From: Simmondsia chinensis
Lineage: Eukaryota > Streptophyta > Magnoliopsida > Caryophyllales > Simmondsiaceae
NCBI GenBank assembly: GCA_018398585.1
Contig: JAGTTD010000008.1
Coordinates: 3,918,501-3,982,500, forward strand
DNA length: 64,000 nt
Reading direction: 5' to 3'
Shown: one piece after another, positions 1 through 64,000 of the stretch
Position numbering within the stretch: the first letter of the stretch is position 1
Layout: each line of letters opens with the position of its first letter
Translations under genes and position numbers: made by a program
The notes under the pieces: generated by a model
The model's database searches: none
Told to the model about the DNA's origin: nothing
The model's input: the letters and a program-made list of their open reading frames with translations, nothing else

Positions 1-970
1 AAAACACACTAAAATAAGTTTATTTCACACCCTTTTGACCTATCATACACGGTGTATGATTGATCATATACCACTATTTACTTAAACCACACTAAAACAA
101 GTTGATTTCACACCATTTACATCAGTCATACACGATATATGATTGGTTTAAGACCATTAATGACTTCAAACAACCAGCAAAAAATGATATTACACCATTT
201 AAAGAAATAATAAATGGTGTGTGATTAATCAACACAAACAACATATGACAGTGATGCATTTTCAACACTCACACGCCATCAAATGCCCAGAAATTTTTGC
301 ATGTAAATGGCACTCAAACCTAGACATATGTATGATTGGTTTAAAACCATTAATGACTTAAAACAACTAATAAACCGTGATAATACACCAATAAAACCTA
401 TCAAACACGTTGTATGGTTAATCATACAAAGCTAATTACTTGAAACACACCAAAACAATTGATTTCACAATATTTAAACCCATCATACACGGTGTATGAT
501 CAACCAAACGCCACAACTTACTTAAAACACACTTTAACAACTTGATTTCAAACCAATTAGACCAATCATACACGGTGTATGATTGGTCATACACCACTAA
601 TGACTTCAAAGACACTAAAACAAATTGATCTTCCACCATTAAAACCTATCATACACGATGTATGATTGATTATACACAGCTATTTACTTAAAACACACTA
701 AAATAAGTTGATTTCACACCCTTTAGACTTATTATACATGGTGTATGATTGATCATATACCACTATTTACTTAAACCACACTAAAACAAGTTGATTTCAC
801 ATCATTTACACCAATCATACGCAATGTATTATTGGTTTAAAACCATTAATGACTTCAAACAACCAACAAAAAATGATATTACACCATTTAAGCAAATCAT
901 AAATGGTATATGATTAATCAACACCAACAACATATGATAGTGATGCATTTTCAACACTCACACGCCATCC
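1..970. repeat. Tandem repeat with palindromic core, in a higher-order duplication
   Basis: The stretch is built from related units, each containing a near-perfect inverted repeat of the form ATCATACACGGTGTATGAT followed by ttg/tca and then TTACTTAAA..CACACTAAAACAAGTTGATTTCACACC-type sequence. Good copies of the palindrome are near 42, 483, 564 and 648, with degraded ones between them. Roughly positions 1-290 recur at 690-970 (offset about 689 bp), so there is a higher-order level above the short unit. No coding potential is seen. It may be satellite-like DNA, or the subterminal repeat region of a large DNA transposon starting outside the window. Confidence 0.75.
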
Positions 971-1740
971 ATCAACTACCGTACACCATTTATTCTTTAC
1001 CATCAACATTTGCTTTCCACCCCCCGATGTCCACACATAAGACGCAGGCACAATGAGGAACAATACAGTAAATCAGCCAAATAATCAAATAATCAAGCCA
1101 ATATGAATACCTCACTCAAAATACACTAACCCTTACTCACAACACCAGTAAAAGCAAAACCCTAAACCACAAAAAAAAAAAAAAAAAAAACCTAAACCAC
1201 TACAGAAAACCCTAAACCCCAAAAAAAACCCAAACCAATACTAGGCCCGTGCAACACACGAAACAACCACATATACATTTCCCTCAAACAACCCCAACAA
1301 ACAACCAAGAGAAAACAAGCACGTAGTAACGAAATCGGTGTTACCTTTTTGGAAATGGTGATTAAACCCTAGATGAACAAGGTGCAGCGACGAAATGCGA
1401 GGGACGTGAGAACGAGAGTAGGGATAAAGTGAACGAAGAGAAATTCTAGAGAGTCATGGGAATGGGTTTCAGAGGAAAGAGAGAGTGAAAAATGAGAGGG
1501 AAATGGTTCTGCAAAAAAAGGAGAGAGTGAAAATGTACGGAGAGAGAAGGGAAGAGAGAGGGGAAAAGCGGGAAAAGTGACAGGAAATCACAAAAAAAAA
1601 AAAGTAAAGTGGCAGGGGTCATTTTGGTCCGAAAGGGTCTATTTAAGGTTACATGGGTTGGCAATAGAATAAGGGTGGGGATGGGGGTTTTTTTCGCACG
1701 ATTTTCCTTTAATTTTTATATAGTAAGCCCCCCCGGGTGG
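971..1740. other. Intergenic, no gene seen
   Basis: Contains short A-rich CCCTAAAC-type motifs around 1147-1225 (telomere-like words, but not an ordered array) and a purine-rich GA tract about 1390-1570. It ends in a C/G-rich palindromic patch (CCCCCCCGGGTGGGAGGC) near 1728. The GA tract resembles 5'-leader or transposon-end sequence. No open frame with recognisable protein was found. Confidence 0.5.
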
Positions 1741-3188
1741 GAGGCTTACGTATTATATTTTTAAGGTTTTTAAATTAAATTAAATACATAAATTTATAAT
1801 TTTATTGTTACGTAGTATTTAGATTTGTAACACATATTTAAATAAATTAAATTTACTTTATATATCATTATGAGAAACATGATTTTAAAATTAAATCGAA
1901 CCTATGTTTATAATTTTTAATAATTTTATTATTGATTAAATATTTGAACTATACTATTTATTATTTATAGTTTCACTCATTATGCTATTTTTTTTATATT
2001 AAATATTAGGAATCTTTAGTTATAGGTATTTGTTATTACAACATATAATATATATTTTTTTTGGAACAAAATTACAACATATAATATAAATTAATATCTT
2101 TAAACGATTATATAAAATAAAAAATTAAACTGAAAGTTGTATCCCTGAGAAGTGTTGTGTTGGGATAATGCAATATCTTTTACTAGAATATTTTTTAATA
2201 TTTAACCTTATCTTATAAATTTTTGTGATATTTGATACTTATAAAATAACGTGTTTTGGTGTAAATTTAATTTTTATTTTATATATTAATTTATGTTTTA
2301 TGTTCTATGAACAAATGATTATAAATAAAGAGGTCTAATAATAATGTTATAATTTATATTTTATAATGAGTAAACCATTGTCCTCATAATGATATATAAA
2401 ATAAATTTAATTTAATTTAAATATATATTATAAATTGAAATACTATATAATAGTAAAAAATATAAATTTATATATTTAATTGAGTTTAAAAACTTAATTT
2501 ATATTATTACCAAAACTAAAATATTTAAATAAAAAAAAAATAACATGCAAGCTTGAGGGAGGCTTATATAATTGATTGCCTCCTCTTAGGAGAGGTATTC
2601 AATAAAAAATAAAAAAATAAAAATAGTCAATTTGAATGTTATTTGAGGCAATATTTTTTAAAAATATTTTATTAGATTATTTACGCTAAAAGTTTCTATA
2701 CTTTTTTTATTATGTCAATTTAGTCTATATACTTTTAATTATGTTAATTTAATTCCTCTACAATTTAAATTATGTCAATTTAATCATTTACTCAAATTTA
2801 AGTTAAGTTATTGACGTTATTTTTTGTGGCACAATTATGTTAGATGTAAGTAATTTACTAAAATTCTACCATTTGACTCAATTTAATCCGACTCATGTCC
2901 GAACCATTAAAAATTTTATTAAAAACTTAATATAAATTTTACTTCATGAATTAAATTGATATAATATTAATTATAAAAGCACTAAATTAATATAATTAAA
3001 AATATAAAAATTAAATTAATATAATAAATAAAATATAGAAACTATTGGTACAAATAATCCTATTTTATTTTTAGGTGTAATTTTGGACAATTGCTCTCAA
3101 GTACGATTGTTATGAACTTATTTAAGATATAATAAGAATCAGATAAAATAAGTGTCACATCAAATTGAAATAAATATAAAAAATAAAA
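1741..3188. other. AT-rich intergenic DNA, no gene seen
   Basis: Very AT-rich, with scattered poly-A and poly-T runs and no long open frame. A word resembling the 1733 patch (GGGAGGCTTA) recurs near 2560. Nothing else identifiable. Confidence 0.6.
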
Positions 3189-3216
3189 GACTTTTTTTTG
3201 CAAAATAGCCTCTTTT

Positions 3217-3253
<37 letters not shown>

Positions 3254-4698
3254 ATATATATATATATAAATTTGGCCCCATTTTAAAAATATTTAGCAAA
3301 TTGACCCATTTCATTGTAGCGAAACTGTTGCACGATGTACGGAACGTCATGCAACAGTGACCAATTTTTTTTTTTTAGTTTTACCTCTTTAAAATTGAAA
3401 AAAATTAATAAAATTTCTTTTTAATTTAAATTATTTTAATTTTTAAAATAAAAATATCCCAGGGGCGCACTTATCGGCTGATTTATTTGCTTAGGTTCAA
3501 TTACATACTATTGACCTTGTACTATTTGCCTATTATATGCCTTGTACTATTTGATGTGTCCGTGCTTATGCTTTGTGCTTCTGCTTATGCTTTCAGGATG
3601 CCTGCTCTCATGACAATGATACGATATTCTGGTTGGGGGTCCTCAGAAACAGCCTCTCTTCCACTCGGAAGGGGGAAGGTTGCGTACATGTACTATTAAT
3701 AAGGAGGATATAAATGAGGGACACATTTAAATGAAGAGATGTTGACGTTTTCAACAAAAAATCACGAGTTTACGCATTTGTACATTATGGTTTGAGCTAT
3801 TTTATTAGATACATGTAACTCAAAAGCTAATGTATATAAATTTTGAAAATATATTTTATAAACATAGTTCTAATAAAATAGTTCAAATAATAATGTACAA
3901 ATACGTAAACTCGTGATTTTTTATTGGAAACATCAACATCTCTTCATTTAAATGTGTCCCGCATTTATATCCTCCTTATTAATAGTATTATAATACCATA
4001 GTTCCTGTATGAGATAGTTTAAATAATAATATATATATCACAATCTCCTTATTTAAATGTGTCCCTCATTTATATCTCCCTAATTAATAGTTCAAATAAT
4101 AATATACATATACCTTTTAATTTAAAATGTATACGTATTTAGTGATTCAAATTATAAAATTAAGAATTAAAATAATTTAACAACAACAACAATAACAGTC
4201 CCAGTGCCAAAGGCTCCAGCGAAAGCGGGGTCTGGAGAGGGTGGATGTACGCAGCCTTCCCCCTTCCAGGTGGAAGAGAGGCTATTTTCGAGGACTCCCA
4301 ACCTGAATATCATGTCGTCATGGGAGCAGGCATCCTGAAAGCATAAGCAGAAGCACAAAGCATAAGCACGGACACATCAAATAGTACAAGGCACATAATA
4401 TGTAAATAATACAAGATCAATAGTATGTAATTGAACCTAAGCAAATAAACCAGCCGATAAAATAATTAAAATAATTAAAATTAAATTTTTTTTAATTTTA
4501 AAAAGGTAAAACTAAAAAAAAAAATTGTCACTGTTGCGCGCCGTACGGAACGGCGTGCAACACTGCTGCACGACGTTCCGTACATCGTGCAATAGCTTCA
4601 CTATAGTAAAATGGGTCAATTTGCTAAATATTTTTAAAATAGGGCTAAATTTTTAATTTTTTTTTTGAAAAGAGGCTATTTTGCAAAAAAAAAAAGTC
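3189..4698. mobile_element. Foldback element with about 500-bp inverted arms
   Basis: The left arm (3189 to about 3695) and right arm (about 4190 to 4698) are inverted copies, starting with GACTTTTTT..GCAAAATAGCCTC and its complement. Each arm carries a small hairpin around a TGCACGATGTACGGAACG core and then a LINE 3'-terminal segment ending in the GGTTGGGGGTCCTC tail module shared across the window. The 9 bp outside each arm differ at one position (aaaataaaa versus ataataaaa), but this is low-complexity sequence and weak evidence for a Mutator-like TSD. No transposase is inside. It could be an inverted pair of LINE-bearing copies or a true long-TIR element. Confidence 0.6.
3691..3987. mobile_element. 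Foldback MITE nested in the larger inverted repeat
   Basis: Arms starting TACTATTAATAAGG and ending CCTTATTAATAGTA pair over about 110 bp on each side (about 3691-3800 and 3870-3987), giving a near-perfect hairpin of about 297 bp with no coding capacity. It interrupts the LINE tail of the left arm. A third partial copy of one arm lies at about 4045-4100. TA may be the target duplication, but the flanks are too AT-rich to be sure. Confidence 0.65.
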
Positions 4699-6705
4699 AT
4701 AATAAAATGTGAAATAGAATTATGTTGAATAATGGTGAGATGACATTGGATGATAATAATGATGACATTATTTAGGTATAGTGGACCAAAACGACGCTGT
4801 TTTGCTGATAATGACATCTATTATTTTTCTTGCGGGCAAAATCCCTCCTTAGGATATGGTAGATTCTCTTGGGGGAGAAAAAAAAATTTATAGAGTAAAA
4901 GTGACATTATTGAATATGTAGCGTATAATTTTAAATAAGATAGAGTGCTACTTTTTTATTGATAAGGAGAATATAAGTTTAAAAAGGTACAAGCATATAG
5001 GATATGGCTCGAAGACAAGTAATATCATAACATTTGATCCAGCGTCCAACAAAAGGCCAAACTCAAAACTCAAACATACTAAAACCAATAGATAGAAGGA
5101 GCAACATATTAAAACAACCAAAGTTAAAGTGAAAACGACAGCAAAAGACCAAACGAAACCAACCGAACCAACTAACAAAAGCCTTCAAAATCACCTACAT
5201 CCAAATCCATTGAAGAGTGCACACACCAAGCACTACTGCCTTCTTCGTATGCTACTGATAGTCGTTCATTTTCCTGACAACTTACCACTGCTTATCAAGT
5301 CTTAATATGACCTCACACCATTGAAGTTGACACGCGTAAGCTTACCCAAGTGATGTAGAATATTTAAGATAGCTTAAAATTGTTCACTGCTAGTATTATA
5401 TTTTATATACTAAAGTTTCTACACAAAATATTTTCAACGTCAAGCTGTATGGAGTTTGCACTTTTCCTAATAATGCAAATGCAACAAGTAAAACCATTGC
5501 CGTAGAATTTAAAGTTAACATATCATGATGTGACAAATTGAAGGCGATTGATTAATATCTTACAAATATACGTGATTGATTGACTATATGGGTTGATCGA
5601 TTAGAAATGGTCTTAACAAGCTAACTAAAATAGATTGGGGCTCAAAATCGGGAATGATCTAACTCGATTGGCTCAAAATTTTTATCGACCCAAAATCTAT
5701 TATTTAACTTGATATACTTTTATTTTTGGGAGTTTTATACTTCTTAACATGATGCACTAATACAATTTTTACGGCTCTGTTTGATATCTGGGATTATTAT
5801 TGAATTATGGAATTGCAATTCCAATTATAATTAATGAAATTGGAATTATGATGGAATGAAAATTCCATTGTATGGCTAACCAAAGAATTGGAGTTTAAAT
5901 TTGTAATTTCATAACTAATCGTCTTGAATTTTAAATCAATCAAGTTAGTTTATTCTTGTTGATAAAAAAAAAAAAAAAGAGTTAGTTTATTTCGGATTCC
6001 GGGTTATGATTCTTTTTAGTTAGCTTGTTTAAGACCATCTCTAATCGATCAAGTTGTACTGTCAATCTACCGCACATACTGCACATACATTAATATATAT
6101 TTTACTTGTGTCTGCCTATAATTTGTCACATCATCATATATAACCTTTAAATTGTACGATGACGGTTTTACTTGTCGTATGTGCATTGGTAAGTTTGCAT
6201 GTGTAAACTTTTATGGGGAGGACATATCTTTGTTGTAAGCCTCGGAGGAGCTGGCAAAATGTATTGACAACGTCAAAATAAGGATTAACCAAAGACGATG
6301 GCGGTGGTTAACAGCCAAGTCCCTCGAGCCCAAAGCCTGATGCTAATGTTGAGTTAGGCTAATTCCATGAAACTCGATTTGGTGTTTTTTGCCACGTTTC
6401 GGATCACTTGTCTATCTTTTGCTTTTTGATTGTTGTCTAGTGCTTTTACTGACTTTTGCATGACTTGATGCTTTATCCTTGTACACATTTTGCATTCATT
6501 TTGGGGGCCCTGCTTTAAGCTTTGGGCTTTTTCCTTGTATGAGTAAGCTGAGATGTGTCAACTTATATAGTGAGTGTATTTGTCTCTTGTTGATCACACA
6601 GAATTTGATAGTAACAGGAGCTTGAGAGAGTAGCGATGACAATCATCGAGATGTCCTTAAAAATCTGTCACTATCAAAGTAGCAAAGGCTCTACCCAAAC
6701 ATGGT
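4699..6705. other. Intergenic DNA with decayed repeats
   Basis: No gene seen. A poly-T followed by ATTGATAAGGAG near 4951 looks like the antisense 3' end of an L1-type LINE and runs to about 5200. Around 5771-5960 is a GCTCTGTTTGATATCTGG..AATTGCAATTCC segment that resembles the start of the element at 7995. Confidence 0.4.
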
Positions 6706-7101
6706 TAGGAGTGTAGCCGAGTCAAGCCAAGTTGATCACCCCTTTGTTTGAACTCGAGCTGATACACTTTATTGAGCTCGAGTTTAAGTAGAACTTTTGA
6801 ACCCTTGTTTGAGCTTAGTTTAATAAGCTTTTAGTGTGTTCTTTACTCTACTTGACTTGGCTCATTGGCCTTATCAAGATGATTCAAGCTCGTTATCGAG
6901 CCAAGCCGAGCCAAGCTTGCAATCGAGTCGTGCTCGCTATCGAGTTGAGCTGTTCGAGTTACCAACGAGTCATTATCGAACTTATTTTAAACTCAAACCA
7001 ACTGCTAACGAGCTCTTAATGAGCTTTTAATGAGCTTTTAACAAATTCTTATCGAACCTTTGGCAAACTGTTCGCTAACATTAATGAGCTAAACACCCCC
7101 T
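6706..7101. mobile_element. hAT-like non-autonomous element, GAGCTCG-rich family
   Basis: Begins TAGGAGTGTAGCCGAG and ends near GAGCTAAACACCCC. The interior is full of GAGCTCG, GAGCCAAGCC and related short words in both orientations. It is the most diverged of four family members in the window. The right boundary and TSD are uncertain. Confidence 0.5.
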
Positions 7102-7417
7102 TTTCAGACTTGGGTCTATAAGCTTATTGAGCCTCCATTACGAACGCAAACGAGTCGTATTCTATTTCAAACAACAATAATTCATCGTTTATTCAGTTTG
7201 TTTAAATGATATTTTCTACAAAGAAAGGAAGATGGTGGGAAGTCGCTTGATGCGTGATTTGTCAAAGCTTAATGGTGAGGAAAAGACATCAAATTCAATG
7301 ATGATAAGAGAATAGGGACATAGTGGGGTCTTCAATGGCTCATGTTTCACCCCTAAAACATTATGTGTAAAATAGGGACCTCACCTAGCTGTATAAGTGC
7401 TATCATGCCTTTATAAG

Positions 7418-7892
7418 TAGAGTACAAATGAGTCGAGATGGCTCACAAGCTCCTCGTGAGCCGGCTCGTCATAAAGTTTGATAAGCTTGGCTCGCTTTGA
7501 TCTCGAGCTGAGCCGAGCCGAGCCGAGTAGAGCCAGCTAGTTTAACTTAGCAAGCCAAGCCCGAGCCTAGTGATGCTCGACCTTGTAGGCTTAAGAGCCG
7601 AAACAAGCCTAAGCGAAACCTCTGTAATATATTTGTTTAAATGCCCTAATGAAGTCAAATATGAGCCTAAATGAGCCGAGCCCTAGCTTAAATGAGCTCA
7701 AACAAGCCTAGATTGAGCTTCAATAAGTCGATATATCGCAACCTTATATCGAAGCACGCTGAGCTTAGATTGACCCAAGCCAAACCTGAGTTTTTGATGA
7801 GCCGAGCTCGAGCTTAAACTTTCCAAGCTTAGCGAGCTTAGAGTCGAGCTCGGGCTGGGCTCGAGGCTCGGCTTGGCTCAAATACACCCCTA
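7418..7892. mobile_element. hAT-like non-autonomous element, GAGCTCG-rich family
   Basis: Starts TAGAGTACAAATGAG and ends CTCAAATACACCCCTA, so the termini form a short imperfect TIR. It is flanked by tttataag (left) and tttttaag (right), an 8-bp TSD with one mismatch, as expected for hAT. The inside is enriched in GAGCCGAGC-type words and has no open frame. Confidence 0.7.
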
Positions 7893-7994
7893 TTTTTAAG
7901 CGAAGTATCAAAAATAGAGAAGAGCAAAAAGTTTCGAATGTACGTATTCTAATTTATAGGTAATAAGTTTAATCACTAACATGCAGTTATCCTT

Positions 7995-8990
7995 TAGGCT
8001 TTGTTTGACATTAGACTGGAATTGAATAGTAGAATTGTAATTCTCAATCTCAAATTTGAATGGACTTTTAATTAGGATAGAATTGAGATTCCATTGTTTG
8101 AGTAATACAAGGAATTAAGGATTGGAATTGCAACTTTCTAACAATTCAAGTTATTTTGGGTTCTTGTTAATAGGATGGACAGTTCTGGGTTTTGATCAGC
8201 AAGTTGGATTGGGTTTTGGTAAGGTCGATCATTTTGGATAGTTTTTTTTATATTTTTGATCAACTTCAAGTCGAGCTTCAGTTAGATTGGATCAATTTAG
8301 GTAAATCATCTTGGATTTCTAGGGTTTGATCCTTTTGACATTTTTGGTAAGCACAAACCGATTTGAGATGGTGTTGTCATTTCAAGATCGAGCCATCTTG
8401 ATTTCAAGTTAGTTAGGTTGTGTCATTTAAATTTGGGCTATCTTAGTTGGGTCAAAATTGAGTCAGGTCAGGTCAATTTTTATTTCAGTCATCTTAAGTC
8501 TTTTAAATCAGTCAGACCGAATCTTTTCATATTTCGGGTTAGCTTAATTGGGTCACATGCAAATCATAACTAAGTCATATAGTTTCATTTTGGTTTTAAC
8601 TAATCTCGGATTTTCGGTCAATTAACTTGTGTCATTTTCAACATGAGTCAAATGGGATTGAGTTTTAGCTGTGTTTGGTCATTTTGGATTTGACTTATTC
8701 AGTTGGGTCGTTTCGAACTCTAGACCAAAGGATCGATATGGATGTTTCAGTTTCAAGTCTTTTTGGATTTTAGGTTAATTTAATTGATGATTTCGAGTTG
8801 TAGGTCACTAGAGCTAATATATTGAATTATGATTTTTTTATCCACCTCAGAAAAATTAGAACATATAACTTTCTGTTAAAACTCAGTTCTATTAAATTGG
8901 ACAATAAAACTGTAATTAGGCGAATTAAATAACAAAATTTGAAATTATATAGAGCTCAGTTTTAGTATATACTAAACAAGACCATAAATC
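7995..8990. mobile_element. Probable MITE-like DNA element with imperfect TIRs
   Basis: The left end (TAGGCTTTGTTTGACATTA) and the complement of the right end (TTATGGTCTTGTTTAGTAT) form an imperfect terminal inverted repeat. The interior from about 8180 to 8830 repeats words such as TTTTGGAT, TTGGGTCA and GGTCATTT without coding sequence. No clean TSD was found, so the limits are approximate. Confidence 0.4.
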
Positions 8991-9076
8991 TCTACCATAG
9001 TGCCGTATAAGTTATATATTTGATATACATAGTATAAGCTTATTAAATTATAGAAATTAATGTAGGGTTTATTTAC

Positions 9077-9318
9077 CAGGTACTAAGGCACTGGATCCTA
9101 TTCGAACTTTAAAATTAAGCGTGCTTGGGATAGAGTAGTACCAGGATGGGTGACCTCTTGCGAAGTCCTTATGTTACCAATCATATAAGGTTGGGAGTCT
9201 TCGAAAACAGCCTCTCGGTAGAGTTACACCCTGAAGGGTGAGGCTGTGTATATCCACCTCTCCCAGACCCCACTTATGCGGGAGCCCTTAAGGCACCGAG
9301 TCTTCTGTTGTTGCTGTA
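9077..9318 (+). mobile_element. 5S rRNA-headed SINE with LINE-type tail (copy 1)
   Basis: About 9077-9178 is homologous to 5S rRNA, including the internal promoter region (AATTAAGCGTGCTTGGG, then GAGTAGTACCAGGATGGG and TGACCTC). It is followed without a gap of note by the tail module GGTTGGGAGTCTTCGAAAACAGCC..GCGGGAGCCC, ending in a TTG-type repeat. A 5S rRNA gene would stop at GCACCC, and this one continues into a retroposon tail, so it is not an rRNA gene. The family otherwise resembles SINE3-type elements (5S-derived heads). The flanking duplication is not clear for this copy. Confidence 0.75.
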
Positions 9319-9366
9319 ATGTTAAATTAATTATTTTTTTGTAAACTACTTATCTTATATCATACA

Positions 9367-9493
9367 ACAACAATAACAACAAAAAACCTAGTGCCTCGAG
9401 GGCTCCCGTATATGCAGGGCCTAGGGATGTGGATGTACGCAACCTTACCCCTTTAGGGTGCTACCCTAAAAAGAGGTTATGTTTGAGTTGTTC
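9367..9493 (-). mobile_element. Truncated LINE/SINE tail with TSD
   Basis: On the - strand this is the shared tail module ending in TTG/TTA repeats, which read CAACAACAATAAC on the + strand. It is flanked by an 11-bp duplication, tatatcataca, at 9356 and 9494. No head is present, so it is either a severely 5'-truncated LINE copy or a SINE tail. Confidence 0.65.
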
Positions 9494-9635
9494 TATATCA
9501 TACATATTCAATATATAGTAGAATTCCTTTAATACCTGTTAAATTAATAATCTCGTTAAATAATAAAATTATCCAGTCCTAACTTGAGATCAATGTGCTA
9601 AATTAATAATCTATATAAAATTATAAGATAATATA

Positions 9636-10458
9636 CAACAACAACAACGATAACATTCCCAGTGCCACAAGAGCTCCCGCTTGCGAGGGGTCTGGGGGGG
9701 TAGGATGTACGCAACGTTATCCCATCAGGGTGAGGCTCTAACGAGAGACTGTTTCCGAGGACCCCTGGCCTGATAGTTGAAAGGTTGTAAAGACCTGTAA
9801 AAAGAGCATGAAAGGGCAAGTAGGGAGTATGTAGGGCGCATGTGAGGAGCTTGCAAGAGAGCATGTTGGGCCTAGGTGTCATTCGAGGCATGTATGTAAA
9901 CAGACAAGTAATCATATAAGCATATAATCAAGTACTCATGTAAACATGTACGCATGGGGGCATAGGGGCAGAGCAACGGTAAAAGCAAATAACATGTGGC
10001 GTCTAGAGCATATAGGGCGAGAGGGAGAGAGCAACTGTATAGGGATAAAGCGAGAGAGGGAGGTGGGGAAGAGAGGGAGAGATGGATAGAGATAAAGAGT
10101 ATAGAAAGCATCAGTATTGAATTAGGGGGTATCCCACTTAGCAGTGTAGGAGCTTCGAGCACCCGTAAGATAGTGCTAATATCATGAAACTGCTTGTATA
10201 CTCACTTGTACACCCGCAGCACGGGTGTATGTTATTTGCTTAGTGCTCCTAAGATTCGTAACTTGGGGTAGTACTAATTCGATACTGATGCTTTCTATAC
10301 TCTTTATCTCTATCCATCTCTCTCTCTCCCCCACCTCCCTCTCTCGCTTTATCCCTATACAGTTGCTCTCTCCCTCTCGCCCTATATGCTCTAGATGCCA
10401 CATGTTTTTTTTTTAAGGCCATCTCTTCAGTTAGTTGTGGTAGGCGGGGTCCTGATGC
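9636..10458 (-). mobile_element. 5'-truncated RTE-type LINE copy with internal inverted duplication
   Basis: The insert is bounded by a perfect 19-bp TSD (aaaattataagataatata at 9617 and 10459) and has its (TTG)n tail at the low-coordinate end, so it reads on the - strand. Its 5' part retains the LINE C-terminal coding region (TEEMALK, matching EEMALNK in the full-length LINE near 30640). Unusually, about 127 bp at 9994-10120 recur inverted at 10275-10402, making a large hairpin in the 3' part. The full-length LINE at 27083 has no such arm. Confidence 0.75.
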
Positions 10459-10477
10459 AAAATTATAAGATAATATA

Positions 10478-11183
10478 TTCTTCATAAAATTTTAAGATAA
10501 TACATTGAATTTTCATACAATTATAATTCAATGAACTCTTAATTGGTTGAATATGAAGATAATACTTCGAATCTTAACTTGATTACTTGATGTAATAAAT
10601 CGAACTCATTGAGTCTTGAGAAGTAATTAAATACAATATATAAGATTACTACTTAAAAAATGATGGAGATTATAACACCGAATTGGAGGAAGGTATAAGT
10701 GAATTAGAACGTACTATTCACATCCATGTTTGTTATGTACTCATTTACAATGACATGCATAAATCGGGAAAAGAAAAAAGATGGAAAACTTCTATAACAA
10801 TTTCCTTTGTCTGGAATGAGAAATGAAAATTAGAATAATACATGTGGAAAGGGGGTTGGCCCTTTACATAGACAAACATATGGATCTACCATAATAGGCC
10901 CTTATATTATAAATGGGCTCTCGGTGATCCACCCAAGCCCATGTCACAATGGGTCTAACACAGTTTTAGCCTATTTTATATTATAATAATTCGAAGTTTT
11001 GTCATTATCTTATCACGCTAGCCCAATTGATTATGTCCAAATTTCTAACACAATGTGCCAAAAAAACTAAGAAGCTCACTAATATTTACTAATTTATCCA
11101 TAAAAGGATATCTCTCTAAATTAATGGATTTTAAGTGGCCCTAAAACTATTAATTTAAAGAGATTATATTGTATTATTAGATA
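10478..11183. other. AT-rich intergenic DNA, no gene seen
   Basis: No open frame, RNA gene or repeat boundary could be recognised between the 19-bp TSD at 10459 and the short retroposon at 11205. Confidence 0.5.
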
Positions 11184-11204
11184 TATCTTTTTGAAGTTAT
11201 TATT

Positions 11205-11332
11205 TCAGGTTAGGGGTCCTCGGAAACAGCCTTCCTTCTGGGCAACCCCCAAAAGGGGGAAGGCTGTGTACATCTACCCTCCCCAGACCCCGCTTTTGCG
11301 GGGGCCCTTGAGGCATTGGGTTGTTGTTGTTG
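11205..11332 (+). mobile_element. Tail-only retroposon with long TSD
   Basis: This 128-bp insert consists of the tail module (GGTTAGGGGTCCTCGG through GCGGGGGCCCTTGAGGC) plus TTGTTGTTGTTG. The same 21 bp, beginning TATCTTTTTGAAG, precede it at 11184 and follow it at 11333, a perfect TSD. This marks it as a separate retrotransposition event by the resident LINE machinery. Confidence 0.8.
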
Positions 11333-11829
11333 TATCTTTTTGAAGTTATTATTATTAGCCAAAAAATTTTACTAAATTATCCGGATAATAACACTGTTAC
11401 ACTAATAATAATATTACTTTGTTCTTTAGATATAATAATAATCTTATATATTATTACTAAGTATCCCACCTCCAAAAGCCTCCAATCAGTAATTCAAGTA
11501 ATTCTAAAGGGTGTCATTAAAAGTTTTTAAACTTTAATCCAATTAATTCTGAAAGAGTAGTATTTAATATTTTACAAGAAATTCAAGTTTTTTAGCATGG
11601 CATTATGCAAAGTATATTGTTGCATCAACTATGGGATTATAATAAAATTCCAATAAAATTTAATTAAATTTAAATATGATAATATATAAAATATAAATAT
11701 CTTTCGTGCATTGCATGAGATAACACTAGTATAATGGTAACAAACCCAAATTTTGATGACCTAAACTTTTACATGCGTTAGCCTATGCTCGACATTAACC
11801 CTACAGAGGCGAACCCAAATTTTGATATT

Positions 11830-12536
11830 TGCAATGGTAGCGTTCTAATAAAACCCAATATCCCGTACTTTTTACCATGGCACGCGATATACTAACGTGT
11901 TCGGTGTCTTCAGTAGCATCAAAATGTGCTTTTAGTATAGGTGGTAGATTGCTTGGAACAAAAAGAGTGAAAGTAGCACCGTCCATCTTAGAAATGTCGG
12001 TGTGCTTGAAGGACTGGATGGCTGCAGTGAATAGAGACCAAAACCGGCTGAACTTAGGTTCATCAAGCGATGAAGAAGACGATTATAGCACCAGCACAGC
12101 AAGTCCTGCACCAACTGCAGTAAATTTAGATTAAGTTATTTATATTATTATAATTCTATTTTTTTGTAATATATTTTTTTTATAAAATATATTTATAATT
12201 TTAAATAGTTGTATCATATTGTCATACATGTATTTTTAACAATTTATAATACATTTTATTTTATTAAATATATTTATAGTTATGATTGTATTGTATTATA
12301 TTTATATGTTATATTATTAATCAATAAATTATAATTATTTTTGATCCAAATGGTTATATATTTTCATAATTTTATAAGGTACTATTATAATTATATTATA
12401 TATTATATTATACATATATGATATATATAATCTTTAACACAAAAGTCCGGCCGGGCCAGACGTAAGCCCAGGCTCAGCCCCAACCCGGCCCCGGTCAGAA
12501 ACCGGATCAGGGTGGGCTCGGCTCGTGGCAACCTAG
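11830..12536 (+). pseudogene. hAT transposase C-terminal remnant and element end
   Basis: The open stretch 11877-12134 encodes a hAT C-terminal dimerisation region (MARDILTCSVSSVAS, then GGRLLGTKR, then an acidic SSSDEEDD tail). It closely parallels the transposase at 61349-63592 on the other strand. The homology extends upstream to about 11830 with a frameshift. The rest of the transposase is missing. The sequence at 12446-12536 is GC-rich (CCGGCCGGGCC..GGCTCGTGGCAACCTA), typical of this hAT group's subterminal region, and the right end of the element is probably at about 12534. The left end was not found. Confidence 0.7.
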
Positions 12537-13019
12537 TATATCATTATTTCTCTCATTGTATTACATCAGAAGAAGAGAGAAGAATAGAGGGGGGAAGGGT
12601 TTCTTCTTCTGTGTTTCGTCTGGGATCGTCGGATGCACGTGGAGGTAAATTTTTTATTTTATTTTTATTTATTTATTTTTATAATGGTAAAGCCTTAGGG
12701 AAAGGGGAGGGGATAAACCCCAATAGGGTGGAGGTAAATATGCATTTCCAGCAACGCATTATTTCAATAATATTATTATTACCATAAAAATATTAATATT
12801 AGAGTAATTTTTTAATAATTTAAAATTAATATTTATTTTAAATTAAATTATTACTTTAATAATAATAATATAACTCCAATAGAATTTCGAGCGAATATTA
12901 TAAAAAATTAGAGAATATCTTAAGTATAATATTTTTTGGGTTGTCATATCCTATGTATAGTAACCCACTGTATTGTACTAATAATAATATTAATTTTTTG
13001 CGTTTTACTCCATAGTCTC
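12537..13019. other. Upstream region of the phosphogluconolactonase gene
   Basis: GA/CT-rich patches at 12560-12640 followed by AT-rich DNA. No coding sequence can be supported. The region probably includes the promoter of the gene that starts at 14318. Confidence 0.4.
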
Positions 13020-13028
13020 TATAAATAT
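13020..13028 (+). promoter_or_regulatory. Candidate TATA box of the phosphogluconolactonase gene
   Basis: TATAAATAT lies about 25-30 bp ahead of a pyrimidine-rich leader (CATCTTCTTCCACC..). That leader carries a GT donor at 13124 (TTG/GTGAGC). It pairs naturally with the acceptor CCCCACAG ending at 14312, five bases before the start codon, so a leader intron of about 1.19 kb is predicted. This is inference from motif order; a start site closer to the ATG is possible. Confidence 0.4.
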
Positions 13029-13782
13029 AAATCAATTTTGCTGATGCCCATCTTCTTCCACCTTTGGTTCATTTTGGCTTTCTTTTTCATCTAACCGACT
13101 TTCTCAGTGCTCTTTTGTTCTTGGTGAGCCCACCTTTTTCTTAGATTTGTTATTATCATAATAAAAAATTATTATTAATTTGAGTAATAATGTAATTTAC
13201 AAATAATAAGAGGCATAAATGGTCTTAAAAACTATAATATTTCTGTGCTAATGACAATTTTTTTCCTTAATAATAACATTACTGTTTTTTTGGCTCTTTA
13301 GAAGCTATTTTGTTACTATAGAGTGCTCTGCTGGTATTTTTCACTATGTGGGGTTTCAGAATTGTTATTTTTCAGCAATTTTGGTTTGTTTTCTTTAAAG
13401 GGTAGTGAGTTTTGCTTGTGATTTGATCTGGGTTTTGTTCAACTTTCATGGATCCTTAAGAAGTTCGAGCGTGAGTATAGTTAAATTGTCAAACACTGGA
13501 GTTATTAAAGAGAAAAAATTAACATATAAGCTTAGTGTACTACTCTACTTACTGATAGTAATTAGTTTTGGGATGAAACCCTGCTGAGGCTCATATGTGG
13601 ACCTTGTATATGCCAATTTTGCAAGTTGGCCTGAGGCCCACTGAAAATTTTAAATTCTTCTCTCTGATTAGAAGCTCTTGGGGTTATATTCTTGATCAAG
13701 TTTTTGCATAAGTGTTTTATTCATGTATGCACAATCATATGTTGGATCTCATGTGTAATACTGGAGCTTGTAGAGTTTTTTC

Positions 13783-13925
13783 CCCCTCGAATAATTAGCG
13801 ACAAAGTCGCAATATAAACTGGCAACTCATACAAAAAGACGGCGATTAAAAGCGACAAGTACAGTCCAACATCCCAAATCGAGAAAACAGGATTACAAGC
13901 AAAATCAAACAATACTAGCATGTAC
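13783..13925 (-). repeat. Short antisense retroposon 3' end (family a)
   Basis: Begins with TTTTTTCCCCC and then AATAATTAGCGACAAAGTCGC..ACAGGATTACAAGCAAAAT. Related stretches occur near 16858, 20137 and 46592, each with T-rich sequence at the low-coordinate end. That is what antisense poly(A)-tailed retroposon 3' ends look like. It lies within the predicted leader intron. Confidence 0.5.
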
Positions 13926-14317
13926 TAAAGTTCTCAACCAGCATATACTTGTAGAGTGATAAGAGTGCTTTTGAGTTTTATCGATGACGGTTACTTTATT
14001 CAAGAAATTATATGTTGGGTTTTGGCTTTGGATTTGATTAAGTAAAATAAATGTTTGATTGAAACTGCTAATAATGATAGAAATACTAGCAAAATTGACG
14101 CTATAAGATAAGTTAGGATGAAGGGTAGTGGCTTACCATGTAATAGCCACATTTGGGTTAAGACATGTGAGATGGATTTAGGGTTCTAATTAGAGATTGT
14201 AATTCCAAATTTCATTTTGCGTCTACGGTTTTTCCCTCTTGTTGAGAGAGGGTTTCTACGCTATGATATTTTATGCTTTCGTTGTGCTTGATTGTACGAT
14301 TCTTCCCCACAGAAACC

Positions 14318-17300
14318 ATGTCTTTTTCTCGGATTGAAACGAGCAGGGGAGAGTTAAGAATCCATGAAAATGTAGACGAGCTCAGTACCGATTTGGTTGA
14401 GTATGTATCTGAGCTATCTGATGCATCAGTGAAAGAGCGAGGTGTCTTTACGATTGCTTTATCGGGTGGTTCACTCATTGGCTTACTGGGGTACCCATGC
14501 TCTTCTTATCCATTTTGATGCCTTTTGAGTTTGAATTATGTTTCGAAATTTGATTTCTGGTTGGAAACAGAAAACTATGTGAAGCGCCTTATAAGAAGAC
14601 AATTGACTGGTCCAAGTGGTATGTATTTTGGGCTGATGAACGAGTCGTAGCGAAGAGCCATGTTGATAGTAATTACAAGCTAGCAAAGGAAGGATTCTTG
14701 TCAAAGGTTGGTGTTACTGTAGCTTAACTCTTGTTTATCTTTCAATTTCGGTTTAATTTGTGGTTCTGTCAGTGTCCAATGTTCTTGCCCCTAAGACTAA
14801 GAATCCAATGATTTTTCGATTTTGTATCGCATGAACTGCATTAATTGGCTTACTGTGTGGATATACCTTAAATGGGATCTTCATTCGTAATCTCGTTCTG
14901 CTGCTTGCAGTTCCAATCTTGCAAATTTTTGCACTCTTTCAGTTGATGTATCATATATCACTCGGTTTAGCTAACCATGTGAGACTTTACACTGATACCA
15001 TATAGAAGAAGAGATTTCAGAGCTTATTGTCATTTTAGTCATGCCATTCGGGAGTACTGTTGGGAGCATGGGTGGCTCTTTTGAGTTCTTTGGAAGATCT
15101 TTGATGTTTGGTCCCTGCATTGGCGGGAGCCCTCATGGCATTGGGCTTGTGGTTGTTATCTTTGATGTATGGTAGAATTTGTTCACTACATATATGACTT
15201 CGATTAGGAAAACGATCATGAGCACGATCTTGTTTCAGATGCTTTGTCGACAAATGAACGTAGATCTCTATTTTCATGACCAGAGGAAGTTATATACTGT
15301 AATAAGCCGTTTGTTATATTTTCGTCTCGTCGACGAAAATTGAGTTGGTGTTAAGTGACTCATATACTTTCATAAGTGAGAGGTTCCAACCATGTAATCA
15401 ATCACAGCTTCACACTGGAGTGTCGAGGATGCTACGTAATGGCTCGTGGTGATCTCAGTGGGTTTCTTCGGATATATAAGTTGAGGACATTTGGCTTTTT
15501 CTGTCCCAATTAGAGGATTTTAGAGTCTCCCATATGTATAGGGAAGGAAATGAGGCGGCAGATAGGGTACAAGTATGGATCTGCAGTGACAGGTGTCAAA
15601 TTCTTTGTTCCAAGCTCTTTATAGGGTAGTTAATGCTGAATCAGTAGACAGGGCTATCCGTCGATAGGTCCCCAGCGTTCTTTTTACCTTTATTAAAAGA
15701 AAAAAAAAATTAACCAAGAGATCTAGCCATAAAGTACACATTTAAGGGTGCAGATGAACCAAATATTCGATGAACTACTTGTGTTCGAAATCAATTACGT
15801 CTCATTCATGTTCGTTATAGGGGCTCAATAGCTTATCAGGTCGAGTTCGAGCGTGTTCGATAAGATTAACGAGCCGAGTTCAAACAGGGGATGCTTGGCT
15901 CGTTATTGTTTGTGAATAGTTTGAGAAGGGCTCGTTAAAGGCTCAATAACAACTCGTTGAAAACTTATTAAGAGCTCGATAACAGTTAATATTAGCTCGA
16001 AATTGGTTTGATAATAGCTCAATAGTAACTTGAATAGCTTGGCTCGATAGCGAGCTCGACTTCAAAACAAGCTTGGCTTATTATAAGCTCGATTCGGCTC
16101 AATTAGCCTAACAAGTCGAGCCAAGCCACAGGTCGAACACACTAAAATCATATTGAACCAAGGTTGAATAAATGTTCAAAAGCTCGATAAGAGCTCGGCT
16201 TAAACTCGAGCTCGATAAGCCTTATCAAGCTCAAGTCCTAACAAGGGAGTTCTCGGCACGGCTCGTTTACACCCCTACACAATTGTAGTACTTCTTAGGA
16301 GCTGGTGGCTTGCCAAACGCCGCAGTCTTCGTCCGGGGCTGTTAATGGATGTGGATTAGTTAAGATTGGATAATCAAAGGAATCAGATAAACCATATTGT
16401 TTATGTTTATTACCAAAGAGGGCACCAACATGCTGTCACTGGATCCCATTAGAACTCCGAAGTTAAGCGTGCCTGGGAGAGAGTAGTACCAGGATGGGTG
16501 ACCTCCTGGGAAGTCCTCACCCTTAGGTTGGGGGCACTGGGAAACAGCCTCTCTTCAGGTTAACATCCTGAAGGGGGAAGGCTGAGTACATCCGCCCCTC
16601 CAACCCTGCGTAGGCGGGAGCCCTTGAGGCACTGGGTATGTTGGTTTTTATATTGTTTATGTTTATTCTAAGTGGAGCTGTTTAGTATTTCGAAGGCCCA
16701 CTGGTAAGAACATATTTGATTCCTTGTCATAATTGAGGTTGTTAGATAAGAATAGAATACAGTGGCTTGAATGATTAGTGTACTATAAATTACTCAATTA
16801 TTAACTAATAATCCTTATCCTTGGCTAAGATAAGGAATAAGATATATAATACTTATTTCCCCCCCTGATAATTAGCGACAAAGAGCCGCGATATAAAACA
16901 AGTACATCCGCAAGAGTAAGGCTTGAGCTAGCCTGCATAAAGGCGCGCAACATAAAGTAATACTTATCTTATGTTCTGTAATTAAGGGCCTATTCGGTAT
17001 GGTTTTCTATTTGCGGTTTTTGGTTTTTATGAAATTAAAAATTAGGTTTTGAAAGTGATTTTATCTGGTTTTTGGTTTATTGGTTTTAGTTTTTTCGAGT
17101 TTGGGTGAAAATTTGAAAACACAAGATTAAAAATAAGAAAATGTCTTTTTCAAAGCTTTGTTTTTTAGTTTGCTAAAAACCAAAAATTGTGAACAAAACA
17201 CCATAGCAAGCCATAATATACCAATTTGACAAGTTTGGTTTTTCTTTTGTGTTAAAAATATCGGACATAGTTAGGGACGTTAAAATGTTATTTACTACAG

Positions 17301-18285
17301 ATAGGGTGGCCATTCTTTGGTGTATTTAGTTGGAAAGAAATGATAGGATTTTAAGGGCAAATACACTTCAGCGAATTTATTATAGGAGAAGGTGGTTTTT
17401 TAGGCTCACTTTTGGCGAAACGCTCTGGAAGCGTCTCAGGCACGACCTTGGTCGATCTGCAGAGATATTGAAGTGCTTTCTTTCGTTAGCTTTACAGTTT
17501 TGTAGTTCTTTTCTTCATTGAGGACATCTTTTCCTTAACGATCTGTGCGTACTTTCTTTATTAATTCCATTTCTTTTGCTATCAAAAAGAGAACAGCAAC
17601 AACAGCAGCAAAAATATCGAACGTACTTTACTCTCAAAAATAGATAAGTTATTATTCTAAAGAATTTTCCCAAAATTTGGTTAAAATTTATTGTTTTCTT
17701 TGTTTATCTGATTGTTGCAAAGTTTGTCATTTGTTATATTCATGATTTACTTATGATAACATGCAAAAAGTTTTTAATTTTCAGGTTCCTATAATGCCAA
17801 GCCATGTACACTCCATCAATGACACCTTATCTGCGGAAGACGCTGCAAACGAGTACGAGTTTGGCATGCGCCAGCTCGTAAAGTCACGCGTAATCAGCGT
17901 GTCTGACATCAGCGACTGTCCCAAGTTCGACCTGATCCTTCTCGGGATGGGCCCAGATGGACACATTGCATCCCTTTTCCCAAACCACTCGGTCTTGGAT
18001 GTCGAAGACGAATGGGTGACATTCATAACTGACTCTCCCAAGCCACCACCCGAGAGGATCACCTTTACATTACCCGTGATCAACTCTGCTTTGAACGTCG
18101 TTGTGGTGGTGACAGGTGGCAGTAAGGCAGAGGCTGTCCACTTGGCGAACGAGGATGACGTGGACATCAGGACCCACCGGGTTTTGGTGCCAGCTAGGAT
18201 GGTCCAGCCAAGTAAGGGGAAGCTGGTGTGGTTCCTAGACAAGTTAGCTGCTTCAAAACTTGATGGGGTTCAATTTTCTGATTAG
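14318..18285 (+). CDS. PGL: 6-phosphogluconolactonase, cytosolic type, three coding exons
   Basis: Hydrolyses 6-phosphogluconolactone to 6-phosphogluconate, the second step of the oxidative pentose phosphate pathway. Exons are 14318-14490, 14571-14706 and 17785-18285, with GT..AG introns of 80 and 3078 nt. The joined frame is open for 269 residues, normal for the plant cytosolic form. Visible family signatures are the SGGS phosphate loop (residues 49-52), WADERVV (78-84) and [14 protein letters not shown] (from about 156), which carries the conserved Asp/Gly/His site. No plastid transit peptide is present: the protein starts with [13 protein letters not shown]. An upstream in-frame ATG at 14273 is less likely because the 14318 start follows a strong acceptor-like CCCCACAG and matches the family N terminus. 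Intron 2 is large because it holds a 5S-headed SINE, L1 fragments and a hAT MITE. Confidence 0.93.
15111..15161 (+). repeat. Fragment of the LINE/SINE tail module
   Basis: GGCGGGAGCCCTCATGGCAT followed by TGGGCTTGTGGTTG is the last part of the shared tail. It sits in PGL intron 2 and no TSD was seen. Confidence 0.5.
15423..15712 (+). mobile_element. L1-type LINE 3' fragment (RNase H end)
   Basis: One frame gives [13 protein letters not shown], the C-terminal RNase H-like signature of plant L1 ORF2, followed by a short 3' region and an A-rich end (15697-15709). The remainder of the element is absent. It lies in PGL intron 2 in the sense orientation. Confidence 0.6.
15743..16277. mobile_element. 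hAT-like non-autonomous element, GAGCTCG-rich family
   Basis: The left end TAAGGGTGCAGATGAACC and the right end GGCTCGTTTACACCCCTA form an imperfect TIR. The interior is dominated by GAGCTCG, GCTCGATA and related words. The flanking octamers do not match cleanly. It lies in PGL intron 2. Confidence 0.6.
16412..16649 (+). mobile_element. 5S rRNA-headed SINE with perfect 18-bp TSD (copy 2, reference copy)
   Basis: The head (about 16418-16521) carries nearly complete 5S internal promoter sequence: ACTCCGAAGTTAAGCGTGCC, GAGAGTAGTACCAGGATGGG and TGACCTCCTGGGAAGTCC. It then passes directly into the LINE-type tail (GGTTGGGGGCACTGGGAAAC..GGGAGCCCTTGAGGCACTGG) with a short T/G-rich end. The 18-bp sequence ATATTGTTTATGTTTATT occurs at 16394-16411 and again at 16650-16667. 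That proves a single retroposition unit of 238 bp. It lies in PGL intron 2 in the sense orientation. Confidence 0.88.
16858..16960 (-). repeat. Short antisense retroposon 3' end (family a)
   Basis: A CCCCCC tract followed by TGATAATTAGCGACAAAGAG and related sequence, homologous to the stretches at 13783, 20137 and 46592. In PGL intron 2. Confidence 0.45.
16986..17208. mobile_element. Probable short MITE
   Basis: Starts GGGCCTATTCGGTATGG, a word typical of PIF/Harbinger- or hAT-type MITE ends, and finishes near AAACACCATAGCAAGCC, whose complement resembles the start. AT-rich and non-coding. Boundaries are approximate. Confidence 0.4.
17315..17600 (+). mobile_element. L1-type LINE 3' fragment (RT zinc-binding end)
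   Basis: One frame reads [17 protein letters not shown], resembling the end of the plant L1 zf-RVT domain (W.ERN.R.F). The 3' end TTTTGCTATCAAAAAGAG matches the usual A-rich terminus of plant L1s. In PGL intron 2, just upstream of exon 3. Confidence 0.5.
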
Positions 18286-18329
18286 GGTCAAATCTGTCAG
18301 TAGGACTTATTGCTTTTTTTTTTTTTTTT

Positions 18330-18937
18330 TCTAGGTTTTTTTTACAGAAAATCACCTTCAAAAGTGGTTATTTTTTACTTAACAATCAAACTTTCTAATT
18401 TTTCAGAAAATCACCTTTAAAAGTTTAAATATTTTCAATCAACAACCGACATTGATGCAGTTATTATTCCGTTTGAGTTCCACGTGGTTTTGCTTAGGCT
18501 ATATATAAAATCAGGGATTTAACGTGTATTAAAGCAGTTATTATTCCATTTGAGTTACACATGTAATCAGGGAAAACATAATGCATGTCGTTTTTATATC
18601 AGTTGGTGTAGAGCATCATATTAAGGTTGCTCAATACGCAGGTTGGACTCCCTATATACACAAGCATTTGGTGGGCTTCAAACTTGCACATAGAGACCAT
18701 TTATGGGCATACTACTTTACTAAGTTAGCTGACATTAATATGTGCATTTATCTCCTGTTTTTTTGTATAAGAAAATATAAAATTGCATATGTAGCCTCCA
18801 CAGTAAACAAAAGGCGTCAATTTAGGCGGTTGATTGAAAAAATCAAACTTCTGAAGGTGATTTTCTTAAAAATTGAACAGTTATGGCAGTTAAATAAAAA
18901 TTGGCTACTTTGGAAGACGGTTTTTATAAAATAAAAA
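18330..18937. mobile_element. Element with about 100-bp inverted arms immediately 3' of PGL
   Basis: The left arm (AGAAAATCACCTTCAAAAG..TTTTCAATCAAC, about 18330-18445) is inverted at about 18835-18937. Inside, a 40-bp segment (GCAGTTATTATTCC..TTTGAGTT) is directly repeated near 18460 and 18534. No transposase is present. It starts about 50 bp after the PGL stop codon, so it may supply the 3' UTR or polyadenylation region. Confidence 0.55.
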
Positions 18938-19271
18938 AAAAAAAAAAAAGAAGCCTCTTTTGTTAAGAGGTGAATAACTGGATATGAGGGTAGTTTTGAT
19001 GTGAATAGCAAGTCGCTCTCGTGTTTGTGAGTCATTTTATTGTCGCGTTTAGGGCTGCTTGAGGCGTTTTGGCCTCTTTTAATCGTATTCGGTTTACCTC
19101 ATTGAGGTAGCTCGTCCATTTCAATATGGATTTTTTTTTTTTTTTTTTTTTTTTTGGTTTTCTTTCCTCTCGTATTGTACTACGTTTTTTAAGGCTACAC
19201 CAATTATAGGAAAAGAAATGGAGGTTGCGAGTTCAAGTTTCGGGAGTAGCCTCACAACGAATGGATAGTTT

Positions 19272-19688
19272 TAGGGGTGTATTTGAACCGAGCCTAGCCC
19301 AAGCCTGCCAGGCTCGAGGCTTGGCTCGTTAGATTTAAGCTCGCCTCTGGCTCAGCTCGAAGCTAGCCGAGCTTTGAAAATTTGGGCTCAAGCTCGGTCG
19401 TCAAAATCTCGGGCTTAGTTCGGCTCGATCTAAGCTTGGTAAGCTTCAAATTAGGATTGCAATCTTTCGGCTCATTTAAGCTCAATATAGGCTCGTTTAA
19501 GCTCGGGTTCGGCTCATTTAGGCTCCAATATGGATTCATTAAGCAATATTTAAGCAAATATATTATATTAAAAGAAGCTCGCTAAGGCTCGTTTAGGGTC
19601 TCGAGCTTACGAGCTCAAGCTTCAATAGGCTCGGACTCGGCTCGATAAGCTTAAAGGGCCAGCTCGGCTCGGCTCATTTACAGCCCTA
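19272..19688. mobile_element. hAT-like non-autonomous element, GAGCTCG-rich family, perfect TSD
   Basis: Ends TAGGGGTGTA and TACAGCCCTA form the TIR. The perfect 8-bp TSD gatagttt is present at 19264 and 19689. The interior is rich in GGCTCG, AAGCTCG and GAGCTTG words. This copy best defines the family boundaries. Confidence 0.8.
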
Positions 19689-19934
19689 GATAGTTTGGTA
19701 GTACACCGGGTTGTCGTTTTCGTTGTAGGGGTTGGAGCACTTATGGAAGAATAGGAAAATGCATTTGCAAAGTCACTTTAATAGTGAGTTCTTATGTAAT
19801 TGCATTGCATTGATTTTGACGCTTAAACCATATGCTGAAGTAATCACTTGTAGGATTAGGGGCAACATCTCTACCGTAAGAAAACTTGAACTAAAAATCT
19901 TTGAAAGTTCACCTAACCAAGATGATCAAGTTAA

Positions 19935-19937
<3 letters not shown>

Positions 19938-19974
<37 letters not shown>
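19938..19974. repeat. (AT)n microsatellite
   Basis: Uninterrupted AT dinucleotide run of about 36 bp at the left edge of a MITE cluster. Confidence 0.8.
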
Positions 19975-19979
<5 letters not shown>

Positions 19980-19984
19980 TATAT

Positions 19985-20131
19985 ACACCCACGTGAGAGG
20001 GTAAGAGATGAGATGGTAAATTTTGAGCCACACATTTCGTTAAAGTGGTGGAAGAAGGTGATGTCAGGTAGGAAAAAAATAATGCCAGCAGTCAAATGTA
20101 TGGTCTATAATTCACTCTCACCCTCTCATCC
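19985..20131. mobile_element. Hairpin MITE, GAGAGGGT family (copy 1)
   Basis: The left arm CGTGAGAGGGTAAGAG and the right arm CTCTCACCCTCTCATC are inverted. The central part (AAGTGGTGGAAGAAGGTGATG) matches the second copy at 20655. Non-coding. Confidence 0.55.
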
Positions 20132-20136
20132 GTTTT

Positions 20137-20290
20137 CTTTTGATAATTAGAGACAAAGTTGCAGTACAAAATAGGCAACTAGTACAAACGAGCCCTGAGT
20201 CAACTTATATATAGACATGGAACAAAAGTATGAAAAATAATGCAAACAGGATTACAAGCAAAATAGGCAAAATCAGCATACACTAAAAAC
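20137..20290 (-). repeat. Short antisense retroposon 3' end (family a)
   Basis: TTTTGATAATTAGAGACAAAG..GCAACTAGTACAAACGAGCC, with CCTGAGTCAAC and ACAGGATTACAAGCAAAAT. It is closely related to 13783 and 46592. Confidence 0.5.
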
Positions 20291-20323
20291 CTCTCACCCT
20301 CTCAATTCTCTCACTTGAGTGTA

Positions 20324-20640
20324 TATATAGGGTGGCGTTTTTATAAGACGTTGAAATCGTGAAAGGGGTGAATCTTGACCCTTCATTGTAATGGACGGCC
20401 AAGATTTATTGGACATTAAAACAATAACAAAATTTATGGCCAAGATTTATTGAGTATTGGAAAAAAAAAAAATAATTTCCCTCCCTCACCCCTTCTTTCT
20501 TTCTATCCTATGAAAGGGTATGGGCCTTAAATTATTATTATTTTAATGTTCGACAAATCTTAGCTATCTATTATAATGGAGGCCAGGATTCGTCCCTCTC
20601 ACGCTCTCATCCTCTTATAAAAACATCACCCTATATATAT
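20324..20640. mobile_element. Foldback MITE inside TA repeats
   Basis: Arms TATATAGGGTGGCGTTTTTA and its complement (right end AAAACATCACCCTATATA) pair over roughly 110 bp each side. The whole unit is a hairpin flanked by (TA)n. A TA duplication is possible but cannot be distinguished from the microsatellite. Confidence 0.65.
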
Positions 20641-20654
20641 ATATATATATTATC

Positions 20655-20815
20655 ACTCTAATAAGAGGGTGAAAGCGAGAGAGAGAATTCTAAACTATCC
20701 ATTTGGTTGAAGAGGGGGGAAGCAAGTGATGTTAGATGGAAGAGGAATGATGTCACAATAACCGAATGAGTAATCCAAAATTCATTCTTTCACTCACTCT
20801 TATTAGTCCCTCCTA
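20655..20815. mobile_element. Hairpin MITE, GAGAGGGT family (copy 2)
   Basis: TAATAAGAGGGTGAAAGCGA at the left and TTTCACTCACTCTTATTAGT at the right are inverted. The middle shares TTTGGTTGAAG..GTGATGTYAG with copy 1 at 19985. Confidence 0.55.
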
Positions 20816-22044
20816 ATTTGGGAGAATGCTTAAATAAAGAATAAGAGAAAGAAAGAGAGAAATGGTCGGGTAAGAATTCATAACAAAGGAAGCCGTACAA
20901 AATTTGTGGCATTAGAAACTGCTAGTTATATTTAGGCAGTAATATTTTTTTTATAAATACTCTACATTGTAACTCTGTTATCATCGGACACACCACATAC
21001 ATTTGAAAGAGAATCAATGACAAAACGGGGAGCTTGAGAAAAAAAGAGAGTTAGCCTCAAGTAAACCCGTGCTATTTCTAATTCTCTATTTTGATAGAGA
21101 GAATCCGTTATAAATTCATTCATTTTGGTGTTATATTTTATTAGACTATTTTTGTCACATAAAGAGGGAAAATCATTTGCTTTTGTTACATCAATTTTGT
21201 ATCACTTTTCCAACAACGCTTTCGTAAAAGTCATCACCTATAATATATAATATACTATATACTGTATATTAAAGAAAAGTTTCCTTTTTTCAAAAGCCTT
21301 TCTTCCCCAATACGAGAGAAAAATTCTGACTATAGCCACTTAATGAATCTAATTAAAAAACCATCTCTTTTTTCACCCGTCATTCTCCAATAAATTTAAA
21401 CTAAAACAATACTCGATCAAGAAAGGAAAAATTCTTCATACTTCTCATTAAAACATTTATGTAGAACTACTACAATCTACTATACTTGTGGGAGCCCATG
21501 AAGCACTGAGACTGTTGTTCTTATTATTGTTGTACTACAATATCCTATACAATTTTAATTAGGAAAAGGACATTATTTTCGACTTCAAATAATGACAATA
21601 TGTCTTGTGAATTATGATTATTAAAAATGTAGACACCAATCACGTATTGCACGGAAAAATACTTGTTCAGATTATCCTTAAGTATAAGTGTTCTTGATCT
21701 TTATGGAGGAAAGAGACCGATTTAGAATGAACTATCTATCTTCAGGGCCGGTTTTGACATTCTTGAGATCCCAAGCAAAATTTCAAGTTGGGGCCCTTTT
21801 TCACATAAAATAACATTTCTATCAAAACTTATAAATATTAACAACTATTACTTCAAAAATCACAATCTCTAAGCAGTTGCAAGGATTCAGTGCATTTGTT
21901 TTTAACAAATGCAACTTTATATACATACATTTATATATAAATGATTTAAAAGTTACTTATTATAGCAAAATGTACGGCGCATTTGTTTTTAGAAAATGAA
22001 CTGAATCCTTGTCAGCGGCTGTTTGAACTAAAATAGGAACAAAA
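20816..22044. other. Intergenic DNA with one LINE tail fragment
   Basis: No gene seen. At about 21486-21533 the words GTGGGAGCCCATGAAGCACT and then GACTGTTGTTCTTATTATTG are the last part of the shared LINE/SINE tail on the + strand. Confidence 0.5.
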
Positions 22045-22046
22045 CA

Positions 22047-22240
22047 ACATTCTCAGTATCCCAAGGGTTCCCGCCTAAGCAGGGTCGGAGGGGGTGAATA
22101 TACGCAGCTTTCCTCCTTTAGGGTGCTACTTTGAAGAGAGGCTATTTTCGAATACCTTTAACTTGAAGAGTGAGGACTTCTCAGGAGATCATATATTCTG
22201 ATACTACTCTCATTCAAATATGCTTAACTTCGAACGGTTA
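22047..22240 (-). mobile_element. 5S rRNA-headed SINE (copy 3), degraded
   Basis: On the - strand, about 22170-22240 reads CGAAGTTAAGCATATTTG..GAGTAGTATCAGAATA..GATCTCCTGAGAAGTCCTC, a mutated 5S 3' half. It is joined to the tail module (AATAGCCTCTCTTCAAAGTA..GCGGGAACCCTTGGGATACT), ending in a TTGTTTTG relic. The head is truncated relative to the copy at 16412. Confidence 0.7.
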
Positions 22241-24311
22241 TTTAAATTGTTTAGCATTATGTCCAATCCAGTGTAGGGATAAGACAAAACCATATTGCAA
22301 TTGAAATTCTTTTTTTTTTTTTTTTTTTTTTTGGCAATTGAAAATGAAGTGGCTGAGTAGATAAGGCTGCCAAGTATTCTATAGAAGTCAGTACAATTGC
22401 ATACAGTTGTACTTTTTCCGTGTGAGGAAACTGCCAAAAAGTCATTACATTCTCAAGCAAGTCTTGTCTTACCTACTATTGCAATAAATGATACTAATTT
22501 AATAACAAAAATTATCACTTAAATATTATAATATTTTAATATATAGAACAAAATTCTTTAAATTTTAAATATTTTATTATTTAAATACTTTAAAATTTTA
22601 AAATTTTATTACTTAAATACTATTTTGTCAAAATTTTAATAGATTTTTGTTAGAAAATATTAAAATTAAACACAATTTTATCAATATATAAATATCTCAA
22701 TTAGTAATTGATTTTTTTTGCCAAAAAAGGGAAAATGACACATAATTGTAATAATTTTTAGGCGATTTACATAAGTATTTGGTTAATATTTTATCACAAT
22801 TCATTGAATTTTTTATGAAAACTTTGACATTATGTTATTAATATTATTATATTCATGTATTATATTAACATTTTTTTTACAAAATTGATCAGATTCTTAG
22901 AAAAATTTATCAAATTTTGATATATAATACCTAAATGGTAAAATATTTAAACCTTAGAGTATTCTATTATATATATTAAAATATCAGAATACCTAAGTAT
23001 CAAATGCTAAAGTCTCAGGGAACCTCAATGATAATTTCCCATTTAATAATGTAAATTTTAACCCAGGACTTTTTTTATGGAGTATTTGTCGCTTTAGTGG
23101 ATAATAGGCAAAATAAAGAGGGCTAAATGTCCTCTTAAAACTTTTCACTTTGTATAGCGTTATAAGTACTGTACTAGTCTCCCATAGTGCCATAATTCGT
23201 AGCTGCCTAGCAGATTTGATCATGGTTTAATTTGACCCGACCCGTTAATGAAAAGACCCTTTTCTCGTAGGTGCTAATAAGTTGAATGCACTTTGACTTG
23301 TTAGTTGAACAAGTTGAATCAACTCGGATTAGAATAGTACCTGTTGGGACCTTTTCTAATATGCATATATATTTTTGCTTTAGCCTAACTCGAACTCGAA
23401 CCAATGTATTCTTTTTTACATGTAATCCACATGAGATGACCTAAACTATCCCCTGATACAACTAAACCAATGAGTAGGCTCAACCGTGTGGACATGTCAG
23501 GCCTAAGTTGTCCTAACCTATACTTGATAAGTCCATACAGTCAATTCGACATGTGTTGAACAATTTGCACAAAAAATTTGGATAAGTTTTGACCCTAATA
23601 GAACAAGAAATAAGAATTGGATAAGTCTATATAGTCAATTCGGCAAGTGAAAGTGGATAGTTGCCCACACTGGAGCACTAAAATACTTTTAATTGTACTA
23701 TATAATTATAAATAATACGAGAAATAAGCACCATATTCCATAGAAAAATAATAATTCCTATTATAATTGACTTCAGCAGCTTTAGATCCTAGCCCCACCA
23801 CTGCAATTGGTTCGGTGACTTTCCTATCCTATGCGTGTGCTCATTTTTTTTTTCCGACTCAGTATAATAGTTTTAAGTCCCGTTCCCACTTTGTATAATG
23901 AGTTACATAGATCAAAGTTCGTATCACAAAAGCAAAGATTGCTCTTTTTCCCACAATTTTGCGCAAAATGCAAACAAGTGAATGAGAATATGGAGGCGAC
24001 TAAAAAAATATATTAAAATATTAGAATATCTAAGTAATAAATATTCAAATTTAAGATTACTTAAGTGACAACGAGGTTAACCTAAACCAGGATGAGGTTA
24101 ATTAAGCTAATTAAGATTATCTTTGTGTGTAAGTATCTGCCTACAAGGCAAAGTATAATAATGTAATTAAAAATAAAAATAAAAAACCGGTTGAGTCAAA
24201 ACCCAAACCTCAGTAGATAAGGTTGCCAACTACACAGTTGTACTTTTTCCTGTGAGAGAACGGGCAAAAAGTTTCTTATCACTTAGGCAAGCAAGGGGTC
24301 CTACATTTTAA
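22241..24311. other. AT-rich intergenic DNA, no gene seen
   Basis: Contains a poly-T run at about 22311-22331 and otherwise no recognisable gene. A motif with AGATAAGG(C/T)TGCCAA..TACTTTTTCC..GTGAG occurs at about 22355-22430 and again at 24215-24260, hinting at two copies of an old repeat. Confidence 0.4.
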
Positions 24312-24705
24312 GGGCCTGTTCGGTTTTGCTTTTTGTTATTAGTTTGTAAGAATCCGAAAGAAATGTTTGTACTTTTTTTTTATTTTAATGAACAGTTTTC
24401 AACCCATGAGAAAGAGGGAGACGATAAAAGAGAAAGGGACAACGAAAGAGAGGGGGATGAGAGATGCATCTCGCGGGCAAAAATGAACGGCAGTGGCGAA
24501 ATGTTGAGTGAGAGAGAAGATACTTGCAAACAACGTCTCCGATGTCGCTCAAGATGGGAACGGTGACGAGAACCCCCTCAAGGTGGGTGGAGAAGGAGAG
24601 TGGAAAACACTGAATTGGCTTTTCGAAAACACATGTTTGTAATTTGTAATAACAATGTTAATGTTTTTTAGAAAATGAAATTACAAACGATAAATAAGAA
24701 CATGA
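24312..24705. mobile_element. Possible MITE or truncated DNA element
   Basis: Begins GGGCCTGTTCGGTTTTGC, a common MITE terminus, and contains a purine-rich GA stretch (24400-24600). The opposite end is not clear. Confidence 0.3.
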
Positions 24706-24894
24706 ATGATTGCAAGAGATAAAGGGGATTGCAACTACATCTGAATTTAACGAGCCCGCATATACCTTTTAGTGTTCAAGTGCTTGCAACCTGGGTTATC
24801 TCACATACAAGTCGTGATGCAAGTTCTTCAATAATTAAAGGGAATAGCAGGGCGATGTTTTAGCAAGATAGCTTTTTTACAGGATAGCACCGAA

Positions 24895-24975
24895 ATCCTA
24901 GTGCATACATCTTACCCTCCCCAAGTTCTTAGCGGGAGCCTCTTTCAGGCATTGGGTTGTTATGTTGTAGTACGG
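24895..24975 (+). repeat. LINE/SINE tail fragment
   Basis: CATACATCTTACCCTCCCCA, then AGCGGGAGCC and GGCATTGGGTTGTTATGTTG is the 3' part of the shared tail. It lies downstream of the cytochrome b5 stop codon (the gene is on the - strand). Confidence 0.6.
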
Positions 24976-25386
24976 CAAGGTCTTACTCTGGAAGTTCCTG
25001 CTTACATTTGGAAGGATACACTGATTCAAATTGGGCCACTTCCGTCGATTCCAGGCATTTAGTAGGAGTCTTTTGCTTCTTTCTAAGTGATCCTTTAATC
25101 TCATGAAAGTCAAAAATACAAAGTGTCGCGTCAAGGAACCTCAATGTAAGACATCCGCAAACAGCTCTACTATTTTGCGACAGCAAATTCGCCATATCAT
25201 ATATTATCCGTGAACGTACAAGATCATTTTGTCAGAGAATCTGAATAAGAAGATCATCTTGTTTCACATATCAAGTTCATTTGCCGCATATGTGTCTTTT
25301 TTGCCCATTTGCAGACAAAATTGTATGGGTTACCTCAACAAAAATCTGAACTTCTAAAAATCATTGAAAGTTTCACCTGTATGTTT

Positions 25387-28300
25387 CTACTTCCTGCGCG
25401 AGTACACCAAGCCCAGCAACACAGAAAAGCCGATGACAGAGACGGAGACTGCCCAGTATTGGAAGGGCATTTCCTTCAGTTTCTGGGCAAGTTCTTTGTC
25501 CTTTGGCGTCTTGGATGAAATTTGAAGCTCGGGGATAGCTGGGGAAGATAGGTCTAGCTCTCCGATGCAGAACTTCTCCATGAGATCACGGGCGTCTTTG
25601 CTATGCCCCGCGTCTTCGAATTCTTCTTTTGCATCCTTTCCTGCATCATAAACACAAGTTGAATATACTGTGGTTAACCATAGTTGCACGTAGCGGAAGC
25701 GGGAGCAGAAGCGAGAACAGAGGAGCGGACAATCACAGAAGTTTCTAAAGTTGGGAGCGTGGAGGGAGCATTTGTGTTGCTATATATTTGATATACACAA
25801 GAAATTAAGGGAATGGAATTGATTGAAAGGTTAAAACATCAACAAAATCAATACTCAGTAATAATTTAGAAAATTGAGTACACTCCAATGAATAAGATCA
25901 AAAGAGTTGACTCCAATATGTCTATACAATTCAATCATTCGTTGAATCGAGTGATACAGCTAATAAATCATTTGATATGGCTGTTTGAATCGTATTTCCA
26001 TTGTGTTTGATATGCGCTTGAAACACGAATCTAACTTGCCGTATCGCGTTTACGAGCATGAAAACATTAGCGTTTTAGGAGTTTTCCGCAACCATGGGCT
26101 AACACTTTATTCTGGGCCAATATTCTAAATCCCTACAATTATAGTTAAATATCAGTTTACGGAAGTAAATGAAGGAGAAAGAAGATACCAGTTGCAGTAA
26201 GGAGTACATCATCGCCACCCGGGTGGTCATCCAGATAAGATGTCACATCATACACCTGAGGGACTGAAATTGTCAATGGCTATGCAACTAACTTATACTA
26301 GTAGACGCAAGCTTAAAATCAAAGAATCAACACAATTTGCACACTTGTATAGTAGCATTGCATATTTCGTGATCGACTTTTTGGGTTGTCATTACAAACA
26401 AAAATAAATGCAATCCGGAGGTCCTCTATGCTCCCATTAAACTTGTTTAACCAAGATTCTTTTATGAATTAAAGTGCACTTTTAGGGGCCAAAAAAAAAA
26501 CACCTTTTCTAGAATACTAAACAAAATCGTGTATCCGGCAATTAACCAAAAGCAGACACATGCAAGCAACTAATATTAACTCTGATCCTTAGGTAGGGGG
26601 TCCTCGAAAGCAGCCTCCCTTTAGGGTAGCACCCTGAAGGGGTAAGGCTGCGTACATTCCCCACCCACCACCCCCCCCCCCCCCCCCCCCGGCGCGACCC
26701 TCAGGAGCCCTCGAGGCACTGGGCCAGTTGTTGTTGTAGTGTCCAAAGTTGAGCATCGGTGAGCATAAATATAAGGGAAAATTTGCCAATTAGGTGATTA
26801 TCATCAACAGCAGCATGCTAACCAACAACCAGTGCAGAAAATATTTGACAGTTTGATTACAGTAAAGCAAAAGATCGCCAGATTTCTCGGCTAGTAGGAG
26901 ACACTTGAAGTGTCAGACATGTGACAGACTGATCAACACGCTTACCTTGTTAACAGTCTAGAGCCCTAGATTCAAGTCCCTCAACCCTATTTACATACCA
27001 AAAGAAGAAAAGGTGTTGCCCCATTGAGAGGAGCCTAAGCGTCGTATTTGGAAAAATGGTAGAACCCCCCTATGGTCTATATCCTCTCTCTCTCTCTCTA
27101 TTCTGCCACAAGCAAACGTTCACCTGCTGCCCCTGCTGTCACGTCGGCCATCTCGCCGACAACCGCTGCCCACCACCACGCCGGCGACGACCCCAGACGG
27201 CGACACCCAACCGCCGGTCCGAGTCCCCGCATCCCTCCTCTCCCCCCCTCCCTCCTCCTCCACTCTCCCTTCTCCCCTGCCTCCAACCCTGGCCCACCAA
27301 CCCCGGGTCACCACCACCGGCCACCACCGCTCTACCACCGGGTCCCACCACAGCACCCCACCCACCCACACACCGCCACCACCACCAGTTCGCACACCCG
27401 CCCCAACCCCACCCCTCCCCACCCCATCCCACCGCACCACCATCTGCCACCCCACGCACCACCAACCCCCCCCCCCCCCCAAACACACCGGCACCACCAC
27501 CACCGCTACTCCCACCCCACCCCAACCCAGGCCCACCGCACCCCACCTCGCCCCATCACCACCACCACACCTCACCTCACCCGACTCACCACCACCACCA
27601 CTAGCCCCTCACCACCATCACCACCGCCACCACTCCAAAGCCAGCAGCCTGCAACCGACAACCAAGAGCGGGCTCAGGTAAGTATTAGCCGGGTCAGAGT
27701 ATCAACTACGCACTAGCCCAGGTTTGATTTATCCTTTATTACAGCATGGTAGTGTTTTAATTTACCATTGTTGGGTAATTTTCACTTGGTTCTTTCTCCT
27801 TTCATTATTTTGAATAGTATGATCTTGTTGACTGTGGTGGTAGTTTCGTGCGTATATGCTATAATAAGCTTCTTGTCTATGTTGATCACTTACCCGCGAT
27901 AGTCACAGCTAGTTGATGAACGTTACCAATTATGGAACTCAGAGATTGAGGCCATCTTCAAAGGGGTTGGGGAGGGGGAGGGCGAGGCAAAAGGGGGCAG
28001 GGAACTTAAGACTAGGGATACTAAATGTCGGGACACTAACGAAGAATAGTTTCGAGGTGGCCCAAATGATGATGAAGATAAAGAACAACATCCTTTGTCT
28101 GCAAGAGACTAAATGGGTTGGCGCGAAAGCTAGAGATGTGTTGGAGCACAAGCTCTGGTATGCGGGCAAGGTCGGAGGCAGGAATGGTGTTGATATCATT
28201 GTGGATAGCAGCCTCAATGATAAAGTAGTCGAAGTATCAAGGGCTGGTGATAGGATCATAAGTATCAAGATGGTCCTAGATGAAGAAGTATTAAACGTAA

Positions 28301-31016
28301 TCAGTGCCTACTAACTGAGCATGAGAAGGCAACATTCTGGGAGGACTTAGACACAATGATGCAAGGCATACCCCAAACCGAACAAGTAATGATTGGCGGG
28401 CATTTTAATGGGCACGTTGGCGCGACGGAGGACGGTTACGCTTCTTACCACGGAGGATTCGGTTTTGGAACCAGGAATGCAGAGGGCAAAGCCCTACTAG
28501 ACTTCACGGTCACATACGGCCTAACGGTGGCCAACACCTTCTTCAGAAAGCGTGAGCAACACATCATCACGTACCAAAGCGGTGGCACAAGAACACAGAT
28601 TGACTACATACTATTAAGGAAAAGGGTGCAAAGAGACTGAAGGGATTGCAAGGCTACCCCAGGAGAAGACCTGTTTACACAACATAGGGTGCTGTGGGCG
28701 GATATAAAGGCCAAGAAGAGGGCCAAAAGAATCTGCGAACCCGCGCCGACGCGAACTTGTTGGAGGGATTTGAAGCGGGAGAAGTATAAGGTATACAAGG
28801 CAAGAGTGGAGGCCGAGCTCGAGTGGGACTTAGAGGGAGATACAAACCAGATGTGGAACCAACTGGCCCAAAAAATTAGAGGACTGGCATAGGAAGTTCT
28901 CGGCAACAGAGAGTCCTGGTGGTGGTACGAGGAGGTCCAAGAGAAGATTAAGGCAAAACAAGTTTGTTTCAAAGAGTGGGATCATAGCAGAGATGAGGAT
29001 AAGCGACATCGGTATCTGCAAGCCAGGAGAGAAGCAAAGACAGTAGCCAGAGAAGCACAATCAAGAGCTTATGAGGATTTCTACAAAAGGCTGGAGACCA
29101 AGGAGGGTGCGAGGGACTTATATAGAATCGCCAAAGCTAGAGAAAGGAAGACTAGGGACTTGGATAGAGTACAATGCATAAGAGGGGGAAGATGGACAGG
29201 TACTCGTGGACAGGCAACTAATTAAGGCTAGGTGGAAAACGTACTTCCACGAGTTGTTCAACGAACAAGGAGGGGACAGAGATATCCTTAGGTGATCTTC
29301 AAACATCTGAGGAGCATTAGAACCACTGTTACTATAGGCAAATTAGCCCCGAGGAAGTCAAGGAAGCCCTGAAATTCATGCCTTGGATAGAAGGGCGTCA
29401 GTTGACTGACTAAACTATTTAACCACATCCTTCTGGGGGAGAAGATGCCTAAGGAATGGAGGAAGAGCACATTGATTCCGATATATAAGAACAAAGACGA
29501 CATTCAGAGTTGCGCCAACTATCGGGGTATCAAACTAATGTGCCAAACTCTGAAGTTGTGGGAACGGGTTATAGAGAGGAGGTTAAGGCAACAGACAGAG
29601 GTATCCGAGAACCAATTCGGATTTATGCCCGGGAGATCAACAATAGAAGCCATCCACATCCTAAGGCGGACGATAGAGCAATACAGGGAGAGACAAAAGG
29701 ACCTTCATATGGTTTTCATTGATTTAGAGAAGGCATATGATAGAGTGCCAAGGGAGGTCCTTTGGAGAGTTTTGGACACGAAAGGCATCCCCGTGCCATA
29801 CATCCGAGTCATTAGAGACATGTATGTGGAGACACAGACTATGGCGCATACAGTGAATGGGGAGACAGACGCTTTCCCGATAACAGTAGGGGTACACCAA
29901 GGGTTTGTTTTGAGCCCCTATCTGTTCATTGTGGTTATGGACGAGCTCACTAGGCACATCCAGGGATATGTACCTTGGTGCATGCTTTTTGCAGATGATA
30001 TAGTGTTGGTGGGGGAGTCGCGGGAAGAGGCAAATGAGAAGCTGGAACTGTGGAGAGGGGTACTAGAGTCGAAGGGTTTACGATTAAGCAGAGCCAAGAC
30101 CGAGCACATGGAACTCAAGTTCGATCCCTCCACCACGCCTAACCGGGAAGATGTCAAGACTGGATCTAAGGCCATATCGAAGAAGGAGAGCTTTAGGTAC
30201 TTGGGGTCCATGATACAACATAACGGCGAAGTGGACAAGGATGTCAACAACCGGATTAAAGTGGGATGGCATAAGTGGAGGATGGCCTCCGTGGTACTTT
30301 GTGATAGAAAGTTCCCCTTAAAACTAAAGGGAAGATGCTATAAGACGGTTGTGAGGCCAGCCATGACATATGGGGCGGAGTGCAGGGTGATGAAACAACA
30401 GCACACACAGAAGATGAAGGTGGCGGAGACGCGAATGCTGAGGTGGGCGTAGCCTCTATTGAAGATAAATTGAGGGAGCAACGTTTGAGGTGGCTCGGAC
30501 ATGTTAGAAGGAGACCGAACAACGCTCCAGTAAGGAGATGCGAACAGTCCCTTACTACACTAGGCAGGAGAGGAAGAGGCAGGCCAAAGAAGAGATGGCT
30601 GGAGACCATCCGACAAGACTTCACCCACCTAAACCTTCGGGAGGAGATGGCCTTAAACAAGGCCCAACGAAGGGCTAGCATAGGGGTAATAGATGCTCCA
30701 GTTGGAGTAGGGTAGTCTAGCTTACTAGTGCTAGGTCTCGACATCCTCTTGGCGCACGTAGGTTGTGTACTTGCTCTCATGAGATGCTACTTGCCTACTT
30801 ATCTTTATCTTATCTTTTGATTTCTGCTTGATGTGGCTTGCTTTGAGTTTGTTGTTTTTGCTCGCCGTGTGTTTTGCCCTACTCATGCTCTAATGCTCTC
30901 CTGCCGCCAGGTCACATGGTCCATGCTGCGGACCAGCTTCTCAGGTTGGGGGTCCTCGAAAACAGCCTCTCTTCAGGTTAGCCCCCTGAAGGGGGGAAGG
31001 CTATGTACATCTACCC

Positions 31017-31047
<31 letters not shown>

Positions 31048-34000
31048 AAAAAAAAAAAAAAAGACCCTGCTTATGCGGGAGCCCTTAAAGGTACTGGGTT
31101 TGTTGTTGTTGTTGTTGTTGCTGTTGTTGTTGTTGTTGTTGTAACCCTATGGTCTATATTAAGAAAATATGTATTTAGCTTTAAATAGTCATGTGCTTAA
31201 GAAATGGGGGATAGGTAGCCATACGCCCTACAGATGACTATACAACTCTGTTTTTCGATTTAACCTTTCATATGCTTAAGAAATGCAAAATCAGTTCTAG
31301 TGAATTCATTCATCAATTGTCTATCTATATCTCCTAGAAACGCCAATATGATCTGCAAGAGAAGCATCTTCAAACAGCAAAGCATCGCGAGAATTTGGTC
31401 AAGACAGGCACGTTTAGCATCCAACAAGGTCCCAAATACTGAAAACAACTTAATACACGAGTAAATTAGCCTATTTGAGGTTGAGCTCGAACTTAAAAGA
31501 GTGAGGTCTGGGGATGAGGTCAAGAGGAATGTTATGAAGGAAAATAACTTATTCTCTTCTAAAAATGAAGTAGTCCAATTCCGAGGAATAAGCTTTCTTT
31601 TCAGACCATTTTTTACTATGGATTCATGTAAGTGAACATTAGAAATAAGACGAAATTGTTTGGCTGTAAAGTCATCCCTACATCTTCACTAATCAACTTA
31701 AGCTTTTAGTACAGTTACTTCTTTAACATTGTATCAGACCCTTGTTGACCGAAAAGTCACAAGTTCAAATCCCAACAACCTCCACTCTGAATATTAATAC
31801 ACTTCAAGCATAAGCTAGAGGTGTACAACAATCACAACAACAACAACAATCCCAGTGCCCCAAGGGCTCCCACATAAGTAGGGTCTGGGGGGGTGGATGT
31901 ACACAGCCTTCCCCCTTCAAGGAGCTACCCTGAAGGGAGGCTGTTTCCGGCGACCCGCCAACCTAAGAATCATGTCATCATAGGAGCACAGCAGCCTGGA
32001 AGCATGTTATGTTCTAGGGTTTTAATTGATTAATTCTTCTAATTCTTAGTTCTAAGTTGTTTAGTTGAGCTAGAATTATCAGAGTTAACATCTTAATCCC
32101 TCCAATTTACTAACTAACTTTTAAATGGGTTTTTGGCGGAAAAAGCTGTTAAATAGCCGTTGGTGGGCTGTTGTTGGTGCGGCTATCTGTTTTTTAGATT
32201 TTAACTGATTTTTGGCAATATTTTTCCTGTTTTTTACCCTTCTTTCCTTATCCCCTATGTCTATATAAGGACGGGAAATGCTTGTACTAAATAACTTTGA
32301 TGATTAATGAAATTTATAATTCCAATTTCTCTCTCTCCCTCTCTAACTCTCTCTTTCTCCCTTACTTTCTTCTTCAATTCTACTTTTCCCTAACTCTCTC
32401 TTCTCTTTCTCTCCCTCTTTCTCTCGATCAATTTCAAGAAAACACTAGTTTATGACCCATAACTCAATGGGGTCATAACAACTTGGTATCAGAGCACGTT
32501 AACCGATTCACGAAGGCACAAATGGGTCCAAGAAGGCAGCCCACTGCTGCTGCACTGCCGCTTGATGCAGTACCAAAGGCTTTACCGGAGGCCGTCGAAG
32601 AACAAGTTCAATTTTTGTACCGCAAGATCTTGTCCTTGGATGATCGAGTCCAAGAATCACACTTGAGGCATGACAAAGCCTTGTTGCAGCTACATGACCA
32701 AACGGCTCAACTTAGTGATGGTATGCAAGAACTTCGGGAGTCCTTTGGGCGTCAAGAAGAAGCATTTAGGCGACAAGAGGAAAGGACGGTGTCCTTTGAA
32801 GAAAAGTTGGCCAAAAATGATGAGATACAAACAAACCTCATGCAAAGGCTTCTCTCTAATCAAGAAAGGACCGATACTCTATGGCTCCACCTTGCTCCAA
32901 AGCAACCCCCGATCCTTCAAGCACCTACAAGCCATGCTCCCAACAACGGTAAAGCCCTAGTGGAACCTAACTTTGCTTCTAGTAGCTTAGGCCCCATTAG
33001 GGAGGGTAATCTTGATCCTATGGATCAAGAAACACCCCATTACCCAAGAAGGGATCAACCCTTTGGTCCAAGAATCCAAGATTTGGATCCATACCACCAA
33101 AGGAGGGCCTAAAAGGAATAATCCCAAGGTTGATTTCCCTGTTTTTGACCCTTCTAACCCTTGAGGATGGGCCCTTAGATGTGATAGATACTTTAGGTTC
33201 TGTGACATGCCCATCCAAGAAAGATGGGAAACTTTAGGCATCAACTTAGTTGGTGATGTTGCCACTTGGTTTGATAGTCATTTGTTAGGGAATGAAGACC
33301 TAACTTGGGACCAATTTGTAGAGGACTTGTGTGTGCGATTTGGGGACAAGAAGTATAGGAATGTAGTCCAGGAATTTAATAAACTACAACAAACTGGTTC
33401 AATTCTTGAATATCAAACTAAGTTTGAGGAACTCAAGGCCTATATGAAGAGAAATGATCCTCATTTGCGTGAGTAGTATTTTGTTTCAAGTTACCTAAGT
33501 GGGCTAAAACCTGAAATTAATCATACTATATCCATGTTTAAACCCACAACTTTGGTACAAGCATTTAAATTGGCTAGGCATTATGAGTTAGCACACCCTA
33601 ACTCAACCAAGAACACACCTAGCTATGCCCCTAGTTACAGAAGGCCCCAGTATAATGTCCAAACTAATGCACAATCAAGTAAGGCAAGCTTTAGTGCTGG
33701 AAATACTGCTGGAAGACCCCAACAGAACCAGAAATTTGTTTCTGGTGTGCTGCAGCGAGGCCCTTCTGCAGTACCTCAGAGGCCTGTTACTGGTTCTTCC
33801 CAACAATCATCTAACCATGGCCCTAATTCGCGTGCTTTTGACTCCAATAAGCCTTTACTAGCTTGTTATAAATGTGGAGAAAGATATTTCCCAGGTCATA
33901 TATGTCAAAACAAGCAAATAAGTGCGGGTAGAGGTGGAGGAACCTAGTGATGAGATTCTTGCTGCAGAACAAGAAGAATTAGGCCAAGAAAACTTCAATG

Positions 34001-37000
34001 AGGACCCTATAGAAGAGGAACCATTAGCCATGTCCATTGTCAAGAACGAGGGTAATGAAAATACCAACCATAGGACCATAAAGATCCAAGGATGGGTTAA
34101 GAAAAACAAGGTTTTTGGTCTTGATTGATAGTGGATCAACCCATAGCTTTGTTGATTCTAGGGTGTTTAAGGCCGGTGGATTTAAGCTAAAAACATGTCC
34201 TACCCTCACTTTTACTGTAGCTAATGGTGAAAAGACTTCTTCACACACTATTTGTCCAAATTTCACTTGGAAGATGCACGACCAAAAGGAAGGGACAAGG
34301 TGTAGATTGGTTAACATTGCATAGCCCTATACTTTTTGACTTTGCTAAACTTAACTTGATCATCCAAAAGGAAGGGACAAGGTTGTTTTTGCAGGGACAA
34401 GGTGTGGTCAAGGGTTGCAATTGGATTTCTGCAGAAGAAACTTTCAACGCACTGAACAAGGGTGCTTCTTGCTGCTATGGACAGATTTTAAGTGTTGAGA
34501 ATGGCTCTCAACACTTTGGTTTGCATTCTTTCAACTCCCTTGATGCATATACCTTAGATTTACAAAGTATTTTGGTTGAGTTTGTTGATGTATTTGAAGA
34601 ACCAACCCAATTACCACCTAAACGCAACCAAGATCATGCTATACCACTTATTCCTGGTGCTGCACCAGTCAACCTAAGGCCTTATAGACATCCCTATTTG
34701 CATAAATCTGAAATTGAAAAGCATATTGATGACTTACTTAAGAACTCTTTCATTTAGCCTAGTCATAGTCCCTATGCATCACCGGTTTTACTTGTCATGA
34801 AAAAAGATGGAACTACGAGGATGTGTATAGACTATAGGAAACTTAATGATTTAACCATTAAAAATAAGTTTCCTATTCCTTTAATTGATGATTTATGGGA
34901 TGAATTGCATGGTTCGGAGTTCTTTTCTAAAATTGATCTTAGGCATGGCTATCACCAAGTTAGAATGAAAGAAGAGGATGTCCATAAAACCGCCTTTAGA
35001 ACACACCACGATCACTTTGAGTTTAGAGTAATGCCTTTTGGCCTTGCTAATGCACCGGCAACCTTCCAATGTTTAATGAATGATGTGTTTAAACCCTATC
35101 TTAGGAAGTTTGTTTTGGTGTTCTTTGATGATGTACTTATATATAGTTCATCTTGGTCTTTGCATTTAGAGCATTTGCATACGGTTTTAGGAGTACTTAG
35201 GGCTAATAAACTTTATGCTAAATTGTCAAAGTGTTCTTTTGGGACAAAGACCATTGAGTACCTAAGCCACTGGATCTCTAAGGATGGAGTCTCTACCGAT
35301 CCATCCAAGATCGAGGCAATGAAGAATTGGCCAATACCTAATAACCTTGAGTCTTTAAGGGGTTTCCTAGGTTTAACTGGGTATTATCGCAAATTCATAC
35401 CGGGCTATGGTTTAATTGCAAAACCTTTAACTAATCTATTAAAGAAGAACTCGTTTATATGGAATGAACAAGCCACTGAATCATTTAAAACGCTTAAGGA
35501 AGCAATGTGTAATGCACCTGTACTTAGGTTGCCTGACTTTAGCAAACAATTTATCTTAGAAACGGATGCGAGTCAAGAGGGTATAGGGGCTGTCCTTATG
35601 CAAGAGGGACAACCCATTGCCTATCTTAGTAAACCCTTCAAGCCTAGAGAACAAGGTTTTTCCATCTATGAGAAGGAATACCTTGCTATACTCATGGCTA
35701 TATCTAAGTGGAGACATGACCTAGAAGGGCATTACTTCCTTATCAAAACTGATCATGAGGCCTTAAAACACCTATTAGAACAAAGAATTTCCACACCCCT
35801 ACAAAAGAAAGGCCTTAGTAAATTGATGGGCTTACACTATGGTATAATGTATAGGAAAGGAATTGAAAACAGAGCTGCAGATGCACTGTCAAGACCTAGT
35901 TCTGCAGCAAACCAAGTACGTCCTGCAGCAAACAATTTGTGTCCTGCAGCAAGCAGCTCAAATTTTGCAGTAAACTCTGTGTGTGCTGCAGATTTAAATG
36001 CAGTATCTGTTATTGTACCTCTTTGGGTACAAGAAGTAGAAAAAAGTTATAAGAAAGATGTAGAAAATCTGGAAATAATAAGGAAGTTGAGTATAGATAG
36101 AGATTCTTGTCCAAAATATACATTAGAGGGTGGCATTTTGCGTCATAAAGGCAAACTAGTCATAGAAACTCATGGTGATTTGTGTACAAAGCTTCTTGAA
36201 AATGTGCACAATCATGCCTTGGGTGGTCATTTGGGTATGGCTGCTACTTATAAACGAGCTAAACAATCATTCTATTGGAAAGGTTTAAAGCAATTTGTTT
36301 GTAAATTTGTGCTTGAATGTGATGTTTGTCAACGCAATAAAAATGAACATGTTAGGATGCCCGGGTTATTGCAACCCCTTCCTATTCCATCTAGACCTCG
36401 GTCCCATATTTGTATGGATTTTATTGAGGGACTTCCCAAGTCTAGTGGTAGGGATGTGATTTGGGTTATTATCGATAGATTTACTAAGAATGCTCGCTTT
36501 ATTGCATTGTCTCATCCCTTTACCGCATCTACCATAGCTAAAATATACATGGAACATGTTTTTAAGCTTCATGGTATGCCTAAAAGCATTGTATCAGATC
36601 GGGATAGATTGTTTATAAGCAATTTTTGGAAGGAAATATTCCGTCTGTCTGGTACAAGCTTGGACATGAGTTCAAGCTATCATCCCCAAACCAATGGTCA
36701 ATCTGAAAGGTTGAACCAATGTTTAGAGCAATACCTCCGTTGTATGACATCTTCTATACCACATAAGTGGTGTAGTTGGTTACATTTGGCTGAATTTTGG
36801 TATAACACATCATACCATACATCACTTAAGTGTACACCATTCTTTGCATTGTATGGTTATGATGCGCCAACTTTGGGCCTAATTGATTCTATGGAGACTT
36901 CTAATGCAGCGGTCTCTGATTTTTTCAGGAAAAGGTCACTAATTTCAGCTGAACTCAAGAGGAACCTAGAGCTTGCGCAGTCCTGAATGAAGCAAAATGA

Positions 37001-37464
37001 AGATAAGAAGCGTACTGAGCGAGATTTCAAGGTTGGAGATCAAGTTTATCTCAAACTTCAGCCCTATAGGCAGTCCACCGCAGCAATTCAAAGTAATGTG
37101 AAGCTGGCAGCGAGATTTTTTGGTCCTTATGAAGTCCTAGCTAAGATTGGACAAGTTGCCTACAAGCTCAAGTTACCGGGGAATTGTCTCATACATCCAG
37201 TTTTCCATGTTTCGCAACTTAAACCACGAATTGGGGCTGCAATACCAGTCTCAAGTGAATCTCCACTCACCAACAAGGATGGAGAAATACTAATTGGGCC
37301 GGAAGCAATTCTCGATCGAAGGTTAATCAAGCGAGATAATCGAGCCGTTCCTCAAGCTTTGGTCAAGTGGATGAATCTTAGCCAAGAGGAGTCTACTTGG
37401 GAGGATTTTTCGTTTTTGCAAAGTCAATTCCCTACTTTTAATCCTTGAGGACAAGGATTAGCTT

Positions 37465-37495
<31 letters not shown>

Positions 37496-38486
37496 GGGGT
37501 TGTAATGTTATGTTCTAGGGTTTTAATTGATTAATTCTTCTAATTCTTAGTTCTAAGTTGTTTAGTTGAGCTAGAATTATTAGAGTTAACATCTTAATCC
37601 CTCCAATTTACTAACTAATTTTTAAATGGGTTTTTGGAGGGAAAAGCTGTTAAATAGCCGTTGGTGGGCTGTTGTTGGTGCGGCTATCTATTTTTCAGAT
37701 TTTAAATGATTTTTGGCAATATTTTTCCTGTTTTTTCCCCTTCTTTCCTTATCCCCTGTGTCTATATAAGGACGGGAAATGCTTGTACTAAATAACTTTG
37801 ATGATTAATGAAATTTATAATTCCAATTTCTCTCTCTCCCTCTCTAACTCTGTCTTTCTCCCTTACTTTCTTCTTCAATTCTACTTTTCCCTAACTCTCT
37901 CTTCTCTTTCTCTCCCTCTTTCTCTCGATCAATTTCAAGAAAACATTAGTTTATGACCCATAACTCAATTGGGTCATAACAAAGCATGAGAGAAACATAG
38001 TAAGCATAAGCTATAGGTGTGCCTGTGCATTATACTAGCTTCAAATGCAATGGGAATGGGCATTTTAGTGAGGGGCGTGTTAGAGTATAAACTCATTCCT
38101 GTATCTCCACCCATAAGCTTAACCTTATACGACAGTTGACTCATTGACAGGAAGATGATTTCTACTTGCCTAAATCCCATATCTCCCAACAATACAATTG
38201 GCTAATACGAATCAACAATTAACAAAACCAAAACCAGCAGAAATCAAAAGGGAAACAGATTCAAACCACCAAGTCAAAGAATACAATCAATTAATTCAAA
38301 GAAATCAAGAACATTAACCATCAAATGAATGTAGCACAAATCTTCAAAACCCTCCAAAATATGAAGACTTATAAAAATTGAGAGAGAAAAATATCGGACC
38401 TTGCCATCAATGACGACCCAGCAATCATCCTTGGTGTTATGCTCAGAGGCTTCTTGCATTGTATACAATTTCGTAAGGGTCGGCAT
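25387..38486 (-). CDS. CB5: Cytochrome b5, tail-anchored, three exons with a 12-kb first intron
   Basis: Small haem protein that donates electrons to ER desaturases, hydroxylases and P450s. Exons on the - strand are 38486-38400 ([17 protein letters not shown].. through VIDGK), 26255-26189 and 25640-25387. All junctions have GT..AG, with phase 0 and phase 1 introns. The joined frame gives 135 residues, normal for the family. The haem-ligand histidines are H40 in HPGG (residues 40-43) and H64 in [10 protein letters not shown]. Residues from about 113 form the single C-terminal hydrophobic anchor, followed by the short basic end SRRK, as in ER-inserted tail-anchored b5. The N terminus and DAGHSKDAR resemble plant CB5 isoform A. 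Intron 1 (38399-26256) contains a full-length LINE and a full-length Ty3 element, both antisense to the gene. No disabling change is seen in the exons. Confidence 0.93.
26592..26740 (+). mobile_element. LINE/SINE tail copy with poly-C expansion
   Basis: GTAGGGGGTCCTCGAAAGCA..CCCTGAAGGGGTAAGGCTGC is the tail module. It is interrupted by a C run of about 22 nt (about 26669-26690) and ends GGCACTGGGCCAGTTGTTGT. It lies in CB5 intron 1, antisense to the gene. Confidence 0.65.
27100..27665 (+). repeat. C/A-rich low-complexity 5' region of the LINE
   Basis: Dense CCACCACC, CCCCACCC and CACCAC words yield long Pro/His/Thr open frames in all three forward frames and Gly/Val frames in reverse. That is the expected by-product of composition and not evidence of a protein. 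It directly follows the LINE 5' TSD, so it is probably the LINE 5' UTR. Confidence 0.6.
27913..28640 (+). pseudogene. LINE apurinic/apyrimidinic-type endonuclease, frameshifted
   Basis: The N-terminal part (27913-28314) contains NVGTL and LQETKW, the latter bearing the catalytic Glu. The second part (28356-28640) is in another frame and contains GGHFNGHVG and TQIDYILL. The usual family motif is GDFN or GDLN, so the position of a catalytic Asp is His here, which should abolish nicking. A frameshift near 28314 and a stop at 28638 separate it further from the reverse transcriptase. Confidence 0.8.
28641..30716 (+). pseudogene. LINE reverse transcriptase and C-terminal region, broken
   Basis: A linker rich in Lys/Arg/Glu helices (28689-29200) leads to the reverse transcriptase at 29445-30452. 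Motifs include [46 protein letters not shown] and the active site FADDIVLV. The last has Phe-Ala-Asp-Asp, normal for this clade. The C-terminal part ([19 protein letters not shown], about 30467) is in a different frame after a shift near 30440. Stops occur at 28638 and 28891. Most catalytic residues are intact, so decay is moderate. Confidence 0.85.
31825..32004 (-). mobile_element. 5'-truncated LINE fragment, split by the gypsy element
   Basis: Tail module on the - strand, with the TTG repeat at 31825-31845 read as CAACAACAACAACAA. The remaining 15 bp of the fragment lie at 37987-38001, beyond the Ty3 element. A 19-bp TSD (aagcataagctagaggtgt at 31806; one mismatch at 38002) encloses fragment plus Ty3. 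So the LINE copy came first and the LTR element landed inside it. Confidence 0.8.
32005..32480 (+). repeat. 5' LTR of the Ty3 element
   Basis: Starts TGTTATG and ends CATAACA. Contains a TATATAAGG promoter word near 32266 and a CT-rich region (32325-32430) toward the end. Confidence 0.9.
32484..32495 (+). promoter_or_regulatory. Primer-binding site, initiator tRNA-Met type
   Basis: TGGTATCAGAGC, complementary to the 3' end of plant initiator tRNA-Met, starts three bases after the 5' LTR. Confidence 0.9.
32522..33947 (+). pseudogene. Ty3 Gag, broken
   Basis: Begins with ATG at 32522 ([11 protein letters not shown]). A coiled-coil-like Gln/Glu-rich segment follows to 33112. The retrotransposon Gag core ([41 protein letters not shown]) runs in another frame from about 33120. 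A zinc knuckle, [14 protein letters not shown], lies at 33868-33909. Breaks are a frame change near 33110, a stop near 33171 and a stop at 33474. A shift near 33945 separates Gag from protease. Confidence 0.8.
33922..37448 (+). pseudogene. Ty3 Pol (protease, RT, RNase H, integrase, chromodomain), broken
   Basis: Protease [12 protein letters not shown] near 34121. The long open block 34797-36986 holds RT (MCIDYRKLN; active site [10 protein letters not shown]), RNase H ([14 protein letters not shown]), an HHCC zinc finger ([10 protein letters not shown] with CDVCQRNK) and the integrase DDE core ([30 protein letters not shown]). After a stop at 36984 the frame continues with [16 protein letters not shown] and a chromodomain-like end ([16 protein letters not shown]). 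Another stop is at 34755. RT and integrase catalytic residues are conserved, so damage is limited to a few point changes and shifts. Confidence 0.88.
37464..37500 (+). repeat. Poly-T/poly-G tract before the 3' LTR
   Basis: A T run followed by about 28 consecutive G. This occupies the polypurine-tract position of the Ty3 element, but its length suggests slippage or an assembly artefact. Confidence 0.6.
37506..37981 (+). repeat. 3' LTR of the Ty3 element
   Basis: Same 476-bp length and ends as the 5' LTR, with about 12 substitutions by eye. The TATATAAGG word is at about 37764. Confidence 0.9.
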
Positions 38487-39115
38487 CTTCCTTCTCTATC
38501 TCTCTCTCCCCACCAAATCAAATCAAATCAATCTCCAAGATCGAATTTTTATGCGGAGGTTTAGGGTTTTTGAAAAACCCTAATTTCTCTTTCTCTCTCT
38601 AAAATGAAGAATGGCGGAATTTGGACGTTGCCGATTGTAACGCCGTTCCCAAAGGTTAACTACTTGCACAAGGGGCCACCAATTCTGTATCCTGATACAT
38701 GCTCAAATAAGTATATAAGACTACACTAACGAGGTAGTTTAACAGGAAGTAGATGAATCGAGTTTAATAAGGAAGATAAACTTTACAATTAAAAGTAGAC
38801 TATATTAATAAGACACGGCTCAATAGAGGTTGAGAGTGAATCTGAACCGTAATCTTATTAACGAGTGACGTAACATGAGAAAGAATATGTCTTTTTGACA
38901 ACATTAATAGTCTAGATCTCACTTTCAACCTCTCGTCTAAGGCATGTGTATACTGATGGAGCAAACAATGAAATTATGTCATTTTTTATCTCTTTTTAGT
39001 CTACTCTTTAGTTCTGGGTAATGTTATTATTAAAATAAAATTATAATTTTTGAAGCAATTTTATGACTCTTATTATTTATAAATCATATTATTGCTCTAA
39101 AAAGCAACATTTTTA
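38487..39115. other. CB5 5' leader and upstream region
   Basis: On the - strand, the 5' leader of CB5 is GA-rich (about 38487-38610, AGAGAGAGATAGAGAAGGAAG before the ATG). Beyond it, to about 39115, is AT-rich intergenic DNA with no gene. No convincing TATA box was singled out. Confidence 0.4.
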
Positions 39116-39341
39116 GTACCCCAAGCGCTCTCGCTTAAGCAGGGTCTGAGGGAGGTGAATGTACGCAGCCTTCCTCTTTCTGGATGTTACCTTGAAGAGA
39201 GGCTGTATCCGGGAATCCCCAACCTGAGGGGTGCAACAGGAGGATTTCCCAAGAGGTCACCCATCTTGGTACTAATCTTGTCCAAGCATGCTTAACTTCG
39301 GAGTTATAATGGGATCCGGTACTTGCGTATTGGCACCCTCT
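39116..39341 (-). mobile_element. 5S rRNA-headed SINE (copy 4), 5S 3' end complete
   Basis: On the - strand, 39341-39229 reads as 5S rRNA from GGGTGCCAATACGC.. through ACTCCGAAGTTAAGCATGCTT, GATTAGTACCAAGATGGG and TGACCTCTTGGG to the natural 5S terminus GTTGCACCCC. It continues straight into the LINE tail (TCAGGTTGGGGATTCC..GCTTAAGCGAGAGCGC). This copy shows that the 5S/tail junction lies just after the mature 5S 3' end. The (TTG)n is lost and the TSD is unclear. It lies about 0.75 kb upstream of the CB5 start. Confidence 0.82.
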
Positions 39342-40192
39342 TAGTGATAATTTTTGTCCATACAACATCAACCACCCTGATTTTAATACTTGACTGCTTT
39401 TTAGTTAATTTCTGTCGTTCTGAACTATGGTTCGGATCAGTCGGAGTTCAATTGGACCTTGGAATTGGGTGGCTATGGAGGTAAGTAGGTGACATTTTTT
39501 ATCCAAATTAAGTTATCAAAATCAACTTTGGCAGGCTATCGTAGTTGACCTAGGTGCATGTGGCAAAGCCCATAGGCCCATGAAAGATTTTTATTTTTTT
39601 TAAATTCCTTTTCACATCTGTAATATATAGCTGATGCGGATGTTGGATTCAGACCCGTGTCTTAAAGTTGACTCACTGTCTCCCCAACCATGGGCCTCGG
39701 AAAAGATAACATCACACATTTGTGTTCCAATCCCTAAGGACATTCCCTTTTGTTCCGTTGTAGATCATTTTATAAAGCTAGATGTTTCAAGAGTTGTTTT
39801 ATTTTTTTTTCCCCCTCTTTTTTATTGTCTCTTTTAATTTTCTTCGATTTTTGTTGTTTGATATATTGTCTTCTTGGTTATTTATTTTGGATTCCCCCAA
39901 CTTTTATGGGTCCTGGTTCTCTTATAGCGAGCTCGCTCCTAACATATCCAACTATGAAAAACATCCTTGTTTCTGCATGTTTTCAACATGGCCGGTCAAA
40001 ACTCGTAGTACTCAAAGATCTTGCTTGGGGATTTCAATTTATTAAGAATCCTTTTTATAAAGGGAGGAGATTCAGTGTTGTCTTCAAAAAATAACCCTGG
40101 TGCGTTTGATTCTTTTAAGGTGAGATTTTTGAACAAATTTTATACATATATATAAATATGATCAAAAAAATGTAAAATATATAATTTATGTA

Positions 40193-40230
<38 letters not shown>

Positions 40231-40443
40231 AGCAAAAAATTCCTAACTTTAGATCTTCTTCCTCTACGTGATGGTTGGCCGGCCCAACGGCCTAAAACCA
40301 GCTCGCGCCCAATGTGTGTTGGTGCTCCACGCGACCGAGAAGGGCCTGTTCTCTTGGCGCGACCCAAAGGCCATGCCGCTCACCTCTAACGCACTCAGTC
40401 TGCTAAATCCTAGCTCGACCTTGTGGCAAGTAAATAAGACTTA
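39342..40443. other. Intergenic DNA, no gene supported
   Basis: Several overlapping short open frames at 39634-40094 have no recognisable domain, and a (TA)n run lies at about 40198-40227. A moderately GC-rich patch (40260-40440, GGCCCAACGGCC..) loosely resembles 46745-46930, with no coding interpretation. Confidence 0.4.
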
Positions 40444-41026
40444 GGCTGTGTTTGATTCAACTTTTTAACAGCTTAAAGCTGTAAAAAAGATCTAGTTAAC
40501 TGCAGCGCTTGCATTTAGTTGATAGAAAAGATTTTTTTTTAATATCTTTTTCACAGCTTAAATAGAAAGATAAAAAAATTATTTTATATATAAGCAGAAA
40601 AAGATGCAAAAATGAATTTTTTTCACAACTTATTTCATAAAAATGCTTTAAAAAGATTATACTGACATTAAATCTTTATCATTATAACCTACTTTTACTT
40701 GTCATCACTACCCCACCTAACACAACCCTTTTTATGCCTATCTGTTGCTACATTCATCGCTCTCCACTACAATGGCCAACTAATTTTGTAATTCTCTCAT
40801 ATCTACTATTATTAATTAATTTATATTATTAAGTCAATTTAAAAACTACAATAGATAAGTTTAGTTTTAAAACTTGTATTTAATACTTTATTTTGTAAAA
40901 AAATCTTTCTGCACAGCATAACTAAAGACTTTACTGTAAAAAGATGCAGATCTGAAATGAACAGATCTTATTGAAACAGATAAGCTAAAAAAAGATAAGT
41001 TAAAATAAGTTGAACCAAACGCACAA
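40444..41026. mobile_element. PIF/Harbinger-like MITE
   Basis: The left end GGCTGTGTTTGATTCAACTT and the complement of the right end TTGTGCGTTTGGTTCAACTT form a TIR of about 20 bp. They are flanked by TTA on both sides (40441 and 41027), the usual target for PIF/Harbinger. It is 583 bp, AT-rich and non-coding. Confidence 0.75.
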
Positions 41027-41060
41027 TTAGATGATCGTATTACTATAGAGTCAATCCGAT

Positions 41061-41121
41061 CGATTAGAACGAGCAAGTGGCTACGAACCATGGGGTTGGG
41101 GGTTCAAATCCCTCCTCGCGT
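41061..41121 (+). pseudogene. Degraded plastid-type tRNA-Arg(ACG) fragment
   Basis: CGATTAGAACGAGCAAGTGG, then CTACGAACCATGG, then GGTTCAAATCCCTCCTCGCG. This resembles the D-loop to acceptor-stem part of chloroplast trnR-ACG, including the ACG anticodon context GGCTACGAACC. The 5' part and stem pairing are lost. It is probably a small nuclear insertion of plastid DNA (NUPT) next to the MITE, not a functional tRNA. Confidence 0.55.
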
Positions 41122-41450
41122 GCCCTCTCTTGCTTGGGTCTAGATGACCCACTGTTAGGCCCTTCCTGGCCTCATTTTCTCGCCTATAGATGAGTCTATC
41201 CCTCGTTTTGGTCCAGAGGGGCCTTTGATTGTCCCCGAGCCTCATTTTCTCCTTAGCTCATCTCGGTTACGTTATTCTTGACTTCCATTGCATTATTCTC
41301 CAGCTTGACAAGAAGTTGTCCTCAAATTCGTCCTTTAAACCAAGTAGGAGGATGAAGATGGCAATGGAGGAAATCAAAGGGTCCAATCGAGGGTGTGATA
41401 GATTGCTTCGGTGTGGATGTGCGTTAATTGGCGCTCGTAGTGGATATTGT

Positions 41451-42435
41451 TAGAAAAATTAACTAATAGCAGTAAAAATACAGTGAAAATTCCTATGAGA
41501 ATACTAAAATACTGTTGTCAAAAAATACTGAAAATTTGTAGAAAATTCAGAAATAATTATTATCTAAACATCGCATTTAAATAATTGTTGAAAATTGACC
41601 AATTTTCAAACATAGCAACGAACATTGCAACTAGGAGAGAGCAATTAGAAAGATCTTACAAAACGATGATATCGAGCCGTGCTAGAGACCACTGTCCTAA
41701 AAAACGATTTAGCCGCTGCTCCGGTGCACACAGTATAACCGGCGGCCGTGCTCCAGGATTAATGCGATTCGATTTTTATTGTGCACTCGTTAATCGTCGG
41801 ATAGGAGTACCTTGAACTTTGCCCAAAATTTGAGGAGAGAGAAAACATTCAAAACTTGGATTCATGAACCGCCGCCGATATGAAACGAACCTCAAACGCG
41901 CAACGAGATACGTTTGTTGTAACCATCTCACGAATCCTCATATAACCAGTACGAGAAATTAGGTGCTAATCAATTGACCTTTGTTTGATTAGAAATCAGG
42001 CAATTTATTTTCTCCGAAACAGAAATCTCGAAGAATGGATAGAGAGAGAGAGAAAGAGAGAATAGCCAAGAATAAAGTTGCAGTAGTGCTCAGAGAAAAT
42101 AGCACAAAATCGGTGGTTACTTGAGGAAGGGGAAAAGCCTTTGACTCAGCCACAGCTTCCCACGTTAACTTCCTTGAAAAATAGAGTTATTATAATCATT
42201 ATAAAAATAAATGGTGAATAAAACGGTTAGAGGTATTAAAAACTGGGAGTCATGAATTTCAACGGCTATAAACAATAACAGGCATTAAGGCACCGACTAT
42301 TTTGTTAAAAACTTATGAATTCCAATGGTCAAATTTTAATGACATTAAACAATTGCGGGTAAACGACTAATAACGGGACTTGAAAAAATTATTTTTCTAT
42401 TATACTTAAGATTAGCTTGTATCATTTTTTCAATA
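41451..42435. mobile_element. Unclassified insertion of about 1 kb flanked by 8-bp direct repeat
   Basis: gatattgt occurs at 41443-41450 and 42436-42443, bracketing AT-rich sequence. Its ends (TAGAAAAATTAACTA and CATTTTTTCAATA) are only weakly inverted. On the - strand the interior carries a GA/CT-rich leader-like segment (42035-42060), so an LTR-type or hAT-type origin is possible. No proteins recognised. Confidence 0.35.
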
Positions 42436-42443
42436 GATATTGT

Positions 42444-43112
42444 CGAGGAAACCTGATTGATGCTATGGATAGAGACAGTTGGGACAGTGGTGGCAGTTGC
42501 GATGGTTCAAGTAGTGGAGTGTGGTCGATGAGCATAGCTGGGGTCATTTGGGCGAGAAGGAAGTAGGTTTCTAGTGGAGGCACTGTTGGTGTGATGGAAC
42601 CAAGGTAAGGATTTCAACGTTGTGGGGATCTCTTCATCATAAACAGGCTCCTTATAGATGGGCTCGTTATAGATGAGCTGAGAAGAAACTTCACGAATGG
42701 GTTCCTCATATTTGATGAATAAGGTTTCCATATTTGTAGGGTGGGTGGAATAAAATAAGTAGGATAGGGCAGGACAACGATGGTGTCGCTGATGGTGTCA
42801 GTGGGCGATGGATAACGTGTGGTGTTGGTGGTACTGGAGGATGGCTGTGATGCGGGAAATGTCGGGGTGAAGCGATGGTGGTGAGTCACCTCATGTGTCG
42901 ATGACTTTGTGGTGGGGGTGAACTTGACAATAGGTTGTGGTGGTGGGGGCTTGTAAGGCCGGAAAAGCCCATGGTGATAATGGTAGTCGAGTTGAGTGAA
43001 TGGTAAAACAATGGGTCACTGGTATTTATGATGATGGTGATGGTGATGGCGATGGCGACACAGGTTGAGGGCAAAGGCTAGAGTTGAAGGAAGATCCATG
43101 GTGGAGGAGTTT
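42444..43112 (-). other. Coding-like His/Pro-rich stretch, split by an LTR element
   Basis: On the - strand several open stretches occur (for example METLFIKYEEPIREVSS near 42731). They are biased toward His, Thr, Ser and Pro, and interrupted by stops. Removing the LTR element at 43113-45987 joins this side to 45988-46190, which reads RLKRLEERAE..VQELEALVAKCLA, a coiled-coil-like segment. It may be an older retroelement gag or a broken gene. I do not recognise it. Confidence 0.3.
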
Positions 43113-43604
43113 GTCACGAACCTAAGTCCGTGACTTGGATAATTTTGGGGGAATGAACGAGAGAGAGAAAGAGAGTAGAGAAGGTAGAGAATTAAGAAGA
43201 GAGATTGAGAAGAGAGTTAGAAGGAGAGGAGTTAGAGATTAAAAGGGGAGAGGGAACGGTAGTGCGAGAGAGAAAAAGGAAGAGAGAATTTGAATTTTTT
43301 TGTTGTTTGATTAGTTGATACTCAAAACACAAATTATAAGTGTATATATAGAAATTGGAGGGAAGGCCCAACCATCCTCCTAGGTCCCTAGACCCTACTC
43401 CTTAGCCCATATTTTAATTAATACTAATACATCATTACAATTTAAACTAACCCTTTGCCTCCAATTTCACCCCAACCGGCTCCCCTCCTAATACAAACTC
43501 AAATTCAAAATTTAAACTAATTAGTATTATAATATTTTTTATTGCATAACCGATACAAAATAATAAAAGATAAAAATAGTTGTTCGGATGCTGGGTTCAT
43601 GACA
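43113..43604 (-). repeat. 3' LTR of the Gag-protease element
   Basis: 492 bp, closely similar to 45492-45987, including a GA-rich segment and a TATATATAG word (near 43343 on the + strand). Confidence 0.85.
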
Positions 43605-43640
43605 ATCCCCTTCCCTTCAAATAATCCTTGTCCTCAAGGA

Positions 43641-44141
43641 TTAAAGTTCACGGTCCTTGGCCTTCTTTATTTTCCTTATCACTTGTTCGACCTTCTTCTT
43701 AACCGTTTGAACTACCCCTTTGTGAGACGACGAATTTGAGGTAGCCTTTTTCTCTTGTCCCTGAAGCGTGATTTCTTTTCCTTCCTTATGGCATGTAAGT
43801 CGGAGGGTGGTGAAGTCAAAAGTGATGGGTCCGTACTTCTGGAGCCATTCTACCCCCAATACTAAGTCATGGCCCTTCAAGTTCAGGGTCCGAAGGTCGT
43901 CCTTGAACGTGACTCCTTATGCCTTCCATTCAAGCTCAGGACATCGTGAGCAACTCACTAGAGCTTCCCCGTTGGCCACGATCACCTCCATAGCTGCTGT
44001 AGGGAGAGTCGGTAGCTTGGGCTTTTTAATCAAGTGCTCGTCTATGAAGCTATGGGTGCTCCCATTGTTCACAAGGATCATTATGGGTCTTCCCTTGATT
44101 CTAAAGGTGTTGTGCGCGACTTTCCCTTCCAAAGCACACAA
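43641..44141 (-). pseudogene. Retroviral-type aspartic protease region, partly broken
   Basis: The first segment (44141-43917) has IMILVNNGSTHSFIDE. The usual active-site triad is DSG or DTG, and here it is NNGS, so the catalytic Asp appears changed to Asn. The second segment (43880-43641) has HDLVLGVEWLQKYGPI, the conserved C-terminal protease motif, then a Lys-rich end. RT should follow but does not. Confidence 0.75.
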
Positions 44142-44147
44142 CGAGAC

Positions 44148-45389
44148 TTACATTTCTTCTTCTTCTTTTTCTGCTTCTTCCTCTTGGCTCGCTCCTTCCT
44201 CCACCTCTCTCATACTGTGGAGTTGCTTAGATTTACACACATGGCCGGGAAAGTACCGCTCTTGACACCGATAGCATCTGCTGTGATCACGTGTGGGTTG
44301 CGAGGACCCTGTTGACACGGTGGGCCCTCCTTTGGACACGGTTGGCTTGGTCACGGAGTGGGAGGAGGATTGTGGCGGTTGTGTCTGGTTTGGTGTGAGG
44401 GACTTAGTCATTGTTTCGTCCTTGTGGATAGGCCTCGGTGTTGGATGCATTATGTTCCTTAGCTCTTCCATTGCAACTTCTTGAAGTTTGGCCTGCTCAA
44501 AGGCCATACTAAGGTCGGTAGGACGGCTCACTTTGACGGATGCTCGGATGGTGGGCTTGAGCCCACTAATGAAACTTGAGACAAAGTATGCCTCACTCAA
44601 AGTCGGGTGGTGGATTAACATCCAACTCTTCAACTCTTCAAACCTCAAGACATAATTTTCGACCGGCCCATTTTGAGACATCTGACTAAATTCTTCCATG
44701 ATATCTTGGAGTGAACGATCCCCAAAACGTTTACATAGCTCGTTCATAAAAAATGGCCATGTCATGTGTGGGTGTCTAAGCTCAAGCCCATGGAACCAAA
44801 TGTCCCCATGTTCATGAAGATGGCTCGAGGCATACTCCACCCATTCATGTTCGGGCACTTGATACCAACGAAAATATTTAAGGCACTTACGAATCCAAGC
44901 TCTTGGGTTCATACCTTCGAATTTTGGAATCTCGAGCCTTGGTGCGTGGGTGGACAAGGTGCGGTTGCTCCCATGGCTCCGGCTAAAATCTCCTTCATCT
45001 ATGACCCGAGGTGGGACACGGTTAGTTTTAAGCTCCGAGGAATGTGTTGGTGGCGGAAGGATCCCATCTCCGGTTCTAGGATAAGTTCCGGACCCTCCTG
45101 GTGCGGCGGTGTCATGGGCACCCATGGGCACTGCCACGGTCTCAGCTTCAGGCCTCGTTTCTTGGGCCTTTACTAACCGACCAACGGCATCGGTTAGGGC
45201 CCTAATGTCCGCCCTCATGTTTGCCATGTCCGCCCCCATGTTTGCCATGGTGACCTTCATTTCGGTGCTTGTTCGGCTTTGTTGCTCAACATGCTCCTCC
45301 AATCGGTCCATTCTTTCCTCCAAGCGGACCAACCTTCCGTCTATGGCATCGACCCACTCGTTGGTCTCGGTGTGACCGGTTGATGACAT
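44148..45389 (-). CDS. Gag polyprotein of the deleted Ty3-type element
   Basis: Uninterrupted 413-codon frame. It holds an N-terminal coiled-coil (DGRLVRLEERMDRLEEHVEQ, residues about 15-35), a variable linker and the Gag core (EIPKFEGMNPRAWIRKC, WFHGLELR, FGDRSLQDIMEEFSQ, YVLRFEELKSWM). A zinc knuckle, CYRCQERYFPGHVC, lies near the C terminus, followed by a Glu-rich end. Gag assembles the virus-like particle that packages element RNA. Its intact frame contrasts with the absent RT and integrase and the altered protease. It could still make particles for trans-mobilisation, but expression is unknown. Confidence 0.85.
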   Translation of the reverse strand: MSSTGHTETNEWVDAIDGRLVRLEERMDRLEEHVEQQSRTSTEMKVTMANMGADMANMRADIRALTDAVGRLVKAQETRPEAETVAVPMGAHDTAAPGGSGTYPRTGDGILPPPTHSSELKTNRVPPRVIDEGDFSRSHGSNRTLSTHAPRLEIPKFEGMNPRAWIRKCLKYFRWYQVPEHEWVEYASSHLHEHGDIWFHGLELRHPHMTWPFFMNELCKRFGDRSLQDIMEEFSQMSQNGPVENYVLRFEELKSWMLIHHPTLSEAYFVSSFISGLKPTIRASVKVSRPTDLSMAFEQAKLQEVAMEELRNIMHPTPRPIHKDETMTKSLTPNQTQPPQSSSHSVTKPTVSKGGPTVSTGSSQPTRDHSRCYRCQERYFPGHVCKSKQLHSMREVEEGASQEEEAEKEEEEM

Positions 45390-45491
45390 GCTTCTAGTAA
45401 TAGCCTTTTTTTTTTATTCGGTTTTAACCGAATGGGGGAAGTAAGGATATGATATGCCCTCTTCAATCGGAAGATGGCTCTAATACCACTT

Positions 45492-45987
45492 TGTCACGAA
45501 CCTAAGTCCGTGACTTGGATAATTTTGGGGGAATGAACTAGAGAAAGAAAGAGAGTAGAGAAGGTAGAGAATTAAGAAGAGAGATTGAGAAGAGAGTTAG
45601 AAGGAGAGAAGGAGTTAGAGATTAGAAGGGGAGAGGGAACGGTAAAGCAAGAGAGAAAAAGGAAGAGAGAATTTGAATTTTTTTGTTGTTTGATTAGTTG
45701 ATACTCAAAACACAAATTACAAGTGTATATATAGAAATTTGAGGGAAGGCCCAACCATCCCCCTAGGTCCCTAGACCCTACTCCTTAGCCCACATTTTAA
45801 TTAATGCTAATACATCATTACAATTTAAACTAACCCTTTGCCTCCAATTTCACCCCAAGCGGCTCCCCTCCTAATACAAACTCAAATTCAAAATTTAAAC
45901 TAATTAGTTTTACAATATTTTTCATTGCATAACCAATACAAAATAATAAAAATGAAAAATAGTTGTTCGGATGCTGGGTTTGAGACA
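45492..45987 (-). repeat. 5' LTR of the Gag-protease element
   Basis: About 496 bp. It differs from the other LTR by scattered substitutions and small indels (for example GAGAAGGAG versus GAGGAG). Confidence 0.85.
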
Positions 45988-46190
45988 GAGTTGGCAAGAC
46001 ACTTTGCTACTAACGCTTCCAACTCTTGGACTGTTCATTCCGCCCTCTCTTCGAGGCGCTTCAACCTCTCGCTCACTGTAAGTATAGGAACTATCAACTG
46101 CCTCCTAGGTGGCTTTACTTTGAAACGTCCTCGCTGTAATATCAACTGTTGCAACCTTGATGCCTAGTGGAAATAGATAAATATGTGGCC
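45988..46190 (-). other. Other side of the coding-like stretch split by the LTR element
   Basis: Reads on the - strand as a Glu/Arg/Leu-rich coiled-coil-like segment (ERLKRLEERAE, stop, TVQELEALVAKCLA). See the entry at 42444 for its continuation. Confidence 0.3.
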
Positions 46191-46406
46191 GTTTACCCGT
46201 TGATTGTACCAAACAATACTGGATTGGAGGGTTTGGCTAACTCATTAATTTGGAGATTAGCCAAGCAAGACCAAAAGGGAAAGTATAATTTTGTTTGAAA
46301 TCTTTCAATTAAACAGCATAAATAAATTCAATCATCAAAAAATAACAAATAACCCAATGAAGTGGCCTATTTATATACTCTAATTAGCCTAAGAAACACT
46401 AGAATA

Positions 46407-46460
46407 AAAAAAGGAACATACCCAATGTCCCAAGTGCTCCCGTCTAAGCAGGGTCTGGAG
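46407..46460 (-). mobile_element. 54-bp minimal LINE tail insertion with TSD
   Basis: Carries only the last part of the shared tail (CTCCAGACCCTGCTTAGACG..CATTGGGTATG) and a T/A-rich end. It is bracketed by a perfect 16-bp duplication, aagaaacactagaata, at 46391 and 46461. An extremely 5'-truncated retroposition product. Confidence 0.75.
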
Positions 46461-46591
46461 AAGAAACACTAGAATATAATTACAAAATAACATGGTAGCT
46501 GATACAATCCTAATTAGAAATAAGCAGAAATCCTAAAACCTAATTAAAAATAAGCAAAAAGAAAAGCTAATGTTAGCTCCTTTTGCTCTTT

Positions 46592-46760
46592 TTTTTTCAT
46601 TAATTAGCAACAGAGTCACGATACAGAGCTGGCAATTCAACCAAGCGAGCCCTGAGTCAATCCATAAAAGAGCGGGGACAAAAACAATATGATAAAACCA
46701 TACAAATAGAAAGACAATTTAAAACTGACAAAACACAACAGCCCATAGGTGTATTAGCAA
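46592..46760 (-). repeat. Short antisense retroposon 3' end (family a)
   Basis: TTTTTTTTCATTAATTAGCAACAGAGTCAC..GAGCCCTGAGTCAATCC, homologous to 13783 and 20137. Confidence 0.5.
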
Positions 46761-46959
46761 GGCCGCTCGACAACCGAAATTGAACTTGGGCCTAAGGTGT
46801 GTTGTTGCTCTATGCAGCCAAGAAGTGCCTCCAAAGGCCGTGTGGTGCCTCTAGTGCACTGGGGTTGCTAAACTTTTGCATTGCCTAAAGGTTCGCGAGC
46901 CCTCCCTAGCCTCGCATAAGGGCATCTAACGTCCCCCTTCACAGATGGGACTCTCTGAC

Positions 46960-47960
46960 TATCCCTGGGTCAAGCTTGGTGACCACTCGAGAATAAAGTT
47001 TTGGCAAGACAAATGTCTAGGGAATGAAAGTTTAGAAGTCAGATTCTCTGACTTATTCAGGGTCTTGCCGTAACAAAATCACCTGGTTGCCAAATGGGTG
47101 TTTGGGATAGACATGGTGGAGATGGGTGTTTAATTGGAGACATTGGTTCTTTACTAGAGAGGAAGCTGGCTTGTTGGATTTCCATAATTTGCTTCACATA
47201 ATTGGCCCTGCTAGAGACGCTGCTGATGCTGCTTAATTGGAGGAATCACGACCACAAAGGTATGTTCACAATTAGATCATTTTTTGATTCGACTTGGGAT
47301 ATCACTTTGACAAATCATATCGTTGATCATCTTTGCGTGGAAGGGTTTGAAACTCTTGTATGGATGATCTTGTTAGGAAAAATGGACGCTAAACGATACT
47401 TGTGAAATTTGGGTGTTATTTCAGAGGAAGACAAGTAGTGCCTTTTTTTGTGGAGAGGTGGTGGAAAGTATTGATCATCTATTCTTGAGATGTAGGGCCT
47501 TGTGGTGGTTGTGGAACTATCGCTTAAATTGGTAGGATCTTTGATGGGTAATACCAAGCTTTAACAATGAGCTTTTTGATCAATGACTGTCGTGCTAAGT
47601 TGGTGACAAATTTTTGAAAAAGGCATTGGATTATAGTGTTCTTGTGGTAATTTGGATAATTTGGACTACTATGAATAAAATTGTATTTGAAGAGGGATAA
47701 TAGATTGGTGTGAACATGTTTCTGGATAAAGTTTTGATCTGACTCTACTCCCTTATTCATGGGATGAAATAGCCAAAAACATCGAATGTATCAGGAGTTG
47801 GAATAACCCAAGATTGCCATTTTAGGGGGCTTCGACCCGTTGTTCATTTTTTATCGGTTATATTTCTTTTTCTATTGTTTTGTATGTATCTCAAGCTGGT
47901 GAGCATTTTTCAGGCCCCATCCTTACAAGTACAATGACTTTTGCATTGCAAGTTCTCTCG
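46960..47960 (+). mobile_element. L1-type LINE 3' fragment (RT zinc-binding domain)
   Basis: Frames with stops and shifts give IKFWQDKCLGNESLEVRFSD near 46990. CGEVVESIDHLFLRCRALWW, near 47450, is the plant L1 zf-RVT Cys/His signature. After it come WVIWIIWTTMNKIVFEEG-like sequence and a T-rich 3' UTR. The upstream ORF2 is absent. Heavily decayed. Confidence 0.65.
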
Positions 47961-48134
47961 TTATTTAACTAGAAAAAATAGCACTTGTCCTTAGGTTAGC
48001 TTCACCATCAACTCTCTCTTACCTTAATATCAACTCTGACCACACTATCAACACTAAATTAACCTCGCATCAATTATACAAAAATAATTTACCTTGCATA
48101 TCTTTGGGACTATGAGGATCGATATTGTGGTAGA

Positions 48135-48267
48135 TGACAACGACAACAAAATCAAATCAGTGTCTCAGAGAGGCTCTCGGTAAGGTAGGGCCTTGGGAGG
48201 GTAAGATGTACGTAGCCTTACCCCTTACAGGGTGCTATCCCATCGAGAGATTGTTTTCGAAAAGTCT
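48135..48267 (-). mobile_element. LINE/SINE tail-only retroposon with TSD
   Basis: Tail module on the - strand between 14-bp duplications gatattgtggtaga (48121 and 48268). The TTG-like end is at the low-coordinate side (ACAACGACAACAA). Part of this insertion is included in the duplicate at 56866. Confidence 0.7.
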
Positions 48268-48490
48268 GATATTGTGGTAGACATGTATTATATATTTACT
48301 TTTATCACTAATTTGAGTGCCTCGTGTCCGACATAAATCATAACAAACATTAACGAGGAACATCAACCCAATCATACCAAATATCAAGAAGGAATATTTT
48401 TGACACGAATGGATGACACACGAGTCCACCCAAACCTTGTGGTTGAAATACATTGATATATAAAGTGGGGATAGTACTTGTGCTTTTTAG
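48206..48490. repeat. Duplication block A1 (partner 56866-57130)
   Basis: AAGATGTACGTAGCCTTACC through the region ending GGGATAGTACTTGTGCTTTT recurs at 56866-57130 with small changes. It forms the left end of a mosaic duplication whose next block is 48865-48968 plus 54184-55258. Confidence 0.75.
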
Positions 48491-48864
48491 TGAAAGAGTC
48501 CTTTAGACAGGAGATACAAATTAACTAGATTTGCTTTAATTTTAGATAGGAGTAATGTCGAGATTTATTTTGGTCCTTAAGCTTAGTTGGGAAAGCTTCT
48601 CTATATAATAAAAAGAGCCAATTAGGGTTTTATTCATTCAATTGCTTAGAAATTTATCCCTTTTATATGTTCATTCTAATTCTCGAGGTGTGAGAATTTA
48701 GTTAGACTTTATTTCCCTTTGTTTCTGATTGTTTTAGCAATAAAAATTTATGAAGTCTATTGAACCTTCTATTTTCCTTAATGTAAACGGAAAAAAAAAA
48801 AAAAAGATCTTAAATAAAATTTTACTTGAACAAACTTAATATCTATTCGACCCACCCATTTACA

Positions 48865-48968
48865 TCGCCACCCAATCCATAGAAAGTCCAGCTATTGATA
48901 AAATTTGAGTGTTGTCATTATCAAAGCAAAATAACATTATGGTCTCAACAATGATGTGACTTATAATG
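48865..48968. repeat. Duplication block A2, left of the copia insertion
   Basis: CATTTACATCGCCACCCAAT through GACTTATAATG matches 59027-59130. In that other copy the sequence continues directly into the segment that here lies at 54184, beyond the copia element. Confidence 0.8.
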
Positions 48969-49145
48969 TATTAGAGTATAGTACTTCTAGGGTTTAGTAC
49001 TTGTAGGGTTTAGTACATTGATGCCCTCACCCTCCCCCCATATGTAAGGAGGTAAGGGCACTCTAGTACTTTGTCATGCCTTGTAGCTCTATAAATAGAG
49101 CATGTTCTCTTCACTTTATTTCATCATCAATTGCATTCTTTCACA
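48969..49145 (+). repeat. 5' LTR of the copia element
   Basis: Contains a TATAAATAG box (about 49090) and the extra TTGTAGGGTTTAGTAC copy not found in the 3' LTR. Confidence 0.9.
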
Positions 49146-49159
49146 TGGTATCAAGAGCC
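49146..49159 (+). promoter_or_regulatory. Copia primer-binding site
   Basis: TGGTATCAAGAGCC abuts the 5' LTR and matches the copia-type primer site pairing with initiator tRNA-Met. Confidence 0.85.
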
Positions 49160-49326
49160 TCTCAAAGAGACTCTCCTCTTCTCTCTTCTTTTTAATTTTC
49201 TTTTCTGGTCTAAAGTACTAGTTCTCAATTGGTTATTATTTTTATTTAATTTTTTTTTTCTTTTTCGCGTCACTGTTTCTCATCTCTATTCAATTTCTTT
49301 TTCGTCTCTTTCTTTAAACCATTTCT

Positions 49327-50763
49327 ATGGCAGCCCCCCCCCCCCCCCCCCCCCCCCACACGGTCACCCACCCAGCGCCGGCCGAACCCGGCTCTCCCTA
49401 TGTCGGTGCTTCGGTCGAACGCCGGGTGTCCGGCTCCTCCATGGTCATGCCCGATCTTCTCCATATCGTATCTATGACCTCGGATCTACCCCTCAATGGT
49501 CTAACTAATGCCGGTGTTGCCATCTCCGGTACTTCGTTAGCTACCACGAGGCCGCAAGTTTCTCAATTTTTTGGCTCGAGCATCCCAACCTCCCTCCCCC
49601 TCTTCCCCCTACAACCGCCCTCCGGTGCCGCCCTTCGAAATGGCGACCACCGCTGGTCGGGCCTCTCCTGAATACAACCCGCCTGTGGGACCCACTAGGC
49701 TGTACCGAACAGCCACCATGGGTGGGGACCTACTGCTGCTGCATCTGAGCCGCCAGCACCTTTTGGTGTTCACCTCCCCACAACCCCTCTTTTAAACCCT
49801 AACCTAACTCATACTACAAATCAACCTTTATTACTTCCTCTTTCTAATATCTCCAGTATAATAACGATAAAACTTGAAAATGCTACTGATTATACCGCCT
49901 GGAGAGAACAATTTTACATGCTTTTAGTATCCCATCAACTCATGGGTTACATTGATGGTTCATTCCCCTGTCCCCCAACTCATATATTAAACAGTGCGGG
50001 CTCCTCCATCCCCAACCCGGACTATTTAAATTGGGTCCGTACTAACCAAAGTCTCAGATCCTGTATTTCTGCAACTCTCTCTCGCCCTCTCTTAAACGAT
50101 ACTGTTCGACAACCCACATCAAAAGCCATGTGGGATACCCTTGTCAAATGATTCTGAGACCACTCGCTGGCCAAGGAATATGATCTGAGGTCCCAACTAA
50201 TCCATTTAAAGAAAGATGGCAAAACAATGCAACAATACCTTTCGGAACTAAAATCCGTCATTGATGATCTGGCTGCTATAGACTCCCCAATTTTCAATCA
50301 AGAACTAGTACATTACGCCCTTTATGGGCTTCCTATTGAATATGCCGCTTTTGCAACTTTAACTCGCCAAACCACTCCAACCCCTGCTTTTGAAAAATTA
50401 AAAACTGACTTGCTTAATGAAGAAAGTGCCCAAAGCCGATACCAGGGCCGCACCACCACTGACCCACAGCATGCTTTAGTTGCTTCAAATACAGGTACCC
50501 AAGGGTCAAACTATGGTCGTGGGGGTCGTGGTTGAGGTAAGGGCCGTAACAACGATTGCCGTGGCAATCGAGGAGGCTGCTCTGGGGGCCAAAATCAACA
50601 GCATAACACAGGACCTCACAACCCCAACCCGCCACATGCACGCCCGCCCACACTTGGAATTCTCGGCCTTGCACCGGTATCCTGCCAAATCTGTCATAAG
50701 CCTGGTCACAGTGCTGCATCATGTTACCACCGCTTTGATCATGCATCCTTTCCAGATCCTTCG
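49327..50763 (+). pseudogene. Copia Gag, broken
   Basis: ATG at 49327, followed by a C run (about 49333-49357) that probably shifts the frame. The UBN2-type Gag domain follows (WREQFYMLLVSHQLMGYIDG at 49900, SKAMWDTLVK, LKKDGKTMQQYLSELKSVID, YALYGLP). A zinc knuckle, CQICHKPGHSAASC, is at about 50688. In-frame stops occur at 50149, 50158 and 50533. Confidence 0.8.
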
Positions 50764-50778
50764 CATTCCCTTGCTGCT

Positions 50779-53700
50779 ATGTCCATCACCGAATCTCAAG
50801 ACTACAATTGGTATCCTGACTCCGGCGCAACAAATCACATGATACCCAACTCTGGTATGCTTCACACTACTCTTCCTTACAGTGGTCAAAAATGTGTTTT
50901 AGTTGGGAACGGTGCTTTACTACCTATCAGTCATATTGGTTCCACTACCTTACAAATTAAAATGCGTCCTCTTCAACTTAACAATGTTATGTTGGTTCCC
51001 AAACTCACCCATAATTTATTATCCATCAAACAACTATGTCAAGATAACTCATGTACTGTTGAATTTGACTCTGAATTTTTCCGTGTCAAGGACAAGGCTA
51101 CGGGGATCCCTCTGCTTCGAGTTCACAGTAATGGGCCACTCTACAATCTTTCACCCCACTACACCAGCCTCATGGCACAAACTCTTTCTGGAAACCTATG
51201 GCATCAACGGTTAGGGCATCTTGGGCAACCTATGTTAAATGTTCTTTGTTCTCGAAAACCGATTCCTCGTTCTCGTTTTACTGATTTTTGTCAACATTGT
51301 AACTTAGGAAAGTCTCACCAACTTCCCTTTCAACGTGCTTTACATTTAGCTTCTTCGCCTTTGTATTTAATTCATTCGGATGTATGACAATCTCCTGTAG
51401 CGTCAAACTCCTGTTACAAATACTATGTTAACTTTATTGATGATTTTACTCGCTTTACATGGTTATACCCTATGCAACATAAATCCGAAGTATTTGATAT
51501 CTTTGTCACATTTAAAGCACTAGTTGAAAACCAATTTTCCACGAAAATCAAAATTTTTCAAAGTGATGGTGGCTGTGAATTTGATCACCGTCGTATGAAC
51601 AACCTATGCCGACAACATGGCATACACTTTCGCCTTTCTTGTCCTGATACCCCACAACAAAATGGGGTGGCGGAACGAAAGCACCAACATGTAATAGGCA
51701 TGGCTCGGACTTTACTTATTCAAGCCCGGTTACCTTACTGACATTGAGATGACGCTGCCTCTACCGCATGCTTTATTATTAACCGCCTTCCTACCCCTGT
51801 GCTCAATAACTTATCCCCGTTTGAAAAACTGTTTAAACAACAACCAAACTACTCCGGTTTTCGCATATTCGGTTGTGCATGTTTTCCAAATCTCACACCT
51901 CGTGCACCACACAAACTTGCACCTCGCTCTACACCATGCATTTTTATAGGCTCTGCTGCCCCCTATAAAGGCTATAGGTGCTTAGATCCTCAAACAGGTA
52001 AAATCTACATAAACAAGCACGTCACGTTCAATGAAACTAGCTTCCCCTATCCAGAACTAGTCAACCCTACACATATCACTCCACCGGGCTCAACCGCGAG
52101 TATAGTCGACCTCCCTCTCACAATCGCTATCACTCCTGGAGCTCCGCCACTACCGGCCCCTGCCCCCCTCGAGCCCTCCTCAGTCCCTGCCCCACTTGCG
52201 GTGGGCTCCACCCCTATCCCCTCCCCTTGGAGTCCACCCAGCCCCACCATCACACCCATGGTCTCCCATGAAGACCTTGCCCGACCCCCCACTGACCAGC
52301 CCACCTCTCCCCCACCACCGGCAGCTTCGGCTGCTGCACCTCCCTCCACCCACGACCGGGTCGAGTCTCCCACAGAACCTGGCCCCATGATTCTGCCAAC
52401 CAACGTGCACCCCATGCGAACTCGTCTCCAGGCTGGTATTCGAAAGACAAAATATCCCTTGTCTCTCTCTTCCATAACAGTCATACAAGAACCCACTTGT
52501 TACTCTCAGGCAGTCAAAAATCCACAATGGCAAGCAGCCATGGCTGATGAATTTAACGCCCTACTTCATAATCACACATGGGACCTCGTCCCCCCGCACC
52601 CAACTAACAACATTGTCGGTAGCACTTGGAAATATCGAGTTCAGTATAAAGCGGATGGCTTCGTTGATTGATTCAAGGCTCGCCTTGTGGCTCAAGGTTT
52701 TCACCAACGTGAAGGCATTGACTTCAAGGAAACCTTTAGTCCGGTTGTCAAACCTCCTACCATCTGCTTCATTCTTACACTTGCTATCACTCACAAGTGG
52801 TCCATCAAGCAACTTGATGTTAAAAATGCCTTTTTACATGGCCACCTAAAGGAAGAAGTATAACCGCAAGGCTTTATTCACCCCAAATTTCCCAACTATG
52901 TATGTCGCCTACGCAAAGTCCTCTATGGCCTCAAACAAGCTCCCCGAGCTTGGTTCTAACGCTTCAGTACCTTTCTCTATACCTTAGGATTCACTTGTTG
53001 TAATGCTGATCCCTCTCTTTTCTTACTTCGCACCCCCAACAACATCACTTGCTTACTACTATATGTTGATGACATCATCTTAACCGGCTCTAACACCCAG
53101 TCTCTCGACACTCTTGTCGACACCCTCTCCTCTCAATTTGCTATGAAAGACCTTGGTCCCCTACACTACTTCCTCGGTATTGAGGCGCCCCGAACTCCGT
53201 CTTCCCTCTTTCTATCTCAACATCGTTACACAATTGATCTTCTCACCAAACTCAATATGCAAGATGCAAAACCCATCAAAACCCCCTTACCCCCTCGCAC
53301 CCATCTTTCACTAACCGATGTTGACCTCCTCTCTGACCCCACAGAATACAGAAGTGCCGTCGGCACTCTCCAATATCTCACCATGACCCGTCCTGATATT
53401 TGTTATGCTGTTAATCTTGTTTCTCAGTTTATGCATGCTCCCAGAACTAGTCACCGGCAGGTTGTTAAGCGGATCCTTCGGTACCTCAAAAGCACCCATG
53501 ATCATGGGCTCACCATCCTTCCGGGTACCTGCACCTCTGTTGCTGTCTATACTGATGCTGATTGGGGTGGCTGTCCTGACACGCGTCGTTCCACCACTGG
53601 TTATGCCTTGTTCCTTGGCCCCAACCTGATCTCCTGGCGTGCTAAGAAACAAGCCACGGTCTCCAAATCTTCCACTGAATCTGAATATCGGCCCGTCTCA

Positions 53701-54015
53701 CAGGCAGCTGCTGAAGCAGACTGGGTTCGCTACCTCATGCGTGACTTAGGCCTCCGACACACCGGCCCCGTTATCATCTACTGCGATAATATCTCTGCAT
53801 CATACCTGGCTACCAATCCTATCTCAAATGATCAATCCAAACATGTTGATGTTGATTTTCACTATGTCCGGGAAAAGGTCCTCAAGGGTGATCTCCAAGT
53901 TTGTTACACCCCCACCTCTCGTCAAGTTGCGGACATCTTCACCAAAGGTCTCGGTCCAACCCTGTTCCACTACCACAAATCCAATCTTCACGTGGCTGCT
54001 CCCCCTTCAGATTGA
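50779..54015 (+). pseudogene. Copia Pol (protease, integrase, RT, RNase H), broken
   Basis: One frame throughout. Protease WYPDSGATNHM (about 50811), pre-integrase GNLWHQRLGHLG, integrase FIDDFTRFTWLYPM and NGVAERKHQH, RT VTHE-type core with YVDDIILTG (about 53059), RNase H VYTDADWGGC and SKSSTESEYR, and the end DIFTKGL. Stops are at 51385, two near 51739-51747, 52669, 52861 and 52957. Most sit where the family has Trp, Arg or Gln, so single C-to-T or G-to-A changes explain them. No frameshift is needed from 50779 to 54015. Confidence 0.88.
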
Positions 54016-54022
54016 GGGGGCC

Positions 54023-54183
54023 TATTAGAGTATAGTACTTCTAGGGTTTAGTACATTGACTCCCTTACCCTCCCCCCATATGTAAGAAGGTAAGGGCACT
54101 CTAGTACTTTGTCATGCCTTGTAGCTCTATAAATAGAGCATGTTCTCTTCATTTTATTTCATCATCAATTGCATTCTTTCACA
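54023..54183 (+). repeat. 3' LTR of the copia element
   Basis: 161 bp, preceded by a purine tract ATTGAGGGGG at 54011. TSD taatg follows at 54184. Confidence 0.9.
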
Positions 54184-55258
54184 TAATGAATAACAGCCAC
54201 AAATTCTTATAAAGTTACTCTGGCATTAATATTTTTTACTTAAACAATAATGATACCCCAAAATTTAAAGAGAGGAAACACAAAAACTGACACACAAACC
54301 AGCACCCACGTCACCAACAATGAATAGCAACATAGAATCCGACCCACATCCCAAACCCCGCCACATCAACATTTTTTTTCCTCTGACATTAACATCACAC
54401 TGCCTGTCTGGACATTAAAATTTCATAGAGTTACTTTACATTAACATTTTTTTGCTTCAACAATAATGATATACTACAGTTTAGAGAAAAGAAACACAAA
54501 AAACTGACACCCAAGTCACCAATAATGAATTGCAGCATAGAACCCAACCCAACCCAAACCCTACCACATTAACGTTTTTTATTTGCTCTGACATCAACAT
54601 CACACAGCCTGCCGTGACATTAAATTTTCATAGAGTTACTTTACATTAATGTTTTTTTTTTAACTTTAATAATAACAATACGTTAATGTTTAAAGAAAAG
54701 AAACACAAAAACAGACGCAAAAAGCCGCACCCAAGTGACCCAAAAACGAGCCAAAGCACACAACCCAACCCAAGCAAGCTTGAGAAAGTACATGAAAATG
54801 GGTTGACCAGCGCGAAGAGTTTGAAAATACAACTTGGGAGACAACTCAAACACCCACCTAAACATCACACACCCTGCTCTTCCTGGCGCAACCATCATCT
54901 TCAACACACACCCTCCACAGTATTTGAGCACAAAGAACAGAAGAATGAGCAGACCCACTATACATATAGTGTTGATGATCAGCTTCTCATGCTTTAGTAA
55001 AGCCGAGACTACCTGTTAAGAGTAACAACTCCAGTTAAATATAAATCCCATATAGGAGTTTTAAAAAAGAATAGGCCAACATATAAGTCTTGCTCGTGGA
55101 TTCCTTCCAATTAGTTCTAGGGTAGAATCTTACTTGAAATTATATGTGGGTCTCGTATATGTCAAATCTGTGAGTTTACCTGATGCTTCAATTTGTGAAG
55201 TAGGTGAGGGAAACTTGTAGTGTATTTTTCAAGTAGTTGAAAGATTCCTGTTACTGAG
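54184..55258. repeat. Duplication block A2, right of the copia insertion
   Basis: Continues the block begun at 48865 and matches 59126-59856 plus 60552-60918. It includes exon 3 and part of exon 2 of the gene model at 54683-56196. Confidence 0.8.
54208..54685. repeat. Tandem repeat of about 210 bp (three diverged units)
   Basis: Units start with AGTTACTYTRSATTAA near 54208, 54426 and 54630. Each contains AAGAAACACAAAAACTGACA..AAGTCACC and AACCCAACCC-type text. The same three-unit array recurs at about 59150-59640. Its last unit overlaps the C-terminal codons of the neighbouring gene model. Confidence 0.65.
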
Positions 55259-56196
55259 GGGTACCCAGTATTGTTCGAGATGATTTCCTTGAGTTTCACA
55301 AGCTTGTCGTAACTCTATTGTATACAAGAGAAGAATACATAAGAAATATTATAAGAATATACTTTAAAAATATTACAAAAAATCTAACATAATTATAATC
55401 TTATCTTGCACAATTATAATCAAATTTTAATCTAAGATATTATACTAATATTTTGTTTGGTAACTGGGTAAACGGAGGTAAAGAGGGGTAAAGAGAGGGA
55501 GGGTTAAAGAGGGGACAGTAAGGTAATATCCTACCCTTGTTTAAACTGTCAAATTAACAGGGATAAAAATAAAGAGAGGTAAATAATTTGCCATTGTTTG
55601 GCAATTGGGTAAAGGGGTAAGGGTAAAGAGAGTTCAAATAAATGTAAAAGTGTCCAAAAATTTTAAAAAATTATCCTTACCCCCCCTTTACCACCAAATT
55701 TGGGGTTAAAGAAATTGGGGGTAAAGAGGGGTAAAGGGAGGTAAGAAATTACCGCCCATTGCCCCCCTTTACCCCTCGAATAAGTTTGCCAAACAGGGGT
55801 AAAATTCTCTTTACTCTTACTCCTTTACTCTATTGCCAAACAGACGGTAATATTCTCATTCTCTCTATTAATTAGGTGTGCAAGTATGATGTACTATTAT
55901 AACAAGGAGACAAGTTGATTATATAATTTTTGGGCAAAAACATCAAATGGTTTTTATGTGAATTCTTATAACACTGCACTTACAAAACTGAAAAAACGAT
56001 ATAATACTAAACAAAAAATAAATACTTCTAGCATTAAACTAGACATGAACTAATTTTTTTTAACATTATATGGTGTCGAACACATAGTAAAATTTAACAA
56101 GAAATAAGACCAAACCCAGTACACATATAATGAGAGTACCTGCTGCTTCAATTTGTTTGGGATGGTTTGCTTAAGTTTTAGGAGGAGAGACCGCAT
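54683..56196 (-). CDS. Unrecognised small membrane protein gene, three-exon model
   Basis: Model on the - strand: exon 1 56196-56140, exon 2 55314-55180, exon 3 55012-54683. All introns are phase 0 with good sites (CAG/GTACTC, CAATAG/AG, CAG/GTAAAC, TTAACAG/GT). The 173-residue product starts MRSLLLKLKQTIPNKLKQQ. It has an amphipathic exon-2 segment (YDKLVKLKEIISNNTGYPS) and two hydrophobic stretches in exon 3 (about residues 76-97 and 140-172), so it is probably membrane-bound. A (GA)n leader precedes the ATG, and TTTTATAAAA lies about 200 bp upstream. The last residues derive from a tandem repeat unit, so the true C terminus is uncertain. I recognise no family. Support is the clean splice pattern and a duplicated, decayed copy at 59636-60918. 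Confidence 0.42.
55453..55847. mobile_element. hAT-like MITE in intron 1 of the unknown gene
   Basis: The left end TTGTTTGGTAACTGGGTAAA and the complement of the right end (CCGTCTGTTTGGCAATAGAG) form an imperfect TIR. The interior repeats GGGGTAAAG and TTTACCCC in inverted orientation. Flanks share taatatt (55446 and 55848). Non-coding. Confidence 0.65.
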
Positions 56197-56216
56197 ATCA
56201 TCAACAATTGTTGCTC

Positions 56217-56220
<4 letters not shown>

Positions 56221-56251
<31 letters not shown>
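56221..56251. repeat. (TC)n microsatellite in the leader of the unknown gene
   Basis: About 30 bp of TC on the + strand, (GA)n in the sense of the gene model. GA-repeat leaders are common in plant genes. Confidence 0.75.
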
Positions 56252-56254
<3 letters not shown>

Positions 56255-56865
56255 TTGTTTCTCTCTCTTGATTTGGTGTGTAAGTGAGTAAGATGTATTA
56301 ATATTGCAAGAGAACAAGTTGATTGTATTAATTTTGAGAAAGCAAAAGTTGAGTCAGTGCTCCTTTTGTTCAACCAATTGTATCAAAAAGTTCATGCTTT
56401 TTATAAAATTTGAAACTAATTTGTGAAGAAAGATTTTATTTCTATGTTTATGCAGGGTTAAAAAAGGTAATCGTTTTACAACTGAGTGATTTAACAGCGT
56501 TCTTTTAAATTTTTGTTACAAAAGATAATAAGGAACGAAGGAAAATTCTTAATCTCAATTTTTCACTACAGAATAAAATAGAAAAAAATAATGAAAAAAA
56601 TTTAATATAAAAAATGAATAAAAATCTCAATCAGCTTTCTTTTATTTATAGAGGAGCTTTTCTAGCTAAACTTTAAGTTTTAAAAAAATCAGATTAAAAA
56701 TAAAAGCATAACAAGTTTATTTAAACACATATCATATCTTTAATATAATTGATATGAAGACAAATCTAACAAATCTAACCTAATCTAACTATAGTCTGCA
56801 TCTTCCCAACTAGAAGACTCCTGCATAGATCAAAACTCTTAGTTGCCCATCGCCCCTACCCGCCA
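56252..56865. other. AT-rich intergenic DNA, no gene seen
   Basis: Upstream flank of the unknown gene model. Nothing recognisable apart from the possible TATA word near 56400. Confidence 0.4.
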
Positions 56866-57130
56866 AGATGTACGTGGCCTTACCCCTTACAGGGTGCTAT
56901 TCTGTCAAGAGATTATTTCCGAAAAGTCCAATATTGTGGTAGACATGTATTAAATATTCACTTTAATCACTAATTTGAGTGCCTCGTGTCTGACATAAAT
57001 CATAACAAACATCAACAAGGAATATTTTTGACACGAATCAATAACACACGAGTCCACCCACACCTTGTGGTTGAAATATGTTGGGAGCGGGGACAGTACT
57101 TGTGACTTTTTAGTGAAAAAATGCTCTCAT
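56866..57130. repeat. Duplication block B1 (partner 48206-48490)
   Basis: Begins inside the LINE tail module (AAGATGTACGTGGCCTTACC) and runs to GGGACAGTACTTGTGACTTT. The left part of the tail insertion, including its TSD, is missing here, so the duplication breakpoint cut through the retroposon. Confidence 0.7.
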
Positions 57131-57209
57131 ACCCTGTCAAAGAACCAACTATTCTAAAAACTTAAACTGATAGGCGAAGGTCCAAAAATCATTTTATACT
57201 AAACCACTC

Positions 57210-57790
57210 TACATTTTTTTTTTCCGATAAGTGACACCGGAGTGCCGATACGAGACAGACAAACTCGAAAAACGAGGCCTGAAGCTAGCCTGAAGCTAGC
57301 CGAAAGACGACCAAAAGACAAGAACAGCAAAAGAAAAAGAAATAACAGGACCTCAAGCGAAGCAAAAAGGAACACGGAGAGGCAAAGACCCTACAGGAGA
57401 CCAACACAGCCAAAACAAACGACGCAAGCGGACCCAAAGAAGACAAAAACCCAGACAAACAACCGAAACTGCAAACCTGGAGAACAACTAGACAAACGGC
57501 CAAACAAAACAAAACACAAAAACCACAAAGGAGCCGGAGCTAAACCAAAAAACACGGAAATCCCAGCAACAACCAGAAACAACTGCTTGAAACAAGCCCA
57601 ACCACACAAGCCAAATCAATGAGTAAGGATGTCTGCCACCTCAACCGGATTGACACCATCGAAGTTGATGCCCACCCTTTGCCCTATCTCTATAACTCGC
57701 TCCACAGTCAGGATCCTCTCATCATAAACTTCTTCCGTGATTTTCTAGATTCGATTACCCCTATTTCGATTTTTCCTTAAAAACTAGTCA
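57210..57790 (-). mobile_element. L1-type LINE 3' end, T-poor on the + strand
   Basis: A T run followed by CCGATAAGTGACACC at 57210-57240 is an antisense A-tailed terminus. About 57241-57620 on the + strand has almost no T, so the sense (-) strand is nearly A-free and T/G-rich, as in some plant L1 3' UTRs. Upstream on the - strand is a short coding-like stretch (GQRVGINFDGVNPVEVADIL) ending in a stop near 57620. The open frames on the + strand here are compositional. Confidence 0.5.
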
Positions 57791-57960
57791 AAAATAAGAA
57801 ACATAACATGATCTGTGATGCAGCCTGTATCTTGGCGAATAGGAGATCGGGCGAATAAAGAGTTGTAACCATGCAAGCTTCTGTATTTTATTGCCATCGA
57901 AAAAATATTAAAGAATTCACGAGATGAATTATTTATCCATAAGATGGGTAAAATTAATTT

Positions 57961-58990
57961 TGCCAAACATTATTCATGAGATGAATAAAATTTAAAAATT
58001 ATAAAATAAAATAATTTTTGAAAATTAAAATTTATAAGATGAATTTTTACATGTGGGAAACAAAAAAAGGGAAAAATCGTGAAAAATAACGGTGCGAATC
58101 CGTGTGCACGCGCAGCAACTGTCGCACGCTGGGCCAAGGGATGGCGATCCGTGCCGTCAGGCACGTACCAATCACCGCGTGCCATGTGGCACGCAGTGAC
58201 AGGGCTAAAAACACGTGCACAGTTTGTGAAACGCTGTGTTTTAATTGTATTTTTAAACGCTACGAAGCGTTTTAACTTAAACTGGGAATTCTTTTTCGAT
58301 TAAAATTAGATTTTTTCGCTCCGGTATATTCCTATAAATAGAGGGGCTTATTCCGAGGTCTGGCATTGGAGTTGAAATATTTATTTAGGGTTTCTGAAAT
58401 TGTTTCGGAGATCTAATTGGAGAGAAAAATTTTCGCTGAAATTTTTCTTTCCTCAGTTTAATATTTTTCGGAGCCCACCCTCCAGGCAGTTCTAGGTCAT
58501 TGCGTAGAAAGTCTCGGGGTCTCGATTTTTAAAAATGTTATTGTCTTTCTGTTTTTTCTTTTATTGAAATAATTCCAGGTATGTTTTTCTTTCCTTCTTC
58601 TTTTGATTTCGCTTTTGTATTCATTCATAGTATTCGTTATTATGCTTGTATAAGTTTATGTATTGTTATGAATTTAAGTCAGTAGATTTAAAATTAGGAA
58701 TTTTAAATCGACCCTAGGTTTAGAGTTATGAATTCTAAACCTGTTTCGCTGCATAAACTTTAGGGAGACTTTTGAAATTCATCCCAACAACCGGTATTAG
58801 GGCAAAGGGTTTATAGAGATAAACCTATTTCCGGGAACTCTCGCACGTGAGGTGCCACGAAGCGTGACTCTACGACCGGGGGGCTTAGGTAGAGAGAAAA
58901 GTCTCCTACTCTAAGTACTCTAATAGGTACCTACTGTTGTAACCATAGTTGAGAACTGTGAACCCAATAGTCGGCATCAGAGTTTATTTT
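57961..58990 (+). repeat. Probable LTR relic
   Basis: Contains a promoter-like TATAAATAGAGG near 58334, long non-coding transcript-like sequence, and at 58968-58982 GTCGGCATCAGAGTT. That resembles a degraded TGGTATCAGAGC primer-binding site placed just after an LTR end (..GTGAACCCA). No second LTR and no internal genes. It separates duplication blocks B1 and B2. The left boundary is a guess. Confidence 0.35.
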
Positions 58991-59635
58991 TCAAACAAAA
59001 TTTTTATGTTATTCCCAACATTTACATCACCACCCAATCCATAGAAGTCCAGCTATTGATAAAATTTGAGTGTTGTCATTATGAAAGCAAAATAACATTA
59101 TCGTCTCAACAATGATGCGACTTATAATGAATAACAGCCACAAATTTTTATAAAATTACTTTGATATTAATATTTTTTATTTTAACAATAATGATACCCT
59201 AAAATTTAAAGAGAGGAAACACAAAAACTGATACACAAACAGGCACCCAAGTCACCAACAATGAAGAGCAACATAGAATCCAACCCAACTCATCCCATAC
59301 CCCGCCACATTAACATTTTTTTTTTTCCATTTGACATTAACATCACACTGCCTGCCCGGACATTAAAAATTCATGGAGTTACTTTACATTAACATTTTTT
59401 TGCTTCAACAATAACGATATACTAAAGTTCAAAGAAAAGAAACACAAAAACTGACACCCAAGTCATCAATAATGAATTGCAGCATAGAACCCAACCCAAC
59501 CCAAACCCTACCACATTAACGTTTTTTTTGCTCTGACATCAACATCATACAGCCTGCCGTGACATTAAATTTTCATAGAGTTACTTTACATTAAAGTGTT
59601 TTTTTTTTTTTTGTAACTTTAATAATAACAATACG

Positions 59636-60918
59636 TTAATGTTTAAAGAAAAGAAACACAAAAACATATGCAAAAAGCAGCACCCAAGTGACCCAAAAAC
59701 GAGCCAAAGCACACAACCCAAACCAAGCAAGCTTGAGAACAGCTCGAAGAGTTTGAAAATACAACTTGGGAGACAACTCAAACACCCACCTCAACATCAC
59801 ACGCCCTGCCCTTCCTGGCGCAACCATCATCTTCAACACACACCCTCCACAGTATTTAGGGATGGCAATCCCACCGAATCCGTTGGATATCCATCCAAAC
59901 CGATTCATTTATACTGGATTTAGATGTAAAAAATGGATTTTAAATGAATTTGGATTTGGATGTTGATAAATGGGTTTTGGGTAGGGTTGGATCTGGATGA
60001 CATCAAATCCAACCCAAACCCGGCTTAAATCCGACCCGCAATTATGTTTATGGTAGAAGAAAATTTTAGAATTACTAAATTTTGAGTATTTAACGTGCTA
60101 AACTATATTTTAATAACTTGTTTATTGTTCCAACATATTTGGAGCTTGTACTAGTATATAATATTCTTCGTAAAAACTATAATGTAACAAATCTATGTAT
60201 AAAGATTAGTGGTTAAGAGGTTTTTGAACGATTGTTTAATATTGCATTACTATTATATGCATATTAAATAAAAAATAGGAAAAAAGTGTATCGGTTTGTC
60301 GGAATATTTGTTTTTAAGGTATTACTATTGCATTATTATTGTTATATATATTAATACTAAATTGTAATATCTTAACTTATTCTAGGATTTAAATAGGTTA
60401 TGGATTTGTGTCGGATATCCGTTCAACCCGATGGATTTGGATTTGGATTGAGTTTTTATGTAATAAATGGGTTTTTTTCGGATTTGGGTTGGGTCGAGTT
60501 TTTTCTGGTTAGGATCTGGATGAAGGTAAACCCGACCCATTGCCATCCTTAACAGTATTTGAGCACAAAGAACAGAAGACGGAGCAGACCCACTATACAT
60601 ATAGTGTTGATGATCAGCTTCTCGTGCTTTAGTAAAGCCGAGACTACATGTTAAAGAGTAAGAACTCCACGTGTAAGTTAAATATAAAATCCAATATAGG
60701 AGTTTTAAGAAAGAAGAGACCAATATATAAGTCTTGCTCGTGGGCTCCTTCACCTAATGGCAATTGGTTCTAGGATAGAACTTTACTTGAAATTATATGT
60801 GGATCTCGTATATGTCAACTCCGTGAGTTTACATGATGCTTGAATTTGTGAAGTAGGTGAGGGAAATTTGTAGTGTATTTTTCAAGTAGTTGAAAGATTC
60901 CTGTTTCTGTGGGGAACC
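59636..60918 (-). pseudogene. Decayed copy of the unknown membrane-protein gene
   Basis: Exon 3 is split between 60560-60641 and 59636-59856 by a 695-bp hAT-like insertion. The exon 3 acceptor is changed from AACAG to AACAT. A 21-bp in-frame deletion is present, removing GQPIFMY relative to the intact copy. Exon 2 survives only in part (60836-60918) before the hAT transposon at 60919. Exon 1 is not present. Confidence 0.6.
59857..60551. mobile_element. hAT non-autonomous element with perfect 8-bp TSD
   Basis: TAGGGATGGCAAT at the left and ATTGCCATCCTTA at the right form a 13-bp TIR with one mismatch. acagtatt is duplicated at 59849 and 60552. The interior has GGATTTGGAT and AACCCGACCC words near both ends and an AT-rich centre, with no transposase. 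The uninterrupted paralogous sequence at about 54918 proves the boundaries. Confidence 0.9.
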
Positions 60919-63900
60919 TAGAGGCCCAGGCCTGGCCCGGCACTGTAGCGGGCCGGGCCGGGCCCGGGTTGGCCCGCTTCGGTTAGCTTAAAAAAAAAAG
61001 CAAAATTTAAATAATACAAAGTCGTTTTGTACTAAAATTATTATAATTCATTGATAAATAATATGAGATACAAATACATTTTTTTCCCAATCACTAATAA
61101 TGCTAAATATACATGTTCAAAAAAAATAATACTAAATATATGTAATAAAATAAAATATACAATAAGTAATAGTAAATAATGGTAAATATCTTATCAAAAA
61201 AAATAATGGTAAATAAATAACGTAACAAGTACAAATACAACAAAGTTGGAGCCTAATTTAATAGTACAAATTTGTTTATCAAAAAATACAAAGTTTGACG
61301 TATGGGGGGTGCGGTCGTCTTTTGACCTAAATATTTAAAAGTAAATAATTAACATACAAAAGTGTTGATATCAGTCGCATGGGGGGTTGTTGTGCCATCG
61401 TTTGATGTATCAGTGGTGCCGTCGTCTTCTTCATCGCTCGATGAATCCAGCTTCATTCTCTGTTGATTCCTTGCCTCAGCTAGTAGCCAATCCGTCAAGC
61501 ACACGGACATCTCCAAGCTTGACGGTGATAGCTTTGCCCTCTTTGTTCCAAGCAACCTACCACCAAGACTGAAAGCACACTCCGATGCTACCGAAGACAC
61601 CGGACAACTTAGTATATCACGTGCCATAGTGGAAAGCACGGGATACTGGGCTTGGTTTGTGTTCCGCCATTATAAAAGGTCAAAATGCGGGCTGGCCGGA
61701 GGCCCGAAAATATAGACCAACGGTGTCCGCAAATAATAATCTAGCTCATCACATGACGTGGGGACTACCGTAGGTGTAAATAGCTCCAACAGCTTCCACG
61801 AATAAGATGTGTGTGAACTACTTTCACTAGATGTGGAAGATCCTACTGCAGTAGTACTAGGATATGGATTATTGGACGCTAATTTCTGGGAATATTGAAA
61901 AAATAAACTATGCAAGTCATTATCGACTTCGGCAATGAAAGTGTCGATATTGCGACTAGGATACAAATATTTGAAAAAATGTTGGCAAAACAAGTTTAAA
62001 CCCCTGCGTTTACAACGAGGATCTAAAATAGTTGCTAAGCAGTATGTAAGAGGTAGTTTAAAATAATATTTAGCAAACTTTTCTTTCATTGCCTTAATCA
62101 ATTCGAACAAAATGGGATTGGATTCATTGCTCGCCATCCAATTTACAATATCAAGCAATCTTGATATTGCTTGAGGCATGGTCGGATAGTAGCAACACGA
62201 AAAAAATGTCGTGGCCTCTTTAAACATGCAAAAAAATATACAAATGTCATCTATTGTCTCCCAATGTGTACCGTCCCGGTTGTAATCGCTTCATTCTGAA
62301 CGATTGTCCTATGCGAATTCCATCAGAACGTCTTTATATGGTAGAATGCGCTCTAACATTTCTACTGTAGACGACCATCTAGTTTGGGAGTCTAATTTGA
62401 ATTTTTTATATTTTATGCCATGCAACCTACATAAATTTCTAAATCTTTTTTTTTTAGTGCCGAATGGTTTAACAGATATTATTACGGATCTTAAGGTGGT
62501 AAGGGATGCGTTTACAAGCTCTAAATCATCCATTACCATTAAATGCAAAATGTGACAAATGTAAAGAATATGGAAACACTTCCCACCTAACATGGGTCTC
62601 ATGTGCCTAATTAAATGTATAACGGATGCACTGTTGTTGGTAGCATTGTCGAACGTAATATTGAAGATACGTCGCTCCATGCCCCAGTTGCGGACTGCCG
62701 ACATAATTGCACCCGGAATTATCTCGGCAGTGTGGGGGCAATCTAAAATACCAAAATGAATTATTCTCTTTTGGAGGATGTAGGAGTCATCGATCCAGTG
62801 TGCCGTTATGCACATATAAGGTTGGCCGGGTTTCGACTTCCATATGTCCGACATCAACGAGAACATGTTCGTGTTCGTCGCAAAAAGTGTTAAGACCCCA
62901 GCTTTCATACTGTGGTACAACGTAAAAGCGTCCCACTTTACCGTGTTCCGAGGAACCCTCACAATGGCGGGGTTCACCCATTGTTGGAGGTAGTCGACGA
63001 AATATAGGTTTTCGCCGGCATTGAAAAGCCTTTCACCCAAAATTATATATTTAGCTAGCCCCTTTCGGTTTTCCTCTTGAGAGAACCTAAAATTAGCAAG
63101 TGCACCAGTCATTTGCTGTACTAGATGTTATTGGCTCTTATCTGGGCATTGCTCGGGGTGGCACCTAAGTATATGTCTGCTTAATGTGCCTGTCCCAGTG
63201 CCAGGTTGATGGCTAAAAGTCCTCGGTGGGTCACATAATTTACAAGTTGCTTTATTAGTTATCCTATTAAGGGTAAAGTGATTCCATACCCCACTAGTTG
63301 TACGCCTATTAGTAGAGGTACTACTTTCAGGCCGTGCTTCGGTGGTGGGCGTGGGTTCCTCATCAGTTTGTGAGTCTCCAATCCCACCACCCGACTCATG
63401 ATAATCTTATTATTGTGAAAAGTCCCAATCTATGCTATCATCATTGTATAGAGGTGATGGGTCTGGTTGTATAAAAGCTCGTTCTTCCATATTAAGTATG
63501 ACAATTCTACTCCTTTTAGGGATTCTGGGTGGTCGAGAAGAGCTAGAAGTAGCACGACCAGCTCCAGAGGATTTTGAAGAGTTGTGTGCCATATTAGTAT
63601 AAGTGATTAGTATTTATAAAATGCAAGTAATAATGCAAATTAAATAACTAAAAATGCAAACCAAATAAAATTGCGATACTAAAATTACCGAAACGAGAGA
63701 ACAATGAAATTCGAACTTCAGCCAAACACTTTACGAACTTCGAACTTTAGAGCACAATTTTGTAATTAGCAAAGTTGAAGAAGATGGGAGATGATGAATG
63801 TATAGAGAGAGAAGAGAGGATTGAAGATTTGGTGAGGAAATGGGTTGGGGAGGATTAAGTATTTATAGAAAAAAAAATATAAATTTTTTTTTTATTTGAA

Positions 63901-64000
63901 GCTGTTGAGGCTCTTTTGAAAAGAGCCGTTGGGGCAACAGCTCTCTAGCCGGGCCCGGGCCAGGCCTGGCTCACGGGCTGGGCCGGGCCCAGTGGCCTAT
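60919..64000 (-). mobile_element. hAT transposon with degraded transposase, reaching the window edge
   Basis: The left end, TAGAGGCCCAGGCCTGGCCC, begins exactly where duplication block B2 stops matching its partner. The right edge of the window (GGGCCGGGCCCAGTGGCCTA) is its approximate inverted counterpart, so the element probably ends at or just past 64000. Subterminal regions are rich in GGGCCGGGC palindromes. The transposase lies on the - strand. Confidence 0.75.
61349..63592 (-). pseudogene. hAT transposase with in-frame stops
   Basis: ATG at 63592 (MAHNSSKSSGAGRATSS). A BED zinc finger (VWNHFTLN, CKLCDPP, LSRHILRCH) lies at about 63130-63290. The catalytic RNase H-like region includes HWIDDSYILQKRIIHF, FDNATNNSASV and RCHILHLMV-like CHILHLMV. 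DUF4413-like sequence spans about 62227-61670 (ATILDPRCK). The C-terminal dimerisation domain is MARDILSCPVSSVASECAFS. All parts are in one frame over about 748 codons. They are interrupted only by stops (63410, about 63124, 62309, about 62294, 61670), with no frameshifts. It is inactive as it stands. Confidence 0.85.

Follow-up and report, generated by a model that had tools for sequence, protein, structure and literature searches.

A SINE3-type family with a 5S rRNA-derived head and a LINE-derived tail in the genome of the flowering plant Simmondsia chinensis

The genome of Simmondsia chinensis (jojoba) harbors a SINE family in which a head derived from 5S rRNA is joined to the 3′ end of a LINE, and this combination has spread as one unit, with target site duplications (TSDs) at its ends, in thousands of insertions. 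Taken as a whole, the data are very probably explained by a SINE3-type, i.e., 5S rRNA-derived, SINE family of a flowering plant that is mobilized by a LINE and originated by a template jump. We also lean, though only slightly, toward the more specific reading that this is the first known 5S rRNA-headed plant SINE, born in the lineage of this plant when the reverse transcriptase (RT) of an RTE LINE jumped to the 3′ end of 5S rRNA, with the ancestral junction still readable in hundreds of copies and the derived subfamily, marked by an 8-nt loss, being the successful one. The analysis started from a stretch of 64,000 nucleotides, here called the window, whose relevant features are compiled in Table 1.

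Table 1. SINE copies, their parts, and related LINE sequences in the window
Feature	Position	Strand	Evidence
Older, decayed 5S-headed SINE copy	9063-9304	+	Rfam 51.8 bits (9063-9182+); blastn 75.6% over 209 columns vs 16412 copy
Tail-only insertion (~120 bp; strongly 5′-truncated LINE) with ~21-bp duplication	11205-11332	+	duplication by eye; blastn
5′ TSD ATATTGTTTATGTTTATT	16394-16411	+	18 bp, identical to 16650-16667
5S rRNA-derived head, young subfamily, without 8 nt of the 5S 3′ end	16412-16524	+	Rfam RF00001 74 bits (match 16412-16529); alignment to the plant's own 5S gene
C-box AGGATGGGTG in the 16412 head	16491-16500	+	
LINE-derived 3′ tail (most likely RTE clade), T run at end	16525-16649	+	same tail downstream of RT in 20/20 LINE loci; tail alignment
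3′ TSD	16650-16667	+	exact copy of 16394-16411
Strongly decayed SINE copy, 5′ part unrecognized	22041-22234	-	blastn 75.5% over 192; head HMM 40.3 bits; not matched by Rfam at gathering score
Part of LINE copy: RT frame 29445-30452, shared tail 30943-31105, then TTG repeats	29445-31105	+	Pfam RVT_1 E=4.7e-39; plant reverse transcriptase relatives; tail match
Older-subfamily SINE copy, complete 5S 3′ end at junction GTTGCACCCC/TCAGGTTGGGG	39099-39343	-	Rfam 62.6 bits (39228-39338-)
Tail end alone with SINE-type TTCCTTTTT end, ~16-bp duplication	46408-46460	-	duplication by eye; blastn 83% over 53

A first-pass annotation of the window had described four elements (9077+, 16412+, 22047-, and 39116-) as fusions of a 5S-like head with one and the same 3′ tail module. 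For the head, the Rfam 5S_rRNA model scored above its gathering threshold in three of them (16412, 39116, and 9077), whereas the head of 22047- was recognized by similarity only, with 77.6% over 67 bp to the 16412 head (blastn) and recovery by a head HMM built without that copy. The same kind of tail was found behind the head in all four elements, both by blastn and by reading of the sequence, and the 16412 copy matched the other three with E values of 6e-32 to 1e-47, well beyond a chance resemblance. The perfect 18-bp TSD claimed for the 16412 copy proved exact, and in the 39116 copy the junction indeed follows a complete 5S 3′ end; around 9077+, 22047-, and 39116-, no clear duplication was seen by eye. 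The second half of the 16412 unit had 14 other matches in the window at E < 1e-3, three of which correspond to the other named elements, while the remaining 11 places carry the tail without a 5S head, including the one located downstream of the LINE RT frame. The short tail end at 46408-46460 is probably a 5′-truncated SINE. As judged by eye, the start of the tail-only insertion at 11205-11332 all but coincides with that of the LINE-derived portion of the SINE (TCAGGTT...), a hint that the LINE reverse transcriptase may favor this point for stopping or jumping. With respect to the surroundings, an exon or gene piece of a 6-phosphogluconolactonase (Pfam PF01182) is located at positions 17761-18285, about 1.1 kb downstream of the 16412 SINE, which may therefore sit in or beside a gene. 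At positions 34797-36986, a Ty3-type LTR retrotransposon is represented by a long open frame for RT, RNase H, and integrase, with the integrase core just below the Pfam cut-off.

The 831-Mb assembly containing the window (35 contigs) was searched with the 238-bp unit (16412-16649). From 6,252 first-look candidates, 40 places were scored, which matched nearly the whole unit at 91 to 95% (100% for the window copy itself); there were 42 matches in all, two being further pieces, and 41 elements lay in the 40 places taken with flanks. These 41 copies have a median pairwise identity of 95.3% and a median identity to their consensus of 97.4%, and since they are the best-scoring ones, the set is biased toward young copies. 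Two subfamilies differ at the junction: the older one keeps the full 5S 3′ end, whereas in the young one 8 nt of it are missing (TCCTCGTGTTGCACCCCTC against TCCTCACCCTC). Exact matches in the genome number 2,966 (1,483 + 1,483) for the young junction word GAAGTCCTCACCCTCAGGTTGGGG and 286 (138 + 148) for the older one, GTCCTCNTGTTGCACCCCTCAGGTTGGGG, and the reversed control words gave no match in either case. The exact words of both subfamilies thus provide a firm minimum of 3,252 junctions. From five extra heads in about 126 kb of loci chosen for other reasons, a copy number of approximately 33,000 (Poisson 95% about 11,000 to 77,000) was obtained, which indicates the order of magnitude only because these loci are nonrandom. 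Outside the plant, a single match to the head-to-tail pattern in genome_contigs lay on a GC-rich Deltaproteobacteria contig and was dismissed as chance, being without a match to the window at E <= 1e-3; viral_contigs gave 0 matches to the pattern, and no copies were found in plasmids.

TSDs were analyzed in two samples. In the 41 best-scoring copies, where duplications were required to be adjacent to the unit's own ends, 31 had TSDs of 14 to 28 bp that exceeded the 99% level set by 1,640 mismatched pairs; the highest control score was 27 and the highest real one 28, and two of the duplications are plain AT repeats. The second sample comprised copies chosen by junction word alone, namely the first 20 listed places of the exact 24-base word, all on contig C1, of which 15 had TSDs of 11 to 21 bp when compared with 380 controls. 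In this sample, duplications accompanied 14 of 15 nearly full-length copies versus one of five starting beyond consensus position 40; the copies without a significant duplication (10/41 and 5/20) accordingly include four of the five strongly truncated copies of the second set. Among loci with the older junction, duplications of 13 to 18 bp were present in three of eight, two of them around 5′-truncated copies (best match per locus, without control). The flanks of the 41 copies are unrelated, as only 2 of 3,321 pairs were similar, one of these representing two SINEs of one locus, and no second head in the same orientation was found in 16 three-kb loci. Since the junction recurs in both subfamilies, the TSDs flank the whole unit rather than its halves, and the flanks are unrelated, the head-tail fusion moves as one unit, as the first-pass annotation had proposed, and is not LTR bounded; independent adjacent insertion of the 5S part and the tail is thereby excluded, and so is a longer LTR-bounded unit.

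The insertion sites carry a T-stretch about 10 nt upstream of the duplication. Specifically, positions -11 to -9 of the first set contained 55 T and 6 G/C among 93 bases (background T 0.33, G+C 0.35), and these positions, once noticed there, were tested in the independent set, which contained 32 T among 45 (background 0.36; P=2.3e-6) and 4 G/C among 45 (P=0.0017). In an excerpt of PMC13295347, plant RTE LINEs and their SINEs are described as having such a T-stretch some ten bases ahead of the duplication. The signature also includes a duplication that begins with T followed by A. Of 31 duplications, 16 began with A and 13 with T, but for this TA part of the signature the edge of the duplication is ambiguous, as the SINE ends in T. 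Hence the T-stretch half of the published plant RTE signature, and only that half, is clear.

The tail of the SINE is the 3′ end of a LINE, i.e., the last ~120 nt of a LINE resident in the same genome. When the RT frame of the window LINE was used as query, all 120 scored places had E < 1e-189 (the 14,949 first-look candidates are not a copy count), and in each of 20 of these loci examined, the tail lies downstream of the RT on the same strand, which bears out the LINE derivation suggested earlier. The SINE tail is 75 to 89% identical to these 20 LINE tails; the tail alignment comprised 14 of these 20 loci, together with two decayed copies from the window, and left out L052, L077, and window positions 4194-4306. 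Of 24 base pairs predicted for the tail RNA, 9 show changes on both sides, and the covariation term of -0.27 kcal/mol is weak and was counted as no support for a structure. In the window copy, the frame at 27913-28314 looks endonuclease-like by eye and is without a Pfam match, and the conserved tail is split at about 31014-31062 by a local expansion in which a long run of C precedes a run of A. The best 120 of 3,219 relatives of the RT frame are mostly annotated as plant reverse transcriptase, LINE-1 Pol, or hypothetical, with some from catfish, and none of these 120 names contains "RTE". The window LINE and the tail-only copies end mostly in TTG repeats, whereas the SINE ends in TTCC or T runs. 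According to Table 3 of PMC3747384, flowering-plant RTE LINEs have (TTG)n or (TTGATG)n as their 3′ termini, and L1 elements nearly always have A. In legumes, SINEs with a terminal T have RTE LINE partners with a (GTT)n end (PMC13295347, in excerpt). Because the TTG end and this pairing match published plant RTE elements, and with the T-stretch as a further basis, the partner LINE is most likely a member of the RTE clade.

The plant's own 5S genes served as reference for the head. A first look with RF00001 returned 51,838 loose candidates in the genome, of which 47 were scored (97.6 to 112.8 bits); 46 of these lie in two clusters on contig C8 and one copy on contig C29. The clusters are tandem arrays at about 4.69 Mb (L104-L115) and about 6.40 Mb with spacings of about 435 and 421 bp, some gaps being double. 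As a side observation, the nuclear assembly also contains many decayed pieces of plastid matK (27 matches, including L098-L103). One such fragment has 91% identity to Simmondsia chinensis (Caryophyllales, Simmondsiaceae), versus 70 to 77% for the other hits listed, and points to this species as the very probable host. The tandem 5S gene ends with GTGTTGCACCCC followed by TTTTT, while in the older SINEs GTGTTGCACCCC is followed by TCAGGTTGGGG, i.e., CACCCC runs into TCAGGTTGGGG. Comparison with LINE-type copies of the window, which at the corresponding point read, e.g., TTCTCAGGTT or TTCAGGTT, indicates that no filler separates 5S from LINE sequence in the SINE. At the other end, the head departs from the 5S gene in its first dozen bases, and the head at locus L077 shows a 6-position gap relative to the Rfam model. 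In most plants, 5S reads CATCAG. The jojoba head has CATTAG and, in some older copies, AAGATGGGTG in common with the plant's own 5S gene, which suggests that it originated from the 5S of the host lineage; counting against this origin, the young consensus carries AGGATGGGTG, the canonical C-box according to an excerpt of PMC10853983.

The earlier notion that the heads retain promoter elements also held, as the C-box is exact in 36 and the A-box region word AAGTTAAGC is present in 38 of the 41 copies. A TTTT motif occurs internally in two and at the 3′ end in 29 of the 41. Together, the promoter words and the terminal T run suggest transcription by RNA polymerase III from the internal 5S promoter. 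Without the 8 nt of the 3′ strand, the closing stem of 5S would be weaker; we can only guess that this loss helped the young subfamily to escape 5S processing.

Three other explanations were weighed against a SINE family born by template jump. The 5S part could belong to the LTR of a Cassandra-like TRIM or a solo LTR, the tail then being LTR or internal sequence mobilized by an LTR retrotransposon, and according to the accessible portion of PMC10853983, Cassandra LTRs of many plants do carry a 5S-like core of approximately 70 bp. In a Cassandra TRIM, the 5S region would lie inside paired LTRs accompanied by PBS and PPT, whereas the 16 three-kb loci contain no second direct head, the flanks of the copies are unrelated, the significant duplications (11 to 28 bp across both samples) lie at the unit's own ends, and the tail is a LINE 3′ end in 20/20 loci, which makes this origin highly improbable. 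Only marginally less improbable, and still very unlikely, is a series of one-off 5S retropseudogenes, i.e., fresh chimeras of 5S and LINE tail formed anew each time by the LINE machinery without any self-propagating family. Template jumping yields such chimeras, and the position of the junction at the 5S 3′ end is compatible with them, but the copies have derived changes in common, namely the altered first part of the head (with the 6-position gap) and the 8-nt junction loss of the young set. These common changes and the high median identity of the 41 best copies mean that the copies descend from source SINEs.

A stepwise joining deserves more weight, although we consider it unlikely. Here, a 5S retropseudogene would have landed inside or beside a preexisting LINE tail or tRNA-headed SINE, replaced the head, and been cotranscribed with the tail from then on. 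Replacement of the promoter is a known route, which speaks for this possibility. It is also favored by the legume SINEs that have their 3′ end in common with RTE LINEs (PMC13295347, in excerpt). On the other hand, the LINE-like sequence follows the 5S 3′ end without intervening bases, a feature that a template jump predicts directly.

For the favored SINE3-type family, the following life cycle can be proposed from the sequence features. TFIIIA/TFIIIC and RNA polymerase III would transcribe the SINE from its internal 5S promoter, with termination at the 3′ T run. The LINE protein would bind the LINE-like tail of the SINE RNA and nick the target about 10 nt beyond a T stretch, and the RNA would be copied in by target-primed reverse transcription. 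Birth of the family by a template jump from LINE RNA to 5S rRNA is suggested by the older subfamily, in which the 3′ end of the plant's own 5S gene is joined to the LINE tail: a LINE reverse transcriptase, having started on the 3′ end of its own RNA, may have jumped to the 3′ end of 5S rRNA and thus fused the tail of the LINE to an intact 5S 3′ end. In a subfamily that arose later, 8 nt of the 5S 3′ strand would then have disappeared, and its expansion would be recent.

The combination of parts sets the jojoba family apart from known plant SINEs. The Angio-SINE superfamily, said to have been defined by Seibt in 2020 by a 37-bp Angio-domain at the 3′ end, is tRNA headed; the 3′ end of the jojoba SINE may resemble this domain, but its head is 5S according to both Rfam and the alignment to the plant's own gene. 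The legume SINEs of Nishiyama and Ohshima likewise reportedly possess a tRNA-type head instead of a 5S head. They resemble the jojoba family in the 3′ end shared with RTE LINEs (in jojoba, most likely RTE), the pairing of a SINE ending in T with a LINE ending in (GTT)n, and the T-stretch (Nishiyama and Ohshima 2018, via excerpts of PMC13295347). The tobacco TS element, one of three SINE/LINE pairs named for flowering plants (PMC3747384), is also a plant SINE, with about 100 nt of an RTE LINE 3′ end, as is probable for the jojoba family, and differs by its tRNA-related head and its TTG-repeat end (PMC3747384). Cassandra TRIMs are plant retroelements that use a 5S promoter as well, yet they are LTR retroelements with the 5S sequence inside the LTRs and with another tail and mechanism (PMC10853983, in excerpt).

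The closest design is found in animals. With its 5S head with internal promoter elements, its short, dispersed 238-bp unit flanked by TSDs of variable length, and its LINE 3′ end, the jojoba family has these properties of SINE3 elements. Those of fish and Lepidoptera have a 5S-derived polymerase III promoter head, are nonautonomous, and depend on LINEs, as the jojoba family probably does, while differing in their animal hosts and in their LINE tails, e.g., CR1 in vertebrate examples (PMC3747384 and PMC10886601, as far as excerpted). Ped-1 of the springhare pairs a 5S promoter head with a 3′ tail from BovB, a LINE of the RTE clade (PMC3747384, Table 1), so that a 5S head with an RTE-clade tail is a design known in animals; Ped-1 differs in its rodent host and its LINE lineage and presumably arose independently. 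Plant SINEs, by comparison, are called tRNA-derived in a review (PMC9033089), 5S SINEs were sought in maize without success according to an excerpt of PMC2774510, and the excerpted text of PMC10853983 speaks of the acquisition of 5S promoters by SINEs for animals. No plant 5S SINE is named in the excerpted portions of PMC10886601, PMC7215508, PMC5787218, PMC11603912, and PMC11709435. Among the matches listed from the open-access literature (title and beginning of the abstract), we likewise did not find a 5S-headed plant SINE, although one may be described in subscription papers, most preprints, or Repbase. Thus, the design of a 5S head with a LINE tail is known from some animals, and the plant case is new as far as we found.

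For annotation of the jojoba genome, thousands of 5S-like sequences that are not 5S genes are to be expected, as illustrated by the number of loose RF00001 candidates. The family also provides a plant system in which the choice of RNA and DNA targets by RTE LINEs can be tested, and it allows the birth of a SINE to be followed one base at a time. With a large family, its likely LINE partner, and the ancestral junction in one genome, jojoba would show that plants, too, can make SINE3-type elements.
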